In this document: in pieces, positions 1 to 64,000 of the stretch
Layout: the number at the start of each line of letters is the position of its first letter
How positions within the stretch are numbered: the first letter of the stretch is position 1
Assembly (NCBI GenBank): GCA_017427545.1
Contig: JAFRSO010000015.1
Location: forward strand, 1-64,000
DNA length: 64,000 bases
Source: Selenomonadaceae bacterium
Lineage (GTDB): Bacteria; Bacillota; Negativicutes; Selenomonadales; Selenomonadaceae
Direction of reading: 5' to 3'
Notes under the pieces: model-generated
The model's database searches: none
Seen by the model: the letters and a program-made list of their open reading frames with translations, nothing else
What the model was told of the DNA's origin: nothing
Translations under genes and position numbers: made by a program

Positions 1-47
1 CCCTAATCCCTAATCCCTAATCCCTGTTCCCTAATCCCTGTTACCTA
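1..47. repeat. heptad tandem-repeat tract (CCCTAAT units)
   Basis: Consecutive 7-mers of the CCCTAAT / CCCTGTT type run from the window edge to the stop codon of the minus-strand yraN gene. That stop (TAG at 45-47) lies at the inner edge of the tract. The left limit is unknown because the tract continues out of the window. Confidence 0.85.
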
Positions 48-419
48 AACTTCTTGTGCGACTTCAAAGGCATTTTCGATATGATTAATTTCCTCGACGC
101 GTTCGCCGCTGAAATAAATTTCCACAACGTCAAATCGACAGGCGCAATCGAAAAAATTTTCGTCCTGCAAAAAGACGCCGGCCGCCTCGATAATTTTTTT
201 CTGCTTGCGAAGATTAACCGCCTCGACCGGCAAGCCGTGACGAATATTCGACCGCGCTTTGACTTCGACGAAAACTATCACGTCCTCAATCTGCGCGATT
301 ATGTCAATTTCTGCCGACCGAATCCGAAAATTTCTCGCAACGATTGTATAGCCCTTCGACTCAAGAAATTTTGCCGCGCAATCCTCACCGAACTTGCCCA
401 AAAATTTTTGCCTGCTCAC
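45..419 (-). CDS. YraN/UPF0102 family endonuclease-like protein
   Basis: A 124-aa protein of usual length for the family. The N-terminus (GKFGEDCAAKFLESKGYTIV) is followed by the nuclease-fold core, with AEIDIIAQ near residue 36 and VFVEVKARS near 49. These are the D and ExK residues of a PD-(D/E)XK restriction-endonuclease-like fold. Known members sit near ribonuclease H and DNA-processing genes, but their biological role is not settled. The start overlaps the stop of the upstream nitroreductase gene by 4 bp, so the two are probably co-transcribed. Confidence 0.9.
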   Translation of the reverse strand: MSRQKFLGKFGEDCAAKFLESKGYTIVARNFRIRSAEIDIIAQIEDVIVFVEVKARSNIRHGLPVEAVNLRKQKKIIEAAGVFLQDENFFDCACRFDVVEIYFSGERVEEINHIENAFEVAQEV

Positions 420-928
420 AATTCGACGACAACTTCTTCAAGCTTGCGGCGGTCTTCATGACGGGCGGAAGGTTTTGCGGTTTCAGCAGGATAGCCGACG
501 GGGAATACTGCAATCAATTCGTAGTCTTTCATTTCGGGGAAAAGCTCCTGCATTTTCGGCGCATCAAACCAGCCTACCCAAGTCGTGCCAAGTCCTTCGT
601 CTTGAACTGCCAACATCAAATGCGTTGCAACGATGGCCGCGTCAATCTCCGCAAAATTTTTGTTGTCGAACGGGCGATCAAATGCACCGTCTTTTTTTGC
701 GCCGATGACAAATGCCAACGCTGAACCGAAAGTGTAAGGCGTCGCCTGCTTGAGTTTGTCGAAAGCCTCGGACGATTGAATTTTCCAGATTGTGTAGCGT
801 TGAAGATTTTTCGCCGTGGGAGCAGCAATCGCCGCCTGCAAAATACGTTCGATTTTCTCCGGCTCAATCGGCTTATCCGTCAACTTCCTGCAAGAATAAC
901 GTGTCTTTGCCAATTCATAAAAACTCAT
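416..928 (-). CDS. nitroreductase family protein
   Basis: A 170-aa FMN-dependent nitroreductase-fold protein. It opens with FYELAKTRYSCRKLTDKPIE, the usual phosphate/FMN-contacting arginine region, followed by AAIAAPTAKNLQ. The C-terminal half has GLGTTWVGWFDAPKMQE and AVFPVGYPAE, typical of the small NADH oxidase/nitroreductase subgroup. The substrate cannot be told. The start is an ATG with an AGGAGG-type site upstream. It is followed by yraN with a 4-bp overlap. Confidence 0.93.
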   Translation of the reverse strand: MSFYELAKTRYSCRKLTDKPIEPEKIERILQAAIAAPTAKNLQRYTIWKIQSSEAFDKLKQATPYTFGSALAFVIGAKKDGAFDRPFDNKNFAEIDAAIVATHLMLAVQDEGLGTTWVGWFDAPKMQELFPEMKDYELIAVFPVGYPAETAKPSARHEDRRKLEEVVVEL

Positions 929-941
929 TTTAAAAGCCTCC

Positions 942-1012
942 TTAGTACTAGGTACTAGAACTAGGTACTAGGGGTTTTCTGATTCTAGTACCTGGTTCTA
1001 GCACCTAACTAT
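942..1012. repeat. TAG-type 6-7-mer tandem-repeat tract
   Basis: Units of the type CTAGTAC, CTAGAA and CTAGGTA fill the gap between the nitroreductase gene and purF. The purF stop codon (TAG) falls at its edge. Confidence 0.85.
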
Positions 1013-2436
1013 TTCAAATACTCGCCGCGAATATCTTCGGTTGGCGGCGGAATGGGATAATCTCCGCTGAAACATGCCGTGCAAATCTCTCGACCGCCGG
1101 ACATTTCATACAGGCAACCAATCGGCAAATAACCGAGTGAATCCGCGCCGATAATCTTGCAAATTTCCTCAACGCTCCGATTGTGCGCAATGAGTTGCTC
1201 GCTATCGGGAATGTCAATCCCAAAATAACACGGGTGACAAAATGGCGGGCTTGAAACTCTCACGTGAACTTCAGCAGCTCCCGCCTCCTTAAGCATGTTG
1301 ACAATCCTGTTACTTGTCGTGCCGCGGACAATCGAATCATCAATCATCACGATTCGTTTATCTTTAACCACGTCGCGCAGAACATTGAGCTTGACTTTGA
1401 CGCTTTGCATACGGCCGGATTGTTGCGGCTTGATAAAAGTTCTGCCGACGTAAGTATTTTTCGTGAAGGCAATGCCGTAAGGAATACCCGACGCCATTGA
1501 GTAGCCGACGGCCGCCATATTGCCCGATTCCGGAACTCCGACGACCAAATCAGCGTCAATGGGATGAATTCTCGCCAAAAGTTTTCCCGCAATAATCCTG
1601 GACTGCGTGACACTCATGCCGTCAAAAGTCGTATCGGGGCGACAAAAATAAATATACTCGAAGACACATCGCGCAGTTTTCTCTTTGGGCAGAGCAAGTT
1701 CCATGTTCGATTCAATTCTGCCGTTATGAAAAATCGTGACGACTTCGCCCGGTTCCACGTCGCGAATAAATTCCGCGTCGATAGTTTCAAGTGCGCATGT
1801 CTCCGAGGTTATGATATAGGCGTTGTCAAGCTTGCCGATAACCAGCGGTCGAAATCCCCACGGGTCACGGGCACCGATTAATTTTCGCGGACTGGCCACG
1901 ACGAGTGAATAGGAGCCTTGAACTTTCTTCAACGCGCGGACAGTCGCCTCTTGCACGGAACGAGATTTTACACGTTCGCGGGCTATATGATATGCAATGG
2001 TTTCGGTATCAATAGTCGTCTGAAAAATCGCGCCGCCTGCAGCAAGTTCACGACGGAGTTTCGGAGCGTTGACGAGATTGCCGTTGTGAGCAAGCATAAG
2101 CGTGCCTTTGAGATATGCCAAGACGAGCGGTTGAGAATTTTCCGGAGTGGACGCGCCCGCCGTCGAATATCGAACATGACCGACGCCGAGATTGCCTTTG
2201 AGTGCGAAAATATTTTCTGCGTGAAAAACTTCATTGACGCGCCCCAATGCCTTGTGACATAAAACTTTATCGCGCCGCGTCGAAGTATCCGTAACTGCAA
2301 TACCTGCACTTTCCTGCCCGCGATGTTGCAAAGCATAAAGCCCGTAATAAATCGTCTGTGCCACGTCACCGCCGCTTAAGTCGTACATGCCGAACACGCC
2401 GCACGATTCTCCTGCTGAAGTCATTCCGAAATCCAT
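1009..2436 (-). CDS. purF: amidophosphoribosyltransferase
   Basis: Catalyses the first committed step of purine synthesis: PRPP plus glutamine gives 5-phosphoribosylamine. The 475-aa protein has a short propeptide before the catalytic cysteine (SCGVFGMYD), an N-terminal glutamine amidotransferase domain (GHVRYSTAG), and a C-terminal phosphoribosyltransferase domain with the PRPP motif VIMIDDSIVRGTTS. Cysteines late in the protein (CHPCYFG, CTACF) fit the Fe-S form known from Bacillus. An ATG at 2436 preceded by AAAGGGG is preferred over GTG at 2445. No other purine gene is next to it in the window. Confidence 0.97.
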   Translation of the reverse strand: MDFGMTSAGESCGVFGMYDLSGGDVAQTIYYGLYALQHRGQESAGIAVTDTSTRRDKVLCHKALGRVNEVFHAENIFALKGNLGVGHVRYSTAGASTPENSQPLVLAYLKGTLMLAHNGNLVNAPKLRRELAAGGAIFQTTIDTETIAYHIARERVKSRSVQEATVRALKKVQGSYSLVVASPRKLIGARDPWGFRPLVIGKLDNAYIITSETCALETIDAEFIRDVEPGEVVTIFHNGRIESNMELALPKEKTARCVFEYIYFCRPDTTFDGMSVTQSRIIAGKLLARIHPIDADLVVGVPESGNMAAVGYSMASGIPYGIAFTKNTYVGRTFIKPQQSGRMQSVKVKLNVLRDVVKDKRIVMIDDSIVRGTTSNRIVNMLKEAGAAEVHVRVSSPPFCHPCYFGIDIPDSEQLIAHNRSVEEICKIIGADSLGYLPIGCLYEMSGGREICTACFSGDYPIPPPTEDIRGEYLK

Positions 2437-2450
2437 TGCCACCACCCCTT

Positions 2451-2523
2451 TAGCTGTTAGCTTCTAGCTACTAGTTCTAGTACCTAGTTCTAGTTCCTAG
2501 TTCCTAGTTCCTAGTTCCTAGTC
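2451..2523. repeat. CTAGTTC-type tandem-repeat tract
   Basis: Starts with TAGCTGTTAG units and turns into at least four consecutive CTAGTTC heptads between purF and ftsY. Part of the window-wide repeat family. Confidence 0.9.
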
Positions 2524-2559
2524 AATTATATTCATGCTATTTGCCTTTGTCAAAAAAGT

Positions 2560-3471
2560 TTACAGCCCGAATAGCGCGTCAGCAAATTCTTTGGCATTGA
2601 ACGGGCGCAAATCATCGAGCCGTTCACCGACTCCCACCCACTTGACGGGAATGTTGAGCTGTTCTTTTATGCCGATAATCATGCCGCCCTTAGCAGTGCC
2701 GTCGAGTTTCGTCAAGACAATTCCGGTTATGCCCGCCGTCTGTGAAAATAATTCCGCTTGCCGCAAAGCATTTTGACCGGTCGTGGCGTCGAGGACGAGT
2801 AAAACTTCATGCGGCGCACCGTGAATTCCCTTGCCGAGAATGCGATTGATTTTCTTAAGCTCCTCCATAAGGTTGAATTTATTTTGCAGGCGGCCGGCAG
2901 TATCGACAAGCAGCACGTCAATATTTTGTGCGACAGCTGAACGAGCCGCATCGAGTGCCACGCTTGAAGGGTTTGAGCCTTCGGAATGTTTCACGAACGC
3001 CGAACCTGTCCGATCAGCCCAAATCTCAAGTTGATCAATCGCGCCAGCCCTGAAGGTATCAGCCGCCGCCATCATAACTTTTTTTCCCTGCGACTTGTAA
3101 TATGCCGCAAGCTTGCCGATAGTCGTAGTCTTGCCCGCGCCATTAACACCAATCATCAAAATCACATGCGGCGGAGTAATGTTGACTGCGGAACCTTCCT
3201 CTTCCGTCAAAATATCGCGAATTTGATTCGACAGAAAATTTTTCACGTCGGCGGGCGAATTAATTTCAGCCTTGCGGACGCCCTTGCGCAACCCCGTAAT
3301 TAATTTTTCAGTCGTCGCCATACCGACATCAGAAGTTATCAAAGTTTCCTCCAGCTCGTCGAGTAAGTCGTCATCAATTTTCGTCGAGCCGTGGAGAAGT
3401 TCATCGATCTTATCAACAAATTTTTCACGAGTCTTAGCCAAGCCCGCCTTTAGTCTGTCAAAAAATCCCAT
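2560..3471 (-). CDS. ftsY: signal recognition particle receptor FtsY
   Basis: SRP receptor GTPase that docks ribosome-nascent chain complexes at the inner membrane. The 303-aa protein consists of the NG domain only; the acidic A domain of E. coli FtsY is absent, as in many Firmicutes. The P-loop is GVNGAGKTTTIGKLA near residue 108, followed by DTFRAGA, DTAGR and TKLDGTAKGG, all in the expected order. ATG start with GGGGGAATTGTT upstream. The divergent neighbour is fur. Confidence 0.97.
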   Translation of the reverse strand: MGFFDRLKAGLAKTREKFVDKIDELLHGSTKIDDDLLDELEETLITSDVGMATTEKLITGLRKGVRKAEINSPADVKNFLSNQIRDILTEEEGSAVNITPPHVILMIGVNGAGKTTTIGKLAAYYKSQGKKVMMAAADTFRAGAIDQLEIWADRTGSAFVKHSEGSNPSSVALDAARSAVAQNIDVLLVDTAGRLQNKFNLMEELKKINRILGKGIHGAPHEVLLVLDATTGQNALRQAELFSQTAGITGIVLTKLDGTAKGGMIIGIKEQLNIPVKWVGVGERLDDLRPFNAKEFADALFGL

Positions 3472-3559
3472 AACAATTCCCCCTTGCCGAATATTTTAGC
3501 AGATTGTCAAGCTTCCCTGCAACAAAAAAGCAATGCGTTCGGTGATTCTCAAATTCTAA

Positions 3560-3587
3560 TTGATAAAACCGCCAAAACTGGTATAAT
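3560..3587 (+). promoter_or_regulatory. sigma-A-type promoter of fur-hemZ
   Basis: TTGATA, a 16-bp spacer ending in TGG, then TATAAT, about 30 bp before the fur start. Close to consensus. Confidence 0.75.
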
Positions 3588-3615
3588 CAACTTAAAAGTC
3601 TAAGGGGGTCTCAAA

Positions 3616-4092
3616 ATGAGCGAAAACCATCAACTGTTCGACTTAAAGGACTTGCGCGGGAAATTGTCGGAGAGCGGTTACAAGATGACGCCGCAACGTA
3701 AGGAAATCCTGAAAATTTTTGTCGAGCATTCGGAACGACACCACATGAGCGCGGAAGATGTTTACTCAATCTTGCGTGAGAACGATTCGGAAATTGGTTT
3801 GGCGACGGTTTATCGCGCCCTTGACTTGTTGAGTGACTTGGGAATTCTCGTTCGCATGGATTTTGGCGACGGTTGCGCCCGCTACGAACTCAACACTGCC
3901 GATCCGACAATTCATCATCATCACCATTTGATTTGCCTCAACTGCAAAAAAGTTATCGAGTTTGAAGAGGACTTGCTGGAAATGTTGGAGGCGTATATCG
4001 AGAAAAAATCCGGCTTCCAAATCGTAAATCATGAAGTGAAATTTTTCGGCTACTGCAGCGATTGTCGGGCGAAAGGAGAATTAAACCCTTGA
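3616..4092 (+). CDS. fur: Fur-family ferric uptake regulator
   Basis: A 158-aa metal-dependent repressor. The N-terminal winged helix includes MTPQRKEILKIF and IGLATVYRALDLL. The dimerisation domain carries a His cluster (IHHHHHLIC) and two CxxC pairs (CLNC, CSDC) for the structural zinc. The residue after CLNCKKVI is Glu (VIEF), as in E. coli Fur; PerR proteins usually have Asp there, so iron sensing is favoured over peroxide sensing. The stop codon overlaps the TTG start of hemZ, so the two form one unit. Confidence 0.92.
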   Translation: MSENHQLFDLKDLRGKLSESGYKMTPQRKEILKIFVEHSERHHMSAEDVYSILRENDSEIGLATVYRALDLLSDLGILVRMDFGDGCARYELNTADPTIHHHHHLICLNCKKVIEFEEDLLEMLEAYIEKKSGFQIVNHEVKFFGYCSDCRAKGELNP

Positions 4093-5615
4093 GCCTAAAA
4101 ATAAAAAATTTAACGCTCCTCGGACAAAACGATTTCTCAAAAATTATCGGCGACGTGCTCCGTTCCTTGAAAGTCGAGACCGTCAAAACAGGTTCGGTTG
4201 ACTTCGACGGCTTGGAAATTTTTAATGAGATTGTCGGCAAGAAAGTTATCACGCGGCTGAAAATCACGGCGGGCATTGCTGAAGGTTGCCTCCGAAAAAG
4301 TTCAATCGCGCGTCCCGATGAAAGATTTGGTGCGGAAGTCAATCGCCTCGTGAAGAAAAATTTATATCTGCTCCTCGTCGACAGCCTAGGACTTGATGCG
4401 GTACCTTACGGGATTTTGCATGGCGTGCGTCCCACGAAAATTATTCAGCGGTGGATTGATGAGGGCTTCGGCGTCACAAGTCAAGGCGTCATTGATCGCG
4501 ATAAAATTTCCCGACGCGTATCGGCCGATTTTCTGACCACTCGTGACAAGGCGGAACTTTTGACGGAGGTTGCTCTTCGACAGCTGAAAATTATTCATTG
4601 CGACGAGAAAAAAATTGGCGTCTACGTCGGGATTCCCTTCTGCAAAACTCGTTGCCTGTACTGTTCATTTCCGTCGAATGTCTTGCCCGCTGAAAATGTT
4701 ATCGCCGAATTCATGCAGGCTTTGACGCGCGACATTGAGGCGGCGGCGAGTGCGATTAATCGTTACGGCTTTGAGGTGCAGACGATTTACATTGGCGGAG
4801 GTACGCCGACTGCCCTGCCGGAAAAATTTTTCGCCGAGATGATTGCGGCGGTTCACAAGAATTTTCACGGCGCGGGAGTCAAAGAGTTTACGGTTGAGTG
4901 CGGACGCCCCGACACAATTTCTGCCGAAAAAATTTCCGTAATGAAAAATTTCGGCGTCACGAGAGTCAGCGTCAATCCTCAAACAATGCATCAACGGACA
5001 CTTGACATAATCGGGCGTCAACACACTGTCGAAGATGTCGTTAAGGCGTTCAAAAATTTACGGGCGGCGGGCGATTGGCTGATAAACATGGATTTGATAA
5101 TCGGTTTGCCGGGCGAGAGATTAGCCGACTTCAAAGAGACGCTTGCAAAAGTTTTGGAGCTTGAGCCGGACGACGTGACGATTCATTCTTTGGCGATAAA
5201 GCGCGGGTCGAAATTGCAAATGCGGCTGGCCGATGAGTTGAACCGCTTGGAAGATTTTAATTTGCCTGATGACGCTGAAGTTCGCAAGATGTCCGATTAT
5301 GCCGAAAAAGTTTTGTGCGGAGAAAAATATTTACCGTATTATCTTTATCGGCAGGGCTACATGAGCGGGCAGATTGAAAACGTCGGCTGGTGCAAGTGCG
5401 GCGCGGAAGGCATTTACAACGTGCAGATAATGGGCGAGCGTCAAATTATTTTGGGCGTGGGAGCGGCGGCATCAACGAAAGTTCCCGACCGCGTTGCTAA
5501 AAAAATTCAAACGGCGTTCAATGCCAAAGACTTTAAAACTTATCTGCGTGACCTGGAAAAATATATATCGAAGCGTGAAAAAATTTTGGCGCAAGTTTAC
5601 GGAGGAGGGAATTGA
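4089..5615 (+). CDS. hemZ: oxygen-independent coproporphyrinogen III oxidase-like protein HemZ
   Basis: A radical SAM enzyme of the HemN/HemZ group, which decarboxylates coproporphyrinogen III in haem synthesis. The 4Fe-4S motif is CKTRCLYC near residue 191. It is followed by IYIGGGTPTAL, SVNPQTMHQ and MDLIIGLPGE, hallmarks of the group. The length (508 aa) and the N-terminal extension before the radical SAM core match HemZ rather than HemN. A TTG at 4089 is preferred as start: it overlaps the fur stop and has AAAGGAG upstream. The earlier TTG at 4062 lies inside fur. Confidence 0.93.
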   Translation: MSLKIKNLTLLGQNDFSKIIGDVLRSLKVETVKTGSVDFDGLEIFNEIVGKKVITRLKITAGIAEGCLRKSSIARPDERFGAEVNRLVKKNLYLLLVDSLGLDAVPYGILHGVRPTKIIQRWIDEGFGVTSQGVIDRDKISRRVSADFLTTRDKAELLTEVALRQLKIIHCDEKKIGVYVGIPFCKTRCLYCSFPSNVLPAENVIAEFMQALTRDIEAAASAINRYGFEVQTIYIGGGTPTALPEKFFAEMIAAVHKNFHGAGVKEFTVECGRPDTISAEKISVMKNFGVTRVSVNPQTMHQRTLDIIGRQHTVEDVVKAFKNLRAAGDWLINMDLIIGLPGERLADFKETLAKVLELEPDDVTIHSLAIKRGSKLQMRLADELNRLEDFNLPDDAEVRKMSDYAEKVLCGEKYLPYYLYRQGYMSGQIENVGWCKCGAEGIYNVQIMGERQIILGVGAAASTKVPDRVAKKIQTAFNAKDFKTYLRDLEKYISKREKILAQVYGGGN

Positions 5616-5616
5616 T

Positions 5617-6426
5617 ATGGCATACGTGACACAAGATGATATGATTAAAGTTTTTCAAGATACGGAAGAATTTTGCAAGACTGACGAGAATTTGAAACGG
5701 GCAATCAACGATTCGATAAAAGCTACGAAATTTTACGGGGCAAAAGATTATCCGTCGTTGCCCGAACGCAGATTCAAGAAAACTACAATTTCAGTCGTCA
5801 AGCGGCGTTCATTCGATATGGCGGTTGCCCTTCAGCGGAAACATTTGGAGTTGAAAATCGCGGTGCACAATTTTGCTTCGGCGACAAATCCCGGCGGCGG
5901 TGTCAAAAATGGTTCGCGTGCACAAGAGGAGTCGCTTTGCAGATGTTCGACGCTTTATCCCGTGCTTGACACCGCAGCGAATTGGGAAAAATTTTACACG
6001 GTCAATCGCGAGCTTAAAAATCCTCTTCACGACGACGCCTGCATTTACACGCCCGAAATTGTCATTTGCAAAAACGATTCCGAAAGGCCTTCACGTGTGC
6101 CGCGTGAAAAATGGGAATTGGTTGACGTTGTAACGATTGCCGCGCCGAATTTGCGGAAATTTAAAATCAGTGACGAAGAACTTTTTGCCATTCACGAACA
6201 GAGATTGCGGCACATGTTCACGGTCGTAGCTCATCATGGCGCAGATATTTTCGTGACGGGAGCATTCGGCTGCGGAGCGTTCCATAATAATCCCGAAGTC
6301 GTCGCGAGTGCTTTCAAAAAAATTCTGCCGGAGTTTGAAGGCTGCTTTAAGGAAATTGTCTTCGCGATTTATTACAAGATGGGCGAAATGATTAACTACG
6401 AATCGTTCAAGAGGGTTTTGAAATGA
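5617..6426 (+). CDS. microbial PARG-like protein (TIGR02452 type)
   Basis: A 269-aa protein with the signature NPGGGVKNGSRAQEESLCR near residue 91. GGG, seven residues, then QEE is the ADP-ribose-binding and catalytic loop of bacterial-type poly(ADP-ribose) glycohydrolases. The C-terminal part has TGAFGCGAFHNNPEVVA, a second macro-fold binding loop. By family it would remove ADP-ribose from proteins; the substrate here is unknown. The ATG at 5617 follows GGAGGAGG, 1 bp after the hemZ stop. The next gene, phzF-like, overlaps by 4 bp. Confidence 0.88.
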   Translation: MAYVTQDDMIKVFQDTEEFCKTDENLKRAINDSIKATKFYGAKDYPSLPERRFKKTTISVVKRRSFDMAVALQRKHLELKIAVHNFASATNPGGGVKNGSRAQEESLCRCSTLYPVLDTAANWEKFYTVNRELKNPLHDDACIYTPEIVICKNDSERPSRVPREKWELVDVVTIAAPNLRKFKISDEELFAIHEQRLRHMFTVVAHHGADIFVTGAFGCGAFHNNPEVVASAFKKILPEFEGCFKEIVFAIYYKMGEMINYESFKRVLK

Positions 6427-7202
6427 GGCAGTTTATAGTTGACGCGTTCACGGAAAAAATTTTCGGCGGCAATCCTGCGGCGGTGTGCGTCGTAGAAAAA
6501 TTCCCGCCCGAAGAGTTAATGCAAAACATAGCCCGCGAAAATAATTTATCGGAGACGGCATTTGTCATGCGGGAGAAAAATTTTTATCGGCTAAGGTGGT
6601 TCACGCCGTCAACCGAAATAGATTTTTGCGGACATGCGACATTGGCGAGCGCGTTCGTGATTTTGACGCAGGTTGAAAAAAATTTACCCGTCGTTGAGTT
6701 CGAGACGTTGAGCGGAAGATTTATCGTCGAGCGCAAGGGAAAATTTTTCGAGATGAACTTTCCCGCGTATGTGCCGAAAAAAATTCCCGTGACGGAGGCA
6801 ATGTCGGACGCTGTCAATGCAAAAGTTTTGGAAGCGTATCTTGCGCGGGATTTGCTGATGGTTTTGGATTCGGCGGAGGCGGTTGAAAATTTATTGCCGG
6901 ACTTCGACAAGTTGAGCAAGTTGGACGGACTGATTCAAGCGGTGACTGCTGCCGACAAAAATTTTGATTGCGTGTCGAGAGTGTTCGCGCCGAAAATAAA
7001 AATCGCTGAAGATCCTGTAACCGGTTCGACGCATTGTCTGATTGCGCCGTATTGGTCGGAAAAACTCGGCAAAAATAAAATCACGGCTCGTCAAGCATCA
7101 GCACGCGGTGGAGTTTTACATTGCGAAGTTGCAGGCGAACGCGTTAAAATTTCGGGGAGCGCGGCACTGTTCGCAACCGCGGAGTTAGCTGTCAGCTGCT
7201 AG
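6423..7202 (+). CDS. PhzF-family isomerase
   Basis: A 259-aa diaminopimelate-epimerase-fold protein. It has FGGNPAAVCVVE near the start with the conserved early Glu in NNLSETAFV, then FCGHATLASAFV and EDPVTGSTHC. Family members isomerise or epimerise small acids; the substrate is unknown. The start overlaps the PARG-like stop by 4 bp. The last residues (ELAVSC) and the TAG stop are encoded by a tandem-repeat tract, so the native C-terminus may have been altered. Confidence 0.93.
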   Translation: MRQFIVDAFTEKIFGGNPAAVCVVEKFPPEELMQNIARENNLSETAFVMREKNFYRLRWFTPSTEIDFCGHATLASAFVILTQVEKNLPVVEFETLSGRFIVERKGKFFEMNFPAYVPKKIPVTEAMSDAVNAKVLEAYLARDLLMVLDSAEAVENLLPDFDKLSKLDGLIQAVTAADKNFDCVSRVFAPKIKIAEDPVTGSTHCLIAPYWSEKLGKNKITARQASARGGVLHCEVAGERVKISGSAALFATAELAVSC

Positions 7203-7222
7203 TTCTAGTACCTAGCCCCTAA
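7185..7222. repeat. tandem-repeat tract reaching into the phzF-like 3' end
   Basis: Units of the TTAGCTG / TCAGCTG / CTAGTTC / CTAGTAC type begin inside the last codons of the PhzF-like gene and end just before the AAGGAGG ribosome binding site of pgeF. Confidence 0.85.
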
Positions 7223-7232
7223 GGAGGTTTTT

Positions 7233-8066
7233 ATGAGCTACTTTTTAAGACGGACGGAGAATAATCTTTGGCACGGGAAATTTTCAACCTTCCCCGAAGA
7301 TTTGATAACTCATGCGGTATCGACGAGGCTCGGAGGTGTGAGTAAGCCGCCCTTCGACAGCTTGAATCTTGCGCTTCATGTCGGCGACGAACGGGCTGAT
7401 GTCCTTGCCAATCGGAAAAAATTTGTTCAATCGCTGGGCTTCAAAGTTTCGGATATCGTCACGCCCAATCAAATTCACGGCGATAAAATTTTTCGTGTCG
7501 ACGAGAATTATCGCGGCTGCGGCTGTGAAAATTATGCCGATTCGATACCCGAAACTGACGCCATCATCACGAATACGCCCGATTTGCCGTTGATGTTATG
7601 TTTTGCCGATTGCGTCCCGATATTTTTTGTCGACGCGGAAAATTGCGCAATCGGTTTGGCTCATGGCGGTTGGAAAGGTACTCTCAAGAAAATTGCCGCA
7701 AAAACTCTGCTCAAGATGAAATCAGAATTCGGGACGCGTCCAAAAAATTGTCTGATTGGAATTGCCCCGTCAATCGGTTCATGCTGCTACGAAATCGGCG
7801 GCGAAGTTATCGACAAATGCAAGGCGGCCTTCCCGAAAAATTTTGACGAACTGTTGATTAATCGTGACGGAAAAATTTTTCTCGACTTGTGGCGGGCGAA
7901 TGTGATTCAACTTTTGGAAGTCGGCGTGCCTGAAGAAAATATCGACGTGGCGGGCGAGTGCACTTGTTGCGAAAGCAGCTGGTACTTCTCCTATCGTGCC
8001 GCGCAGAAAAATAATCTCGATCGCACGGGACGAATTGCCGCCCTTATCGCCCTAAAAAATTTATGA
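7233..8066 (+). CDS. pgeF: YfiH/PgeF-family multicopper-oxidase-like protein (peptidoglycan editing factor)
   Basis: A 277-aa protein of the polyphenol oxidase / YfiH family. Seen: VSTRLGGVSKPPFDSLNLALHVGD, the HG of PNQIHGDKI, the paired Cys/His site (FADCVPIFF, GLAHGGWKGT), and SIGSCCYEIG with a late CTCCESSWYFSYR. E. coli PgeF removes mis-incorporated L-Ser from muropeptides; the same role is assumed here. ATG at 7233 with AAGGAGG upstream. The stop overlaps the next gene by 4 bp. Confidence 0.92.
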   Translation: MSYFLRRTENNLWHGKFSTFPEDLITHAVSTRLGGVSKPPFDSLNLALHVGDERADVLANRKKFVQSLGFKVSDIVTPNQIHGDKIFRVDENYRGCGCENYADSIPETDAIITNTPDLPLMLCFADCVPIFFVDAENCAIGLAHGGWKGTLKKIAAKTLLKMKSEFGTRPKNCLIGIAPSIGSCCYEIGGEVIDKCKAAFPKNFDELLINRDGKIFLDLWRANVIQLLEVGVPEENIDVAGECTCCESSWYFSYRAAQKNNLDRTGRIAALIALKNL

Positions 8067-8965
8067 GACCTTGTGAACTTTGTCCGCGCAAATGCCGTGT
8101 CGACCGCGTGAAGCAGTTGGGATTTTGTCGTGCCGGAGAAAATTTACGCGTCGCCCTGGTAAGTCTGCACCGTTGGGAGGAGCCGTGTCTTGTCGGGGAA
8201 AACGGCGCGGGTACAATTTTTTTCTCCCACTGCAACTTGAAATGCGTTTACTGCCAAAATTTTTCAATCAGCCATGAAGGTTGCGGCGCGGAAATTTCAA
8301 TCGAACGGCTTGCAGAAATTTTCATTGAGCAGCAGAATCGTGGCGCGGCAAATATCGAACTCGTGACGCCGACGCATTACACCGATAAAATTTGTGCGGC
8401 GATTGACATTGCCAAAAATCGCGGATTGACTTTGCCGATTGTCTGGAACTCGAACGCCTACGAAAATCCTTCGACGCTTGAACTTTTGCGTAACCGCGTC
8501 GATATTTTTTTGCCTGACTTGAAATACATTGACGACGAGCCTGCAAAAATTTTTTCCAACGCGCCGAATTATTTTTCAACCGCAACCGCCGCCGTCAAAA
8601 AAATGTTTAAACTTGTCGGAGCCGCAAAAATTGTAAACGGGCAGATGATTCGCGGAGTTATCGTTCGACATTTGGTTTTGCCGAATTTCAGACGCGACGC
8701 GATTAAAATTGTCGATTGGCTTCACAAAACTTTTGGCGACGAGATTTTTATCAGCCTGATGAATCAGTACACGCCGATTTATCATGCCGCCGACTTCAAA
8801 AAAATCAGCCGCCCGTTGACAACCTTTGAATACAATTCCGTTATCGAACACGCGGTCAATATTGGCGTGAAAAATTGCTTCATTCAGATTGGCAAGACCG
8901 CCGATAAAAATTTTATTCCGAATTTCAATTTGGATAACGTCAAAAAAATCAGCAACCCTGTATAA
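8063..8965 (+). CDS. radical SAM protein, PflA-like (COG1313 type)
   Basis: A 300-aa protein with a Cys-rich start (CELCPRKCRVDR...GFCRAGE) that may bind an extra Fe-S cluster. It is followed by the radical SAM motif CNLKCVYC near residue 58. VWNSNAYENPSTL and FLPDLKYIDDEPA match uncharacterised pyruvate-formate-lyase-activase-like proteins. No target glycyl radical enzyme is nearby. Start overlaps pgeF by 4 bp; a terminator hairpin begins in its last codons. Confidence 0.88.
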   Translation: MRPCELCPRKCRVDRVKQLGFCRAGENLRVALVSLHRWEEPCLVGENGAGTIFFSHCNLKCVYCQNFSISHEGCGAEISIERLAEIFIEQQNRGAANIELVTPTHYTDKICAAIDIAKNRGLTLPIVWNSNAYENPSTLELLRNRVDIFLPDLKYIDDEPAKIFSNAPNYFSTATAAVKKMFKLVGAAKIVNGQMIRGVIVRHLVLPNFRRDAIKIVDWLHKTFGDEIFISLMNQYTPIYHAADFKKISRPLTTFEYNSVIEHAVNIGVKNCFIQIGKTADKNFIPNFNLDNVKKISNPV

Positions 8966-8984
8966 TTCAGAGCTGCTGATTTTT
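8945..8984 (+). terminator. Rho-independent terminator
   Basis: AAAATCAGCA pairs with TGCTGATTTT across a 19-nt loop. The left arm overlaps the last codons of the radical SAM gene, and the A/T ends could serve both strands (ald reads toward it from the other side). Confidence 0.8.
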
Positions 8985-9025
8985 GATTATCGAAGATTTA
9001 TAGGGGGAGTGTCAGCCCCCGTTAA

Positions 9026-10147
9026 TTACGCGAGAAAATTTGCATAGTCGACATATTCAATGCCGAGAGCTTCTGAAACTGCCTTGTTGGTGAGTTTGCC
9101 GTCAATCGTGTTGAGACCTTTTGCAAGGCCGGCGTCCTCTTGACAAGCCGCCTTCCAACCTTTACCGGCAAGCTTGAGGGCATAAGGCAAGGTTGCGTTC
9201 GTGAGGGCAAGCGTTGACGTTCTGGAGACTGCGCCGGGGATATTTGCAACGGAGTAATGAATCACGCCGTGCTTGACGAAAATCGGATCCGTGTGCGTGG
9301 TGACGTGATCGCAAGTGGCAATGGAGCCGCCCTGGTCAATGGCAACGTCGACGATAACCGAACCTTTTTTCATGGTCTTAACCATATCTTCCGTGACGAG
9401 TTGAGGAGTTTTCGCGCCGGGCACGAGAACTGCGCCGACAAGCAAATCCGCTTGCTTAACCCATTGCGCAATGTTGTAGCTGTTGCTCATGACGGTGCAG
9501 ACTTTGCCGCCGAAAATGTCATCGAGGTAACGGAGCCGCTCAATCGACAGGTCAATAATCGTGACGCGTGCGCGCATACCGAGAGCAATTTTAGCCGCAT
9601 TTGTTCCGACGACACCGCCGCCGATAATGACGACTTGTCCCGACGCCACACCACTCACGCCGCCGAGTAAAACGCCGCGGCCGCCGTATTGACTTTCAAG
9701 GAATTGTGCGCCGAGTTGAATCGACATGCGACCGGCAATTTCACTCATCGGGGCGAGCAACGGTAAACTTTTTCCGTCACGACCGACGACCGTCTCATAA
9801 GCAACGCCCGTAACTTTTTTGTCGAGCAGAGCTTTTGTAAGGGCAGGTTCGGGCGCAAGGTGCAAGTAAGTAAAAAGAACTTGCCCTTCGTGGAAAAGAT
9901 CGTATTCGGCTTCAAGCGGCTCTTTAACCTTGATGATCATTTCCGAATCATCAAAGATTTTTTTCTTATCCGCAATGATTTCTGCACCGACAGCCGTATA
10001 ACTTTCGTCCTCAAAACCGGAGCCGATACCCGCAGTCTTTTCGACAAGAACTTTATGACCCGCCTTGACGAGAGCATCAGCCCCTGCCGGTGTCAAGCCC
10101 ACGCGATTTTCATTGTTCTTGATTTCTTTAGCTACGCCGATAATCAT
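9026..10147 (-). CDS. ald: alanine dehydrogenase
   Basis: Converts L-alanine to pyruvate and ammonia with NAD+, or the reverse. The 373-aa length is usual. It opens with [21 protein letters not shown] (Arg and substrate-binding region), has the catalytic His region [10 protein letters not shown], and the NAD-binding loop [20 protein letters not shown] near residue 170. The Asp region DVAIDQGG and the end NLPYAL-like stretch are also present. Single gene with its own promoter; it converges with the radical SAM gene. Confidence 0.96.
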
Positions 10148-10209
10148 ATCCGATACCTCCTATGATTTTTTACGGAAAACATCTTGCGAAAACGTCCTAC
10201 TTTGCATAC

Positions 10210-10237
10210 ATGATACAGTACAAAATTGGATTGTCAA
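10210..10237 (-). promoter_or_regulatory. promoter of ald
   Basis: On the minus strand TTGACA, a 16-bp spacer, then TATCAT, about 60 bp upstream of the ald start. Confidence 0.75.
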
Positions 10238-10238
10238 C

Positions 10239-10372
10239 AGCTAGAACTAGGAACTAGAACTAGGGAATAGAACTAGGGAATAGAACTAGGGAATAGAACT
10301 AGGGAATAGAACTAGGGAATAGAACTAGGGAAAATACCTGGTACCTAATTCTAGTACCTAATCCCTAATTGT
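10239..10372. repeat. long TAG-type tandem-repeat tract with 13-bp period
   Basis: Alternating TAGAAC (6) and TAGGGAA (7) units make a 13-bp period repeated about five times, flanked by looser TAG units. The tract ends at the stop codon (TAG) of the sulfatase gene. It is the most regular tract in the window. Confidence 0.93.
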
Positions 10373-12356
10373 TCGTGTCGTTGCCCAGGAAAAGCCCGTT
10401 GATAATCATCCACCAAGCAACAGTCCTCATTGCGCCGATAATTTCCAAGGCATGTGCGCGTTCGTCAGTGAGATTTACGTCGTTGAGTTCATTTGAGGCG
10501 ACGTGCGGCAAAAGTTCCATGACGTCCGAATCAATCTGCCCGGCAACCTTCGACGTGAGGAAAACTGCGTTGTTGAAGCCGACACCGTCACTTTCAAACA
10601 GGCTCGGAGCAATCGAATAATACGCAAAATCTTTCGGGGCGATAAGTTCAATCAGCGTCGGGACAATCGAAATGTGATCGCCGACTGCATCGGGCGGAAG
10701 AATTTCTTTCGTGACGCCGGCACCATACAATACGAAAGGCACGCTTTGATGTTCAAAAAGCGTCGGGTGAGTGGAAGGATCGCAGCGGACTGCATGATCG
10801 CCCGTCACGACAAAAATACTTTCGGGGAATTTTTCACTCGCGGCGCGGACAAAATTTGTGATAACCTCGTCCATGTACCAGTAATGCCCCAACTCAACCG
10901 CAAGCTGATTCACGTCGTCGACACTCGGAATTTTTTTCAACGCTTCGGTGACCGCGTCAATGTCGTAACCTTCTGCCGCCAAGTCCAAATTATACGGCGG
11001 GTGATTCGTCGTCGTCATGATTAAATGAACGGTCGGAGGCTCGTCGGGAAGGTGTGCAAGTAAGGCGTTAAATAAATTTTCGTCCTTCGTGCCCCAAGTC
11101 GTTTGCTTAGGCGCGTTGAAGTCGGGGTAGCCGTAAAAATTATCAAATCCCTGCGCCAATGACATCTTTGCGATTGAATCCCAACTGGGCATACCGCCAT
11201 ACCAAAAATCGACCTTGTAGCCCAATTCCTTGAACGCGGGAGCCATTGCCGTAATATAAAGTTTTTCGTAAGTGCGCGCCTGATAGTTGACTTTGATATT
11301 CACGTCGGGCAAGCCGGTTACAAGTCCCGTTATCGCCGTGGAAGTAAAATCGCCGTTAGGCATAAAGTTGCGACTGTAGTAGCAATTTTCCTCCGCGATA
11401 AGTGATTTAATCCCCTCCGCAATCAAAAGTTCATCGTACTTGCCCAGCATCGGCCATTGCATGAAAGTTTCACCGAGGATTATAAAAATATGCTTGGGCT
11501 TTTGAATATGTTCGCCCTTAGCTTTTCGTTCAAGGTAAGGGGCAAGATTTTTTTCGGTCAGTTCATGATTCGTGGCGATAAGCTGCGCGGACTCCAAAAT
11601 TTTATTCGCGTCGACGCCGGAAATTTCGCCCGCCTCCATACGTTTAGCCATAGCCCGCGCCCGATAAAGTGCCTGCGCGTCGTCAAGTATGCACTCGTTC
11701 AAAAAGTCATCAGTCGTGACGCCGGCATTTTCCCAATTTATACCGCTGCCGTAAGTGAAACTCCCTCCGAAGCGCACAAACAATCCGAACAAAATTATTC
11801 CGACGCCCAGACCCGCTCCGAAGAAATATTTTTTCTTGCCGTCAAGTTCGGGAAGCGGAAAAGTTTTTATTATCAGCAGCCGACTCAATGCCGCAATGCA
11901 AAGCAGCGTTAAAATCAGCGCGACGATAAATCGCCAAAGTATTCCGTACTCTTGGAACATCGTGACGATTATCGACCAAATGTCGTCATGAAAACCTTGC
12001 ACGACCTCAAGCCCGAACGTCGATTGAAATGCCCGATAATATGGGAATCGTAGCATGAACAGTAACGAGAAAATAAATGACGCCGCTATTCCAATGACGA
12101 GCCGCAATCTTTGACGCAAGCCGACGATTGTCACGAAGACAAACGATATTAAAGTTACCGCGCCGGCAGTCTTCAAGCTCAATCGCAAGCCCGTGAACAT
12201 TGCCGAAAAAATTTGTGCCGCGCCGGAATCTTCATTCATATAACTCGACATGAAGACGATAAACAGTCCGCGATAAACTTCAAGCAGAATCAGCACGAAT
12301 AAAAATAATCTTGCGTCACGTTGAACGCCGTCGAAAAATCTTTTTAGGAACTTCAA
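10365..12356 (-). CDS. LTA synthase-like membrane sulfatase/phosphoglycerol transferase
   Basis: About 663 aa. The first 200 residues hold five hydrophobic segments, with aromatic-rich loops. From about residue 295 an alkaline-phosphatase-like domain follows: HIFIILGETFMQW, then the presumed nucleophile threonine in NGDFTSTAITG, GTKDENLF, and the metal ligands in FVVTGDHAVR. This is the LtaS/MdoB/OpgB architecture, so a glycerophosphate transferase acting outside the inner membrane is likely; the acceptor glycan is unknown. A TTG at 12356 with AAAGGGG upstream is preferred over ATG at 12389, which sits at the -10 box. Confidence 0.88.
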   Translation of the reverse strand: MKFLKRFFDGVQRDARLFLFVLILLEVYRGLFIVFMSSYMNEDSGAAQIFSAMFTGLRLSLKTAGAVTLISFVFVTIVGLRQRLRLVIGIAASFIFSLLFMLRFPYYRAFQSTFGLEVVQGFHDDIWSIIVTMFQEYGILWRFIVALILTLLCIAALSRLLIIKTFPLPELDGKKKYFFGAGLGVGIILFGLFVRFGGSFTYGSGINWENAGVTTDDFLNECILDDAQALYRARAMAKRMEAGEISGVDANKILESAQLIATNHELTEKNLAPYLERKAKGEHIQKPKHIFIILGETFMQWPMLGKYDELLIAEGIKSLIAEENCYYSRNFMPNGDFTSTAITGLVTGLPDVNIKVNYQARTYEKLYITAMAPAFKELGYKVDFWYGGMPSWDSIAKMSLAQGFDNFYGYPDFNAPKQTTWGTKDENLFNALLAHLPDEPPTVHLIMTTTNHPPYNLDLAAEGYDIDAVTEALKKIPSVDDVNQLAVELGHYWYMDEVITNFVRAASEKFPESIFVVTGDHAVRCDPSTHPTLFEHQSVPFVLYGAGVTKEILPPDAVGDHISIVPTLIELIAPKDFAYYSIAPSLFESDGVGFNNAVFLTSKVAGQIDSDVMELLPHVASNELNDVNLTDERAHALEIIGAMRTVAWWMIINGLFLGNDTNN

Positions 12357-12387
12357 GCCGCAAGCCCCTTTCAATGGAATTTTTATC

Positions 12388-12416
12388 ATTATAACAGATT
12401 TTATTGTCCGCGTAAA
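12388..12416 (-). promoter_or_regulatory. promoter of the LtaS-like gene
   Basis: Minus strand TTTACG, 17 bp, then TATAAT with an upstream TG (extended -10). Its position argues for the downstream TTG start of the gene. Confidence 0.6.
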
Positions 12417-12422
12417 TTTCTG

Positions 12423-12450
12423 TTGACGCCAATAGATTTTTTGCTAAAAT
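12423..12450 (+). promoter_or_regulatory. promoter of the DUF401 permease
   Basis: TTGACG, 16 bp, TAAAAT, about 30 bp before the TTG start. Confidence 0.65.
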
Positions 12451-12481
12451 AATTTCAAATTCGTGATGAGGAAGTTTTAGC

Positions 12482-13699
12482 TTGAATATATTTTTGCTGT
12501 TGACAATCGCGCTGGCGATAATAATCGTGCTGTTGCGATTCAAAATCCAAATCGGCTTGTGCATGTTGGTGAGCGGAATTTTTATCTGGGCTATGCGTTC
12601 GGCAAGCCCAATTTCTTTACTGCAAGCCTTTTACGAGACGTTCACATTGGCGCGGACTTACGACATAATTTTTGCGCTTTACTTCGTGATGTGCCTGGAA
12701 ATTGAGTTGCGATTGAGCGGCGCATTGACTGACATGGTTAAAGCTTTGCGGCGAATGTGTTCAGACGTGAAAATTTTGTTGGCTGCAATGCCGGCATTTT
12801 TGGGATTGTTGCCCAGTGTCGGCGGAGCAAGATTTTCCGCGCCGATTGTCGAGGAGTTAAGCGCGGGCATAAAAATTTCACCCGAACATAAAGCCGCAAT
12901 AAATTTCTGGTTCCGACATCTGTTCGAGTTTTCAAGCCCGATAATCCCCGGAATGATTATGGCGTGTTCAATCGCGGGCGTGACGTTCGGAGAATTCATC
13001 AGTCATTTATGTTGGGTGACGGTTTTAGCAATCGCAGTCGGCTGGCTGATTTTGATTCGTCCGATAAAAATTCCCGTCGCGCAGAAAATTTCCGAATCGG
13101 CAGCGGAGATTCGTCACGAACGCAACGGATTATTGCTGGCGTTAATGCCGGTCGCGTCAGTTTTTATGGTCGTAGTTTTCGGCGGACTGAACGCGTCAAT
13201 TTCAACGGGCTTGGTCGTAGCAGCATGGGTATTTGTCCTCGCGGCAGTCAAACGTCCCGTTGGCGTGAAAGAAATTTTCCTCAGCGCATTTGATTGGAAA
13301 ATGACACTCAACATTTGCTGTATCCTATACTTTATCCAAATCCTTTCCGTAACAGAAGTACTCGGAGAAATCGTCGCGGCATTTCAAGCGTCGCCACTGC
13401 CAATCCCCGTGATAATCGCTTGCGTGTCGCTGATAATCGGAATTTTAACGGGCATGAGTCAAGGTCACGTGGCAATAGTCATGCCGATAGTCGCGGCAAT
13501 GGGCACGGGTGATTTAAATTTGGCGGGCGTGGCAATGGCATTCGGCGTCGCGGGACAAATGCTCACTCCAACTCACGTCTGCTTAATCGTGACGATTGAT
13601 TATTTCAAGGCGGATTTATTCGGCACGCTGAAACCCGTCCTGCTCGGCGAAATAATTTTGCTGGCAATCTTCAGCGCGTACACGTGGTTGACGTGGTGA
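12482..13699 (+). CDS. DUF401-family integral membrane protein (permease-like)
   Basis: A 405-aa protein made almost wholly of hydrophobic helices, about 10-12. A first hairpin starts at residue 1. The motif FLGLLPSVGGARFSAPIVEE near residue 110 and the mirrored GMSQGHVAIVMPIVAAMG and GQMLTPTHVCLIVT in the second half give the inverted-repeat look of DUF401 / ion-transporter-superfamily carriers. The substrate is unknown. TTG start with GAGGAAG upstream. It converges with the CsoR-like gene. Confidence 0.85.
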   Translation: MNIFLLLTIALAIIIVLLRFKIQIGLCMLVSGIFIWAMRSASPISLLQAFYETFTLARTYDIIFALYFVMCLEIELRLSGALTDMVKALRRMCSDVKILLAAMPAFLGLLPSVGGARFSAPIVEELSAGIKISPEHKAAINFWFRHLFEFSSPIIPGMIMACSIAGVTFGEFISHLCWVTVLAIAVGWLILIRPIKIPVAQKISESAAEIRHERNGLLLALMPVASVFMVVVFGGLNASISTGLVVAAWVFVLAAVKRPVGVKEIFLSAFDWKMTLNICCILYFIQILSVTEVLGEIVAAFQASPLPIPVIIACVSLIIGILTGMSQGHVAIVMPIVAAMGTGDLNLAGVAMAFGVAGQMLTPTHVCLIVTIDYFKADLFGTLKPVLLGEIILLAIFSAYTWLTW

Positions 13700-13704
13700 A
13701 ACGT

Positions 13705-14013
13705 TCAGCGGATAAATTGTTCGATAGCTTTGTTGAGGCGTTCAATCTCGGCAGTGTCACCGGTTTTTACGGCGTCAACAATGCAATGTTCGATGTGGTC
13801 TTTCAAGATGATTCGCCCGACGGCTTTAATTGCGGCGTCGACGGCTGACAGCTGAATCAAAACTTCGCTGCAGTCGCGCCCGTCCTCAATCATTTTTTTT
13901 GTCGATTCAAGATGACCGATAAGCCGCGCCATTCGATTCAAAACCGCTTTAGTTTGCGTGTGCGTGTGACTGTGACGAATTATCGTTCCGTCTTCAAGTT
14001 TATGTTCGTGCAT
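13705..14013 (-). CDS. CsoR/RcnR-family metal-sensing repressor
   Basis: A 102-aa all-helical DUF156 repressor. A His-rich N-terminus (MHEHKLEDGTIIRHSHTHTQ) precedes the core. The likely metal ligands are the Cys of GRDCSEVL near residue 48, and His and Cys of KDHIEHCI near 73-77, the Cys-His-Cys set of copper-type CsoR. The extra histidines could widen metal range. No metal efflux gene is adjacent in the window, so its target is unknown. Followed on the opposite strand by the convergent DUF401 gene 5 bp away. Confidence 0.9.
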   Translation of the reverse strand: MHEHKLEDGTIIRHSHTHTQTKAVLNRMARLIGHLESTKKMIEDGRDCSEVLIQLSAVDAAIKAVGRIILKDHIEHCIVDAVKTGDTAEIERLNKAIEQFIR

Positions 14014-14151
14014 ATGTTGCCCTCCGAAAAAATTTTATAACATTGGAACGCGGCGAGCTACTCTAATTCATGAGCGGCACGGCGCGCTAACTGGATGCAA
14101 CGTCACGTTGCCCCTCCGAAAAAATTTTTGGGGAAATTTTATTTTATGTGA

Positions 14152-14180
14152 TTGACGGCGTCAAGAAAATTTGCTACAGT
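14152..14180 (+). promoter_or_regulatory. promoter of the small basic protein gene
   Basis: TTGACG, 17 bp, TACAGT, ending 18 bp before the ATG. Confidence 0.5.
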
Positions 14181-14198
14181 TTTGACGAGGTGATTGTT

Positions 14199-14354
14199 AT
14201 GGCAAAACCGAATCTCGCGGGTAAGTTGAAAAATTTGGCTCGTGACTTGAAGGACGAGGAAAAAAATTCAGACGTTAAAAAAGACGCGTCGAAGTCCGAA
14301 GTCCGCAAAAAGCAAAATATCAGCGATGAAAAAATGTCCGGCCGCAAAGGCTGA
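14199..14354 (+). CDS. small highly charged protein, 51 aa
   Basis: Starts at the ATG at 14199, preceded by GACGAGGTG. The sequence is nearly all charged and polar (many Lys, Asp, Glu and Ser), with no hydrophobic segment and no cysteine. It is therefore probably disordered or nucleic-acid-associated. It has its own promoter-like boxes and a good terminator, which supports a real gene. I do not recognise the family. Confidence 0.6.
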   Translation: MAKPNLAGKLKNLARDLKDEEKNSDVKKDASKSEVRKKQNISDEKMSGRKG

Positions 14355-14361
14355 AATCAAA

Positions 14362-14398
14362 AAGCACTCTCAAAAATTCGAGGGTGCTTCGTCATTTT
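14362..14398 (+). terminator. Rho-independent terminator
   Basis: AAGCACTCTC pairs with GAGGGTGCTT around an 8-nt loop, followed by a T-rich tail, 7 bp after the small gene. Confidence 0.85.
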
Positions 14399-14407
14399 AG
14401 GATAAAT

Positions 14408-15067
14408 TCAGCTGTCTTCATAAGGTCGAATCCTCAAGGTTAAGCCGCGGTCGTCACAAATTTTTTGGCAGACGGCAATTTCTTCGGGCGGCGTGACATG
14501 ATCGACGACGGTTAAAATGACATGCGGCACAAAATTTTTCATGTGCTCTGCGAAAGTCAACATGGCGTCGAAAGATTTTATCCCGTAAGCGGCGCGAGTC
14601 AGCTTGAAATATTTTTCGGCAGTCGCGGCATTGAGACTGATTGACGCCGTGTCCAAAATGTTTTTAAACTCCGACGCAATTTCCCGCCCGTGATAAAGTT
14701 CGCCCAGACCGTTTGTATTTAGACGCGTCGACATTTGCGGACGAATTTTTTTCACGTAGGCCAGCAACTCTACAAGTTCGGCAAATCTTATCGTCGGCTC
14801 ACCGAATCCGCAGAAGACAACTTCCTTGACGACTTGCCAGGGCGCAGCGTCCAATTCGGCTTGAACTTCGGCGACAGTCGGTTCACGCTCCAACCAAAGA
14901 CTCGACTCCTTCGCCATAGATTTTTTTTGCCGCAAACAGAAGACGCAATCGCAGTTGCAACGGTTGGTTAAATTTATGTAAAGCCCGCGCGGCGTCGACG
15001 AATCAATTTTCAAACTCTCGGCGAGCGGCAAATATTTTCCGCCCTTGTGCGTCGCGTAAACAATCAT
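14408..15067 (-). CDS. radical SAM protein, TatD-associated type (TIGR04038-like)
   Basis: A 219-aa radical SAM protein. The cluster motif is in NRCNCDCVFCLRQ near residue 35, where CxxxCxxC is met with an extra Cys. It is followed by EVVFCGFGEPTIR and RLNTNGLGELYHGR. The short length and C-terminal RIRPYEDS suit the family usually found beside tatD nuclease genes; no tatD is in this window. Substrate unknown. ATG start with AAGGAGAG upstream. Confidence 0.82.
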   Translation of the reverse strand: MIVYATHKGGKYLPLAESLKIDSSTPRGLYINLTNRCNCDCVFCLRQKKSMAKESSLWLEREPTVAEVQAELDAAPWQVVKEVVFCGFGEPTIRFAELVELLAYVKKIRPQMSTRLNTNGLGELYHGREIASEFKNILDTASISLNAATAEKYFKLTRAAYGIKSFDAMLTFAEHMKNFVPHVILTVVDHVTPPEEIAVCQKICDDRGLTLRIRPYEDS

Positions 15068-15206
15068 TAAAATCTCTCCTTGACTTATTTTATGACGTGT
15101 GATAAATTTTCTCTGCTTGAATTAATCGTTAAATTAATTTAAGTGCCGTTGTAGCGGCTTCAATAAGATTATGATGAAATGTTTTTGCTTTAAAGACAAT
15201 TTTATT

Positions 15207-15429
15207 GGCAGGCAGTCGATTGTAACGCGTCGGCTCCTTCCTCGTACTAAACAAAACTAGTTAAATCGATTCAGAGCCGGGGCAAACGGCTTATTTTTTT
15301 CCTTTGAAGAACGTCAGCAACGCGATGATGAACGTCCCGATGTTAGACACGTGGTCAATCCAGTCGAAGAAATCCATACGCGTCACCTCCTTCCTTCGAG
15401 GAAGAAGCCGAAGCATCGAACTGCCTGCC
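15207..15429. repeat. near-perfect inverted repeat flanking a 28-aa peptide gene
   Basis: Two blocks are mirrored. 15207-15220 is the reverse complement of 15415-15429 with one extra base. 15231-15244 is the reverse complement of 15397-15410 with one mismatch. The arms enclose the peptide ORF and its ribosome binding site. The outer edge of the right arm lies at the predicted transcription start. It could be a fold-back mRNA, or terminal inverted repeats of a small element. Confidence 0.85.
15291..15377 (-). CDS. 28-aa hydrophobic peptide, type I toxin-like
   Basis: Begins MDFFDWIDHVSNI, continues with a hydrophobic stretch (GTFIIALLTFF) and ends in KGKK. One membrane-spanning helix with a basic tail is the layout of small holin-like or Fst/Hol-type toxins. 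AAGGAGG lies 7 bp before the ATG. A short stem (CTTCC/GGAAG) overlaps that site and could hide it. A strong promoter sits upstream, and the untranslated regions are mutually complementary. Toxicity is inference; no antisense RNA promoter was identified with confidence. Confidence 0.65.
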   Translation of the reverse strand: MDFFDWIDHVSNIGTFIIALLTFFKGKK

Positions 15430-15436
15430 GCGCCAA

Positions 15437-15465
15437 ATATTATCATACGTTCAGAAAAGTTTCAA
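15437..15465 (-). promoter_or_regulatory. promoter of the 28-aa peptide gene
   Basis: Minus strand TTGAAA, 17 bp, TAATAT (overlapping GATAAT). The predicted start near 15430 coincides with the edge of the inverted repeat. Confidence 0.65.
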
Positions 15466-15478
15466 GCTAAAATATTGA

Positions 15479-15507
15479 TTGACACGCTCAAAGCTTAGTG
15501 ATACATT
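15479..15507 (+). promoter_or_regulatory. promoter of dhaKLM
   Basis: TTGACA, 17 bp, TACATT, some 35 bp before dhaK. It diverges from the peptide promoter with only about 14 bp between them. Confidence 0.6.
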
Positions 15508-15519
15508 TTCGCTAAGCTT
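15491..15519. promoter_or_regulatory. perfect 8-bp inverted repeat over the dhaK promoter
   Basis: AAGCTTAG and CTAAGCTT, 13 bp apart, embrace the -10 box. It could be an operator for a dihydroxyacetone regulator or a leader hairpin. No regulator gene is adjacent. Confidence 0.55.
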
Positions 15520-15541
15520 AAATTTTTTGGGAGGGATTCGT

Positions 15542-16534
15542 ATGAAAAAGCTCATCAACTCGATTGACGCGGTGGAAGAGCAGATGATTTTGGGGCTGGT
15601 AAAATCCGCGCCCGATAAACTCTGCAAACTCGATTGCGGCAATGTCGTCGTCCGCGCGCAGAAAAAATCCGCCGATAAAGTTGCACTCGTCAGCGGCGGC
15701 GGCAGCGGTCATGAACCTGCGCATGGCGGCTTCGTCGGAAAAGGTATGCTCGACTGCGCGGTTGCAGGAGCGGTTTTCACTTCGCCGACACCCGATAAAA
15801 TTTTTGAGGGAATCAAAGCCGTTGCGACTGATGCGGGCGTCCTGTGCATAGTAAAAAATTACACGGGCGACGTCCTCAATTTTGAAATGGCAATCGATAT
15901 GGCCGCCGACGAAGATATTAAGGTTGATCATGTTGTCGTTAATGATGACGTGGCCGTTCAAGACAGCCTGTATACTACGGGGCGTCGCGGCGTCGCGGGA
16001 ACAATTCTCGTCCACAAAATCGCCGGTGCCAAGGCCGAAGAAGGTGCCTCGCTTGAGGAAGTCAAAGCCGTTGCTGAAAAAGTTATCGCCAATGTTCGGA
16101 CAATGGGCATGGCAATTTCACCTTGCACAGTTCCCGCCGCAGGTAAACCGGGCTTTGAACTCGCCGAAGATGAAATGGAAATCGGTATCGGTATTCACGG
16201 CGAACCCGGCACTCATCGCGAAAAAATTTCTTCGGCGGACGAAATCGCCAAATCTCTCCTCGATAAAATTCTTGCCGACATCGACTACAAAAATCAAGAG
16301 GTCGTCGTCATGGTCAACGGCATGGGTGCGACGCCGCTCATGGAACTTTACATCATCAACAATTTCGTGCAGGATTATCTTAAGGCGGCGGGCGTCAAAG
16401 TTTATGATACAATGGTTGGCAACTTCATGACTTCAATTGAAATGGCAGGATTTTCGCTGACGTTGTTGCGCCTTGATGACGAGTTGAAAAAACTTTACGA
16501 CGCGGCGGCCGATACTCCCGCGCTCAAGAGGTAA
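15542..16534 (+). CDS. dhaK: PTS-dependent dihydroxyacetone kinase, DhaK subunit
   Basis: Binds dihydroxyacetone covalently through a histidine. The 330-aa protein has LVSGGGSGHEPAHGGFVGKGMLDCA near residue 45 (sugar and phosphate loop), VKNYTGDVLNFEMA near 103, and GIGIHGEPGTHR near 215 holding the substrate-linking His. ATG at 15542 with GGGAGGG upstream. First gene of dhaKLM; dhaL follows after 4 bp. Confidence 0.97.
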   Translation: MKKLINSIDAVEEQMILGLVKSAPDKLCKLDCGNVVVRAQKKSADKVALVSGGGSGHEPAHGGFVGKGMLDCAVAGAVFTSPTPDKIFEGIKAVATDAGVLCIVKNYTGDVLNFEMAIDMAADEDIKVDHVVVNDDVAVQDSLYTTGRRGVAGTILVHKIAGAKAEEGASLEEVKAVAEKVIANVRTMGMAISPCTVPAAGKPGFELAEDEMEIGIGIHGEPGTHREKISSADEIAKSLLDKILADIDYKNQEVVVMVNGMGATPLMELYIINNFVQDYLKAAGVKVYDTMVGNFMTSIEMAGFSLTLLRLDDELKKLYDAAADTPALKR

Positions 16535-16538
16535 GCAC

Positions 16539-17168
16539 ATGGATACGAAAAAAATTCTCGCGATTATTGCCGCCATTGCCAAAAAGATTGAGGCGGAGAA
16601 AGATTTTCTGACGCAACTCGACAACGAAATTGGCGACGGCGATCACGGCATAAATCTTGCTCGCGGCTTCAAAAGCGTTGAGGAAAAACTTTCGACTTTC
16701 GCGGACAAGGATATAGGCGCGATTTTAAAAGGCGTCGGCACTCAGCTTGTTTCCACAGTCGGCGGGGCATCGGGACCGCTTTACGGTACAGCGTTCATGA
16801 AGGCCGGCAACGTCTGCAAGGGCAAAACTGAACTCACGGACGCGGAATTTGCAGCGGCACTTGAAGCGGCCATTAACGGCGTCAAAATGCGTGGCAAGGC
16901 TGTCGAAGGTGAAAAGACTATGCTTGACGCACTTTGTCCCGCGTATAAAGCTCTCAAGGACGGTCTCGACGCCGGCAAAAATTTGGTCGACGCGTTGAGT
17001 GACGGTGTTGACGCGGCGGCTAATGGCGTTGAGTACACGAAAACAATTATTGCCACGAAGGGTCGCGCCAGCTATCTCAAGGAACGCAGCTTGGGTCATC
17101 AAGATCCCGGCGCAACGTCATCACTTTTCATGTTGCAGACGATGCTTGAAGTTTTGCGGGAGGCTTAA
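16539..17168 (+). CDS. dhaL: dihydroxyacetone kinase, DhaL (ADP-binding) subunit
   Basis: A 209-aa all-helical nucleotide-binding subunit that passes phosphate from DhaM to dihydroxyacetone on DhaK. Seen: LDNEIGDGDHGINLARGF near residue 27 (metal-binding Asp residues), STVGGASGPLYGTAF near 72, EGEKTMLDAL near 125, and the end region GRASYLKERSLGHQDPGATS. Second gene of the operon, with dhaM 3 bp downstream. Confidence 0.97.
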   Translation: MDTKKILAIIAAIAKKIEAEKDFLTQLDNEIGDGDHGINLARGFKSVEEKLSTFADKDIGAILKGVGTQLVSTVGGASGPLYGTAFMKAGNVCKGKTELTDAEFAAALEAAINGVKMRGKAVEGEKTMLDALCPAYKALKDGLDAGKNLVDALSDGVDAAANGVEYTKTIIATKGRASYLKERSLGHQDPGATSSLFMLQTMLEVLREA

Positions 17169-17170
17169 AC

Positions 17171-17548
17171 ATGGTCGGAATTGTTATCGTCTCGCACAGT
17201 CAAAAACTCGCGGAAGGTATCGTGGAAATTTCTCGCATGATGGCAAATGCTCCGATTGCAGCGGCTGGTGGTTTGGAGGACGGCAGTCTCGGCACAAGCT
17301 ACGAAAAAATTCTGGCCGTTATCGAAGAAGTTTATTCGGCTGACGGCGTGGCAATTTTAATGGACATGGGATCCGCCGTCATGACAACTGAAATGGTGCT
17401 TGAGGATTTTGATAAACCGAACGTGAAAATGCTTGACTGTCCGCTTGTCGAAGGAGCAGTTTTGGCGGCAGTGGAATCGGCCGGCGGTCGAACTTTGGAA
17501 GAAATTTCAACGCTCATTGAAGATTCTCGCACGACTAAAAAATTTTAA
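17171..17548 (+). CDS. dhaM: dihydroxyacetone kinase phosphotransfer subunit DhaM (EIIA-Man type)
   Basis: A 125-aa protein holding only the EIIA(mannose)-like domain, with the active-site His in IVSHSQKLAEGIVE at residue 9. HPr-like and EI-like domains found in E. coli DhaM are absent, so it takes phosphate from general HPr. Seen also: MDMGSAVMTTEM and CPLVEGAVLAAV. Last gene of the operon, followed at once by a terminator. Confidence 0.95.
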   Translation: MVGIVIVSHSQKLAEGIVEISRMMANAPIAAAGGLEDGSLGTSYEKILAVIEEVYSADGVAILMDMGSAVMTTEMVLEDFDKPNVKMLDCPLVEGAVLAAVESAGGRTLEEISTLIEDSRTTKKF

Positions 17549-17552
17549 GCAA

Positions 17553-17586
17553 AAAACCGACTTGACCAAGTGCCGAGTCGGTTTTC
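17553..17586 (+). terminator. terminator of dhaKLM
   Basis: AAAACCGACT pairs with AGTCGGTTTT, with T residues in the right arm serving as the tail. Confidence 0.88.
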
Positions 17587-17610
17587 TAATAATAGCATAT
17601 TCTATTGGAA

Positions 17611-17785
17611 AGAGGCCGTCATGGATGGCGGCCGCCGCGACCACGACGCAGGAAGCGTCGTTAGCGGCACTCTACTTTTCGGGTGGTCTTAACGTTGAAG
17701 TCACGAGGACTAACGCCCCTGCGAGGCGTCTTTTCTTTTTGCTACTTTTTCTTTGGACGCGCAAAGAAAAAGTAGTTCAATAAAC
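17611..17785 (+). repeat. composite palindromic repeat, copy A
   Basis: Contains three self-complementary parts: a GGCCGTCA-type stem, ACGACGC/GCGTCGT, and the long hairpin CTACTTTTTCTTTG/CAAAGAAAAAGTAG. Copy B at 33414-33534 is its reverse complement but lacks an internal block of about 55 bp present here. Reads as an intergenic mobile or REP-like element. The rest of the gap to 17821 shows nothing else. Confidence 0.88.
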
Positions 17786-17821
17786 CAAAAGTAGATTTAA
17801 ACATAAAATCATTACCAAGGC

Positions 17822-19204
17822 TTAATTTTCGACAGGATCATCAAAGCCGATAATCCACGTGGCGATAAATCCGACAATATACGATATGACCAGCCCAATT
17901 AAGTAGACGGGAACATTATTTGTAGTGGCGGCAAGCGGCAATCCAGAAATGCCTAACGTCGCGGCACCGACAGTGAATGACGCCACAAATGCTCCGCCGA
18001 ATGCCCCGCCTATGCACGCGCAAATAAACGGTTTGAACAGCGGGAAAGTCACGCCGTAAATCAGCGGTTCACCGACACCCATCATGCCGACGGGTAATGC
18101 TGAAGCTATCGTTTTCTTGAGGAATTTATTTTTTGTCTTGAAGTAAACCGCGATTGACGCGCCGACTTGACCTGCACCCGCCATTGCCAAAATCGGCAAC
18201 AAAATTGTCACGCCGAATTGCGCAATTAAATCGACGTGAATCGGCGTCATTGCCTGATGAATTCCCAACATGACCAGCGGCAACCATACTCCCGCCAAAA
18301 TGAATCCGACGAATGCTCCGCCCGATTGAATTGCAGTTGTGGCCGCCGAGCCGATTGCGTCCGAGACTGCGCCGCCGACAGGTTGCAATAATAGGACTGC
18401 CGCCGCCCCCGCGATTAAAACTGTCACCAGCGGCGTCAAGAACAGGTCGAACATTTCGGGGATAATTTTATGCAATTTCCCTTCGAGCCATGAAGCGAAT
18501 GCCGCCACGATTATTACCGAGATAACTCCGCCGCGTCCGGGGACAAATGGCGTGTTGAAAATGCTTATATTGGCAAGACCGGGATGCGTCATCAATGCCG
18601 CCAATACTCCGCCCAAAATCGGTGTGCCGCCGAAAATTTTTGACGCGTTGATTCCGACGAATAAATTCATGCCCCAAAAAACTGCATTGCCGGCAACCAT
18701 TGCAAGTTGAATTCCCTTTTCATTGGCAAGCGCGGGAGAAATTTTTATCATCACACCGACGATACCTGTTATCAAGCCGCACGCGATAAATCCCGGTATC
18801 AGCGGCGTAAATATACTCGAAATTTTCTTGAAGAACAACTTCACGGGCGTAGCATTTTGCTTGCGAATTTTTTCATGGAGAGCTTTACCGTCGCCGATTT
18901 TAATTTCACCGACCTTGACGGTATTTGTCGCCTCCAAAATTTTATTGACCGCGCTGGTGACAGTCGTCGCCCTTCCAACGCCGAGGATAACTTGAACTTC
19001 GTCGCCGTCCTCATTGACGCCCAAAACGCCGTCGATTTTCTTCAACGCCTCAATCATGTACTCGTTCTTTTCAATCAGTTGAAGTCTCAAGCGCGTCATG
19101 CAATTCGTCGCCTGAATCACGTTGGAGTAAAGAACGTTGCCGCTGCCGCCGACCGTGTTTAAAATGTTCTTTGCCAGCTCGTCAGTCTTATCTGTCTTGT
19201 TAAT
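17822..19204 (-). CDS. PTS EIIBC component, MurP-like (N-acetylmuramic acid)
   Basis: About 460 aa. The EIIB domain carries the phospho-Cys in QATNCMTRLRL. The EIIC membrane domain has FGGTPILGGVLAALMTHPGL and VPGRGGVISV, and GVGEPLIYGVTFPLF near the end. These resemble MurP and sucrose-type carriers; MurNAc is favoured because murQ and mupG occur at 53-55 kb. There is no EIIA domain, which fits MurP using a general EIIA. Homologous sequence (TDELAKNILNTVGG) continues upstream of the first GTG at 19120 but no ATG, GTG or TTG precedes it. An ATT at 19204, 9 bp after GGGAG, is the best start. Confidence 0.82.
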   Translation of the reverse strand: MNKTDKTDELAKNILNTVGGSGNVLYSNVIQATNCMTRLRLQLIEKNEYMIEALKKIDGVLGVNEDGDEVQVILGVGRATTVTSAVNKILEATNTVKVGEIKIGDGKALHEKIRKQNATPVKLFFKKISSIFTPLIPGFIACGLITGIVGVMIKISPALANEKGIQLAMVAGNAVFWGMNLFVGINASKIFGGTPILGGVLAALMTHPGLANISIFNTPFVPGRGGVISVIIVAAFASWLEGKLHKIIPEMFDLFLTPLVTVLIAGAAAVLLLQPVGGAVSDAIGSAATTAIQSGGAFVGFILAGVWLPLVMLGIHQAMTPIHVDLIAQFGVTILLPILAMAGAGQVGASIAVYFKTKNKFLKKTIASALPVGMMGVGEPLIYGVTFPLFKPFICACIGGAFGGAFVASFTVGAATLGISGLPLAATTNNVPVYLIGLVISYIVGFIATWIIGFDDPVEN

Positions 19205-19220
19205 CGTAATCGTCTCCCTT

Positions 19221-19280
19221 TTAGCTGCTAGCTGCTAGCTGTTAGAAAAACTCCTAATTCCTAACTCCTCACTCCTAACT
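19221..19280. repeat. TAGCTGC / CTAACTC tandem-repeat tract
   Basis: Two unit types meet here: TTAGCTGCTAGCTGCTAGCTG on one side and CTAATTC, CTAACTC, CTCACTC on the other. The stop codon of the transglutaminase-like gene (TAG) falls inside its edge. Confidence 0.88.
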
Positions 19281-19872
19281 AATAAAGCGGCTCAAAATAT
19301 CCCCAACGCACTTCAGCATCATAATAGGCACCGGGCGTATCGTCATAAGTCACGCAAAATCGATAGTAGCTGCTGCCGCCGATATTGTCATCAATCTGCG
19401 GGTCGAAAACATATTCCACGCCGTCAATCGCAATGACGCACCAGATATGCCCCGTGTAACCGCCGTTAGCGCGCGCCGTCTGGCCGTAAACCGTGTAGCA
19501 ATTCAAGCCGATAGCCCTCGTCAATGCGGCAAATGCACAGGAATAATCATCGCAAGCCCCGACGTGTCCGACTAACATTCCGTAAGCGCGGGCAGGTCCG
19601 TTTGCTTCGGGAAATTCAAGCCTCAAAACGTTGTCGCCGTAAGTGCAGGTGTCGACGAGATAATTATAACATGCCAAAACTTTATCGTAGGTAGACATGC
19701 CGTCGTAAGTTATCTGATTGAGCGTCTGCCAAACAATTTCGTCGCAATAGTCCGCGCCCGTCGATGTCGGATAAAGTTCCGCGCTGTTCAAAACATATTC
19801 AGCTTGAGCCGCCTTCGCCGAACCCGTCATCAAAATCAAAATCGCCGCGCAAGCTACAAAAAATTTTTTCAT
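19279..19872 (-). CDS. secreted transglutaminase-like protein
   Basis: A 197-aa protein with a signal peptide (MKKFFVACAAILILMTGSAKA). The papain-like triad of the transglutaminase core is visible: Cys in GHVGACDDYSCAFAALTRAIG near residue 107, His in YTGHIWCVIAIDG near 141, Asp in EYVFDPQID near 155. Such bacterial domains act as proteases or amidases rather than cross-linkers. The start overlaps the stop of the upstream phytase gene by 4 bp, suggesting joint export. Activity is inferred. Confidence 0.83.
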   Translation of the reverse strand: MKKFFVACAAILILMTGSAKAAQAEYVLNSAELYPTSTGADYCDEIVWQTLNQITYDGMSTYDKVLACYNYLVDTCTYGDNVLRLEFPEANGPARAYGMLVGHVGACDDYSCAFAALTRAIGLNCYTVYGQTARANGGYTGHIWCVIAIDGVEYVFDPQIDDNIGGSSYYRFCVTYDDTPGAYYDAEVRWGYFEPLY

Positions 19873-20801
19873 CGGTCAACCTCCCGCAACCACTCACTCC
19901 ACTGCAAGCCGATTTGCTCCGAACGCGTACCTTGCACAAAATCATAGAACAGCCGAATTTTTTTAGCACGGTCGCGAGCCATTTTCGCGTACCAATCGTT
20001 GCCTTCAGGCTCAAGCAAAAGATTCGATCCGCCCAAAAGATAATGACGCTTGCAAATTTCCTCCAAAGACACGTCGGGATTTTTCATGATGTCGTACATG
20101 ACCAGAAAAGTTGTCGTCCGACCATGACCGGCTTGACAGTGGAAATGCAACCAGGCATTTTCGGGAAGATTGGCTACAAAAATTATAAAGTCGTCGACAA
20201 TTTCAGGCGCGGGGAATTGCATATCGGCCGCCGCAAATCTGACGTACTCGAAGCCGATTTTTTCGGAAGCATCGCGTTCAGTCTGAACCACGCGCGGAAT
20301 TATCATTATCGGCTTGAAAAGTTTCGTGTCAGCATTGCCCAAAGGCTTGAAAGTCGTTTCCACGCCGCGAAGTTTTTTCAGCTGCTCAACTTCAATCGCC
20401 ATAACCTCGGAAGTATTTTTACCGGCATTGGCGGCATTGTGATCCGAATACCAACTTACCGGCAATGAGTTCGCGAAGCCGTGACTTTCCTGCCGCAAAT
20501 CAAGCAGAAAAATTTTTGCGTCGGGTTCAAGGTCGTGAATTTTTTCTTGAAGCGTCTTCAATGCGGCTAAGGAAGGTTGCCCGCTCGCCGAAGCATGAAG
20601 ATTTTCCATGCCTTGACGCGTCGGTTCATTTCCGCGAAGAGTATTTTGCCAATCGTCCGTCATCAACCGAAAATCTCTCAACTCGGCGGAAGCTGTCCCG
20701 TCCAATCGCCACGTGTCGGGTATTTTTTTTGCACTCGTCACAGAAAAAATCGACGCGCTTAAAAATAAAATCAGCACGCCGAAAAAAATTTTCCTAGCCA
20801 C
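19869..20801 (-). CDS. PTP-like cysteine phytase (myo-inositol hexakisphosphate phosphatase family)
   Basis: A 310-aa secreted protein with an N-terminal signal peptide ending near SVTSA. The CX5R active site is HCQAGHGRTTTF near residue 219, with the conserved HFHC lead-in and the general-acid region DDFIIFVANLPENAW before it. Selenomonas ruminantium phytase has the same layout, with HCEAGVGRTT. Ours has His instead of Val in the loop, which may shift specificity. It would strip phosphates from phytate in the periplasm or outside. It is translationally coupled to the transglutaminase-like gene. Confidence 0.88.
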   Translation of the reverse strand: MARKIFFGVLILFLSASIFSVTSAKKIPDTWRLDGTASAELRDFRLMTDDWQNTLRGNEPTRQGMENLHASASGQPSLAALKTLQEKIHDLEPDAKIFLLDLRQESHGFANSLPVSWYSDHNAANAGKNTSEVMAIEVEQLKKLRGVETTFKPLGNADTKLFKPIMIIPRVVQTERDASEKIGFEYVRFAAADMQFPAPEIVDDFIIFVANLPENAWLHFHCQAGHGRTTTFLVMYDIMKNPDVSLEEICKRHYLLGGSNLLLEPEGNDWYAKMARDRAKKIRLFYDFVQGTRSEQIGLQWSEWLREVDR

Positions 20802-20865
20802 AATATTTCACTCCCCGAAAACTTTTTCAGGTTATTTTAATGTATCAGCCGCCGTTCCGTCAAGT

Positions 20866-23064
20866 TCAATCGGTATTCAGCGGGTCAATGTCAATGATAA
20901 CGTCGTTGCGCTTGTGCAGATTATGAGCTTGCAAAAATTTTCTCACGGCGGACAAATTCTCCGACTTAATCAGCAGCACAAACCGATAAATTCCGCGCAA
21001 GTTGGCAATGGCGGCGGGAATCGGCCCGAAAATTTCTTGACGCCCCGAAGGATTTTTTGCAATCTCCTCCTTGAAGGCGTCGCGAATTTCTTTTGCAAAA
21101 TTTTTGGCTTTATCCTCGTTCTTGTGCATGAAAATCAGCTTCACCATTCGGCAAAACGGCGGGAAAAAAATTTCTTCGCGATTAGGAATTTCGTTTAAAT
21201 AAAATTTTTCGTAATTCTGCTCGCAACCGCAACGAATCGCCGACGCGTTCACGTCATAGGCCTGCACGATAACTTTGCCGGGCAAATCCGCTCGACCTGC
21301 ACGACCTGCCGCCTGCGTTATCAGCTCAAAACAAGTTTCAGCCGCCCGAAAGTTTGAAAAGCTCAAAGCCGCGTCAGCATTCAAAACACCGACCGCCGTT
21401 ACTCCGCTGATATCGTGACCTTTCGCGACCATTTGCGTCCCAAATAAAATGTCGTACTCGTGAGCCGCGAAGGCGTCCAAAATTTTTTTATGCCCGAACT
21501 TACCGCCCGTCGAATCTCTGTCCATGCGCAAAACCTTGGCCTTGGGCAAAGAATTTTTCAACATCAGCTCCAATTTTTCAGTGCCCGTGCCCAAAAATTT
21601 TATGTGACGACTGCCGCATTTCGGACAAATTCTCGGCGGAATAATTTCAATTTCGCAATGATGACACCTCAACTTTCCGTCTGCGTGATAAGTCATCGGC
21701 AAGCCGCAATCGGGGCATTTTATAACCTCGCCGCATGATCTGCACATTACGACCGTTGACCAGCCCCGCCGATTTAACAGCAATATCGCCTGTTGACCTT
21801 CCGCCAAAGTTTTTTTCAACATCTCAATCAACGCTCGGCTCAAAACTGAACGATTGCCCGCTTGAAGTTCGCCGCGCATGTCCACGCATTCAACTTGCGG
21901 CAACGGATTGTTCAGCACCCGTCGCGGCATTTTTAACGGAATCAATTCGCCCTGCTCGGCTCGATAAAAATTTTCCAAACTCGGCGTCGCTGATCCGAAA
22001 ACTATCGCCGCGTTGTGAAATTTTGCAAGCTCCTCGGCGACAATGCGGGCATGATAATACGGCAATTTTGTATTCTGCTTGTAAGAATTATCCTGCTCCT
22101 CGTCGACGACAATCAGCCCGACATTATCAATCGGCGTGAAAAGTGCCGACCTCGCCCCGATAACAATTCCGACTTCGCCATTGCGTATCTTGTGGAAAGT
22201 GTCGCTCCGCTCGCCAATGCTCAACCGACTGTGAATAACCGCAACGTCCTCGAAATGCGCCTTGAAATTCTCGACCGCTTGACCCGTCAAAGCTATCTCC
22301 GGCACCAAAATTATCACCCGTCGACTAAGTTGCCGCGTTATTTTTGCCAGCTCAATATAAACTTGCGTCTTGCCCGAACTCGTCACGCCGTGCAATAAAA
22401 ATCCTTTGAACTTCCCCGCCGTCAAAAATTTTTTTACCGCCTCAATCGCCGCGACCTGTTCGACCGTCAATTCAAAACTTTTCGGAACAGGTTTTATCTT
22501 TGAGTAGCTGTCGCGGAAATTTCTTCGCTGCACAACCTTAACAAAACCTGCCTCGACCAATGCTTTTATTGTCTTTGCGGAAATTTTTCGTTCCTTCAAC
22601 TCCGACGCTGAAAGTTCACTCACCTCCGCCAAAAGTTTTAACAGCTTTAATTGCGCAGGAGCTTTCTTGAAATTTTTCTCGTCGAATTTTTTTGCAAGCC
22701 TCAAAAATTTTTCGTAGCGCACGGAAATTTTTTTGCATTTAGAGCCGGGCATAAACAAAGTCATCGTCTTTGACAGCGGGCAAAGATAAAATTCCGACAT
22801 CCAACGTGCCGCGCCCATCATGCTCGACGTAAACCACGGCTCCTCGTCGATAACGTCAAAAATTTTCTTCAGCGCGAATTCAAATTTTGTAGCGTCGTCA
22901 ACTTCACGCACACTCATAACAAAACCGTCGACTTTTACTTTCCCGAAAGGAACAATCACCCTCCAACCCGCCGTTAAAAATTTCAAACTTTCCGGCACAA
23001 GGTAAGTAAAATTTTTATTGATACTGTTCGCCGCGACATTAACGCAGACTTCAGCAATTACCAT
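20866..23064 (-). CDS. priA: primosomal protein N' (replication restart helicase PriA)
   Basis: A 732-aa DEAH-type helicase. The N-terminal DNA-binding domain starts VIAEVCVNVAANSINKNFTYLVP. Walker A is LLHGVTSSGKTQVY, the DEAH-like box is VVDEEQDNSYKQ, and the zinc-binding cysteines are in CRSCGEVIKCPDCG and CHHCE...CPKCGS. Late helicase motifs include FGTQMVAKGHD and QAAGRAGR. ATG at 23064 with GGAGGAG upstream is preferred; earlier starts lie inside the HEPN gene. Overlaps that gene by 14 bp. Confidence 0.96.
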   Translation of the reverse strand: MVIAEVCVNVAANSINKNFTYLVPESLKFLTAGWRVIVPFGKVKVDGFVMSVREVDDATKFEFALKKIFDVIDEEPWFTSSMMGAARWMSEFYLCPLSKTMTLFMPGSKCKKISVRYEKFLRLAKKFDEKNFKKAPAQLKLLKLLAEVSELSASELKERKISAKTIKALVEAGFVKVVQRRNFRDSYSKIKPVPKSFELTVEQVAAIEAVKKFLTAGKFKGFLLHGVTSSGKTQVYIELAKITRQLSRRVIILVPEIALTGQAVENFKAHFEDVAVIHSRLSIGERSDTFHKIRNGEVGIVIGARSALFTPIDNVGLIVVDEEQDNSYKQNTKLPYYHARIVAEELAKFHNAAIVFGSATPSLENFYRAEQGELIPLKMPRRVLNNPLPQVECVDMRGELQAGNRSVLSRALIEMLKKTLAEGQQAILLLNRRGWSTVVMCRSCGEVIKCPDCGLPMTYHADGKLRCHHCEIEIIPPRICPKCGSRHIKFLGTGTEKLELMLKNSLPKAKVLRMDRDSTGGKFGHKKILDAFAAHEYDILFGTQMVAKGHDISGVTAVGVLNADAALSFSNFRAAETCFELITQAAGRAGRADLPGKVIVQAYDVNASAIRCGCEQNYEKFYLNEIPNREEIFFPPFCRMVKLIFMHKNEDKAKNFAKEIRDAFKEEIAKNPSGRQEIFGPIPAAIANLRGIYRFVLLIKSENLSAVRKFLQAHNLHKRNDVIIDIDPLNTD

Positions 23065-23443
23065 TCGTCTCCTCCAAAAAATTTTTGACCGCCTCATAAA
23101 ACTCGACCGCGTGTTGATATTGAATTTCCGCCTGCTGTATTGACGCAATGAAAAAATCCTCATAATCGCAGTTATTTCTGGAATCAAAAGCATCCCCGAT
23201 ATAATCAGAAAATTTCACGTCAAAGATACCCGACTTAACATATTCGCGACGAAAGTAACTGATAACTGCCGAATGTTTTTTGAAATCAATTTCTCTTTCT
23301 GCCAACAGTGCACGAGCTGCATTAAATATCGCGTAGTAAGAATTACTTATAGAAATTTTGTAGCGACTTGTTTCTATCATTTCTGCAGATACTTCCAAAC
23401 GTTCTTTAGCAGAGTCTAATCTGTACTTAGTCAAATCACGCAA
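23051..23443 (-). CDS. HEPN-domain protein, toxin half of a HEPN/MNT pair
   Basis: A 130-aa helical protein. ISNSYYAIFNAARALLAE near residue 30 and REIDFKKHSAV give the R-x6-H motif of HEPN ribonucleases (COG1895 type). In known HEPN/MNT systems the MNT partner neutralises the HEPN protein by nucleotidylation. Here the MNT gene precedes it with an 8-bp overlap. TTG start. The stop lies inside the 5' end of priA, so its expression may be tied to priA. Confidence 0.87.
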   Translation of the reverse strand: MRDLTKYRLDSAKERLEVSAEMIETSRYKISISNSYYAIFNAARALLAEREIDFKKHSAVISYFRREYVKSGIFDVKFSDYIGDAFDSRNNCDYEDFFIASIQQAEIQYQHAVEFYEAVKNFLEETNGNC

Positions 23444-23774
23444 GACGAATCCCTTCTTTTAAAATATTTCTGTAGTAAGGAAGTTCATATTTGTATTTGT
23501 CAAACTCTCCTGCCGGAATAGCTGCTGCCGAAGTTATGATATCAAGTTCCAAGTCCATTCTGTTTATATCAGACCGAACAGCCCAACGCTTTTTTTGCAC
23601 GTCCAATCTTTCGCCCTTGACAATCGCGGCAAAATCAATATCCGAATCCTCGTCGAAATCGCCGCGAGCATAGGAGCCGTAAAGATAAATCGCCTCAATG
23701 TCGGAGCCGTAAGCCTTGCGATAAGCCGCCACCACTCGTCGACAAATTTCATCCATATGCGGCATTGCGTTCAT
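23436..23774 (-). CDS. MNT-type nucleotidyltransferase, antitoxin half
   Basis: A 112-aa minimal nucleotidyltransferase. The motif GSYARGDFDEDSDIDF near residue 34 fits GSx10DxD, and a third acidic residue follows in MDLELDIITS. These are the catalytic metal ligands of MntA-type antitoxins. ATG start with GGGGGAATTGAT upstream; overlaps the HEPN gene by 8 bp. It is divergent from hypF. Confidence 0.88.
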   Translation of the reverse strand: MNAMPHMDEICRRVVAAYRKAYGSDIEAIYLYGSYARGDFDEDSDIDFAAIVKGERLDVQKKRWAVRSDINRMDLELDIITSAAAIPAGEFDKYKYELPYYRNILKEGIRLA

Positions 23775-23875
23775 ATCAATTCCCCCAAAAATTTTTTCAG
23801 CGGCAAGTATATCACTTTTTGAGCCTCTCGAACAGGCGGAAGTTTTCTGCTACAATCGGCGCGGAGGTGAAAACT

Positions 23876-26128
23876 TTGCTCAACATAAAAATTTTCGGGA
23901 TTGTGCAAGGCGTAGGATTTCGTCCGTTCGTGAAAAATCTTGCAGACGCCAATAAAATTTTCGGCAACGTCGCCAATCGCGGTTCATACGTCGAAATTTT
24001 TGCTCAAGGTTCCGACTTCGACTTGAAAAATTTTCTCGACGCGCTCCAAAGTCAAAATCCTCCGCGCTCCACGATTTTAAAACTCGACGTGAATCATCTG
24101 CCCGACAAAAATTTTGACGACTTCCAAATTATCGACAGCGTTCACGAGGCGGGAGATATTTTCGTTTCACCCGACATTGCCATTTGCGAAAAATGCGCCG
24201 CTGAACTTTTCGAGCCGAACAATCGCAGATATTTGCACCCGTTCATAAATTGCACGGCTTGCGGGCCGAGGTTGACGATTTTAAAAAACATGCCTTACGA
24301 CCGCGAACGCACTTCGATGAGTGATTTTCCAATGTGCGACGCTTGCGCCGAAGAATATTTTAACCCGACTTCGCGACGCTTCGACGCTCAACCCGTTTGC
24401 TGTAATGATTGCGGCCCCAAAGTTTATCTAATTAGGAGTGAGGAGGTAGGAGTTAGGAGTTGGGAGGCCATTAAGCACGTCCGAAAAATTTTGGCGAGTG
24501 GCGGCATTGTCGCGATTAAAGGTATCGGCGGATTTCATTTGGCTTGCGACGCTAAAAATTTTTCTGCAGTTCAACGCCTACGCGATTCCAAAACTCGTCC
24601 GACGAAACCTTTTGCCGTCATGTTCAAAGATATTTCTTCCGTCGAACGCAAATGTTTCCTATCCGACGTGGAGAAAAAATTTCTGGACTCTCCGCAAAAG
24701 CCGATTGTGTTGTTAGGGAAAAGGGAAATGGGAACCGGGAAAAGGATTGCCGAAAATGTCGCGCCGAATATAAATCGCCTCGGCGTCATGCTGCCATACA
24801 CGCCGCTGCATTTGCTGATATTCAATTTCCCTGACGAAATTAAAAATTTCCCCGACGCACTTGTCATGACGAGCGGCAATCCTTCGGGCGTCCCGATTAC
24901 AATTGATGACGATGACGCGCTGAAAAATTTCGACTACTGCGACGCGATTTTGAGCCATGACAGAAAAATTCTTCTGCGCGCTGATGATTCGGTTATGGAT
25001 TTTATCGACGGCCGCCCGTCAATGATTCGTCGAAGCCGCGGTTATGCTCCCTTGCCGATTTTCTACGACCATGCCGCAAAAAAATCTGTCCTTGCGATTG
25101 GCGGCGAACTCAAAAATACTTTTTGCCTGGCGAAGAACAATCTGCTTTACGCCTCGCCATATATCGGAGATGTAAGCGATCTGCGCACGGTTGAAGTCTT
25201 GAAAAGTTCGATTGCCCGCATGAGTGATTTATTGGAAATTCAGCCCGAAGTCATTGCCTGCGACTTGCACCCGCGCTATCAGACGACCGCTCTTGCCGAA
25301 AAAATTTCTGCCGAACTTCAAATCCCGCTTGTGAAAGTTCAACATCATTACGCGCACATTTTGAGTTGCATGGCGGAAAATAATTTTGGCGGCGAAGTTA
25401 TCGGCGTGGCATTTGACGGGACTGGTTACGGCACTGACGGGACGATTTGGGGCGGAGAATTTTTTATCTGTGACACGAAAAATTTTGAGCGGGCGGCGTC
25501 GATTGAAAGTTTCACTCAAGCGGGCGGCGATAAAAGTTCTCGCGAAGGTTGGCGCATTGCCCTTGCCCTTATGAAAAATTTTGAGCTTGCCCGCGAATTG
25601 AATCTTGCAAATGACGCTGAACTCCTCGGACAAAAATTTTTGCTGGAGAAAAATATTAATTGTGTGAAGTCGACGAGCGTCGGGAGAATTTTTGATGCGG
25701 TGGCGGCGATTTTGGGCGTGTGTAAAATTTCGAGCTACGAAGGTGAAGCGGCTATGAGACTTCAAGCCTGCGCTGAAAAAGCAATGCGAAATGCGCAAGG
25801 CGTAATGCGTAATGAAAAATTTTCTACTGCTGAAATTTTTGACGAGATTTTGACGCGGCGATTGAATGGCGAAAATATTTTTGATTTGGCGAGACTTTTT
25901 CACGAACGATTAGCCGAAATGACTGCTCAAGTTTGCGAGGAATTGAGCGTGCGGACAAAAATAAAAACCGTCGCATTGAGCGGCGGAGTTTTTCAAAATT
26001 CGTTGCTGACTTCGCTGACGATTGAAAAATTGCGACGTCGAGGTTTAAAAGTTTTGCGCCATGAATTGATCCCGCCCAATGACGGCGGAATTTGTATCGG
26101 GCAAGCCCTGTTAGCTGCTATTCCCTAG
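23876..26128 (+). CDS. hypF: carbamoyltransferase HypF (NiFe hydrogenase maturation)
   Basis: Makes the carbamoyl donor for the CN ligands of NiFe hydrogenases. Domains in order over 750 aa: acylphosphatase (FGIVQGVGFRPFV), two zinc fingers (CEKCAAE...CTACGPR and CDACAEE...CNDCGPK), a YrdC-like domain (GGIVAIKGIGGFHLACDA), and a Kae1-like domain (HHYAHILSCMAE, GVAFDGTGYG, SGGVFQNSLL). A TTG at 23876 after GGAGGTG is preferred. Three short tandem-repeat tracts are embedded in frame in linker regions, and the last residues (LLAAIP) and stop come from a fourth. No other hyp gene is in the window. Confidence 0.95.
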   Translation: MLNIKIFGIVQGVGFRPFVKNLADANKIFGNVANRGSYVEIFAQGSDFDLKNFLDALQSQNPPRSTILKLDVNHLPDKNFDDFQIIDSVHEAGDIFVSPDIAICEKCAAELFEPNNRRYLHPFINCTACGPRLTILKNMPYDRERTSMSDFPMCDACAEEYFNPTSRRFDAQPVCCNDCGPKVYLIRSEEVGVRSWEAIKHVRKILASGGIVAIKGIGGFHLACDAKNFSAVQRLRDSKTRPTKPFAVMFKDISSVERKCFLSDVEKKFLDSPQKPIVLLGKREMGTGKRIAENVAPNINRLGVMLPYTPLHLLIFNFPDEIKNFPDALVMTSGNPSGVPITIDDDDALKNFDYCDAILSHDRKILLRADDSVMDFIDGRPSMIRRSRGYAPLPIFYDHAAKKSVLAIGGELKNTFCLAKNNLLYASPYIGDVSDLRTVEVLKSSIARMSDLLEIQPEVIACDLHPRYQTTALAEKISAELQIPLVKVQHHYAHILSCMAENNFGGEVIGVAFDGTGYGTDGTIWGGEFFICDTKNFERAASIESFTQAGGDKSSREGWRIALALMKNFELARELNLANDAELLGQKFLLEKNINCVKSTSVGRIFDAVAAILGVCKISSYEGEAAMRLQACAEKAMRNAQGVMRNEKFSTAEIFDEILTRRLNGENIFDLARLFHERLAEMTAQVCEELSVRTKIKTVALSGGVFQNSLLTSLTIEKLRRRGLKVLRHELIPPNDGGICIGQALLAAIP
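24432..24467. repeat. TTAGGAG-type tract inside hypF
   Basis: TTAGGAGTGAGGAGGTAGGA and further TTAGGAG units read in frame as part of IRSEEVGVRSWEAI, between the zinc fingers and the YrdC-like domain. Same units as the intergenic tract at 33247. Confidence 0.88.
24713..24745. repeat. GGGAAA-type tract inside hypF
   Basis: TTAGGGAAAAGGGAAATGGG and further units read as LGKREMGTGK in a linker of the YrdC-like domain. Same unit type as the tract inside mtaD at 61019. Confidence 0.8.
25781..25817. repeat. AATGCG-type tract inside hypF
   Basis: GCAATGCGAAATGCGCAAGG and following TAATGCG units read as AMRNAQGVMRNE in the Kae1-like domain. Same units as the tract after exoA at 63873. Confidence 0.85.
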
Positions 26129-26158
26129 TCCCTAGTTCCTAGTTCCTAGTTCCTAAAA
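26108..26158. repeat. CTAGTTC-type tract joining hypF and the DUF4127 gene
   Basis: Supplies the end of hypF (LLAAIP, TAG) on the plus strand. On the minus strand it supplies the stop (TAG) of the convergent DUF4127 gene. Confidence 0.9.
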
Positions 26159-27717
26159 TCAATCCGACATTCAAACATGCGGTGCCACGGATTTGACACG
26201 GTAAAATTCGTCCACTGCGGGAAATTTTTCTTGGCGAACTCCTGCATAAATTTATTTTCAAGCGGAACAACTTCAGCCTCTTGCTCGCCGAGATTCAAGA
26301 AAATTTGATAGCTGTTCGGATACTTCGTGAGGTAGTCGGCAATTTGCGTGCGGACGTTGGCTTGATAAGCCCAATCGTCAAGGTAGCGCGTTGCAAGGAG
26401 CCTGTCAATCGATTGACGGTTCATTTTTCTTGCCAAAATGCCGGTAGCGATTGCAAAGCCCGAAGTATTCGTTGCGGTATTCCAGCCGCCGTAAGATTGC
26501 AACTTGAACAGCAAATTTTTATCGCGGAGTTGCGCCATCAAAAAATTATCGGCACCATTCGCGCAAATAATATCGGCGACACCGACAGGCAGATTTTGAT
26601 TGACGGCATCTTCAACTATCGCGGAAAAATTTTTGGCGTTGCGGGCGAAATATTTTTCCTGACGTTTGGTTAAAACTTGCGGCGGGCAAGAATTGTGAAT
26701 TTCAAAAGTTTTGCCCTTAGGGTCGGTGTTGACGTACAGGACAAAATCAGCGCGTTTGGGATTGGGAACGAACATTGCGCCGGCAATTAAAATTTCATTG
26801 CGGATAGAGTTGCCAATTTGCTCGTCGGAATAACTCGGAACGGTTTTTGCACCGACGCCGCGATTAAATTGGACGTTGACGAACGGGAGAGTTCCCGACA
26901 AATCATTGACGGCGCGTGTCAAAAGCAACATGGCGTATTCGTCAATGCCGGCTTGAGATTGAGCTTTGGTCTTCGGAATATTTTTCATGTATTCGAGGAG
27001 CTGACGATTTTCGCGGTGAGTTTGACTTAGCGGGGCGTTATCGTCGCGGCCAATGATAAAATAATTTATTACACCGTCGGCGGTCATGTCCAAAAGTTTT
27101 TTCGTGGCAGAAAGATTTTTCGCGCGGCGAGCAAACCAATCGTCCAAAATTTCGTCGGGAATAGCTTTTTCGAGTTCGGCGAGATATTTTTTCTCCGCGC
27201 CGCTGAGCTTAGAAATTTCCTGCTTATCCAAAAGCCCCGTCAGCTGAAAAATCTGCGTACCGTATTGCCCGTAATAATCAGGCTCTTCACGATCACCGGG
27301 CGTACCGAAATACGGCGTCCTCATCAGCGACCCGAACAGATATAAATTGAGATTCGGATTTTTTTCGCGGAGGGTTTTGAAATTTTCAACGCGGGCATGA
27401 AGCGTTTCGATGGGAATTTCATGACTTCGCGAGGGAATCAATCCGCCGTAAAGCAAGGCGTCCGAAGCTACAACTGCGGCATCGACGGCGGGTGCATTTT
27501 CGTAAAACCATGGCCAAAGTTTATCAGGCTGTGTCAAAAATTCGAGTGGCGGAGAAATTATTTCATAGCCGAGTTGGGCGACGACATCTGCAGGCTGTTG
27601 ACATGCGACGGGTCTATCGTCGTGCGGTATGAATAAAATTTTTTCGGCGTAAACGCTTGGCATGAGTAAAAAAATTGCGGCGAGTGTCAAGAAGAATTTC
27701 TTCAGTATAAAAATCAC
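26146..27717 (-). CDS. DUF4127-family exported protein
   Basis: About 523 aa with a signal peptide (FFLTLAAIFLLMPSVYAEK). It has IPHDDRPVACQQPADVVAQLG near residue 30, DALLYGGLIPSR near 86 and GRDDNAPLSQTHRE near 223, as in DUF4127 proteins, whose function is not established. The start is uncertain: a GTG at 27717 lies inside a GAGGAGTG sequence, and a CTG at 27705 would be better spaced from it. The C-terminus is set by a repeat tract. Confidence 0.82.
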   Translation of the reverse strand: MIFILKKFFLTLAAIFLLMPSVYAEKILFIPHDDRPVACQQPADVVAQLGYEIISPPLEFLTQPDKLWPWFYENAPAVDAAVVASDALLYGGLIPSRSHEIPIETLHARVENFKTLREKNPNLNLYLFGSLMRTPYFGTPGDREEPDYYGQYGTQIFQLTGLLDKQEISKLSGAEKKYLAELEKAIPDEILDDWFARRAKNLSATKKLLDMTADGVINYFIIGRDDNAPLSQTHRENRQLLEYMKNIPKTKAQSQAGIDEYAMLLLTRAVNDLSGTLPFVNVQFNRGVGAKTVPSYSDEQIGNSIRNEILIAGAMFVPNPKRADFVLYVNTDPKGKTFEIHNSCPPQVLTKRQEKYFARNAKNFSAIVEDAVNQNLPVGVADIICANGADNFLMAQLRDKNLLFKLQSYGGWNTATNTSGFAIATGILARKMNRQSIDRLLATRYLDDWAYQANVRTQIADYLTKYPNSYQIFLNLGEQEAEVVPLENKFMQEFAKKNFPQWTNFTVSNPWHRMFECRIDFRN

Positions 27718-27743
27718 TCCTCAAAAAATTTTTCGGGGAAGCT

Positions 27744-28013
27744 TTAAATTTTGTGCATGACATCGAAAATATCTTGGTGTTGAGTTTTAATTTCGACGCC
27801 GATAGCTTCGCCCTGCTCACGGAGTTTTTGTTGAAGGTCGACGAGCCGAATTTTACTTTCCGACGCTTCGGCAAAGAGAATCATGTTAAAAAATCCGTCC
27901 AAAATATTTTGATTGATGCTCAAAATGTTGACGTTGTTATCGGCGAGAATTTTTGTCACGGCGGCGATAATCCCGACGCGATCTTTGCCGACGACTGTCA
28001 CAATCAATTTCAT
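27744..28013 (-). CDS. ACT-domain protein, UPF0237 type
   Basis: An 89-aa single ACT domain: IVTVVGKDRVGIIAAVTKIL at the start, then NVNILSINQNIL. Such stand-alone domains bind amino acids or similar ligands and are often called UPF0237; a precise role is not known. ATG start with GGAGGTGATATT upstream. Confidence 0.92.
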   Translation of the reverse strand: MKLIVTVVGKDRVGIIAAVTKILADNNVNILSINQNILDGFFNMILFAEASESKIRLVDLQQKLREQGEAIGVEIKTQHQDIFDVMHKI

Positions 28014-28024
28014 AATATCACCTC

Positions 28025-28082
28025 CTTAGGTACTAGAATTAGGTACTAGAACTAGGGATTTTAACTCCTAACTCCTAACTAA
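28025..28082. repeat. CTAGAAT / CTAACTC tandem-repeat tract
   Basis: TAGGTACTAGAATTAGGTAC units pass into two CTAACTC heptads between the ACT gene and sigH. Confidence 0.88.
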
Positions 28083-28104
28083 AGAAGACGCCCTTAGCGG
28101 ACGC

Positions 28105-28857
28105 CTAACTGTTCGGTTTTAATGGGGCGGTTGGTTTCATGTGGCGGTCAAGAGTGGACAGTCCGCGATAAACCGTCCCAATATCGATTGATTCGCCGCG
28201 GCTGGCAACGTAACGTTCAAGCTTGCGTTTAACTCGTTGGAGCGCGTTATCGATTGACTTGACGTGACGATTCAAACTCACGGCGATTTCCTGATAAGAT
28301 TTTCCGTCGAGATAAGCCATTAAAACTTGCCATTCAAGCTCGCTTAGAATTTCGGACATTTTCTTTTCGATGGCTAAAAATTCTTCGCGGCTGATGATAA
28401 GTTCTTCGGGGTCGGCAACTTTCACGCCGCTGATAACGTCCAAAAGCGTGCGGTCTGAATCTTCGTCGTAAATCGGTTTGTTCAGCGAAATGTAAGAATT
28501 CAACGGGATATGTTTTTGACGCGTCGCGGTTTTAATCGCCGTGATAATTTGGCGGGTAACACAAAGTTCGGCGAAGGCGTGGAAACTCGACAGCTTGTCA
28601 CTCTTGAAGTCACGCACCGCCTTATAAAAACCAATCATGCCCTCTTGGATGATGTCTTCCCTGTCCGCGCCGATTAAAAAATATGAACGCGCCTTTGCCC
28701 GAACAAAACTCCTGTAGCGGTGAATCAGATAATCCATTGCAGAATTATTGTTTTTTTCCTTTATCTCGACGATAAGTTCCTCGTCGGTGAGCGTTTCATA
28801 TTTGGCGTACTCGTCAGCGATTTCATTTTCAAAAGAGTTTTCAGCGTTCGATTTCAT
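28105..28857 (-). CDS. sigH: RNA polymerase sigma factor SigH
   Basis: A 250-aa sigma-70 family protein of the SigH/Spo0H group. Region 2 has DYLIHRYRSFVRAKARSYF and GADREDIIQEGMIGFYKAVRDF near residue 62. Region 4 has LSELEWQVLMAYLDGKSYQEIA near 170. The C-terminal tail after residue 215 is longer than usual. SigH also occurs in non-sporulating Negativicutes, so this does not prove sporulation. Confidence 0.93.
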   Translation of the reverse strand: MKSNAENSFENEIADEYAKYETLTDEELIVEIKEKNNNSAMDYLIHRYRSFVRAKARSYFLIGADREDIIQEGMIGFYKAVRDFKSDKLSSFHAFAELCVTRQIITAIKTATRQKHIPLNSYISLNKPIYDEDSDRTLLDVISGVKVADPEELIISREEFLAIEKKMSEILSELEWQVLMAYLDGKSYQEIAVSLNRHVKSIDNALQRVKRKLERYVASRGESIDIGTVYRGLSTLDRHMKPTAPLKPNS

Positions 28858-28884
28858 TTCACGTCCTCCAATTTTTACGCGCTG

Positions 28885-28913
28885 ATTATATCGCGCCGAT
28901 TATTTTAAGTCAA
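28885..28913 (-). promoter_or_regulatory. promoter of sigH
   Basis: Minus strand TTGACT, 17 bp, TATAAT, about 27 bp before the sigH start. Confidence 0.75.
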
Positions 28914-28996
28914 ATTTTTTCGGCACAAAGTAGGGATTATTGCGTATCAAGTAGAATAAGAATTTTTTTATGATTAGCAGGTTGGAGGGAAAATTT

Positions 28997-29554
28997 TTGG
29001 GCAAGATAATTTTGGTGACGGGCGGGGCGCGCAGCGGTAAAAGTTCATTTGCCGAAAAACTCGCGCTCAAAATCGGCAACGGTCAGGCGGCTTACATTGC
29101 CACCGCTCAAATTTTTGATGACGAAATGAATTTTCGCGTCAAGCTTCATCAATCGCGGCGTGGTGATAATTGGCGGACGTTCGAAGCTCCTTTTGTGGCG
29201 GAAGAAAAAATTTCCGAGGCCGGTAAAAATTTTAACGCGATTCTATTCGACTGCGTGACGATTTATATCAGCAATTTTCTTTGCGCGGCCGAACTTGACG
29301 ACGAAAAATTTTTATACGACAAGCTGCGCGAGATGATTCAAAAAATAATCGACGCGGCATTGAACGTTGACGCCGTGACGATTTTTGTAACCAACGAGGT
29401 CGGCGGCGGCATTGTTCCCGAAAATAAATTGGCGCGACGTTTCAGAGACTTGGCGGGGCTTGCCAATCAAATGCTGGCCGCTCATGCCGAAAAAGTTTTC
29501 TTGACGGTCGCGGGGCTTGCTGTCGACGTGAAAAAATTGGAGGAAAAATTATGA
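28997..29554 (+). CDS. cobU: adenosylcobinamide kinase / guanylyltransferase
   Basis: Phosphorylates adenosylcobinamide and adds GMP in late cobalamin assembly. The 185-aa protein has the P-loop VTGGARSGKSSFAEKLAL at the start, the catalytic-His region RRGDNWRTFEAP near residue 60, and TNEVGGGIVPENKLARRFRD near 130. A TTG at 28997 after GGAGGG is preferred to ATG at 28970, and gives the expected N-terminus. The next gene overlaps by 4 bp. Confidence 0.94.
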   Translation: MGKIILVTGGARSGKSSFAEKLALKIGNGQAAYIATAQIFDDEMNFRVKLHQSRRGDNWRTFEAPFVAEEKISEAGKNFNAILFDCVTIYISNFLCAAELDDEKFLYDKLREMIQKIIDAALNVDAVTIFVTNEVGGGIVPENKLARRFRDLAGLANQMLAAHAEKVFLTVAGLAVDVKKLEEKL

Positions 29555-30051
29555 CTGTTGAACTTGTCCCGACGATTGACAGGGAAAATTTTATCGTGAA
29601 CATTCAGGCGGCGTTTAAAAAGGCTGTTGTCGAAGAATTCGGCGACGACGGCAAGGAAGTTATCCCCCGCGAAGATGTGGAGAATTCTTTTGTTGCGGAG
29701 GGCGCGAAAATTTTTGACATAATCAACGGCGGGGAAATTGTCGGCGGCGCAATCGTCGTGATTCGTCCGAACAATCATAACGAGTTGTTGCTGTTTTATG
29801 TCAACGTCGATTGTCACGGCAAGGGAATTGGTACGGCGGCTTGGCGGGAGATTGAAAAACTTTTTCCCGAAACAAAAATTTGGGAGACTGTCACGCCGTA
29901 TTTCGAGAAGCGCAATTTGCATTTTTATATCAACAAGTGCGGCTTTCATGCGGTCGAGTTTTTCAATCCTCACCACAAAGATCCGCACGAGGTTGACGAG
30001 GATTTTTCGGGCGGCGAATATGCTTTCAAGTTTGAAAAGGTGATGCGTTAA
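29551..30051 (+). CDS. GNAT-family N-acetyltransferase
   Basis: A 166-aa acetyltransferase-fold protein. The acetyl-CoA loop is DCHGKGIGTAAWREIEKLF near residue 90, with a beta-bulge strand LLFYVNV before it and NLHFYINKCGFHAVEFFNP after it. Substrate unknown. It overlaps cobU by 4 bp and cobQ by 1 bp, so it is co-transcribed with cobalamin genes, but a role in that pathway is only guessed. Confidence 0.88.
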   Translation: MTVELVPTIDRENFIVNIQAAFKKAVVEEFGDDGKEVIPREDVENSFVAEGAKIFDIINGGEIVGGAIVVIRPNNHNELLLFYVNVDCHGKGIGTAAWREIEKLFPETKIWETVTPYFEKRNLHFYINKCGFHAVEFFNPHHKDPHEVDEDFSGGEYAFKFEKVMR

Positions 30052-31502
30052 TGGCAAAATATTTGATGTTTCAGGGGACAAGCTCACATGTCGGCAAGAG
30101 CATTTTGACAACGGCACTTTGCAGAAATTTTTTCCGCGAAGGTCGACGCGTGGCACCGTTCAAGGCACAAAACATGGCGTTAAATTCATTCGTGACGGCG
30201 GACGGTTTGGAAATGGGACGCGCTCAAGTAGCTCAAGCGGAGGCCGCAAATTTGTTGCCGCGCGTGGAAATGAATCCGGTTTTGCTCAAGCCGACGGGCA
30301 ATCAAACTTCGCAAGTCATCATCAACGGCAAGGCGGTAGGCGTCATGAGTGCGGCGGCTTATCATCAAGGCTACTCGCTCAAGGCCTTTGAGGCAGTCAA
30401 GGCGGCTCTCCAAAAACTTTCCGCCGAATTCGACACGCTCATAATCGAAGGCGCAGGTTCGCCCGCTGAAGTCAATCTCAAGGCCAACGATATCGTCAAC
30501 ATGCGCGTCGCGAAATATTTAAATGCGCCGGTGATTTTGGTTGCCGATATTGACCGCGGCGGAGCTTTGGCATCATTGGTCGGGACGCTTGAACTTTTGG
30601 ACGACGATGAACGCGATTTGGTTAAAGGTTTCGTCATCAATAAATTTCGCGGCGACGTGAATTTACTTTTGCCGGCCGTAGATTTTTTGGAGCGGAAAAC
30701 TTCAAAGCCCGTCCTCGGAATTGTACCGTTTATTGAAAAGCTCGGCATTGATGATGAGGACAGCGTTTCACTCGACGACAAAATTTCTTCGGGCGGTGAA
30801 GTTAATATCGCGGTCGTGAGGCTCGGCAAACTCTCGAACTTCACGGACTTTGACAGTTTGGCGGGTGAGGTTGATGTTAATCTTTTTTACGCCACGACTC
30901 CCGCCGAACTCGATATTGCGGACGTGATTATTTTGCCGGGCAGCAAGAATACTTCCGAAGATTTACTTGCCTTGCAGACGAATCACTTTGCCGAAAAAAT
31001 TTTGCAACGTTCAGCTCAAGGCGCGGCGATTGTCGGGATATGCGGCGGATTTCAAATGCTCGGCGGAAAAATTTTCGACCCGCTCAAGACTGAATCGAAT
31101 CACGCTGAACTTGACGGCTTGAAACTCCTGCCGATTGAAACGACTTTCACCGCCGAAAAATTTACTCGACAAGTCACGCTTCCCGAAATTGATTTTGAAT
31201 TTTTGGACAGCCGAATCGTCAGCAAAAATCTTGACGGCTACGAAATTCATGCGGGCGAATCAAATTTGCACGGCCGGAAAATTATTTCGGCGGGAAATGT
31301 TTTCGGCACCTACGTCCACGGCATTTTTGATAACGATGACTTCCGCCGCAAATTTCTCAACGCCGTCCGCCTGAAGAAAAATCTTGCGCCGCTAACCTCA
31401 ACGCGCAATGTTCGTGCGGAGAAGCAAAAAAATTATGACCGCCTCGCCAAAATCGTCCGCGAAAATTTGAACATGAGCTTGCTGGAAAAAATCATGGCGT
31501 GA
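30051..31502 (+). CDS. cobQ: cobyric acid synthase
   Basis: Amidates adenosylcobyrinic acid diamide at four side chains using glutamine and ATP. The 483-aa protein has the ATP-binding start FQGTSSHVGKSILTTALCR, QNMALNSFVT, and EGAGSPAEVNL. A C-terminal glutaminase-like domain has the catalytic Cys in GICGGFQMLGG near residue 330 and His in YVHGIFD near 423. Third gene of the cobU run, ended by a bidirectional terminator. Confidence 0.96.
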   Translation: MAKYLMFQGTSSHVGKSILTTALCRNFFREGRRVAPFKAQNMALNSFVTADGLEMGRAQVAQAEAANLLPRVEMNPVLLKPTGNQTSQVIINGKAVGVMSAAAYHQGYSLKAFEAVKAALQKLSAEFDTLIIEGAGSPAEVNLKANDIVNMRVAKYLNAPVILVADIDRGGALASLVGTLELLDDDERDLVKGFVINKFRGDVNLLLPAVDFLERKTSKPVLGIVPFIEKLGIDDEDSVSLDDKISSGGEVNIAVVRLGKLSNFTDFDSLAGEVDVNLFYATTPAELDIADVIILPGSKNTSEDLLALQTNHFAEKILQRSAQGAAIVGICGGFQMLGGKIFDPLKTESNHAELDGLKLLPIETTFTAEKFTRQVTLPEIDFEFLDSRIVSKNLDGYEIHAGESNLHGRKIISAGNVFGTYVHGIFDNDDFRRKFLNAVRLKKNLAPLTSTRNVRAEKQKNYDRLAKIVRENLNMSLLEKIMA

Positions 31503-31515
31503 AAAATTTGCAACG

Positions 31516-31550
31516 AAAAATCCTCCACTCAATCGGGCGGAGGACTTTTT
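31516..31550. terminator. bidirectional terminator between cobQ and rnj
   Basis: TCCTCC pairs with GGAGGA; A residues precede and T residues follow the stem, so it can end transcription from either side. Confidence 0.82.
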
Positions 31551-31552
31551 GT

Positions 31553-33226
31553 TCAGACTTCGACGATAATCGGCAAAATCATCGGACGACGGCGCGTTCT
31601 CTCGAAGAGAAATTGTGCCAGCGCGTCGCGAATGTTAAGTTTAATCGTCATCCAATCGGTAACTTGATCATCTCTGCAGCGTCGGAGAACGTGGAAAACG
31701 CGACTCCTTGCATCGTCCATGAGTTGTTCAGATTCACGAACATAAACGAAGCCGCGTGAAACAATATCGGGGCCGGAAATGATTTTGCCCGAAGCCCGAT
31801 TCATTGTCACGACTACGATTAAAATTCCGTCCTGTGAAAGTTGGCGGCGGTCGCGCAGAACGATATTGCCCACGTCGCCGACGCCCAATCCGTCAACCAT
31901 AATCACGCCGGAATTGACATGCCCCGCGATTTTGCCACTGTCGCGAGTGAGTTCAATGACCGCGCCGTTTTCGCCGACCAAAATATTTTCACGGTTCATG
32001 CCCATTTCCTCGGCAAGTTTGGCGTGTGCAAAAAGATGATGAATTTCGCCGTGAACGGGCATAAAAAATTTCGGCTTAACCAGATTGTGAATCAAGCGCA
32101 ATTCGTCGCGGGAGGCGTGTCCCGAAACGTGAATACCTTCTTCGCGGCGGTGAACGACATTTGCTCCGAGCCGCAAAAGATTATCGACGGTTTTGGCGAC
32201 GAGTTTTTCATTGCCGGGAATAGGCGTGGCGGAAATAATTACGGTGTCGCCGGGGATAACGTCAACCTGCCTGTGATCACTCATGGCCATACGAGTCAAC
32301 GCGCTCATCGGCTCACCTTGACTGCCGGTCGTCACGATTACGATTTTATTCGCGGGATAATTTCTGATGTCCTCAATGTCAATGATAGTACCTTCGGGCG
32401 CGTGAAGATATCCAAGCTCAAGGCTCGTTGCGACGACGTTTACCATGCTGCGTCCCAAAATCGCCACGCGTCGACGGTATCGAATTGCCGTATCAATCGC
32501 CTGCTGAATTCTGTGGACGTTCGATGAAAAAGTTGCAACGATGATTCTTCCCGGCGCACTTTGAAAAACTCGATTGAATGCCGCGCCGACAGTCCGTTCA
32601 CTTGGCGTATGACCTTCCTTTTCGGAGTTGGTTGAATCCGCCATTAAAAGCAGAACTCCACGCGCTCCCAAATCTGCGAAGCGTCGAAAATCCGTCATCT
32701 TGCCATCAATCGGCGTGTAATCAAGTTTAAAGTCGCCGGTGTGAACAATCATTCCGACGGGTGTTTTAATCGACAGTCCGACCGAATCGGGGATTGAGTG
32801 ATTGACGCGAATAAATCCGACGCTGAAACAGCCGATCATAACAATTTCGCCGCTCGATACCGCACGCAGATTTTTGCACTCAACGCCGTCCTCTTTAAGC
32901 CGCCCCGATAAAATTCCCAGAGTCAATTTCGTGCCGTAAACGGGAACGGTGAGTTTCTTCAAAATGTAAGGCAATGCTCCAATATGATCTTCGTGGCCGT
33001 GCGTGAGGATTATTGCCTTGAGGCAGCTTTTATTTTCCATGACGTAGGAAATATCCGGAATAACGAGGTCGATGCCGAGCATATCATTTTCGGGGAACAT
33101 CAACCCCGCGTCAATCATAATCATTTCATCGCCGTAGCGGATTATCGTCATATTCTTGCCGATTTCACCAAGTCCGCCCAGTGGAATAATTTTTAGTTTA
33201 TTATCGCCTCTTTGGTCACTTCTCAA
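31553..33226 (-). CDS. rnj: ribonuclease J
   Basis: A metallo-beta-lactamase / beta-CASP ribonuclease with 5'-3' exonuclease and endonuclease activity. The 557-aa protein has LGGLGEIGKNMTII, the metal motif LTHGHEDHIGALPY near residue 77, VGMIVHTGDFKLD near 167, and the beta-CASP motifs TGSQGEPMSALTRM and SGHASRDELRLIHNL. TTG start after AAGGAGGAG. It converges on cobQ. Confidence 0.96.
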   Translation of the reverse strand: MRSDQRGDNKLKIIPLGGLGEIGKNMTIIRYGDEMIMIDAGLMFPENDMLGIDLVIPDISYVMENKSCLKAIILTHGHEDHIGALPYILKKLTVPVYGTKLTLGILSGRLKEDGVECKNLRAVSSGEIVMIGCFSVGFIRVNHSIPDSVGLSIKTPVGMIVHTGDFKLDYTPIDGKMTDFRRFADLGARGVLLLMADSTNSEKEGHTPSERTVGAAFNRVFQSAPGRIIVATFSSNVHRIQQAIDTAIRYRRRVAILGRSMVNVVATSLELGYLHAPEGTIIDIEDIRNYPANKIVIVTTGSQGEPMSALTRMAMSDHRQVDVIPGDTVIISATPIPGNEKLVAKTVDNLLRLGANVVHRREEGIHVSGHASRDELRLIHNLVKPKFFMPVHGEIHHLFAHAKLAEEMGMNRENILVGENGAVIELTRDSGKIAGHVNSGVIMVDGLGVGDVGNIVLRDRRQLSQDGILIVVVTMNRASGKIISGPDIVSRGFVYVRESEQLMDDARSRVFHVLRRCRDDQVTDWMTIKLNIRDALAQFLFERTRRRPMILPIIVEV

Positions 33227-33246
33227 ATAGAACTCCTCCTTTTAAT

Positions 33247-33310
33247 CAGTTAGGAGTTAGGAGGTAGGAGTTAGGAGTTTAAATTCTAACAGCTAACAGC
33301 TAACAGCTTA
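33247..33310. repeat. TTAGGAG / CTAACAG tandem-repeat tract
   Basis: Four TTAGGAG-type heptads followed, after a short break, by four CTAACAG heptads, upstream of rnj. The remaining gap 33310-33413 is AT-rich with no gene seen. Confidence 0.9.
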
Positions 33311-33413
33311 TTTCCGTACTCTCAACGCTTAGCGCATTTTATCAAATCGGCAAGGGCAATGCAATTTTAATTTTGATTATGATATAATTAGCGGCGTCGT
33401 TTATCTACTTTGT

Positions 33414-33534
33414 GTTTATTGAACTACTTTTTCTTTGAGCGTCCAAAGAAAAAGTAGCAAAAAGAAAGGACGTTTTGCCGCTAACGACGCTTCCTGCGTC
33501 GTGGTCGCGGCGGCCGTCATCCTTGACGGCCTCT
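33414..33534 (-). repeat. composite palindromic repeat, copy B
   Basis: Reverse complement of copy A at 17611-17785, without the internal block of about 55 bp. Retains the CTACTTTTTCTTTG hairpin, the ACGACGC/GCGTCGT stem, and a perfect GGCCGTCA/TGACGGCC stem. Confidence 0.88.
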
Positions 33535-33586
33535 AAGTTCGTGACGAAATTAACGATAATTTTCACAACGAGTTAATTAATACGCA

Positions 33587-33615
33587 TTGATATTTGGCGC
33601 GATAAAAATTATAAT
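33587..33615 (+). promoter_or_regulatory. promoter of the glycan gene run
   Basis: TTGATA, 17 bp, TATAAT, about 20 bp before the DUF535 gene start. Confidence 0.75.
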
Positions 33616-33636
33616 CGGCTCGAAGGAGAAAATTTT

Positions 33637-34572
33637 ATGAGCAACTTCATTGAGCTTGGAAAAAAAATTTACGACTTGAATAATCCTCGTGAGGCGCATC
33701 GATTTGCAGTTTTCGTGGCCAGATGTTGTCTTCACCCGCAACGCATGAATCGCCTTGAAAAATTTTTTGAGCAGTCAGAGCTGATGAAAAAAATTGCGCA
33801 AGGTTATCCGTTCGTCTATGAACAGGCGACGCGATCATTTTTCTATCATCGGTCGACATTTGAGGAGCGGGCGCGGCTCATCGAAGAGAACATGAAATTT
33901 TTGGCGGAGCGTTTCAACGAAGATTTCATGCTGAAAATTTATGGCGATAAAAAAATTGAACTCTGGCGCATGGCTTTGGACGAAACGTTAGGTGAAATGA
34001 ATTTGGTTTTATGCGCCGAACCCGGTCAACGTAAGGAAGGTTTAGCGGCGGTGATGTTCAATTTGCCCGACGAAGTGCCCGTATATCAAATTTTGTTTTG
34101 GATTGCGCGGGACGAAATTATTAATCGTGACGGGGCGTGGGCAATGTGGATTGGCGCAATGCAAGGCCCAAATGTCGACGACGCAAAAGATTTGGTCAAG
34201 CGCATAACCAAAAAATGTCACGCCTACCGCACGAAAAATTTAATCCTCTACGCCGCGCAATCAGTTGCACGTTCAATCGGCGTGAAGAAAATTTTTGCCG
34301 TCACGAACGAGGGATATTACGCCAACAATCACGTCCGCCAAGACAGGAAGCTCAAAACTTCGTTCAGCGATTTTTGGACAGAAGCCGGCGGCACTCCAAC
34401 GAATGATAAAAGATTTTTTGAGTTGCCGCTGATTGAAACGCGCAAGACCGTCGAAGAAATTCCGTCACATAAGCGGGCGCAATATCGGCGGCGATTTGCA
34501 TTGCTTGACGAGTTGGACGCGGCGATTTTTGAAACGTTGCGGGGGTTTGAAAATGCGACTGGCAATATTTGA
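33637..34572 (+). CDS. DUF535 (VirK/YbjX-type) protein
   Basis: A 311-aa protein. It has the family stretches WIGAMQGPNVDDAKDLVKRITKKCH near residue 170, NLILYAAQSVARSIGVKKIFAVTNEG near 200, and FSDFWTEAGGTP near 245. VirK/YbjX proteins are linked to outer-membrane or LPS changes in enteric bacteria; the biochemical activity is unknown. First gene of a run of glycosyltransferases, overlapping the next by 20 bp. Contact with lipid A or LPS core is plausible from context. Confidence 0.85.
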   Translation: MSNFIELGKKIYDLNNPREAHRFAVFVARCCLHPQRMNRLEKFFEQSELMKKIAQGYPFVYEQATRSFFYHRSTFEERARLIEENMKFLAERFNEDFMLKIYGDKKIELWRMALDETLGEMNLVLCAEPGQRKEGLAAVMFNLPDEVPVYQILFWIARDEIINRDGAWAMWIGAMQGPNVDDAKDLVKRITKKCHAYRTKNLILYAAQSVARSIGVKKIFAVTNEGYYANNHVRQDRKLKTSFSDFWTEAGGTPTNDKRFFELPLIETRKTVEEIPSHKRAQYRRRFALLDELDAAIFETLRGFENATGNI

Positions 34573-35686
34573 AAACATAATGACGCCCGGCGGTCACGAG
34601 GTCGAGTTTGACAGAATTTTGGTTGAGGAATTTCGCGCACTCGGTCACGAGGTCGAGTTTTACGTCCCGGAAAATTTTTCGTTCCAATTCGATTATCAAA
34701 CGCCCGTCAATCGGCTCAAAGGTGACGCGGTGACTTACACAAATTCGCGCGGGCTGAAGAAAATTTTTGCGGCGGCGAAGCGTGAAATAAATCGGCAGCG
34801 GTGGTACAGTCAACTTTTCGAGGCGCAAAAAAATTTCGACGCGCTGATTGTCCCGACATCAACTTACAGATATTTGCGGGCATTGAATCACAGCGCGCTC
34901 AAAAAAATTTCCGTGCCGATGATTTTCATTTTACACGGCATAAATCCCGCCGAGGCTCCGAAATTTTTGGCGGCGGCAGAAAAATTCACGTCGAACAAAA
35001 ATATCAAACCGGTCGTGCTGACATTCACGGACAACATTTTTGGTGAGCGACGTGAAAATATTTTCACAATCTACCCGCCGACTTACACCGCACGAGATTT
35101 AAAAGTTGAGCCGAAAATTTCTGCGGCGGGCGAAGTCTTGAAGGTTGGATTTTTCGGGCAATATCGACGTGAAAAAAATTTGCGCGGACTGCTGGAGGTT
35201 TTCTTGAAGGGCAATTATACGCGGCGGGTTGAATTGCAAGTGCAAGGTTCGACAATGCACGCGGAGGATTCGGACGACTTCGAGGAAATTATCCGACAAT
35301 ATCGCGGGGACGAGCGGTTGAGTTTTTTGCACAAGGGCTTAATCGGTGCGGAGTGGCAGCGGGCGATTTTGAGTGTCGACGCGCTGTTGATGCCGTATTC
35401 CGCGCCGCGTTACAAATATCATTGGGGCGGAATGCTTTTCACGGCGATAGGTTTCGGCAAGCCGGTTGTGGCAAGTGACGATATGAATCCTGAAGTTTTT
35501 GAGCTTTATCGCGTCGGTGAAACTTTCGAGAGCGGAAATGTTGACGCCCTGGCTAATGTGCTGGTTAATTTTATTAACGACTTCGACAAAAATTTTCCGA
35601 CGTACTCAAAAAATCTCAAGGCGGCGGGAGAAGATTTTTCCCCCGTGAATTTTGCTCGGCGGCTTGAAAAAATTATAAGAGGCTGA
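34553..35686 (+). CDS. GT4-type glycosyltransferase
   Basis: A 377-aa two-domain protein, N-terminus MRLAIFENIMTPGGHEVEF. The C-terminal nucleotide-sugar domain has KVGFFGQYRREKNLRGLLEVFL near residue 195, then LMPYSAPRYKYHWGGMLFTAIGFGKPVVASDD, a GT-B signature with the acidic residue replaced by a YHWGG context. Sugar and acceptor unknown; LPS or cell-surface glycan likely by context. ATG at 34553 inside the DUF535 gene. Confidence 0.82.
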   Translation: MRLAIFENIMTPGGHEVEFDRILVEEFRALGHEVEFYVPENFSFQFDYQTPVNRLKGDAVTYTNSRGLKKIFAAAKREINRQRWYSQLFEAQKNFDALIVPTSTYRYLRALNHSALKKISVPMIFILHGINPAEAPKFLAAAEKFTSNKNIKPVVLTFTDNIFGERRENIFTIYPPTYTARDLKVEPKISAAGEVLKVGFFGQYRREKNLRGLLEVFLKGNYTRRVELQVQGSTMHAEDSDDFEEIIRQYRGDERLSFLHKGLIGAEWQRAILSVDALLMPYSAPRYKYHWGGMLFTAIGFGKPVVASDDMNPEVFELYRVGETFESGNVDALANVLVNFINDFDKNFPTYSKNLKAAGEDFSPVNFARRLEKIIRG

Positions 35687-35709
35687 ATTATGGGAAGGGT
35701 GAAATATTT

Positions 35710-35931
35710 ATGTCAATCGTTAGAGCTTTGATAAATGAGCCATTGCCGCCGACTGAAGACGAGATAAAAAAATTTAAGGAAGCGGCAATCAAAGAATTAG
35801 TTGCTTTGAATGATTCGGACGAAAAATTTTTTTGCGACGAGGAATGTCCCGAATTGACGGACGAACAACTTGCACGATTAATGCCCGTCCATATCCGCGA
35901 GAAAAATTTTTTGGAGGAACTGAATGGCTAA
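35710..35931 (+). CDS. 73-aa acidic protein, BrnA-like antitoxin without partner
   Basis: The sequence PLPPTEDEIKKFKEAA and later CDEECPELTDEQLARLMP resembles the N-terminal part of BrnA antitoxins and the two small proteins at 49388 and 58737. There is no BrnT-like gene next to it. It overlaps the following GT2 gene by 8 bp, so it is translated within the glycan run. It could be an orphan antitoxin remnant or a regulator. The assignment rests on a short motif only. Confidence 0.5.
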   Translation: MSIVRALINEPLPPTEDEIKKFKEAAIKELVALNDSDEKFFCDEECPELTDEQLARLMPVHIREKNFLEELNG

Positions 35932-36709
35932 AATATCCGTGCTGATTTTGGCGAAGAATGAAGAAAAATTTATCGCCGCGTGTATAAAAAGCGTCAAGGA
36001 TTTTGCGGACGAAGTTATTGTTATCGACGACTTCAGCACTGACGCGACTGCAAAAATTTCTGCCGAGTTGGGCGCGAGGGTGATTCAACGCGGGCTTAAC
36101 GGTGATTGGGGCGGTCAACAGACTTTTGCGATTAAGCAGGCGAAGTTCGATTGGGTATTTTTCATTGACGCCGACGAACGCTCAACGCCTGAACTTTCCG
36201 CCGAGATAAAAAAAATTCTTGCGTCCGACGATAAAAAAATTGCTTGGCGGACTGCGCGATTGAGTTATTTTTGGGGACAACCTCTCAAGCATGGCGGCTG
36301 GTTCCCCGATTATGTCACGCGACTTTTCCCGACGGAAGGCAGTTACGTCACAGGCTTTGTCCATCCGCAAATTCATCACACTTGCGAAGAAAAAGATTTT
36401 CCCGAATCGGCGTACCTCGTCCACTATCCCTACCGCGACTGGAATCACTACTTCAACAAGCTGAACTTTTACACGACGCTTGCCGCTAAAAAGGCTCATG
36501 AGCAGGGCAAGACTGCAAATATTTTTGATATGATTTTGCACCCGATTTGGGCAAGTTTCCGCATGTATTTTTTGCGCGGAGGATTTTTGGACGGTATGAT
36601 TGGTTTTGTATTGGCGGGCTTCCACTACTTTTACACGATGGCCAAATACGTCAAGCTTTACTATTACGGTAAGGAAAATGTTCACGTGACGGAGGCGGAA
36701 GATGTTTAA
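35924..36709 (+). CDS. GT2 glycosyltransferase, WaaE-like
   Basis: A 261-aa GT-A protein: ISVLILAKNEEKFIAACIKS at the start, VIDDFSTDATAKI, and the metal motif FFIDADERSTPEL near residue 85, then AWRTARLSYFWGQPLKHGGW. The latter resembles LPS inner-core beta-1,4-glucosyltransferases (WaaE/KdtX). The C-terminus has a hydrophobic stretch that may touch the membrane. Overlaps the GT9 gene by 8 bp. Confidence 0.87.
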   Translation: MAKISVLILAKNEEKFIAACIKSVKDFADEVIVIDDFSTDATAKISAELGARVIQRGLNGDWGGQQTFAIKQAKFDWVFFIDADERSTPELSAEIKKILASDDKKIAWRTARLSYFWGQPLKHGGWFPDYVTRLFPTEGSYVTGFVHPQIHHTCEEKDFPESAYLVHYPYRDWNHYFNKLNFYTTLAAKKAHEQGKTANIFDMILHPIWASFRMYFLRGGFLDGMIGFVLAGFHYFYTMAKYVKLYYYGKENVHVTEAEDV

Positions 36710-37736
36710 AAATATTTTAGTCAACGCGCTGGTAAATTTGGGCGACGTGGTATTGACGACTTCCGCGCTTGCCCTAATCAAAAAAAATTTCCCCGACACG
36801 AAAATTACAATGCTCGTCAAACCGGTTGTAGCTGACGCCGTGATTGATAATCCCGTTGTCGACGATGTGATTGTCCTCGATTATCGCGCCAAAGAAAATT
36901 CTTTCCAAAAGATGCGTGAACTCGTCCGCGAAATTCGGCGGAGAAATTTTGACTTGGCAATTTCATTCGACCGCAAACTTCGTCCCGCGCTGATAAATTT
37001 TTTCGCAAGGATACCTCGACGCGTCGGCCCCTCAAAAGTTTTCGACGACAATAAAAGCCGCGTGACTTTACTTTATACCGACGTTGTGGAAATTTCTCAC
37101 GACCTCAACAAGACTTTGCAGGCGGAAACTTATCAAGAAATCGTCCGCAAATTTTTTAACATTGACGGTCACGCCGAACCTGTTTTCCCGAAAAAAAATT
37201 CTCCCGTCGCCGAAAAATTATTAGCCCGCCTGCCCAATGCTGAATTTAAAATCGCGCTCTGTGTCAAGGGAACTTTTCCGCTAAAGACGTGGAGTAAAGA
37301 ATATTTCGCCGAAGTCGTCCGCGAGCTTAAGAAAAATTACGACGCGGCATTTTTTATTGTCGGCGCGCCCAACGATAAAACTTATGCCGACGAAGTGATT
37401 GCCGAGATTGGCGGCGGCGTGGAAAATTTTTGCGGTGAAACTTCGCTGACGGATTTGGCTGAACTTTTTCGACGCGCGGATTTATTTATCACGGTGGACA
37501 CGGGCGCAACTCATATTGCCGCGACGACCGGTGTTAAGATGGTCACGATGTACGGCTGCACAAGTCCCGACCGCTGGCACCCGATTAATCCAAATGCCGT
37601 CGCACTCACGAGCCGAGAGCCTTGTTGCCCATGCACATTCAAAGCCGAGGAGTGTCCGACTTATCCGAAGCCCGCTTGCCTGCAAAATGTCACGCCCGTT
37701 CAAGTCCTCAATGCCGCGAAAAAATTTTTAACTTGA
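36702..37736 (+). CDS. GT9 heptosyltransferase-like protein
   Basis: A 344-aa protein of the ADP-heptose:LPS heptosyltransferase family: NILVNALVNLGDVVLTTSAL at the start, KTWSKEYFAEVVREL near residue 190, VDTGATHIAATTGVKMVTMYG near 266, and the late GCTSPDRWHPINP. Cys-rich end (EPCCPCTFKAEECP). Together with the preceding genes it points to LPS core assembly in a diderm cell. Ended by a hairpin at 37757. Confidence 0.9.
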   Translation: MFKNILVNALVNLGDVVLTTSALALIKKNFPDTKITMLVKPVVADAVIDNPVVDDVIVLDYRAKENSFQKMRELVREIRRRNFDLAISFDRKLRPALINFFARIPRRVGPSKVFDDNKSRVTLLYTDVVEISHDLNKTLQAETYQEIVRKFFNIDGHAEPVFPKKNSPVAEKLLARLPNAEFKIALCVKGTFPLKTWSKEYFAEVVRELKKNYDAAFFIVGAPNDKTYADEVIAEIGGGVENFCGETSLTDLAELFRRADLFITVDTGATHIAATTGVKMVTMYGCTSPDRWHPINPNAVALTSREPCCPCTFKAEECPTYPKPACLQNVTPVQVLNAAKKFLT

Positions 37737-37750
37737 AACGGCTTGCGTTA

Positions 37751-37784
37751 AAAAAATTGCCCTCCGAAGTTGGAAGGCAAATTT
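37751..37784. terminator. bidirectional terminator
   Basis: TTGCCCTCC and GGAAGGCAA pair with one mismatch around GAAGTT; A residues on the left and T residues on the right. Separates the glycan run from the convergent kinase gene. Confidence 0.75.
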
Positions 37785-38467
37785 CAAATTATCGGGATTT
37801 TCAGCGTGAAAGTTGAGCCGATACCCGGCTTGCTCCTCACGCTGATTTTTATGTTATGACGGTCGGCTATCCACTTCGCAACCGACAATCCCAGTCCGAC
37901 GGAACTTTCATTATCGTTGGATTTTGTGCGAGCTTTGTCCGAGCGATAAAACCGGTCAAAAATTTTTTCACAATCGTCTTTTGGAATACCAATGCCCTTG
38001 TCGATAAATTTCAGCTTCGCCACATCGCCGCAAGTCGTCAGCTCAATTTTAACGACGGTATCGGGCGGGCTGAAACGCAAGGCATTTTCCAGGAAGGCGG
38101 CCAACATTTTTTTCAGAAACTCCGCGTCCGCCATAATTCTGCACGGCACGAGTTTTAAAATTTGCACGCGGGGCGATTGATAATCCTCGACGAATTTTTT
38201 CAGCAGCTCATCCAAGTCGACGGGCACTTTCGTTAATGGTTGACTGCCCTGGTCGGCACGAGCCAAGAACAGTAAACTTTCAACGAGACTTTGCATATGC
38301 TGCGCGGATTTTTTTATCGACGAGACAGCCTCATTGAAAAGTTCGGGATCTTCCGCGCCGCAAGCCTCCAATAACTCGATGTAGCCGCGGATTATCGTCA
38401 ACGGCGTCCGCAATTCGTGCGACACGTCATTTACTAATCGTTGCTGCTTTTCAATCCCTAATCGCAT
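37784..38467 (-). CDS. histidine kinase lacking any sensor or membrane region
   Basis: A 227-aa protein with only the transmitter core: the phospho-His in NDVSHELRTPLTIIRGYIELL at the N-terminus, then the ATP-binding N box (FLENALRFSP), G1 (FIDKGIGIPKDD), F box (IFDRFYRSDKART) and G2 (SVGLGLSVAKWIA). The ATG overlaps the end of the response regulator gene by 17 bp. Usual partners of OmpR-type regulators have two membrane helices and HAMP before the His box; these are missing, and the upstream bases code for the regulator. It may be a deletion product or work with another sensor. Confidence 0.88.
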   Translation of the reverse strand: MRLGIEKQQRLVNDVSHELRTPLTIIRGYIELLEACGAEDPELFNEAVSSIKKSAQHMQSLVESLLFLARADQGSQPLTKVPVDLDELLKKFVEDYQSPRVQILKLVPCRIMADAEFLKKMLAAFLENALRFSPPDTVVKIELTTCGDVAKLKFIDKGIGIPKDDCEKIFDRFYRSDKARTKSNDNESSVGLGLSVAKWIADRHNIKISVRSKPGIGSTFTLKIPII

Positions 38468-39152
38468 AACCGACGCCTCTGGTCGTATAAATATATTTCT
38501 CGCCGAATTTGTCATCAATCTTCGTGCGCAGATAGCTGATATAAACGTCGACAACGTTGGTATCGCCGATATAATCGTAGCCCCAAACCGTTTGGAGGAT
38601 TTGGTCGCGGCTTAGGACGTTGCGTTTATTTTCGACGAGATATTTCAAAAGTTCGTATTCTTTGTGGGTCAATTCGACGGGCACGCCCTTAACAGTAACT
38701 TCGTAGCGTTCGGGGTAGAGAATCATATTTTTGACGACGTAACGAGTTTCTTCCGCCTCACGAACTCTGTCATTATGCCGACGAAGTGCGCCGCGAATCC
38801 TGGCTAAAAGTTCAGGTGCTGCAAAAGGTTTAGTCATGTAATCATCTGCGCCGAGGTCGAGACCTTCAACTTTATCTTTAATTTCGTCGCGGGCAGTCAA
38901 CATGATAATCGGCACGTCGCTGACTTCGCGAACGCGCTTGCAAATTTCCATGCCGTCCATTTCGGGGAGCATGACATCAAGTAAAACTAAGTCGTATTTT
39001 TCTTGCAAGATACGTTCGTAAGCTCTTCGCCCGTTAGGTTCGGAGGCAGTTTTAAAGCCTTCGCGTTCGAGAGTTAATTGGAGCAGGCGGGCAATCGGTC
39101 GTTCGTCCTCCACGATAAAAATTTTTGTAGGTTTTGTAGCATTATTTGCCAT
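38451..39152 (-). CDS. OmpR-family response regulator
   Basis: A 233-aa regulator. The receiver domain has EDERPIARLL, phospho-Asp in LVLLDVMLPEMDG near residue 57, TARDE and the Lys of DYMTKPF. The C-terminal winged helix has LTHKEYELLKYLVENKRNVLSRDQIL and the usual end YIYTTRGVGYAIRD. Target genes unknown; the autotransporter gene lies just upstream on the same strand. Its stop overlaps the kinase start. Confidence 0.95.
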   Translation of the reverse strand: MANNATKPTKIFIVEDERPIARLLQLTLEREGFKTASEPNGRRAYERILQEKYDLVLLDVMLPEMDGMEICKRVREVSDVPIIMLTARDEIKDKVEGLDLGADDYMTKPFAAPELLARIRGALRRHNDRVREAEETRYVVKNMILYPERYEVTVKGVPVELTHKEYELLKYLVENKRNVLSRDQILQTVWGYDYIGDTNVVDVYISYLRTKIDDKFGEKYIYTTRGVGYAIRD

Positions 39153-39168
39153 AAAAACATCTCCTTTC

Positions 39169-39254
39169 TTAGGAACAAGGAACTGGGAACTAGGAACTAG
39201 ATAAACTAATCCCTAATCCCTACTAGTTCCTAGTTCCTAATTACTAGTTCCTAC
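39169..39254. repeat. mixed tandem-repeat tract (TAGGAAC, CTAATCC, CTAGTTC)
   Basis: Three unit types follow each other between the response regulator gene and the autotransporter gene end. Confidence 0.88.
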
Positions 39255-39255
39255 C

Positions 39256-42200
39256 TCACCACATGCGCCGCAAAGTTATCGACGCAGTAACGTCCTTGTC
39301 ATTCTCGCCAATTTGAAATTCAGTTTCGCCGCCGATATACCAGCCGCGTGCAAATTCATTGTCCCCGCGTAAGCTGAACACGAAATGAGTTTTATCGCGC
39401 TTCTGACGAAGACGGTAGCTCGTTGAAGTGTCGCCCTCGTAGCTGATTCGCAAATCCGGATCCGCACCGGTAAAACCATGCTTGACGCCAAGTTTTATTC
39501 CGAACATTCCGTTACGATAATAACGCTTCAAGTCAAGTCCTGCCTGCGCGGCAAAATATGTGTTGCTGTCCGAGGCAACGTGTTGATTGTAAACGCCCGC
39601 GCCACTCTCATTGTAGCTGTTCTGCTTGAGGTATGACGCCTGAAAATTTACAAACGGGCTGACGTGCCAAATTTTTTTCGGCGAAAGATCGTATTTGTAT
39701 TCGCCGCCAATTTCGATAATGCGGCTCTTGTAATTTGCATTAGTCGACAAGCCCAATGACGAAATGCCCCTGTGCAAGGAGTTGCGGAGTTGCCCACCGT
39801 TTATGTAAAAGTAAACGTCACTTGCGCGATTGTGCCAGCCGGCATAAAGTCCGAGGCGCGTATCATAAACTTTTGCCCGCGAAGATTCCGCACCGTAACC
39901 GATTGTGCCATAAGTCGCGAACATTCCCGCACGCCATTTCCTGCCGAAAGGTCTGTCATAACCTGCAACGATAACGCTACCGTGATAATCCGTACCGCCG
40001 CGCAGTTCGCCCCAATTTTTCATGAAGTTAATCCAGAAATTATTTTCCTGCCGCGAAGGAACTTTCACCTTAACTTTGACTTCGGGGGCAGTGTCATCAC
40101 CGTCAGCCAATTTCATCGGGTGGACGCTCAATTCGATATGTTCCGGCGAAACGACATAATCCGGCGAAAAAACTTTTGTGATTCGGTCAGAAATCATTCT
40201 GTCGACGGCGGTATTTTGTTGAGCAACACTCATGACTTTTGCGGAATCATTTGAACCAATTTCCGTCAAAGTTCGTCTGGCATCGGGCGGGTCGAGATTG
40301 TAAAGGTCGCGCATTTCCTCTTGATGAATATCGCCTTCAAGCTTATCATACATGTTATTCATCGCGCCGAAAGTTTCCCGTTCTTGAGAGTTAAAACCGC
40401 CCAAATTGCTCGTGTCATGTGTCGTGACAGTCAAAGTATTGCCGACAATCGCGCCTGTAGCAGAGAGCATTGCCGAAATCGGGAAAGGTTTATCGGAAGG
40501 ATTTTGGATATTGCCGCTGATTGACTTTGCAACCAAAACTGTCGCGGTTTCATTCGGGAGCATGCTGTCAGTCGTGACGGTTGAGCCTTCAATATTCGCG
40601 TCGCCGTTAACGATAATCGAACCTGCCGAACCGCCGCTTACCTTTTGCAAAAAGCCGTCGCTGATTAAGTCGCCGTTGATAACCAAATTCGTATCAGCTG
40701 AAGCCGCGCCAATCGTCCCGTGATTGATAAATTTTCCCGTCGACCTGTCCTCGAAGCCTTCAGCCATTCTTGAAGTCATATCATTAAGCGTAAACGACGT
40801 GCCGAAAAGTCTTGCCCCGCGCATAACTTCAACGTTCACAACATCCGCCGCGCCCCAAATATTCATCGTGCCGCGGTTGACGTTCAATTTAATATTGTCC
40901 GCGCCCGAAATATTGCCGCCGTAATCAAAATTCCCGTTGATGTTTAAATTCGTCACGAGGTCGGGAGCATATTCCGTCGTGTCAATCAATTTGTCGCCGT
41001 ATTGAATTTTAATCGGGGAAATGTTTCCGGTGGAGTAAAAGCCGTCCGCCGACGTGAAATGTTTCCAATCAGAAGTGATATTTCCCATAATTCTTGCGCC
41101 GTCATTGACGTTGATATTTTTCACGAACGCATTTTTGCCGATGTAAATTGCATTGGCACCGCCGCGAATCGTTCCCGACAAGTCGAAATTATTTACAAGC
41201 GCGCCGTCCAATTCATTCGGCGAATAGTTGAAGACGCCGTTGGTCATTGTGAGGGGAAGATTAACTGCGCCGGTAATGGTGCCTTCCGTGTCGACATTGC
41301 GCAGATAACGCAAGTAAGAGCCGCGATATTCACCGGCCGCGCCGAGCATGTTTGAGCCGAAATTGAATTCTATGCCGTTGCCCGAAGCTGAAATTTCTCC
41401 GTCCATTTTAAGATTATGTTCGCGCCCGTAAGAAATCAAAACGCCCTTGCCGCGCAGTCCGTCTGAATTAATCATCGTGCCGAAAGGAATCGTAATTCGG
41501 TTATCGGTGCCGTCAACGCGAACTCCGACTGCCCCGTTGCCCGTCAATGAAATATCGCCGCTTTGAGTAACGTCATTTCTGTTGCCCCAAACATGCAAGC
41601 CGACCGCTAAAGGTTCGTCGCTCATGAAATTTCTGCTATTCTTGACGGTGTCGCCGCTTGAGTAAATCGACTTGCCGTAAAAATTTTTCCTGTCGATACT
41701 GTAGCCGATATCTTGGATTGCGGCAAGTTCAAGTTCCGTGAAAGTCGAATAATTTTTGTAAGGCAGGGCACTCATCAAGCCGGGGATGAGAGTTTGAACG
41801 CCGTCGAACTCGGAGCCTTTCCAAGGGTTAATCGGAATACCGCTCACGCCGTTAAAAGTCGCGCCGCCCAGCACACGCGAAACATTTTTGCCGACGAAAT
41901 AAACTCTGTCCGCAACAAAATAATTACTTGCACTGGAGCCGCCAAAATTTGAGCCTGTCACGATTTGTTTGCCCGCCGAAGCTAAATTGCCGTTCGTGTC
42001 GACGAGGTGCAAAATCCAAGCGTTGTCGCTGAGGTCGTTGGAAAAATTTCTTGGCGTGTCGAGCAAAACTTCCGCGCCTAAGCCGTGAGCCATTTCCAAT
42101 CGAAGAGCACCGATTAAATCTGCAGCCTGTTCATTTGTCGGCAGGATTGTATTTTCGTCGACGTTCCAGCCGTGATAAGTGCCGCTGCGAATTGCGCCGA

Positions 42201-42717
42201 TGTTGTCGCCGATTGTCACGACGGTCAATGCCGAATCGTCAGCGGGTGATTTTGTTTGCAGGAAGGTTTGCACTTGCGCCGAAGAAATTTTTTCGTCCGC
42301 CAAATTTTTCAAATCAAACGCCGCAAGAATTTTTTTACCCTGCAACATTTGCGCAAGGTAATTGTCCTGAATCAGCGTCGATTGCTTGAAAGAAAAAGTT
42401 TTCCCGTCGATAAGCGGTTGCTCACTTGTCGTCAAAGCAATTTGCCACGGCGTGGAATTCGTCTGCAATCCGAGAAGATTTTGCCAATAAGTCGCGCTTG
42501 ACCTTGCGGCAAATATCATCGGCTCGTTGAAGCTGTAATCGGAGCTGAATTCGCCGGCGTCATAAAAATTCATCTCGACGACGGGTAAATTATCCGAGAA
42601 AATATATTCAGTTTGAGAAGCGGCGGCTTGAGCGGTCGTCGCACCAACGCCGAAGAAAATAGCAACAGCAAAGAGGCGACGCCTCAATTCAAGCTCCTTT
42701 TTGGTAATCATCTCCAT
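39256..42717 (-). CDS. large autotransporter (type Va)
   Basis: A 1153-aa outer-membrane protein. A signal peptide region (RRRLFAVAIFFGVGATTAQA) is followed by about 320 residues that look like a globular domain with repeated IGDNIGAIRSGTY-type elements. A beta-helical passenger follows (many short N-G-rich strands such as NLNINGNFDYGGNISGADNIKLN). The last about 270 residues are an autotransporter beta-barrel ending in SITLRRMW, with a C-terminal aromatic residue as expected for Bam recognition. Adhesin or surface-layer role is likely, but no catalytic motif was recognised. Confidence 0.9.
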   Translation of the reverse strand: MEMITKKELELRRRLFAVAIFFGVGATTAQAAASQTEYIFSDNLPVVEMNFYDAGEFSSDYSFNEPMIFAARSSATYWQNLLGLQTNSTPWQIALTTSEQPLIDGKTFSFKQSTLIQDNYLAQMLQGKKILAAFDLKNLADEKISSAQVQTFLQTKSPADDSALTVVTIGDNIGAIRSGTYHGWNVDENTILPTNEQAADLIGALRLEMAHGLGAEVLLDTPRNFSNDLSDNAWILHLVDTNGNLASAGKQIVTGSNFGGSSASNYFVADRVYFVGKNVSRVLGGATFNGVSGIPINPWKGSEFDGVQTLIPGLMSALPYKNYSTFTELELAAIQDIGYSIDRKNFYGKSIYSSGDTVKNSRNFMSDEPLAVGLHVWGNRNDVTQSGDISLTGNGAVGVRVDGTDNRITIPFGTMINSDGLRGKGVLISYGREHNLKMDGEISASGNGIEFNFGSNMLGAAGEYRGSYLRYLRNVDTEGTITGAVNLPLTMTNGVFNYSPNELDGALVNNFDLSGTIRGGANAIYIGKNAFVKNINVNDGARIMGNITSDWKHFTSADGFYSTGNISPIKIQYGDKLIDTTEYAPDLVTNLNINGNFDYGGNISGADNIKLNVNRGTMNIWGAADVVNVEVMRGARLFGTSFTLNDMTSRMAEGFEDRSTGKFINHGTIGAASADTNLVINGDLISDGFLQKVSGGSAGSIIVNGDANIEGSTVTTDSMLPNETATVLVAKSISGNIQNPSDKPFPISAMLSATGAIVGNTLTVTTHDTSNLGGFNSQERETFGAMNNMYDKLEGDIHQEEMRDLYNLDPPDARRTLTEIGSNDSAKVMSVAQQNTAVDRMISDRITKVFSPDYVVSPEHIELSVHPMKLADGDDTAPEVKVKVKVPSRQENNFWINFMKNWGELRGGTDYHGSVIVAGYDRPFGRKWRAGMFATYGTIGYGAESSRAKVYDTRLGLYAGWHNRASDVYFYINGGQLRNSLHRGISSLGLSTNANYKSRIIEIGGEYKYDLSPKKIWHVSPFVNFQASYLKQNSYNESGAGVYNQHVASDSNTYFAAQAGLDLKRYYRNGMFGIKLGVKHGFTGADPDLRISYEGDTSTSYRLRQKRDKTHFVFSLRGDNEFARGWYIGGETEFQIGENDKDVTASITLRRMW

Positions 42718-42791
42718 TTAAAATACTCCCTGTTGATTTTTTCGACTTCCGCCGGAAAATTTTTTCGACAGTTTATCACAATCCGCGGCAA

Positions 42792-42826
42792 AAAAAAAGA
42801 TAGGCAACCGCCTCAAAGTGGCGGTT
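42792..42826 (-). terminator. terminator on the minus strand
   Basis: AACCGCC / GGCGGTT stem with a 7-nt loop; on the minus strand it is followed after 7 nt by nine T residues. It lies just downstream of the degenerate ORF at 42864. Confidence 0.65.
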
Positions 42827-42863
42827 TAGCTGATTTTTAACTAAAGTTTAATGATAGCCACGG

Positions 42864-43293
42864 TCAGCAGAATTGAATCTGATAAAATCGGCGGGCGTAA
42901 GTTCGTAGGTATAATGATATGTGCCGCAGATTTTCCGTAATTTTCTGCTTGAACGATTCGGCGGAATTGTCGTTGCCGATTGAATATTTGATTTCGCCTT
43001 CGCCTTGTAGTATATTTTTGCCGGAAGGTTCTTCTGAGCTATGTGAACCGGCGATATGGTGCGTAGTTGAACTTTTAGAACCTGCAGAGGGATTGCCGCC
43101 GGTGTGATTCTCTAACTCTGTAGGCTTGTTCAATTCTTGGAGTTCAATATTTTTCGTGCGGCGGTTGTAGCGGAAAATTTTATTGCCATTCGCGTCGACG
43201 AGTTGATTGGCGATTTTGCTGACGACGCGCGTGTCAACTTCGCCTAAAAAATTTTTACAAATCCTGCAATAACACGCACGGCTTTTAAATAAT
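42864..43293 (-). pseudogene. possible remnant of a Ser/Gly/His-rich protein gene
   Basis: An open frame between stops encodes, near its start, CRICKNFLGEVDTRVVSKI, then DANGNKIFRYNRRTKNIELQ. A polar stretch rich in Ser, Gly and His follows (about 45 residues), and it ends FYQIQFC. No ATG, GTG or TTG precedes the first conserved-looking part; the only usable start is a TTG about half way. A terminator follows. It may be the 3' end of a lost gene. Function not recognised. Confidence 0.35.
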
Positions 43294-43309
43294 TTTTAAT
43301 CCTTCCTTA

Positions 43310-43338
43310 ATGACAAAGGCAAAAAAAATTTGTAGAAT
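43310..43338 (+). promoter_or_regulatory. promoter of the 32-aa peptide gene
   Basis: ATGACA, 17 bp, TAGAAT, 35 bp before the ATG. Confidence 0.6.
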
Positions 43339-43373
43339 TACTGCAACATAAGGCTTTCAAGGGAGGGATATAT

Positions 43374-43472
43374 ATGCCGCTGATATTAGCATTACTCGGA
43401 ATTATTCTTGATGTTCCTCAAGAACTTGTCGGCGGCTTGTTGGCAATCTTCCTGATAGATGAGCTGGCTTGA
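43374..43472 (+). CDS. 32-aa hydrophobic peptide
   Basis: Begins MPLILALLGIILDVPQ and ends GLLAIFLIDELA. Two short hydrophobic stretches are split by DVPQELVGG, with acidic residues and no basic tail. AAGGGAGGG lies about 8 bp before the ATG and promoter-like boxes precede it, so expression is likely. It could be a small membrane protein or a peptide signal. It is too short for ordinary gene finding and I do not recognise a family. Confidence 0.55.
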   Translation: MPLILALLGIILDVPQELVGGLLAIFLIDELA

Positions 43473-43562
43473 GGAGTGATTCGTTAAATGATATTCCGAC
43501 GGGCATAACTTTCCGTTTCTGATTTTTTCAGCAAAGATAATTTCTACAAGGACTGAGTTCAA

Positions 43563-43892
43563 ATGAGAAGGTTAGCGAAAAATTTAATATTGGCGACGGC
43601 GACTGTCAGCGCAATATTTCTCGTTGACCTCTCTGCCGCCGAAGCCGCAAATGTGTACGGTGAAAAATTCTTCATCACTGAAAAAATTTGTCCGCTTTAC
43701 ACGGACGACAAGCAATACATAGATTTTTGGTCGAAGTTCCGCGATACGGTTATGCCCGACCCTGACGAACCGCAAAATAACAATCCTCCGAAAGAAATGC
43801 CCAATCCTAAGCCCGCCGATAAACCTAAACCTGCCGAAAAACCTAAACCGGCAACTCCGCCGCGTGCAGTCAATCCGCGACCGGCAAATTAA
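43563..43892 (+). CDS. exported Pro/Lys-rich protein
   Basis: A 109-aa protein with a signal peptide (NLILATATVSAIFLVDLSAAEAA). A short segment follows (VYGEKFFITEKICPLYTDD...), then a low-complexity tail of PKPADKPKPAEKPKPA repeats, typical of periplasm-spanning or wall-associated linkers. Function not recognised. It converges with the next gene, overlapping its stop by 4 bp. Confidence 0.7.
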   Translation: MRRLAKNLILATATVSAIFLVDLSAAEAANVYGEKFFITEKICPLYTDDKQYIDFWSKFRDTVMPDPDEPQNNNPPKEMPNPKPADKPKPAEKPKPATPPRAVNPRPAN

Positions 43893-44425
43893 TTTTGAAT
43901 CTTGAAATCACGCTGAACGCGACCAAAACCATTTTCCACATGCAAATAATAGAACGCTTTTTTCCGATAATCGGCGACGGGATCGTTGCCGGTTTTTTCT
44001 TGGTAATGAAGCGTGTTTTCGGCGTGAGCAGAGGTGAAGCCGAATAAAATTTTCAGCGGCAGAGTTTTTCCTCGGCGCGGGATAATCGAATCGTCAGCAA
44101 TGTTTAGCGGATAATAAACGCCGTCGACTTCAACCAGGAGCATGGGCGCAACTCCGTTGACAAAAGTATCATGGGGCGGCATGGCAAGAGGATAATTGCC
44201 GTCGGGCAGTGTGACAAGTTCACCGTCTTTTATGTAGCTTAGCGCGTTTGACGGGAAAATTTCTTCGTGCCAACTGGGCGGCGTGTCTGATTTCGGATAG
44301 AGCACGACTGCAAATGCCAGCGTCATGAAAACTGCGGCCGCTATGAAATAAAACTTCCGAGAAAATCTTCTGAACTCCGCCCGCTCATCGTCCAAAATTT
44401 TTTGAAGTTCTTTTAACTCGTTCAT
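43889..44425 (-). CDS. single-pass membrane protein of unknown function
   Basis: A 178-aa protein with a charged N-terminal coil (LKELQKILDDERAEFRRFSRKF), one membrane helix (FIAAAVFMTLAFAVVLYP), and an extracytoplasmic domain containing LLVEVDGVYYPLNIADDS. No known motif. It overlaps the upstream 90-aa gene by 4 bp, so the two probably act together. Confidence 0.72.
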   Translation of the reverse strand: MNELKELQKILDDERAEFRRFSRKFYFIAAAVFMTLAFAVVLYPKSDTPPSWHEEIFPSNALSYIKDGELVTLPDGNYPLAMPPHDTFVNGVAPMLLVEVDGVYYPLNIADDSIIPRRGKTLPLKILFGFTSAHAENTLHYQEKTGNDPVADYRKKAFYYLHVENGFGRVQRDFKIQN

Positions 44426-44694
44426 AATTGCGGCGGGAAAATCGGACGGTTTGAGTGTTCGGCAATGTCTTTGATGATGTCTTTATCGGGCTTACCCAAG
44501 ACCCAACCGAGCATTTTTATTTCGGCGTGAACGGCAATTTTCTGGTCGCGCACGTCACCGGAAGTGAAGCAAATTTTTTTATAATTCTCCAGCGAAAGTT
44601 TGTAGCGGGCGTTAATCTCCTGCAATGAGCGCAATTTGTTCGGCGGATTGTGATAGCTCGCGATTAATTTCATAACGTCTTCCTGTTCAGCCAT
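44422..44694 (-). CDS. 90-aa hypothetical protein
   Basis: A soluble, probably helical protein with YHNPPNKLRSLQEINARYKL near the start and KIAVHAEIKMLGWVLGKP later. No family recognised. ATG with AGGAGA upstream; overlaps the next gene by 4 bp. Confidence 0.68.
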   Translation of the reverse strand: MAEQEDVMKLIASYHNPPNKLRSLQEINARYKLSLENYKKICFTSGDVRDQKIAVHAEIKMLGWVLGKPDKDIIKDIAEHSNRPIFPPQL

Positions 44695-44710
44695 AGAAAA
44701 ATCTCCTTTC

Positions 44711-44790
44711 TTAGGGATTAGGGAACTGGGAACAGGGATTAGGAAATAGATTTTAACTGTTCCCTGTTCCCTTCTCCCTACTCCCTAACC
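44711..44790. repeat. TTAGGGA / CTGTTCC tandem-repeat tract
   Basis: Units TTAGGGA, GGGAACT, CTGTTCC, CTACTCC and similar. On the minus strand it forms the last codons of lgt. Confidence 0.9.
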
Positions 44791-45538
44791 AGATAAAAAT
44801 TCCGGCGGCAATCGTGAACGCGACAATGCTCGTGACTTGCGCGGACTTGAGCACGCCGATAACTTGATTGGTATAATCGCCCCGCAAAAATTCCAGCGCA
44901 AATCTCGCCGCGGCATAAAGCATAACATAAAGCGTGAAGCATTGACCTTTGACGTAGTTGGTGCAACGGAAAATCAACAGCAATGCAAAAATTACAATGT
45001 CAAGCTGACACTCCCAGACCTCTGCGGGGAAAAGCGGTTGATTGCCGTAAGTGCGATAGGCAAGCGTCGTGTCGGGGTAAATTATTCCGAAATTACTGCC
45101 GGTCGGAGCACCGAAGGCGTCGCCGTTCAAAAGATTGGCGCAACGTCCCAACGCTTGACCTAAAACAATCGCGGGTGCCATCAAGTCGGCAAGATGAATC
45201 ACATCAAGATTTTTCGACTTGGCATAAATTGCGCCGGCCGTCACACCGAAAATAATTCCGCCCTGAACAGCCATTCCGCCCTGCCAGACGTTTAAAATTT
45301 CGTCGAGATGATTTTGATAATAGCTCCAATCGAAAAAGAACACGTCCCATAATCTTGCGCCGAGCAATCCGAAAAATCCGCCGATTAAACCGATGTCGAC
45401 GATAAATTTTTCATAGCCGCGCCCGTCAACTTTCGCCATGAAGTATCCGACGCCCGTCGCCAAAAAAATCGACAGCGATAAAATCACGCCGTATGAACGA
45501 ATCGGAAAGTCACCGATATAAAATAAAAATTGATGCAC
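44753..45538 (-). CDS. lgt: prolipoprotein diacylglyceryl transferase
   Basis: Transfers diacylglycerol from phosphatidylglycerol to the lipobox Cys of prolipoproteins in the inner membrane. The 261-aa protein has seven hydrophobic segments, YIGDFPIRSYGVILSLSI at the start, WQGGMAVQGGIIFG near residue 85 and the signature GRCANLLNGDAFG near 130. GTG start after GGAGGAC. Its last residues (GSREKGTGNS) are encoded by the tandem-repeat tract, beyond the last membrane helix. Confidence 0.95.
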   Translation of the reverse strand: MHQFLFYIGDFPIRSYGVILSLSIFLATGVGYFMAKVDGRGYEKFIVDIGLIGGFFGLLGARLWDVFFFDWSYYQNHLDEILNVWQGGMAVQGGIIFGVTAGAIYAKSKNLDVIHLADLMAPAIVLGQALGRCANLLNGDAFGAPTGSNFGIIYPDTTLAYRTYGNQPLFPAEVWECQLDIVIFALLLIFRCTNYVKGQCFTLYVMLYAAARFALEFLRGDYTNQVIGVLKSAQVTSIVAFTIAAGIFIWLGSREKGTGNS

Positions 45539-45656
45539 TCAAGTCCTCCAAGTTTTTTATGAGGATTATACCAGACGACGAAAAATTTTGAAAGGAATTT
45601 TAATCACTGCGTCGAAGTCAAAGGCGGCAAAGTAAGGTTTTGTGGAGGGATGATGT

Positions 45657-47513
45657 TTGGCATTTTTTTTGATAGTGCCGTCCGTCATGATAGTCAGCAT
45701 TTTGCTGATTCACGCGCTGGCAAATCGGCTGGGGTTGAGAATTTTTTACCCGACGCTTTTTGCAGTGGCGGTGCTGTCGGTCATGGTCAACTTTGCAACG
45801 GTATTTTTCACGCCCGCGATAGGTCGCGAATATCTTTTGCGGCTTGGATTGATGATTTTAGCGGCGTCGTTCCTGTTGACATTGGCGAATCAATTTTTGA
45901 TAAAACAACAGCGTGAGCAGGAAAGAAAATTTGACGAGGAAGTTAAAGCGGCTTACGAGGCTGAAAGGAAAAATCAGCCGGCATCACTCGCTAACGTGGA
46001 ATGGGAAGAAGTTTTCACTCCACAAAAATACAATGAATCTGAACCAGTCGAAGAGAAAATTTCTGCTGACGTTGAACCTGTCGAAGAAAAAATTTCTGCC
46101 GACGTTGAGCCTGTTGAGGAAAAAATTTCTGCCGACGTTGAATCTGTCGAAGAAAAAATTTCAGCTGACGTTGAAGCTGTCGAAGAGAAAATTTCTGCGG
46201 AAGTTGAGCCAGTCGAAGAGAAAATTTCTGCTGACGTTGAAGCTGTCGAAGAGAAAATTTCTGCGGAAGTTGAACCAGTCGAGGAGAAAATTTCTGCGGA
46301 GGTTGAGCCTGTCGAAGAGAAAATTTCTGCGGAAGTTGAACCAGTCGAGGAGAAAATTTCTGCGGAGGTTGAGCCTGTCGAGGAGAAAATTTCTGCGGAG
46401 GTTGAGCCTGTCGAAGAGAAAATTTCTGCGGAAGTTGAACCAGTCGAGGAGAAAATTTCTGCGGACGTTGAGCCTGTCGAGGAGAAAATTTCTGCGGACG
46501 TTGAACCTGTCGAGGAAAAAATTTCTGCGGAAGTTGAACCAGTCGAGGAGAAAATTTCTGCGGAGGTTGAGCCTGTCGAGGAAAAAATTTCTGCGGAGGT
46601 TGAGCCTGTCGAAGAGAAAATTTCTGCGGAGGTTGAGCCTGTCGAAGAGAAAATTTCTGCGGACGTTGAGCCTGTCGAAGAGAAAATTTCTGCGGAGGTT
46701 GAGCCTGTCGAAGAGAAAATTTCAGCGGACGTTGAATCTGTCGAAGAAAAAATTTCAGCGGAAGTTGAGCCCGATAAAAATATTTCGGTCGACTTAAAGC
46801 CGCTTGAAAAATCAAAGCAACTTGAAGAATTCCCGCTGGAAGAAGTCTTTAAGCCGTTGCCCGAAGTCAAACCGGAAGAGGCTGATAAACCAATCGAACT
46901 CAAAAATGATGAAGATAATTTCCCGCTGGAAGAAGTCTTCAAGCCGCTACCCGAAGTCAAGCCGGAAAAAGTTGAGCCTCCGCCGGAATCAAAAGGCACT
47001 CCTAAGAACGCGGAACTTTTCCCGTTGCAGGAAGTTTTCCGCCCGCTGTCAGCTTTAAACCTCGACAAAATCGAAGAGATGACGCAGGATGAAAAAGATT
47101 CCGAGCAAGAATCAGAGCTTGAAGATATCCCCGAAACGCTCGACGAAATTTTGGACGAGGCCTATAATAAGCGCGATCAAGGGCAAGTCTGGCAGGCGAT
47201 TGAGCTTTATAAACAGGTACTCGAACGCTATCAAAACGACGATTACGCGCCATTCGTGGCGATTGATTTGGTCAATATCTACAAGGAGCAGGCACTTTAC
47301 TCCAAGGCGATAAAAACTTACGAGGAGGCTTTGAAGTTGCCATCGGTCAAGCGCAACGATTCAATCAAAAAAGAATTCGTCAGCAGCCTGGCTTATATGC
47401 GAGTTGCCCGCGATATTCTGTTGAAGCATCATGAATTGTCGACACCGTTTGGCAATTTGTCAAAAGAAATTTTGCAGGAGATTGACACCGAATTTAAAAA
47501 GGTGCAATACTAG
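45657..47513 (+). CDS. membrane protein with 22 x 11-aa Glu-rich repeats and a TPR-like C-terminus
   Basis: 618 aa. Residues 1-85 hold three membrane helices. A coiled linker (KQQREQERKFDEEVKAAYEA) leads into 22 copies of an 11-residue unit like EPVEEKISAEV. After this come three copies of FPLEEVFKPLPEVKPE-like segments (a related WEEVFTP occurs before the repeats). The last about 130 residues are helical with TPR-like pairs (AYNKRDQGQVWQAIELYKQV, ALYSKAIKTYEEALKLP). The start is a TTG after GGAGGG. The repeat block probably acts as a long acidic spacer. Function unknown; the downstream PRC-barrel gene has similar repeats. Confidence 0.82.
   Translation: MAFFLIVPSVMIVSILLIHALANRLGLRIFYPTLFAVAVLSVMVNFATVFFTPAIGREYLLRLGLMILAASFLLTLANQFLIKQQREQERKFDEEVKAAYEAERKNQPASLANVEWEEVFTPQKYNESEPVEEKISADVEPVEEKISADVEPVEEKISADVESVEEKISADVEAVEEKISAEVEPVEEKISADVEAVEEKISAEVEPVEEKISAEVEPVEEKISAEVEPVEEKISAEVEPVEEKISAEVEPVEEKISAEVEPVEEKISADVEPVEEKISADVEPVEEKISAEVEPVEEKISAEVEPVEEKISAEVEPVEEKISAEVEPVEEKISADVEPVEEKISAEVEPVEEKISADVESVEEKISAEVEPDKNISVDLKPLEKSKQLEEFPLEEVFKPLPEVKPEEADKPIELKNDEDNFPLEEVFKPLPEVKPEKVEPPPESKGTPKNAELFPLQEVFRPLSALNLDKIEEMTQDEKDSEQESELEDIPETLDEILDEAYNKRDQGQVWQAIELYKQVLERYQNDDYAPFVAIDLVNIYKEQALYSKAIKTYEEALKLPSVKRNDSIKKEFVSSLAYMRVARDILLKHHELSTPFGNLSKEILQEIDTEFKKVQY
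46041..46766 (+). repeat. 33-bp coding minisatellite, 22 units
   Basis: 726 bp, exactly 22 x 33, each encoding 11 residues. Units differ mainly at the third residue (Pro, Ser or Ala) and Asp/Glu near the end. Because no unit carries a stop in several frames, long shadow frames appear on both strands. Confidence 0.97.
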
Positions 47514-47562
47514 TGGTTAGCGGGAGAGCTAACAGCTAACAGCTAATCACTAACAGCTAAAC
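47513..47562. repeat. CTAACAG tandem-repeat tract
   Basis: Units TAACAGC / TAATCAC between the TPR-like gene and the PRC-barrel gene, directly before the latter's AGGAGGT site. Confidence 0.88.
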
Positions 47563-47575
47563 AGGAGGTATCTGA

Positions 47576-48778
47576 ATGAAAAAAAGTATTGAGATTCTCG
47601 GCTTGCCGATTATCAGCATAACCGAAGGGCGCGAGCTTGGCGTCAGTAAATCGCTTCTAATCGACGCCAAAAACGGTGCAGTTGCGGCGATAACGATTGA
47701 AGATGACGATTGGTATCGCGGCGTTAAGCTCATTCCCTACGAATCGATTATTGCTATCGGCGAGGACGCAATTACAATCACCCACAGCGAAAATATTTTG
47801 ACTTTGGACGAGGCGGGCGATTATGAACGGTTGCTTGATGAAAACATTCGCGTAATCGGCACGAAGGCGATAACTCGTACGGGTCGTATTCAAGGCAAGA
47901 TCACGGAAGTTTTCATCGGCGAAGGCGGCAAGATTGAGCAATGCGAAGTTTCAACGGCGGACGGCGCGCTTAACGAAGTTACCGCCGACCAAATTTCAAT
48001 CTTCGGCAAGCAAGTCACGGTTATCGACGTTGCCGCAGAAAAAAAAAATAATTTGACGGAAACGCCCGCGTTTGAACCGGCCTTTGAGACTTTTCAAGAG
48101 CAGCCCGCGCAGGATGTTTGGACGCCGCCCGAATCTGTCGTTGAGACGCCTGAACCCGAACCGGTCATTGAAGAGACGCCTCAACCTGTCGAAGAGATTC
48201 AGCCGATAGCAGAATTTTCAATCCCGACGGAAGAAAGTGTCACGTCGTCAGAAACTCAAGCGGCACTTGAAGAAGTCATGACGCCCGACCCTGAACCCGT
48301 CGTTGAAGAGGCAATCGAAGAACCTCAACCCGTTGAAGAGGCAATCGAAGAACCTCAACCCGTTGAAGAAACTGTCGAAGAACCTCAACCCGTTGAAGAA
48401 ATAATCGAACCTCAACCTGTTGAAGAGATAATCGAGACTCCTCAACCTGTTGAAGAAACTGTCGAAGAACCTTCAGCGGAGGAGATAAAAATTGCGGCGA
48501 TGACTCAACAGGCGGAAGATTTGAAAGCGGCTCTCAAGGCAGCGCGTGCAAGTAAACCTGCTCAAGAGGCAACCCCGATGACTTCGCAAAGACGTCAAGT
48601 CGAAAAGGCCGTTGATGAACGTCGCCGCAGAGTTTTACTCGGCAAACACGCCACTAAAACAATCACGGCGGACAGCGGTACAATCGTCGTCGAAATGGGC
48701 GCGGAAGTCACGGAAGAAGTCCTTCAACGCGCACGCCTCTCAAATAAATTTATCGAACTGTCAATGAACGTTCAATAA
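47576..48778 (+). CDS. PRC-barrel domain protein with Glu/Pro repeat linker
   Basis: A 400-aa protein with two PRC-barrel units in the first 165 residues (LPIISITEGRELGVSKSLLI; RTGRIQGKITEVFIGEGGKI). A linker rich in Glu, Pro and Gln repeats follows (EEPQPVEEAIEEPQPVEE type, about residues 180-305). A conserved-looking basic C-terminal segment (RQVEKAVDERRRRVLLGKHATKTI) and TIVVEMGAEVTEEVLQRARLS end it. PRC barrels bind RNA-processing or photosynthetic partners elsewhere; here the role is unknown. Shares the Glu/Pro repeat habit with its upstream neighbour. Confidence 0.8.
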   Translation: MKKSIEILGLPIISITEGRELGVSKSLLIDAKNGAVAAITIEDDDWYRGVKLIPYESIIAIGEDAITITHSENILTLDEAGDYERLLDENIRVIGTKAITRTGRIQGKITEVFIGEGGKIEQCEVSTADGALNEVTADQISIFGKQVTVIDVAAEKKNNLTETPAFEPAFETFQEQPAQDVWTPPESVVETPEPEPVIEETPQPVEEIQPIAEFSIPTEESVTSSETQAALEEVMTPDPEPVVEEAIEEPQPVEEAIEEPQPVEETVEEPQPVEEIIEPQPVEEIIETPQPVEETVEEPSAEEIKIAAMTQQAEDLKAALKAARASKPAQEATPMTSQRRQVEKAVDERRRRVLLGKHATKTITADSGTIVVEMGAEVTEEVLQRARLSNKFIELSMNVQ

Positions 48779-48790
48779 AATTTTCAATCA

Positions 48791-48830
48791 ACAAAAAATC
48801 CCGGCAATCATGTCGGGAATTTTTTTTATA
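48791..48830. terminator. bidirectional terminator
   Basis: TCCCGGCA pairs with TGTCGGGA around ATCA; A run before and eight T residues after. Lies between the PRC-barrel gene and convergent maf. Confidence 0.88.
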
Positions 48831-49383
48831 ACTTGATGCCCGCCGCTTGAGCCAATTTCCTTAACCGATAGACGGGCAAGCCTACGACATTTGACCAGTC
48901 GCCGTGAATTTTTTCGATAAATTTAGTCGCGCCGCCCTGCAAAGCATATGAGCCGGATTTGTCGAGCGGTTCACCCGTGGCAACGTAATCGTGAATCTCA
49001 TCAGCTGTCATTTCGCCGAAGAAAACTTCCGTGACTTCAGCCGCCGTAAAAATTTTTCCACCCGCACAAATCGCCAAGCCCGTAATGACTTCATGACGCT
49101 TGCCGGAAAGTCGAGCCAACATTTTTTCCGCACCGTCAATGCCGTCGGGTTTACCGAAAATTTCACCGTCAAGCACGACGATTGTATCCGCGCCGATAAC
49201 TACCGCGTCGGGATTTTTTGCGGCGATTGAACTTGCTTTGAGCTTTGCATTTTCCACCGCCAAAATTTTCGGACTCGCGGCATGTTGAACTTCCTCTGCG
49301 TCGCTGACTTCGACGACAAAATCTTCACACAGCTTGCGAAGAAGTTCATGCCTGCGCGGCGAGCCTGAAGCTAAAATTACCAT
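48826..49383 (-). CDS. maf: Maf-family nucleoside triphosphate pyrophosphatase
   Basis: A house-cleaning pyrophosphatase that hydrolyses dTTP/UTP or modified nucleotides. The 185-aa protein has ILASGSPRRHELLRKL at the start, the catalytic Asp region VVIGADTIVVLDGEIFGKP near residue 62, LSGKRHEVITG, and DKSGSYALQGGA. ATG start with GGAGATGATTC upstream; the antitoxin-like gene ends 4 bp before it. Confidence 0.95.
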   Translation of the reverse strand: MVILASGSPRRHELLRKLCEDFVVEVSDAEEVQHAASPKILAVENAKLKASSIAAKNPDAVVIGADTIVVLDGEIFGKPDGIDGAEKMLARLSGKRHEVITGLAICAGGKIFTAAEVTEVFFGEMTADEIHDYVATGEPLDKSGSYALQGGATKFIEKIHGDWSNVVGLPVYRLRKLAQAAGIKL

Positions 49384-49387
49384 TGAA

Positions 49388-49636
49388 TCATCTCCAAATT
49401 ATCCGACGTCGCGTTTCTTGAATCGTTCGGGAAACTCCCGCCATCCACATTTCCTTGGTAATGTAGCGCGTGTTGTATTTGCGCATGAGATAGCGAATTT
49501 CTTCATGCTTTTCCTTACTCATGGGCGGACAGTCTTCGTCGTAAACAATCGGACGATCTTTGAGGGCGGCAATTTCAGCTTTCTCCTCCGCCGTCAAAGG
49601 TTCGCCAACTCTCCTCGTGTAATATTCAATCTCCAC
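49388..49636 (-). CDS. 82-aa BrnA-like antitoxin candidate
   Basis: Closely similar to the brnA-like gene at 58737: both share LALKDRPIVYDE-type cores, then CPP, YLMRKY and TRxITKE. Here the upstream gene is not brnT but a 142-aa protein, overlapping by 11 bp. GTG start after GGAGAGG. The order, toxin-like gene first and overlapping antitoxin second, is that of brnT-brnA. Assignment is by similarity within the window and to the BrnA N-terminal motif. Confidence 0.65.
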   Translation of the reverse strand: MEIEYYTRRVGEPLTAEEKAEIAALKDRPIVYDEDCPPMSKEKHEEIRYLMRKYNTRYITKEMWMAGVSRTIQETRRRIIWR

Positions 49637-50054
49637 GCTTTGACCTCTCCTTTATCAGTGCATCAAGTTCGTTAAGCAACGATTGAATTTTAAACTTTTG
49701 CTTCTCGCGGAAGTTTTCATCATCGTAGCGCAACCAATCTGACCAAGCGTCAATATCTCTTGAAATGTCTACATACAACGCCTTACAAAAATCGAGCATT
49801 GACATATTAACGAAGTATGTTTTTGGAGGAATTGTTCCATCGTGAATGACGTGACAAAACATTTCAGTCACGGTGCAATGAATATCTGAAGTTTCGCAAT
49901 CGCCATATACTGTAAAGGGACAATAATAATTTTTTTTCAAACTGTAAACAGCTGTCTCCAGCCACTCAATCGGAATGTCAGTGAGATAACTTAACTGATA
50001 TTTTGCGTCGCCAATAGAAAAATCCGTCCAGCCATATTCGGGAACGCTCAACAT
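49626..50054 (-). CDS. 142-aa protein of unknown family, possible toxin partner
   Basis: A soluble protein starting LSVPEYGWTDFSIGDAKYQL, with LTDIPIEWLETAVYSLKK near residue 29, a central Cys/His-containing part (YGDCETSDIHCTVTEMFCHV), and a charged helical C-terminus (NELDALIKERSKRGD). No match to BrnT motifs. It is followed by a BrnA-like gene with overlap. It lies 3 bp after the rtcB gene's downstream end on the same strand. Function not recognised; a toxin or an effector role is guessed only from gene order. Confidence 0.6.
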   Translation of the reverse strand: MLSVPEYGWTDFSIGDAKYQLSYLTDIPIEWLETAVYSLKKNYYCPFTVYGDCETSDIHCTVTEMFCHVIHDGTIPPKTYFVNMSMLDFCKALYVDISRDIDAWSDWLRYDDENFREKQKFKIQSLLNELDALIKERSKRGD

Positions 50055-50057
50055 GAT

Positions 50058-51266
50058 TCACCCCTCCGCCTTGAAATTATATACCGGCTTCATGATTTCG
50101 ACAATGTCCACGGTCTCGCCGATAACGTCGATTATGTCGTCAAGGGATTTGTAAGCTTGCGGAGCCTCGTCGAGAGTGCCTTCACTGATTGAGGTCGTGT
50201 AAATGCCCGCCATAGAATTTTTGTAATCGTCCATGTTGAGCCGAACTTTAGCGTCGCCGCGTGACATGATTCGACCTGCTCCATGTGGCGCGGAAAAATT
50301 CCAATCGGCATTTCCTTTACCGATCGCCAAAACTGAACCGTCACGCATGTTTATCGGAATCAAAACACGTTCGTCCTTGTGAGCGGCAATCGCGCCCTTG
50401 CGGATAATCATCTCGCCAACGTCAATGTAATTGTGCACCGTGTGAAAAGCCTCGCCGCCCGTAAGACCTGCCTTGCCGAGTAAAATTTTCGCAATCAATT
50501 CACGATTACGGCGGGCAAATTCCTGGCAAAGTTCCATGTCGTGCAAATACTGATGAAAATATTTTCCGTAGACGAAGCACAAATCCTCCGGCATTGACGC
50601 CTTGCGCCCGCGATATTCCTTCTCCAGATCCTTGAGTTTCGATTGAATTTCTTTCCTGCGGCCGAGTGACTTGTACACGGCGATAATCTCTTCCTTCTGC
50701 TGAAAAAATTTATCCTTGCCGCTTGCCAAATCAATTGCCAGCCGCTGATAAATTTCGGCGACCTGCTTACCCAAATTTCTGCTGCCCGTGTGAATCACCA
50801 GATAAAACGTCCCGTCTTCCGCACGGTCAATTTCGATGAAGTGATTGCCGCCGCCGAGCGTGCCGATACTCCGTTCAATGCGCCGAGTTTCTTTGAGTGA
50901 GCGATAACAATTCAGCTCTTGCAAGTCGAATTTTTCTTGCCGAAAATCCCAAACATTATGCCGAGACGGAATATAATGAGCCGCCTCATCAACGCGTGCG
51001 AAGTCAATTTCCGTGTCCTCAAGCTTGACGGTGTACATGCCGCAGCCGATATCGACGCCGACAATATTTGGAACCGCCTTATCAGTGACGGTCATTGTCG
51101 TGCCGATTGTACAACCCTTGCCCGCGTGCACGTCCGGCATAATTCGGATTTTGCTGTCGCGGGTGAATTCGTAATTGCACATGCGCCGAATCTGTTCACG
51201 AGCCGAATCCTCGACGACTTTTGCAAATGAAATTGCCGTATTGAACTTGCCTTGAATCTCTTCCAC
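50058..51266 (-). CDS. rtcB: RtcB-family RNA-splicing ligase
   Basis: Joins 2',3'-cyclic-phosphate (or 3'-phosphate) and 5'-OH RNA ends using GTP and Mn2+. The 402-aa protein has MPDVHAGKGCTIGTT, the metal Cys in VGVDIGCGMYTV near residue 66, GGGNHFIEID near 143, HTGSRNLGKQVAE near 165, and the late GMP-linking His region SAPHGAGRIMSR. A GTG at 51266 with AGAAAGGAG upstream is preferred to ATG at 51305. No archease or rtcA gene is nearby. Confidence 0.94.
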   Translation of the reverse strand: MEEIQGKFNTAISFAKVVEDSAREQIRRMCNYEFTRDSKIRIMPDVHAGKGCTIGTTMTVTDKAVPNIVGVDIGCGMYTVKLEDTEIDFARVDEAAHYIPSRHNVWDFRQEKFDLQELNCYRSLKETRRIERSIGTLGGGNHFIEIDRAEDGTFYLVIHTGSRNLGKQVAEIYQRLAIDLASGKDKFFQQKEEIIAVYKSLGRRKEIQSKLKDLEKEYRGRKASMPEDLCFVYGKYFHQYLHDMELCQEFARRNRELIAKILLGKAGLTGGEAFHTVHNYIDVGEMIIRKGAIAAHKDERVLIPINMRDGSVLAIGKGNADWNFSAPHGAGRIMSRGDAKVRLNMDDYKNSMAGIYTTSISEGTLDEAPQAYKSLDDIIDVIGETVDIVEIMKPVYNFKAEG

Positions 51267-51340
51267 GAGAATTCTCCTTTCTGATAACGAAAAAGACGCC
51301 GACATTTTTGCCGACGCCTAAAAATTTCTAACGTTCGTGA

Positions 51341-51910
51341 TTAAGCTTGTTTGTCAAGCAGCTCAAGTCTGCCGCTTCTGGGGTGGAACATCAGCCCGTG
51401 AATTTTTACGTCTTTCGGGATAAGCGGGTTGTCGCGCAGTTGCTTGACGACTTTAACGACGTTTTCTTCAGGCTTCTGGAAACTGTCCGTCCACTCGACA
51501 AGCTCTTTTTCGACCATTTTAATTGCGTCGGGGGAAATGCCGCGTTCCAACATTCCCGTCGTCAAGCTTTTGGAAGTGGTTTTAGCCATGCCGCATTCGT
51601 GGTGACCGATAATGGCAACTTCCTTGACGCCGAGTTCATAAATGCATACAAGCAGACTGCGCACCGTCGTATCAAAAACGCCGTTCAAGCAGTTGCCGAC
51701 CGTCTTGATAACTTTAGCGTCGCCGCGTTTGATTCCGAGAGCAGGTTCCAAAAAGTTGACAAGGCGCGTGTCCATGCAAGTGACGATTGCCAAATGTTTC
51801 TTCGGCAACTTGCTATCGTGATGATCTTCGTGTTCATAGGCCTTGTACTCTTCCGGAAGATTGGCGCAAAACTTTTCGTTCGTCTGAAGAATTTCATCAA
51901 TGACTGACAT
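51341..51910 (-). CDS. beta-class carbonic anhydrase
   Basis: Interconverts CO2 and bicarbonate with zinc. The 189-aa protein has the CxDxR motif in VTCMDTRLVNF near residue 44 and the HxxC motif in IGHHECGMAKT near 97, giving the Cys2His zinc site. KTVGNCLNG and DTTVRSLLVCIYELGVKEVAI lie between. ATG at 51910 after GGGAGGTAATTTA. No bicarbonate-using gene is adjacent. Confidence 0.94.
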   Translation of the reverse strand: MSVIDEILQTNEKFCANLPEEYKAYEHEDHHDSKLPKKHLAIVTCMDTRLVNFLEPALGIKRGDAKVIKTVGNCLNGVFDTTVRSLLVCIYELGVKEVAIIGHHECGMAKTTSKSLTTGMLERGISPDAIKMVEKELVEWTDSFQKPEENVVKVVKQLRDNPLIPKDVKIHGLMFHPRSGRLELLDKQA

Positions 51911-51950
51911 TAAATTACCTCCCAAAAAATTTATCGACGTTATTTTATAA

Positions 51951-52208
51951 TTACCGTCTTTCAAAGTCAACGTGTCCGAGCTTCCTAATCAAAAATATAT
52001 CGTCCAATTCGGCAATCTTTTCATCAAGATCAAAGTCAACATCGTCCTCGTCATATTGAAAAATTTCATCGCTCGTTTGAGTCTGAACATAAAGGAAACG
52101 ATATTCTTCGTCATCCTCGTCCCAATCCGTGTCCAAACCGTAGCTGATAATTTCATTGGCGTTTATACGATCGTTGCCGATTTTGATAAAGCGTCGCAAA
52201 TTTTCCAT
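51951..52208 (-). CDS. 85-aa acidic hypothetical protein
   Basis: Very acidic, with clusters such as DTDWDEDDEEYRF and FQYDEDDVDFDLDEKIAEL, and a basic end. Begins MENLRRFIKIGNDRINANEI. Good AGGAGCG site. It may be a small protein inhibitor or ligand-binding domain; family not recognised. Confidence 0.68.
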   Translation of the reverse strand: MENLRRFIKIGNDRINANEIISYGLDTDWDEDDEEYRFLYVQTQTSDEIFQYDEDDVDFDLDEKIAELDDIFLIRKLGHVDFERR

Positions 52209-52319
52209 GACAATCCGCTCCTTTCACGACAAAAATTTTATAATCTTTACTTGCCGCTGTCAATGTTTTTGGAGTTCGGGAAGTTTGAACTTGCCCCCTG
52301 CCAATTCGATAATTTATCT

Positions 52320-52348
52320 TGACAGTGCCCGCCGCTTGTTATATATTA
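52320..52348 (+). promoter_or_regulatory. promoter of the polysaccharide deacetylase gene
   Basis: TTGACA, 17 bp, TATATT, about 36 bp before the ATG. Confidence 0.72.
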
Positions 52349-52384
52349 ACCAAAATGAAATTTCAATGAAAGGGGCGCAAGCTC

Positions 52385-53212
52385 ATGAAAAAACTTTTTA
52401 TTGTGATGGCTGTGCTCCTGATAGCGGCAGCAGGATTTATTTTCTGGCTGTTCACAAGAGCGGCGGACGGTGTACCGATTTTGGTTTATCACCGAGTGAG
52501 CGACACCGATACGAATCCGACGACGCTCAAGGTTGCCGACTTCGATGCGCAGATGAAATTTTTGGTCGACAACGGCTACAAAGTCATAATGCCCGACGAT
52601 TTACTTGACACTTGGGAGAGTGGAAAGCCTCTGCCCGATAAGCCGATTGTGCTGACTTTCGACGACGGCCACGAGGATATTTACAAAAATGTTTTCCCGA
52701 TTCTGCAAAAGTATAACATGCGGGCGACGATTTTTATCGTGACTGACCATATCGGCATGAAAGATTATTTGACGTGGGATTTGGTGCGGGCATTACAAGC
52801 GGGCGGCTTCATGGATTTTGAAAGTCACACGATGAGCTATAAAACTTTGACGACGCTCAAGGGCGATAAACTCTGGAATGAAATTTACGGCTCGAAGCAG
52901 GCGATTGAGTGGGCGATTAAAAAGCCCGTGAAATTTATCGCCTATCCCGAAGGCAAATACACTGTCGACGCCGAGGACACTTCCAAAGAATGCGGATTCC
53001 GCGCGGGATTCATTGAGGATTACGGGCTTGCCATGAATGATTCGGACAATTACGTTTTGACGAGAATTCCCGTTGTCGGGAGCAATTCACATACGCTTTT
53101 GAGGTTTCAGCTTCGATTGAAAGGTTCGCCGATATTCGCGCCGATTCATCGTTTCAAAGTGGATATCGCCGTGGACAATCCCGAAGTTGCCGACTTGATT
53201 TTTATTCCGTAA
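52385..53212 (+). CDS. polysaccharide deacetylase family protein
   Basis: A 275-aa protein anchored by an N-terminal helix (LFIVMAVLLIAAAGFIFWLF). The NodB fold shows VPILVYHRVSD near residue 30, the metal Asp-Asp in IVLTFDDGHEDIYKN near 95, MDFESHTMSY near 142 (metal His region), and FIAYPEGKYTVD near 182. It would de-N-acetylate or de-O-acetylate a wall or surface glycan outside the inner membrane. Directly precedes murQ. Confidence 0.88.
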   Translation: MKKLFIVMAVLLIAAAGFIFWLFTRAADGVPILVYHRVSDTDTNPTTLKVADFDAQMKFLVDNGYKVIMPDDLLDTWESGKPLPDKPIVLTFDDGHEDIYKNVFPILQKYNMRATIFIVTDHIGMKDYLTWDLVRALQAGGFMDFESHTMSYKTLTTLKGDKLWNEIYGSKQAIEWAIKKPVKFIAYPEGKYTVDAEDTSKECGFRAGFIEDYGLAMNDSDNYVLTRIPVVGSNSHTLLRFQLRLKGSPIFAPIHRFKVDIAVDNPEVADLIFIP

Positions 53213-53224
53213 GGAGCATTGATT

Positions 53225-53247
53225 AGATTGCCAGATTCTTGCAATCT
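53225..53247 (+). promoter_or_regulatory. inverted repeat before murQ
   Basis: AGATTGC and GCAATCT, 9 nt apart, between the deacetylase stop and the murQ ribosome binding site. Could be an operator or a leader hairpin. No T-run follows. Confidence 0.4.
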
Positions 53248-53262
53248 GATTCGGAGGACGCA

Positions 53263-54015
53263 ATGGAAAATTTTTCTGAATTGACGACGGAGAAAATAAA
53301 TCCCGCGACTTTGCATATCGACGAGTGCTCGACGCTCGAAATGGTCAAGCTCATAAACGACGAGGATAAAAAAGTTGCGGCGGCAGTCGAAAAAGTTTTG
53401 CCGGAAACAGCTCAAGCGGTCGACGCCATTGCCGAAAGTTTTTCTCGCGGCGGAAGATTATTTTATATCGGCGCGGGGACTTCGGGCAGATTGGGAGTTT
53501 TGGACGCCTCGGAATGTCCGCCGACTTTCGGAGTGGAGGCCGATATGGTTCAAGGTTTGATTGCCGGTGGAGCGGGCGCGTTGATTAAAGCCGTCGAGGG
53601 CGCGGAAGATAATTTCAATCTCGCCGCCGAAGAGTTGACTGCAAAAAATTTCTGCGCGACTGATATTTTGGTCGGAATCACGGCTTCAGGGCGGACGCCT
53701 TACGTTTTGGGCGGAATTGACTTTGCAAAAAAAATCGGCGCGGTGACCGTCGGAGTCTCCTGCGTAGAAAATTCAAAACTTGCCGAAGTCGTCGACATTG
53801 CGATAACTCCCGTGACGGGCGCAGAGGCTTTGACAGGTTCAACGCGCATGAAGGCCGGCACCGCTACTAAAATGGTTCTCAACATGCTCACGACCGCGGC
53901 GATGATTAAAATCGGAAAAGTTCGCGGCAACTTGATGGTTTGTGTTCAGGCGACCAACGTTAAGCTTCGCGACAGAATCAGAAGAATCAATTTTGAGTTA
54001 GAAAGTAGGGAATAG
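53263..54015 (+). CDS. murQ: N-acetylmuramic acid 6-phosphate etherase, C-terminally shortened
   Basis: Splits MurNAc-6-phosphate into GlcNAc-6-phosphate and lactate. The SIS domain shows [23 protein letters not shown] near residue 66, [18 protein letters not shown] near 100, [20 protein letters not shown], and [19 protein letters not shown] near 197. It has 250 aa, while family members usually have about 300. The usual C-terminal helical part after [11 protein letters not shown] is missing and replaced by NFELESRE, encoded by a repeat tract. Activity may or may not survive. ATG at 53263 after GGAGGAC. Confidence 0.9.
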
Positions 54016-54072
54016 ATTAACCTACTCCCTGTTCCCTACTCCCTAATCCCTAAATGAGGAATGAGGAATCGG
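53998..54072. repeat. tandem-repeat tract between murQ and mupG
   Basis: TAGAAAG, TAGGGAA, CTACTCC, CTGTTCC, CTAATCC and ATGAGGA units. It sets the murQ C-terminus and ends in GAGGAAT, which serves as ribosome binding site for mupG. Confidence 0.9.
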
Positions 54073-54074
54073 AC

Positions 54075-55121
54075 ATGAGAAATGGCATATCAGTTTATGC
54101 GGGGCTGGATTATGACAGCGAGGAAAATCTTTCGCTGATTGAGACGGCAGCGGATTTGGGATTCAAGCGGCTGTTCACTTCCACGCAAATTCCCGAAGCT
54201 GCGGACGCTGAAACTTTTCAGGAGGATTTGGCGGACATTTTGACGACGGCTGTAACCAACGGCTTTGAAATTATTTTGGACGTGAACGCCGAAACTTTTT
54301 CGGTTTATGACATTGACGGGATAACTTTGCGCCTTGATGACGGTTTCACTGTGGAGCAAGTTGCCGAGATCAGTCACAATCGGAAAATTCAGCTGAACGC
54401 TTCAACCGTCACCGAAGAATTTTTAGATAAGCTCCTCGAACTCAACGCGAAGTTCAGCAACATTTCCGCGCTGCACAATTTTTATCCGCGACCGGATACG
54501 GGGCTGGACACATATTTTTTCGACAACCAAAATCGAATCCTCCACGAATTTGAAATTGAAGTCGGCGCATTTGTTCCCGGTCAAGACGGCAAGCGTCGAC
54601 TGCCACTGTGTGAAGGGTTGCCGACTTTGGAAGACTGCAGGCATTTTTCAACCGACTTGTCCGCAAGATTTTTGGCGGCATTGGGGACGGATTTTATCAT
54701 AATCGGAGACGGGGCACCTACTGACGACGAACTTAATGCCGTCGCGCAGATAACCGACGACGAAATTATTTTTCATGCTCAACTTCTCAGCAAAGACTTG
54801 ACGACTGCGGAGATTTTGAGCAATGTTTTTACACGCCGGGCTGACGTTGCAAAGTCGGTGATTCGGGCGGTTGAAGGTCGCCGATACCTTAAGGAACTCG
54901 GCGGCACAATTCCCCCTGAAGGGTCGACTATCAGGCGCAGTTTCGGTGACGTGACGATTGACAATGAAAACTTCGGGCGATATGCCGGCGAAGTGCAGAT
55001 AATTCAAGATGTGTTGCCGGCCGACGGGCGTGTTAATATTGCGGCGCACATTTTGGACGAGGAGATTTTTTTAATGGGCTATCTCAAGCCGCGCCGAAAG
55101 TTTTCATTTAAATTTGTTTAG
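54075..55121 (+). CDS. mupG: DUF871-family 6-phospho-N-acetylmuramidase (MupG-like)
   Basis: A 348-aa TIM-barrel protein with ISVYAGLDYDSEENLSLIETA near the start, GFKRLFTSTQIPEA, and IQLNASTVTEEFLDKLL. HNFYPRPDTGLD near residue 139 and GLPTLEDCRH near 187 follow; a small C-terminal domain begins around 240. MupG of Staphylococcus cleaves MurNAc-6P-GlcNAc, releasing MurNAc-6P for MurQ. Next to murQ here, the same step is inferred. ATG at 54075; the ATG at 54054 lies within the repeat tract. Confidence 0.87.
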   Translation: MRNGISVYAGLDYDSEENLSLIETAADLGFKRLFTSTQIPEAADAETFQEDLADILTTAVTNGFEIILDVNAETFSVYDIDGITLRLDDGFTVEQVAEISHNRKIQLNASTVTEEFLDKLLELNAKFSNISALHNFYPRPDTGLDTYFFDNQNRILHEFEIEVGAFVPGQDGKRRLPLCEGLPTLEDCRHFSTDLSARFLAALGTDFIIIGDGAPTDDELNAVAQITDDEIIFHAQLLSKDLTTAEILSNVFTRRADVAKSVIRAVEGRRYLKELGGTIPPEGSTIRRSFGDVTIDNENFGRYAGEVQIIQDVLPADGRVNIAAHILDEEIFLMGYLKPRRKFSFKFV

Positions 55122-55186
55122 CTTTAAGCTTTGAGCTTTAAGGAAAAATCCTAGCAGCTAGAAGCTAACAGCTAACAGCTCAACTG
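55119..55186. repeat. GCTTTAA / CTAACAG tandem-repeat tract
   Basis: GCTTTAAGCTTTGAGCTTTA followed by CTAGCAG, CTAGAAG and CTAACAG units before the NlpC/P60 gene. The mupG stop (TAG) lies at its left edge. Confidence 0.85.
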
Positions 55187-55197
55187 GAGGTGATGCG

Positions 55198-55947
55198 ATG
55201 AAGTTTAAAGCAGCAATAACCGCCGCCGCAATCATAACTTTACTAAGCGGAACAGCTATAGCTTCTCCTACCCTATCGCGAAATTCTCGCGGCAACGACG
55301 TCTTGACTTTGCAGAAAAAACTTTACCTTATCGGCTACGACATAACCGAACTTGACGGCGTTTATGGCAACGAGACTGAACGGGCTGTCGCCGCCTTTCA
55401 ACACGACAACAAAATCAGCGTCACGGGTATCGTCACAAATGTCACGTGGCGCGCACTTCGTAAGGCTAAAGAGAAAAAAGGTCGTGTACTGCCCGCGCTG
55501 AAAGTCACTTCCGCAGATGTTGATACGACGCAATCGACGACGCTGGCACCTTACGGACGGACTTTTATCACGGGCAATCAAGGCAGACAAATTGTTTCGA
55601 CGGCACAGACGCTTATGGGTATTCCATACGTCTTCGGCGGCACAACGACTAAAGGTTTTGACTGTTCGGGACTCGTGCAATACGTCTTCAAAATGCACGG
55701 GCTGACAATTCCGCGTCTTGCCGACGAACAATACAACCTCGGTAAAGCCGCTAAACCTTCACAACTGACGGCGGGCGATTTGGTATTTTTCTCGACGTAC
55801 ATGGCGGGCGTTTCACATTGCGGCATTTATATCGGTGACGGAATGTTTCTTCACGCGTCGTCAAGCAAGGGCGTCAATGTCGACCGCTTGGATAATGAAT
55901 ATTGGAAGGCTCGATATGTCGGGGCGCGGAAGGTGGTTAGCGATTAA
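55198..55947 (+). CDS. secreted NlpC/P60 peptidase with peptidoglycan-binding domain
   Basis: A 249-aa exported protein with a signal peptide (ITAAAIITLLSGTAIA). A PG-binding domain follows (LSRNSRGNDVLTLQKKLYL ... GVYGNETERAVAAFQ), then a catalytic domain with Cys in TKGFDCSGLVQYVF near residue 158 and His in AGVSHCGIYIGDGMFLHAS near 203. It cuts peptide stems of peptidoglycan. Its place after murQ-mupG fits wall turnover. ATG start after GGAGGTG; cobJ starts directly after its stop. Confidence 0.93.
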   Translation: MKFKAAITAAAIITLLSGTAIASPTLSRNSRGNDVLTLQKKLYLIGYDITELDGVYGNETERAVAAFQHDNKISVTGIVTNVTWRALRKAKEKKGRVLPALKVTSADVDTTQSTTLAPYGRTFITGNQGRQIVSTAQTLMGIPYVFGGTTTKGFDCSGLVQYVFKMHGLTIPRLADEQYNLGKAAKPSQLTAGDLVFFSTYMAGVSHCGIYIGDGMFLHASSSKGVNVDRLDNEYWKARYVGARKVVSD

Positions 55948-56694
55948 ATGAAAAAAATTTCTGTCGTCGGAATAGGTCCGGGCGGTTTGGACGAGATGAC
56001 GCCCAAAGCTCGCAAGGCGATTGAGGAGGCTCAAGTCGTCGCGGGCTACAACACTTACATAAAGTTCATTGAAAAAATTCTCGGCGGTAAAAAAATTATC
56101 GGGCGGGCGATGATGCAAGAAGTCGAACGTTCACAACTGGCGATTGAAGAGGCTTTGACAGGTCATAACGTGGCGGTCGTATCGGGTGGCGACGCGGGCG
56201 TTTACGGTATGGCGGGGCTTGTCCTGGAAATGATTTTGGACTTGCCCGAAAAGGATCGTCCGCAACTTGAAATTATCGCGGGCGTGTCGGCAGTCAATGC
56301 GGCGGCAGCGATTTTGGGCGCACCGCTCATGAATGATTTTGCAATTATAAGTTTAAGTGATTTAATGACGCCGTGGGAAGTTATTCAAAAACGAGTACTC
56401 GCGGCGGCTCAAGGTGATTTCGTCATTGCACTCTACAATCCCAAAAGTAAACGGCGCGTCATTCAACTCGCCGAAGTTCAAAAAATTTTGTTACGGTTCC
56501 GCGAAAAAAATACGCCCGTCGGAATTGTGACTAACGCGGGACGTGACGGCGAATCTAAAATTATTTCGACGCTGGAAAATTTCACTCGTGAAGAAGTCAA
56601 CATGTTTTCTCTCGTGATTATCGGCAACTCTCAAACTTTCGTGAAGGCGGGCTATATGCTCACACCTCGCGGCTATGATTTAGTTGGGAGTTAG
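55948..56694 (+). CDS. cobJ: precorrin-3B C17-methyltransferase
   Basis: SAM-dependent methylation and ring contraction in corrin synthesis (CobJ/CbiH). The 248-aa protein has VVGIGPGGLDEMTPKARKAIE at the start, VVSGGDAGVYGMAGLVLE near residue 76, SDLMTPWEVIQKRV near 133, and IALYNPKSKRRVIQL near 156. The last residues (VGS) and TAG stop come from a repeat tract. Isolated from cobU/cobQ at 29-31 kb; no other corrin gene adjoins it. Confidence 0.95.
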   Translation: MKKISVVGIGPGGLDEMTPKARKAIEEAQVVAGYNTYIKFIEKILGGKKIIGRAMMQEVERSQLAIEEALTGHNVAVVSGGDAGVYGMAGLVLEMILDLPEKDRPQLEIIAGVSAVNAAAAILGAPLMNDFAIISLSDLMTPWEVIQKRVLAAAQGDFVIALYNPKSKRRVIQLAEVQKILLRFREKNTPVGIVTNAGRDGESKIISTLENFTREEVNMFSLVIIGNSQTFVKAGYMLTPRGYDLVGS

Positions 56695-56764
56695 AAGTTA
56701 GGAGTTAGGAGTTAGGAGTTAAAATCTAATCCCTGTTCCCTAATCCCTAATCCCTAATCCCTAT
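56683..56764. repeat. TTAGGAG / CTAATCC tandem-repeat tract
   Basis: Four TTAGGAG-type heptads, a short break, then CTAATCC, CTGTTCC and three CTAATCC units, ending at the terminator. Confidence 0.92.
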
Positions 56765-56765
56765 T

Positions 56766-56789
56766 ATGCGCTTAACGGCGCATTTTTTT
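56766..56789 (+). terminator. terminator after cobJ
   Basis: ATGCGC / GCGCAT stem with a 6-nt loop, followed by six further T residues. Confidence 0.9.
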
Positions 56790-56797
56790 GCCGAACG

Positions 56798-56826
56798 TTT
56801 ACAAACTTCAAGCTCTTTCCTATAAT
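56798..56826 (+). promoter_or_regulatory. promoter of the coiled-coil/ahcY/brnTA operon
   Basis: TTTACA, 17 bp, TATAAT, 34 bp before the ATG of the coiled-coil gene. Confidence 0.75.
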
Positions 56827-56860
56827 GCGGCTGACAAAAAATTTACGGGTGGTGATTCAT

Positions 56861-57190
56861 ATGGTTGAAGAGCAAGAGATTAAAAGCGTTACCATATCAA
56901 TTAATGATCTGATTTACGGGCAAGTTAAAGAACTCGGCAAACGTATGGACAGACTCGAAGTTCACTTGGATAAAATAGAAACTCGCATGGATAAACAGGA
57001 TGAGAAAATTGAAAAGCTTGACGCAAAAATCGACAGGACTCGCAACGAACTCAACGGGCGCATTGATAAGCTCTCCGACAAAATCGACGCCATGCACAAT
57101 GAGATAAAATCTTCGACGGGGCATATTTCAATCGCTAATATTTCGACGGTGGGAATTGCTCTGGCCGTCATTTATTCCGTACTTAAATGA
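56861..57190 (+). CDS. coiled-coil protein with C-terminal membrane anchor
   Basis: A 109-aa protein. Residues 20-85 are a regular heptad coiled coil (KRMDRLEVHLDKIETRMDKQ and onward). A hydrophobic end follows (ISTVGIALAVIYSVLK), probably a tail anchor. Similar small proteins are common and uncharacterised. ATG at 56861 preceded by GGGTGGTG. First gene before ahcY, 34 bp apart. Confidence 0.78.
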   Translation: MVEEQEIKSVTISINDLIYGQVKELGKRMDRLEVHLDKIETRMDKQDEKIEKLDAKIDRTRNELNGRIDKLSDKIDAMHNEIKSSTGHISIANISTVGIALAVIYSVLK

Positions 57191-57224
57191 AGTTTTTCGT
57201 AATTTGCAAACGGGAGGAATTTTC

Positions 57225-58463
57225 ATGCAATCAATCGTTAAAGATATGTCGTTGGCACCTTCGGGTCATGACAAAATTGAATGGGTAAAAAATTTTATGC
57301 CGGTGATGAGCGCAATCGACAGGGAGTTTTCGCAGTCAAAACCGTTCGCGGGTAAAAAAATTTCGATAACATTGCACCTTGAGGCGAAGACTGCATATAT
57401 GGCGGAAGTCTTCATGCACGCGGGCGCGGACGTTGTGATAACCGGCTCGAATCCGCTTTCCACTCAAGACGACGTGGCGGCTGCTCTTGCTGAAGACGGC
57501 GTTACGGTTTTTGCGACGCACGGTTGCTCGGCTGAAGAATACAACGATTATCTCAACAAGGCGGCTGATTTTGCGCCCGAAATTTACATTGACGACGGCG
57601 GCGACTTCACAGAACTTTTGCACACCACTCGACGCGACGCCCTCAAAAATATTATCGGCGGTTCGGAGGAGACTACAACCGGTGTTTTAAGACTTCGTGC
57701 CCTGGAACGTCAAGGCAAGCTTGCATATCCGATGATTGCCGCCAACGATGCTTACTGCAAATTCCTGTTCGATAATCGCTACGGCACGGGGCAATCGACT
57801 TGGGATGGCATTATGCGCACGACTAATTTGGTTGTGGCGGGAAAGACTGTTGTTATCGCCGGCTATGGTTGGTGCGGCAAGGGCGGTGCAATGCGTGCTC
57901 GCGGACTTGGGGCAAATGTCATTGTCACGGAAGTTGATCCGATTAAAGCTATCGAGGCAGTTTTTGACGGCTTCAGAGTTATGCCGATGATTGAGGCCGC
58001 TCCACTCGGCGATATTTTCTTGACACTCACGGGCGACAAGGACGTTATCACCGGCGAACATTATCCGCTGATGAAAAACGGCGCGATGCTTGCCAATGCC
58101 GGCCACTTCGACGTTGAAGTTAATATTCCCGAACTTGCCGCGCAGTCAGTCAGCAGAAAAGTTGTCCGCAAAAATGTTGAGGAATTTTTACAGCGCGACG
58201 GCAGAAAAATTTATCTGCTGGCGGAAGGTCGACTGGTTAATCTTGCGTCAGGCGACGGTCACCCCGCTGAAATTATGGACTTAAGCTTCGCAGTTCAATT
58301 TTTCAGCGCGGCTCATATCCTCCACAACTACAGCAAGCTTGACAAAAAAGTTTACCTCATGCCCGAAGAAATTAACACGAAGATTGCGGAGATTAAGCTG
58401 GACTCAATCGGCGTGAAAATCGACACGCTAACCGACGCTCAACGCGAATATCTTGGCTTATGA
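57225..58463 (+). CDS. ahcY: adenosylhomocysteinase
   Basis: Reversibly splits S-adenosylhomocysteine into adenosine and homocysteine with tightly bound NAD+. The 412-aa protein has SITLHLEAKTAYMAEVFMHAGA near residue 50, EETTTGVLRLRAL near 150, NDAYCKFLFDNRYGTGQS near 180, and the NAD loop VVIAGYGWCGKGGAMRARGLGA near 210. The end LGL replaces the usual ...YRY; the shorter form resembles archaeal and anaerobe types. GGGAGGA before the ATG. Stop overlaps brnT by 4 bp. Confidence 0.95.
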   Translation: MQSIVKDMSLAPSGHDKIEWVKNFMPVMSAIDREFSQSKPFAGKKISITLHLEAKTAYMAEVFMHAGADVVITGSNPLSTQDDVAAALAEDGVTVFATHGCSAEEYNDYLNKAADFAPEIYIDDGGDFTELLHTTRRDALKNIIGGSEETTTGVLRLRALERQGKLAYPMIAANDAYCKFLFDNRYGTGQSTWDGIMRTTNLVVAGKTVVIAGYGWCGKGGAMRARGLGANVIVTEVDPIKAIEAVFDGFRVMPMIEAAPLGDIFLTLTGDKDVITGEHYPLMKNGAMLANAGHFDVEVNIPELAAQSVSRKVVRKNVEEFLQRDGRKIYLLAEGRLVNLASGDGHPAEIMDLSFAVQFFSAAHILHNYSKLDKKVYLMPEEINTKIAEIKLDSIGVKIDTLTDAQREYLGL

Positions 58464-58801
58464 AAACATCAATCGACGGTCGGCTATTTGAGTGGGACGA
58501 CGCCAAAAACAAAATCAACAAGATTAAACACGGTATCAATTTCAAGACGGCGGCGCGAGTTTTTAGCGACCCGTATCTCTTTATTGAAGAGGATTCCAGC
58601 CATTCTATTGATGAGGATCGTTGGAAAGCTATTGGCATGGTTGACGATATTTTGCTGGTCATCTACACTGAACGAGGTGAAAGTACTCGTTTAATTTCGG
58701 CACGAAAAGCCGGAGACGAAGATAGGAGGAAATATTATGGCGACCGTATTTTATTTTTTACCGAATCCCCCGCCGCCTTTGACGGAGGAGGAGAAGGCTG
58801 A
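58460..58801 (+). CDS. brnT: BrnT-family ribonuclease toxin
   Basis: A 113-aa RelE-like toxin: FEWDDAKNKINKIKHGINFKTAARVFSD near the start, then DEDRWKAIGMVDDILLVIYTERGE and TRLISARKAGDEDRRKYY, the typical BrnT order. The last about 20 residues (after RRKYY) overlap the antitoxin gene in another frame and look like an extension caused by a lost stop. It is translationally coupled to ahcY by a 4-bp overlap, an unusual setting. Confidence 0.88.
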   Translation: MKTSIDGRLFEWDDAKNKINKIKHGINFKTAARVFSDPYLFIEEDSSHSIDEDRWKAIGMVDDILLVIYTERGESTRLISARKAGDEDRRKYYGDRILFFTESPAAFDGGGEG

Positions 58802-58985
58802 ACTTGCCGCTTTGAAAGACCGCCCGATTGTTTACGACGAAGAATGCCCGCCCACGACTAAGGAAGAAGCTGACGAAGCTATTTACCTTATGCGCAAGTA
58901 CAAGACGCGTCGTATCACAAAAGAAATTTTGATGGCGGAATTCCCCGAACGTTTTCAAAAGCATAAATCGGAGGCGGCAGGATAA
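58737..58985 (+). CDS. BrnA-like antitoxin, 82 aa
   Basis: Begins MATVFYFLPNPPPPLTEEEK and has the core AELAALKDRPIVYDEECPP, similar to the N-terminal motif of BrnA, then YLMRKYKTRRITKEILMAEF. Usual BrnA proteins carry a ribbon-helix-helix end; the end here (ERFQKHKSEAAG) is less clear. AGGAGG precedes the ATG; overlaps brnT by 65 bp. A paralogue is at 49388. Confidence 0.75.
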   Translation: MATVFYFLPNPPPPLTEEEKAELAALKDRPIVYDEECPPTTKEEADEAIYLMRKYKTRRITKEILMAEFPERFQKHKSEAAG

Positions 58986-58994
58986 AAATTTTTC

Positions 58995-59023
58995 GCAGGT
59001 GTCTTCGGACGTCTGCTTTTTAT
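58995..59023 (+). terminator. terminator of the ahcY-brnTA operon
   Basis: A 9-bp stem capped by TTCG (GCAGGTGTC / GACGTCTGC), followed by TTTTTATTT. Confidence 0.9.
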
Positions 59024-59033
59024 TTACGGCAAA

Positions 59034-59116
59034 GAAAAACCTCCGACATTGCGCCGAAGGGATTTTGATTGTTTTGCGACCGTGACGCCGAATTATCGAC
59101 GAGCCGCGATTATTTC
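59034..59116 (-). repeat. duplicated trailer with terminator hairpin, copy 1
   Basis: On the minus strand it holds GCGGCTCGTCGATAATTCGG, then CCTTCGG...GTCGGAGG and a T run. Nearly the same as copy 2 at 59914-59998. It lies downstream of the first precursor gene and works as its terminator. Confidence 0.85.
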
Positions 59117-59138
59117 CGTGTTGAACGTTGCAAGATTA

Positions 59139-59480
59139 TTAAGAGAGATCCGGCATCGGTTTGCCCAAATTTTTGGCAACGATTTTGAATGCTAATTCGC
59201 GGCTGATTTCTTGACCGTCTCTATAGTATTTGTTAGTTTTTGGCCCCCAATATTGGTCGACACGTATGCCGAACCCTTTAAAAATCTGAGAAACTTCAAT
59301 TGCAGCTTCGCTGAATTTGGAAAACTCTATGAGATCTTCTGCGCTTCTTCCGGCGATTCGTAAGCCAAGTTTTTTCAGGACGCGAGTATCGGCTGCCGTT
59401 TCGTCAATTGTGCCGCCGCTTACCTCGTCGAGTTCGTCGTCTGTGAGCATTTCGTCCGCGATTTTCTTTTCTTCAGCCAT
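59139..59480 (-). CDS. double-glycine-leader precursor protein 1
   Basis: 113 aa. The leader MAEEKKIADEMLTDDELDEV ends in SGG, the pattern of peptides cut after GG by C39-peptidase ABC transporters. The mature part of about 85 residues has no Cys, and includes YWGPKTNKYYRDGQEISREL and a helical end. That region matches precursor 3 (NKYFDKNNNEISRNKAMKI). ATG at 59480 with GGAGG 7 bp ahead. No exporter or modifying enzyme is in view. A folded secreted peptide, bacteriocin or signalling protein is possible. Confidence 0.75.
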   Translation of the reverse strand: MAEEKKIADEMLTDDELDEVSGGTIDETAADTRVLKKLGLRIAGRSAEDLIEFSKFSEAAIEVSQIFKGFGIRVDQYWGPKTNKYYRDGQEISRELAFKIVAKNLGKPMPDLS

Positions 59481-59522
59481 AATATCAACCTCCAATCAAA
59501 TAAATGTATTTTTTTCTGATTA

Positions 59523-59870
59523 TTATCCCTGCAAGTGTTTGTTTGTCAGGTATTCAAGAACTTTTTCCTTAACTGCACCGTGGGAAATGTATTTTTTCCG
59601 GTCATTGTCCCTGTAAGTGTTCGTTTTGCCGGCGTCGTCACTGAAATTCAGGATAAATCCGGTGCTTATGTCGGCGGTTACGTTGATGTTGTCTTTCAAC
59701 CACTTTTCAAGCCCCGAACGGCTCAATTTTTTTGCATCGCTGTTCCTTAAAATCTCGTAACTGAAGATTAAGTCGCGAAGTTCTTTGTATTCGCCGTAGG
59801 TGCCACCCGCCACGCCGTTGAGTTGCTCATCGGTGAGCTTTTCGTCTGCGAATTTCTTTTCTTCCGCCAT
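59523..59870 (-). CDS. double-glycine-leader precursor protein 2
   Basis: 115 aa. The leader is nearly the same as that of precursor 1 (MAEEKKFADEKLTDEQLNGV then AGG). The mature part has EYKELRDLIFSYEILRNSDA, then NFSDDAGKTNTYRDNDRKKY and a helical end. No Cys. The last third shares the Tyr-Arg-Asp plus basic-helix layout with precursors 1 and 3. ATG at 59870 with a GGAGGTTGATATT leader identical to that of gene 1. Confidence 0.75.
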   Translation of the reverse strand: MAEEKKFADEKLTDEQLNGVAGGTYGEYKELRDLIFSYEILRNSDAKKLSRSGLEKWLKDNINVTADISTGFILNFSDDAGKTNTYRDNDRKKYISHGAVKEKVLEYLTNKHLQG

Positions 59871-59913
59871 AATATCAACCTCCAAAGTGTTTTATGTAGC
59901 TTACATATTCCGA

Positions 59914-59998
59914 AAAAACCCTCCGACATACGCCGAAGGGCTTTTGATTGCGTTGCGACCATGACGCCGAATTATCGACGAGCCGCTTGAGTATCCGA
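59914..59998 (-). repeat. duplicated trailer with terminator hairpin, copy 2
   Basis: CCCTTCGGC pairs with GTCGGAGGG on the minus strand, then six T residues; preceded by GCGGCTCGTCGATAATTCGG as in copy 1. Serves as terminator of precursor gene 3. Confidence 0.87.
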
Positions 59999-60006
59999 AA
60001 CTTCAA

Positions 60007-60375
60007 TTAAAAGTAATTTTGCATGTCCAATTTCGTAAAATCTTTATTGAAAGCTTTTGCGGCGATTTTCATAGCCTTGTTGCGAGAAATCTCGTTGTTG
60101 TTTTTGTCGAAATATTTGTTTTGGCCGCCCCAACTGGACACCATAGTTACGCCTGCTTTTTTCCACGCGTCGGAAACCTCGTCGCTAATGCTGCCGTACT
60201 CGAAAAAGGTTCTTGTTGCGCCGTAGCGATCGCAACCGGTTCCGATATCGTTCAAAAAGCGACTGTCGCCGGCAACTTCACTGTAAGTGCCGCCCGCAAC
60301 TTGATCGAGTTCGCTATCACTCATTGCTTCGAGTTTCGCATTGATTTTCTTGATATTTTCCTCACGTGTTGCCAT
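60007..60375 (-). CDS. double-glycine-leader precursor protein 3
   Basis: 122 aa. Leader MATREENIKKINAKLEAMSD followed by SELDQVAGG. The mature part contains a single Cys (GTGCDRYGATRTFFEYG), SDEVSDAWKKAGVTMVSSWG and NKYFDKNNNEISRNKAMKIA. The last stretch is homologous to that of precursor 1. ATG at 60375 after GGAGGCAAGCACT. Confidence 0.75.
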   Translation of the reverse strand: MATREENIKKINAKLEAMSDSELDQVAGGTYSEVAGDSRFLNDIGTGCDRYGATRTFFEYGSISDEVSDAWKKAGVTMVSSWGGQNKYFDKNNNEISRNKAMKIAAKAFNKDFTKLDMQNYF

Positions 60376-60408
60376 AGTGCTTGCCTCCAAATTGTTTTCT
60401 GCCGGTTT

Positions 60409-60744
60409 TTAACGCTTGACATCAAATCCGGGCACGGGGTCGACGTTCGGATTGGGATTCGGGTTGCCTATTGGCGCAGGAGCGGCTTTACTGTACTTCT
60501 GAACGTTAAATCCGGGAACGGGGTAAACGTTCGGATTGGGATTCGGGTTGCCTATTGTCAAGGGATCGACTTTAATCTCTTGCTTCAAACCAAATCCGGG
60601 AACAGGGTCGATGTTCGGATTGGTTTTCGGATCGCCCATTGTCGAAGGGTCAATGCCTGCGCCTGCCACTCTGTCGAGTTCCTCATCACTCATTGCGTCG
60701 AGTTCCGCGTTGATTTTCTTGAGGTTTTCTTCACGTGTTGCCAT
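60409..60744 (-). CDS. double-glycine-leader precursor protein 4 with 28-aa repeats
   Basis: 111 aa. Leader MATREENLKKINAELDAMSD then EELDRVAGA, so the second Gly is Ala. The mature part has a 28-residue period occurring 2.7 times, each unit with NPNxDPVPGF or NPNVYPVPGF (positions about 42, 70 and 98). No Cys, many Pro and Asn. It looks like several core peptides in one precursor, or a flexible repeat protein. ATG at 60744 after GGAGGTAAACATT. The minus-strand region upstream has TTGACA followed by a (TA)n run. Confidence 0.72.
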   Translation of the reverse strand: MATREENLKKINAELDAMSDEELDRVAGAGIDPSTMGDPKTNPNIDPVPGFGLKQEIKVDPLTIGNPNPNPNVYPVPGFNVQKYSKAAPAPIGNPNPNPNVDPVPGFDVKR

Positions 60745-60870
60745 AATGTTTACCTCCAAACCAAAATTTTCAAACGAATCAAGTATATATATATATTGTC
60801 AAGACCTTTTTAAAATATTTTCCGGAGACAAAATCCGTGACAAATTAAATTTTGCAAGGGATTTTCTACT

Positions 60871-60899
60871 TTGACGCGCTGTGTTAAAATGTTTTTAAT
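60871..60899 (+). promoter_or_regulatory. promoter of mtaD
   Basis: TTGACG, 17 bp, TTTAAT, about 18 bp before the ATG. Divergent from the precursor cluster. Confidence 0.62.
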
Positions 60900-60917
60900 C
60901 AAACTGGGAAATGAGGA

Positions 60918-62198
60918 ATGAATGTGGATAAAAATTTCGTAATCAGCGGTGTGAAGATGTTTAAGCCCGACGGTACTGTTGAGGTGGCGAATATTCACGT
61001 CAGCGGCGATAGGATCGTTAAGGGAAATGGGAAATGGGAAACGGGAAAAGTTATTGACGGCAGAAATAAATTTGCGACGCCGGGATTGGTCAACGCTCAC
61101 ACGCACGCTTCAATGACTTTGCTTAGAAGTTATTCCGACGACAAGGCGTTGATGGATTGGCTCCAAAAAGATATTTGGCCGATTGAAGACAAAATGACGC
61201 GCAAAGATATTTATTGGGGAGCGGCATTGGCGGCAGTTGAAATGATTCGCGGCGGGACGACTGCTTTTGCTGACATGTACGGCCCCGACATGAGCGAAGT
61301 TGCCAAAGTCGTCGACGAATCGGGCTTGCGTGGCAGTTTAAGTCAAGGGCTTATAAGTTTCGCCAACGGTGATAAAAAACTTGCCTCAAACGTCGAACTG
61401 TATAAAAATTTTCACGGCGCAGCGGACGGTCGAATTACCGTAATGTTCGGGCCGCACGCGATTTACACTTGCCCGCCCGATTACCTTAAAAAGGTCGTGA
61501 ATGAGGCGTCCAAACTCGGCGCGGAAATTCATATGCACATGAACGAAACTCAAACCGAAATTAACGATTGCTTGAAAAATTACGGCAAGCGTCCGTTTGA
61601 AGTCGTCAACGAAACGGGGCTGTTTGATCTTGGAACTTTGGCGGCTCATTGCGTCCACTTAAGCGATAACGAAATTGAAATCATCAAGCAGAAAAAAATT
61701 CGCGTGGCTCACAATCCCGGCTCCAACATGAAACTTGCAAGCGGCATTTGTCCCGCGACGAAACTTTTGGCTCAAGGCGTGACGGTTGCAATCGGTACTG
61801 ACGGCGCGTCAAGCAATAACAATCTCGACATGGTGGAAGAAATCAGATTGGCGGCATTGTTGGCAAAAGTCGACACGCTCGATCCGAAAGTTATTCCGGC
61901 AGCTCAAGCAATTCAAATGGCAACGGAATTTGGCGCGAAGGCTCTCGGCTTGCAAAAAGTCGGACGGCTTGAGGAAGGTTGCAAGGCGGATATTGTGCTT
62001 TGGGATATGGGCGGCGTTGAGTGGCAGCCGAATTATAATCCCGCGTCACTTTTGGTATATTCGGCGAACTCTGCGGCGGCGGATACAGTCATCGTCGACG
62101 GGAAAATTTTAATGGAAAATCGCGAGCTGAAAACTTTGGACGAGGAAAAAATTTTTGCGGAGTTCACGGCCTGCGCAAATCGTCTCACGAAAAATTAA
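60918..62198 (+). CDS. mtaD: 5-methylthioadenosine/S-adenosylhomocysteine deaminase
   Basis: A 426-aa amidohydrolase. The metal site HTHASMTLLRSYSDD lies near residue 57, followed by IRGGTTAFADMYGPDM near 110, HMHMNETQTEINDC near 195, LAAHCVHLSDNEIE near 235, and IGTDGASSNNNLDMVEE near 292. It deaminates MTA or SAH to the inosyl form, in parallel with ahcY in SAH removal. The N-terminal strand region contains a repeat tract read as VKGNGKWETGK. ATG preceded by TGGGAAATGAGG, itself repeat-like. Confidence 0.92.
   Translation: MNVDKNFVISGVKMFKPDGTVEVANIHVSGDRIVKGNGKWETGKVIDGRNKFATPGLVNAHTHASMTLLRSYSDDKALMDWLQKDIWPIEDKMTRKDIYWGAALAAVEMIRGGTTAFADMYGPDMSEVAKVVDESGLRGSLSQGLISFANGDKKLASNVELYKNFHGAADGRITVMFGPHAIYTCPPDYLKKVVNEASKLGAEIHMHMNETQTEINDCLKNYGKRPFEVVNETGLFDLGTLAAHCVHLSDNEIEIIKQKKIRVAHNPGSNMKLASGICPATKLLAQGVTVAIGTDGASSNNNLDMVEEIRLAALLAKVDTLDPKVIPAAQAIQMATEFGAKALGLQKVGRLEEGCKADIVLWDMGGVEWQPNYNPASLLVYSANSAAADTVIVDGKILMENRELKTLDEEKIFAEFTACANRLTKN
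61019..61051. repeat. GGGAAAT-type tract inside mtaD
   Basis: AAGGGAAATGGGAAATGGGA and following units are read in frame in the N-terminal beta part of MtaD. Unit type as in hypF at 24713. Confidence 0.87.
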
Positions 62199-62200
62199 GC

Positions 62201-62229
62201 TTGTATTTTAAAAATCAGTCGTTTATAAT
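62201..62229 (+). promoter_or_regulatory. promoter of rodZ
   Basis: TTGTAT, 17 bp, TATAAT, 24 bp before the ATG. It begins directly after the mtaD stop. Confidence 0.7.
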
Positions 62230-62253
62230 GCGCCCTGAAAGGAGATGTTGTAA

Positions 62254-63078
62254 ATGGTAGGTTATACGCTTCGCCAGGAGCGCGAGCGACAGAATTTATC
62301 CATCAATGACATTGAGCAGGGCACGAGTATTCGAGCACTTTACATAGAGGCAATCGAGAACGGTGAATACGATAAACTGCCGGGCACGATTTACACCAAG
62401 GGCTTCATCAAAAATTACGCGAAGTTTTTAAACATGGACGCCGACGCGCTTGCCAAGGAGTTCATGGCTGATATAGCTGAACTTTCAGCGGACACGGCAA
62501 CTGCAAATGCTTCGGCGGAAAATGACGCGGCTCAACCTCCCGAAAATAAGCCGGAAGTTAAACCCGTTAAGCAAGATAAAAAACCTTTGGGCTATTCAAT
62601 TCAAGACAAAAATCGAAGTTCATCGGGCTTGTTGATTGTGGCGGCAGTCGTCATAATCGCGGCAATCGCGGGCGGTTTATGGTCGTGGCTGACAAGTTCG
62701 GAAGGCGGCGAAGTTGCCAAAGTCGATCCTCCTCAACAACAAACTCAACAGGCTCCGCAACCCGCTGCGCCCGAACCTGTTCCGCAAGAAAATCCTACAC
62801 CGGTTGCAAACGCCAATCCCGCTCCACAAACTCCCGCCGATAAAGTTGCAGTGCAGGCGCGTTTCAATGATCGTTGCTGGGCACTTGTCACGGTCGACGG
62901 CAATGTTGTTCAAGAGGGCGTCATTGAGGGCGGGCAGACTCTTTCTTGGGAAGGCAAAGAAAATATTACTTTCCGCCTGGGCAATGCGGGCGCGGTTGAA
63001 TTTTTCCAAGACGGCAAAAGTCTCGGCGTTCAAGGCGGCGTGGGCGATGTCGTCGACAAAACTTTTACTCGCAAATAA
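62254..63078 (+). CDS. rodZ: RodZ-like helix-turn-helix and DUF4115 membrane protein
   Basis: A 274-aa protein. The N-terminal HTH domain (TLRQERERQNLSINDIEQGT ... LPGTIYTKGFIKNYAKFLN) is followed by a membrane helix (GLLIVAAVVIIAAIAGGLW) near residue 130. A Pro/Gln-rich linker and a periplasmic DUF4115 domain (DRCWALVTVDGNVVQEGVIE ... FRLGNAGAVEF) follow. RodZ links MreB to the elongation machinery, so a role in cell shape is likely. Confidence 0.9.
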   Translation: MVGYTLRQERERQNLSINDIEQGTSIRALYIEAIENGEYDKLPGTIYTKGFIKNYAKFLNMDADALAKEFMADIAELSADTATANASAENDAAQPPENKPEVKPVKQDKKPLGYSIQDKNRSSSGLLIVAAVVIIAAIAGGLWSWLTSSEGGEVAKVDPPQQQTQQAPQPAAPEPVPQENPTPVANANPAPQTPADKVAVQARFNDRCWALVTVDGNVVQEGVIEGGQTLSWEGKENITFRLGNAGAVEFFQDGKSLGVQGGVGDVVDKTFTRK

Positions 63079-63084
63079 AAAATT

Positions 63085-63117
63085 CCTCGTCACTCACGAA
63101 GAGCGGCGGGGCTTTTT
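63085..63117 (+). terminator. terminator of rodZ
   Basis: CCTCGTC pairs with GGCGGGG (some G-T pairs), then CTTTTT. Confidence 0.6.
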
Positions 63118-63133
63118 GTAGGGAGAAGAATTT

Positions 63134-63889
63134 ATGAAATTTGCTTCGTGGAATGTCAACGGCTTGCGTGCTCGTCTCAAAAAAGATTTTATGCCGGCGT
63201 TCAAAAAACTCGACGCGGATATTTTTGCCGTGCAGGAAATTAAAATGCAGGCGGGCGAGGCTATCCTTGAGCTTAACGGCTATCAGCAATTTTGGAATTA
63301 CGGCGAACGCAAAGGTTATTCGGGGACGGCGATTTTCTCACGCGTCGAACCAAAAGATTTCACGTGCGGAATCGGCGTTGATGAATTTGACCGCGAAGGC
63401 CGCGTTATCACTCTCGACTTCGGAGAAATTTTTTTCGTCAACGTCTACGTTCCCAACTCCCACAATCTTGAATGGCTTGAACGTCGAATGAACTGGGAAA
63501 ATATTTTTCGCGAATATCTCAAGACTTTGGACGCTCAAAAGCCCGTTATCGTTTGCGGTGATTTTAATGTTGCGCATGAACCGATAGATTTAAAAAATCC
63601 CGCGTCGAATCATCATAACGCGGGTTTCAGTGACGAGGAGCGCGGCAAGTTCACCGAACTTTTGAACGCCGGCTTCGTCGATATTTTTCGTCGCCGCAAT
63701 CCCACGCTCACCGGTGCTTACACGTGGTGGAGCTATCTTCGCAAGGCGCGTCTCACGAATGCCGGTTGGCGTATCGATTATTTTTTGATTTCGGAACGGC
63801 TGACTGATAACGTTGTCGACGCCGCGATTGAGAGCGACATTTTCGGCAGCGACCATTGCCCCGTAACTTTATTAATGCGTAATGCGTAA
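63134..63889 (+). CDS. exoA: exodeoxyribonuclease III (AP endonuclease)
   Basis: A 251-aa exonuclease III-type enzyme for abasic-site repair. Seen: FASWNVNGLRARLKKDF at the start, VQEIKMQAGE (metal Glu), GYSGTAIFSRVEP, VNVYVPNSHN, VCGDFNVAHEPIDLKNP near residue 138, and the late GSDHCPVTLL with catalytic Asp-His. The last residues MRNA and the TAA stop come from an AATGCG repeat tract. ATG preceded by AGGGAGAAG. Confidence 0.96.
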   Translation: MKFASWNVNGLRARLKKDFMPAFKKLDADIFAVQEIKMQAGEAILELNGYQQFWNYGERKGYSGTAIFSRVEPKDFTCGIGVDEFDREGRVITLDFGEIFFVNVYVPNSHNLEWLERRMNWENIFREYLKTLDAQKPVIVCGDFNVAHEPIDLKNPASNHHNAGFSDEERGKFTELLNAGFVDIFRRRNPTLTGAYTWWSYLRKARLTNAGWRIDYFLISERLTDNVVDAAIESDIFGSDHCPVTLLMRNA

Positions 63890-63936
63890 TGCGCAATGCG
63901 TAATTAAAAACAACTCCTAACTCCTAACTCCTAACT
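63873..63936. repeat. TAATGCG / CTAACTC tandem-repeat tract
   Basis: Four TAATGCG-type heptads, a short break, then three CTAACTC heptads. It sets the C-terminus of exoA on the plus strand and of the next gene on the minus strand. Confidence 0.92.
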
Positions 63937-64000
63937 GTTCAAGCTCCTCCGGCGTGACTGTCGTTGAGGAAATTTTTTTTATTTGTTCGTCTTTGGTAAG
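63917..64000 (-). CDS. C-terminal end of an unidentified gene (partial)
   Basis: The last 27 codons read LTKDEQIKKISSTTVTPEEL and then EQLGVRS before TAG. The residues QLGVRS and the stop come from CTAACTC repeats. The gene continues beyond the window; too little is present to name it. Confidence 0.6.
   Translation of the reverse strand, partial: LTKDEQIKKISSTTVTPEELEQLGVRS

Follow-up and report, generated by a model that had tools for sequence, protein, structure and literature searches.

The window, that is, the whole stretch of 64,000 nucleotides that was analyzed, carries four tandem genes on the minus strand (59142-60744), and the first-pass annotation had given their coordinates, strand, and reading frames correctly. 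Each of them encodes a precursor of the double-glycine (GG) type. Precursor 1 (60412..60744, 111 aa) has a leader of 29 aa (60658-60744) that ends in GA and a mature part of 82 aa, a Pro/Asn-rich repeat protein in which an 84-base tandem repeat (GNPNPNPNVDPVPGF in the protein; 2.7 copies at 60423..60649) replaces the mature domain. Precursor 2 (60010..60375, 122 aa; leader of 29 aa at 60289-60375) has a mature part of 93 aa (60010-60288) with the main-family domain, which was the sequence used for modelling. Precursor 3 (59526..59870, 115 aa; leader of 23 aa at 59802-59870) has a mature part of 92 aa (59526-59801) that belongs to a divergent subfamily, and precursor 4 (59142..59480, 113 aa; leader of 23 aa at 59412-59480) has one of 90 aa (59142-59411), again with the main-family domain. 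By direct reading of the sequence, a terminator-like stem on the minus strand, CCCTTCGGCGTATGTCGGAGGG followed by a T run (59921..59940), was found between precursors 2 and 3, suggesting that the cluster consists of two units. Another terminator-like stem on this strand is located 3' of precursor 4 (59040..59060). An Rfam search of 58400-61200 gave no match. The common ribosome-binding context described earlier was also found, with GGAGG immediately 5' of the ATG in each of the four genes.

No gene for the processing or transport of the four precursors was seen in the window, in agreement with the first-pass annotation. The cluster is adjoined by a gene of the BrnT toxin family (PF04365, E 2e-23) with a small overlapping partner gene (58460-58985). 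Elsewhere in the window, 45657-47513 encodes a 618-aa protein with about 20 repeats of the EEKISAEVEPV type and a TPR-like C-terminus. Past the window's end, the region C91:67193-71475 encodes a radical SAM/SPASM protein, an ABC transporter free of a peptidase domain, and a protein-kinase-like protein, and is possibly a separate RiPP locus.

The four leaders, MATREENLKKINAELDAMSDEELDRVAGA, MATREENIKKINAKLEAMSDSELDQVAGG, MAEEKKFADEKLTDEQLNGVAGG, and MAEEKKIADEMLTDDELDEVSGG (29, 29, 23, and 23 aa), end in GA, GG, GG, and GG, which satisfies the criterion of G, A, or S at -1 and G at -2. The residues recognized by peptidase-containing transporters (PCATs) are complete in all four (L/M-12, L-7, V-4, G-2, G/A-1). 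As a chance control, we used the window together with a further 40 kb from this genome; the two contain 119 ATG starts with a Shine-Dalgarno-like site and an ORF of at least 50 aa. The leader pattern [LMIV]x4Lx2VxG[GAS] occurred within the first 35 residues at 4 of the 119 starts, precisely the four window genes, with about 0.0006 matches per N-terminus expected from composition. The double-glycine leaders noticed in the first-pass annotation are therefore genuine.

A homologous mature region had been claimed for three of the four products. Against a main-family profile built without the window sequences, the homology was clear for 60010 (E 1e-21) and 59142 (E 1e-14), whereas 59526 reached only E 3.4 with this profile and E 8e-10 with that of its own subfamily, so that for this member the claim holds only in the sense of a divergent relative. 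The mature parts are nearly free of Cys (0, 0, 1, and 0 residues), as had been stated, and are hydrophilic, with GRAVY values of -0.39 to -0.83. An AlphaFold model of the 93-aa mature part of 60010, built from 52 sequences, reached a pLDDT of 95.3 and a pTM of 0.87, with the predicted order helix-helix-helix-strand-strand-helix-helix; the main mature domain (80-100 aa) is thus confidently predicted to form a compact fold. G46, N57, and Y59 are invariant columns of the domain, and an omega of about 0.2 over 115 pairs indicates purifying selection, with no sign of diversifying selection. Searches of the mature domain against Pfam, NCBIfam, PHROGs, PADLOC, and the sequences in the PDB returned nothing convincing. 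Structure comparison with the full precursor and with the mature domain found no match, which does not in itself show that the fold is novel; the best values for the mature model were E 1.9 with Foldseek, E 0.25 with BFVD, and Z 3.8 with VIA-align (rmsd 3.8, 77 aligned). The suggestion that the products are folded proteins and neither lanthipeptides nor common bacteriocins is supported by the model, with its pLDDT of 95, by the lack of Cys, and by the absence of a family match.

The genome to which the window belongs is a draft with 91 contigs, a total length of 2.44 Mb, and a completeness of 83%. The same leaders occur elsewhere in it, on contigs C46 (6), C57 (4), C62 (3), C75 (1), and C41 (1), and a search with the promoter described below added one precursor on C25 and one related small ORF on C20. 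The further leader copies that the first-pass annotation had proposed to look for thus exist as at least 17 GG or GG-like precursors, which with the window's four gives a total of at least 21 for the genome, two of these being truncated at contig ends; we put the family size at about 20 per genome. The mature parts are of two types, short peptides with a length of roughly 25-40 aa and domains, most of which have 80-100 aa, and the Cys content across 67 of them is 0.8%. Among 87 leaders counted, L, M, or I stands at position -12, L at -7, V or I at -4, and G at -2; of these, L-7 and G-2 were already contained in the pattern that found the leaders. In several species, HAD-family proteins of about 360 aa with a signal-peptide-like N-terminus are interleaved with GG precursors; such loci are L023:5480-9415 and L024:1701-2777 in the present genome and also L102, L104, L116, and L197.

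With the present genome left aside, a search of 36 congeners found precursors in 25, and among 300 genomes of the class the mature domain occurred only in genomes from the same family. The carriers that have names include Quinella sp. 2Q5, 1Q7, and 1Q5 as well as a Selenomonas ruminantium MAG. Over 1.8 kb, the window and a contig of Quinella sp. 1Q7 share 82% identity, from which we infer that the source organism is probably a Quinella. In Quinella sp. 1Q7, with five precursors, and in another relative, an array comes after the gene whose end is at window position 37736 (L103:6868-9353 and L119:7483-8111), whereas the corresponding gap in the window (37736-37784) has only 48 bases. Judged from this comparison of loci, whole precursor arrays are gained or lost at this site.

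A C39-peptidase transporter had been predicted to lie elsewhere in the genome, and a complete NHLP-type exporter was found on contig C20, which differs from the window contig in this draft assembly. Three C39 matches were found in the genome, two on C38 and one on C20. The C20 system comprises ABC1 with the C39 domain (TIGR03796, 970.6 bits, cut-off 853.3), ABC2 (TIGR03797, 728.9 bits, cut-off 709.4), and HlyD (TIGR03794, 227.6 bits, cut-off 156.2), the last being the HlyD-like partner that had been sought; MFP and a TolC-like protein are also part of it. The C39 domain of C20 ABC1 retains Q29, C35, H109, and D125, which sit at a constant offset from the catalytic residues Q21, C27, H101, and D117 of LahT (PMC6363468). 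C39 domains are bound by hydrophobic leader residues at -4, -7, and -12 (PMC6363468). The C39-like pair on C38 was rejected as the exporter; it is of the HlyB type, lacks the catalytic Cys, and lies beside an RTX-like repeat protein. The absence of any such exporter from the genome, which would have refuted the first-pass annotation, is therefore not the case.

The upstream regions of the dispersed precursors have the element TGTAAC-N16-CGTATAA in common, the geometry of which is that of ECF promoters. It was found at 14 of the 16 non-window precursors checked in the present genome. The exact sequence occurs there in 13 copies, 12 of which are directly 5' of a GG or GG-like precursor, and the reversed control gave none. 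Genus-wide, the element or a variant with a spacer of 16 precedes 59 of 86 precursors (0.06 in shuffles), and spacers of 10-15 and 17-23 were found at 0 of the 86. In nine genomes, the exact site lies within 150 nt of 47 of 66 precursor matches, with 0.03 expected. The variants TTAAC/T and TGTCAT keep the spacing and were found in genomes with diverged sigma factors, and a similar element, TGTAACACTTTTCG..CGTATAAAG, precedes some diverged members in other genera.

A gene for an ECF sigma factor (C20:24272-24808; TIGR02937 match over cut-off) immediately precedes one such promoter, at a distance of about 4 kb from the exporter; no anti-sigma factor was recognized. In relatives these genes are physically linked. 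The sigma gene adjoins ABC2 in G002, G007, and G011 and lies about 0.3 kb from the TolC-like gene in G017. In G237, which is Selenomonas-like, five precursors, the sigma gene, MFP, HlyD, and ABC1 are found inside 13 kb, precursors adjoin MFP and ABC2 in G282, and further relatives have loci common to sigma and precursors. Across the 36 congeners, the co-occurrence of precursors with sigma (p 0.0008), of precursors with the exporter (p 0.02), and of sigma with the exporter (p 0.0002) was not corrected for phylogeny. Seven precursor-free congeners, three of which are 93-100% complete, have no motif, sigma, or ABC1 over cut-off. Precursors without a sigma match were found in five congeners and precursors without any ABC1 match in five, which possibly reflects genome incompleteness. 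In the literature library searched, double-glycine leaders together with ECF sigma factors led to one unrelated paper, and a link between NHLP and ECF to none.

The four window genes do not follow this pattern. The sigma-type promoter was found at 0 of 4, and a search for a relaxed form gave no match on the coding strand. The regulon is therefore shown for the family and not for these four, and the window cluster probably answers to another promoter.

Beside the ECF sigma gene lies a small ORF in which a leader-like part ending in LDEVxAAG is followed by about 10-18 residues (L176:5939-6136 on C20 of the present genome, L182:4271-4474, L183:1132-1356, and L146). It has the sigma-type promoter in the present genome, L182, and L146, and is a candidate for a GG-like peptide or a sigma feedback factor. 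At L094/L142 (G016:C19, motif at 47169), the sigma-type promoter of the folded-domain precursors is followed by a precursor that combines a full Nif11-like leader with a core of 16 aa.

The leaders, exporter genes, promoter, sigma gene, linkage in relatives, fold prediction, and purifying selection, all observed computationally, can be united in one interpretation, which we consider probable as a whole: these are small secreted proteins under sigma control that are exported through C20, and the window cluster uses the same exporter. The C39 peptidase of the single NHLP-type exporter of the genome would read the leader of 23-29 aa and cut it after GG or GA during export through ABC1, ABC2, HlyD, MFP, and the TolC-like protein, so that a hydrophilic mature protein of 82-93 aa, probably unmodified, would be released outside the cell. 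Most precursors are placed singly or in short arrays behind TGTAAC-N16-CGTATAA, and the probable reader of this common promoter type is the ECF sigma factor whose gene lies near the exporter, which would make exporter, switch, and cargo one system. The window cluster would share the exporter but has no such promoter. In the absence of secretion, cleavage, and expression data, the cleavage, the export, the binding of sigma to the promoter, and the role of the proteins are inferred.

The same export route (PCAT, adaptor, and TolC-like protein) would also serve class II microcin- or bacteriocin-type toxins, that is, unmodified GG-leader proteins that inhibit or kill related cells; this explanation differs from the preferred one in the role. 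It remains a serious possibility, although we do not favor it. The leader logic and the kind of export machine are alike, many paralogues occur per genome, relatives differ in whether a site that they otherwise share contains an array, and the leaders have weak matches to bacteriocin families. However, no immunity-like gene was recognized beside the precursors by eye in ORF lists, in which small genes are easily missed, the mature domain has no bacteriocin-family match, and the hydrophilic mature parts (GRAVY -0.39 to -0.83) and an omega of about 0.2, which does not indicate diversifying selection, speak against toxins. It is unlikely that the genes encode RiPP precursors, with cores that an enzyme such as the radical SAM/SPASM protein about 8 kb away on the same contig would modify prior to export. 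This protein (C91:68668-69942) has a SPASM match over cut-off (C91:68734-69006), resembles peptide maturases (180.5 bits with the StsB model, cut-off 625), and is encoded next to an ABC transporter gene, and the leaders are related to RiPP-type leaders. Yet it shares no operon with the precursors, from which it is separated by ribosomal and other housekeeping genes; Cys is too scarce in the mature domains for the thioether cores of lanthipeptides or sactipeptides; and these domains are predicted by modelling to fold as they are. Moreover, the LanM and LanC families left aside, the loci of precursor arrays in relatives showed no recognizable modifying enzyme. Of the two kinds of modifying enzyme that the first-pass annotation had proposed to look for, a radical SAM gene is thus present near the cluster, but YcaO (PF02624), which a TOMM would require, had no match in the 83%-complete genome. 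Since the radical SAM/SPASM gene is only about 8 kb off, modification is not excluded, and the modified-peptide explanation stays open for some members.

The regulatory part of the preferred interpretation could be challenged by assuming that the shared upstream element is a housekeeping sigma-70 promoter that was copied with duplicated cassettes, without any sigma regulon. TATAA is indeed contained in CGTATAA, any promoter travels with duplicated cassettes, and some of the upstream regions are near-identical. We nevertheless regard this as improbable: the -35 half is TGTAAC and not TTGACA, all 59 of 59 cases have a spacer of exactly 16, TGTAACACTTTTCG..CGTATAAAG is kept before diverged members in other genera, the motif variants (TTAAC/T or TGTCAT at the same spacing) track diverged sigma factors, and the seven congeners without precursors are also without motif, sigma, and ABC1 over cut-off. 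That the products are cytoplasmic proteins, or chance look-alikes of GG-leader proteins that are not exported at all, can hardly be maintained. Secretion data are absent and the window cluster has no linkage with the exporter, but the chance control picked exactly the four genes, the leaders are conserved across scores of genes, and family members are physically linked to the exporter in relatives.

With secretion under sigma control as the preferred interpretation, an extracellular interaction function is weakly suggested. Surface or matrix (community) proteins are a tentative proposal for it, antagonism of other cells is a somewhat more doubtful one, and signalling seems unlikely. Because of the purifying selection and because no immunity genes were recognized, we lean slightly toward surface or matrix proteins of the EbfG kind over toxins. 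More speculatively, and with considerable doubt on our part, Quinella and related Selenomonadaceae may possess a dedicated social system for kin recognition, matrix formation, or antagonism, in which an ECF sigma factor and a C39 exporter serve about 20 exchangeable secreted proteins of an undescribed fold, possibly with a feed-forward loop through the sigma-adjacent GG-like peptide.

Double-glycine exporters are usually interpreted as bacteriocin or RiPP machines. Here, the cargo of one such exporter appears to be a large set of small folded proteins under sigma control, and no modification enzymes or immunity genes were recognized beside the precursors. The 13-base promoter pattern makes the regulon findable, the exporter, sigma factor, and promoter are accessible to tests in laboratory hosts, and a protein family that is absent from the curated libraries searched becomes directly studiable. 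The lineage lies near Quinella; this rumen genus is uncultured, and a link between it and low-methane sheep has been described (PMC9585023); the main text of that study does not mention bacteriocins, double-glycine peptides, or sigma factors.

Among known systems, the NHLP/Nif11 precursors and their export system (Haft, Basu and Mitchell 2010, PMC2887384; TIGR03794, TIGR03796, TIGR03797, TIGR03798) share with the present one the same three exporter families over cut-off, a GG-type leader, paralogous expansion, and precursors that may be unlinked to the exporter, and a few members of the present system have full Nif11-like leaders. However, the window leaders are short (23-29 aa), 60010 scores only 14.5 bits with the Nif11 model TIGR03798 (cut-off 32.3), the other three window precursors do not appear among the matches listed for it, and here the mature domains are folded, have no modification genes beside them, and come with a linked ECF sigma factor. 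The CTB family bacteriocin model NF038167 matched 24 of 50 members at E <=0.01 (best 3.7e-5), in the leader region where inspected, whereas the window member 60010 reached 14.1 bits (cut-off 32) and the tests made showed no relation to the mature domain. Class II microcins are GG-leader proteins of about 10 kDa that carry little or no modification and leave the cell through a PCAT, an adaptor, and TolC (PMC10233263; survey PMC9746304). The present system differs from them in having about 20 paralogues per genome, no recognized immunity gene beside the precursors, and a mature domain without a bacteriocin-family match. In Synechococcus elongatus, the small secreted GG-motif proteins EbfG1-4 depend on one C39 transporter, PteB, and have a role in biofilm and not as antibiotics (PMC4997328). 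Several small GG-motif proteins on one C39 transporter may also be the arrangement here, a parallel drawn on function alone; an ECF sigma regulon of dispersed arrays is not described in the parts of that source consulted. In Microbispora, the pathway-specific ECF sigma factor of the pair MibX/MibW controls the genes of an exported ribosomal peptide, a lantibiotic (PMC4973701). In contrast, no anti-sigma factor was recognized in the present system, and its targets are dispersed single genes and arrays that encode apparently unmodified folded proteins.
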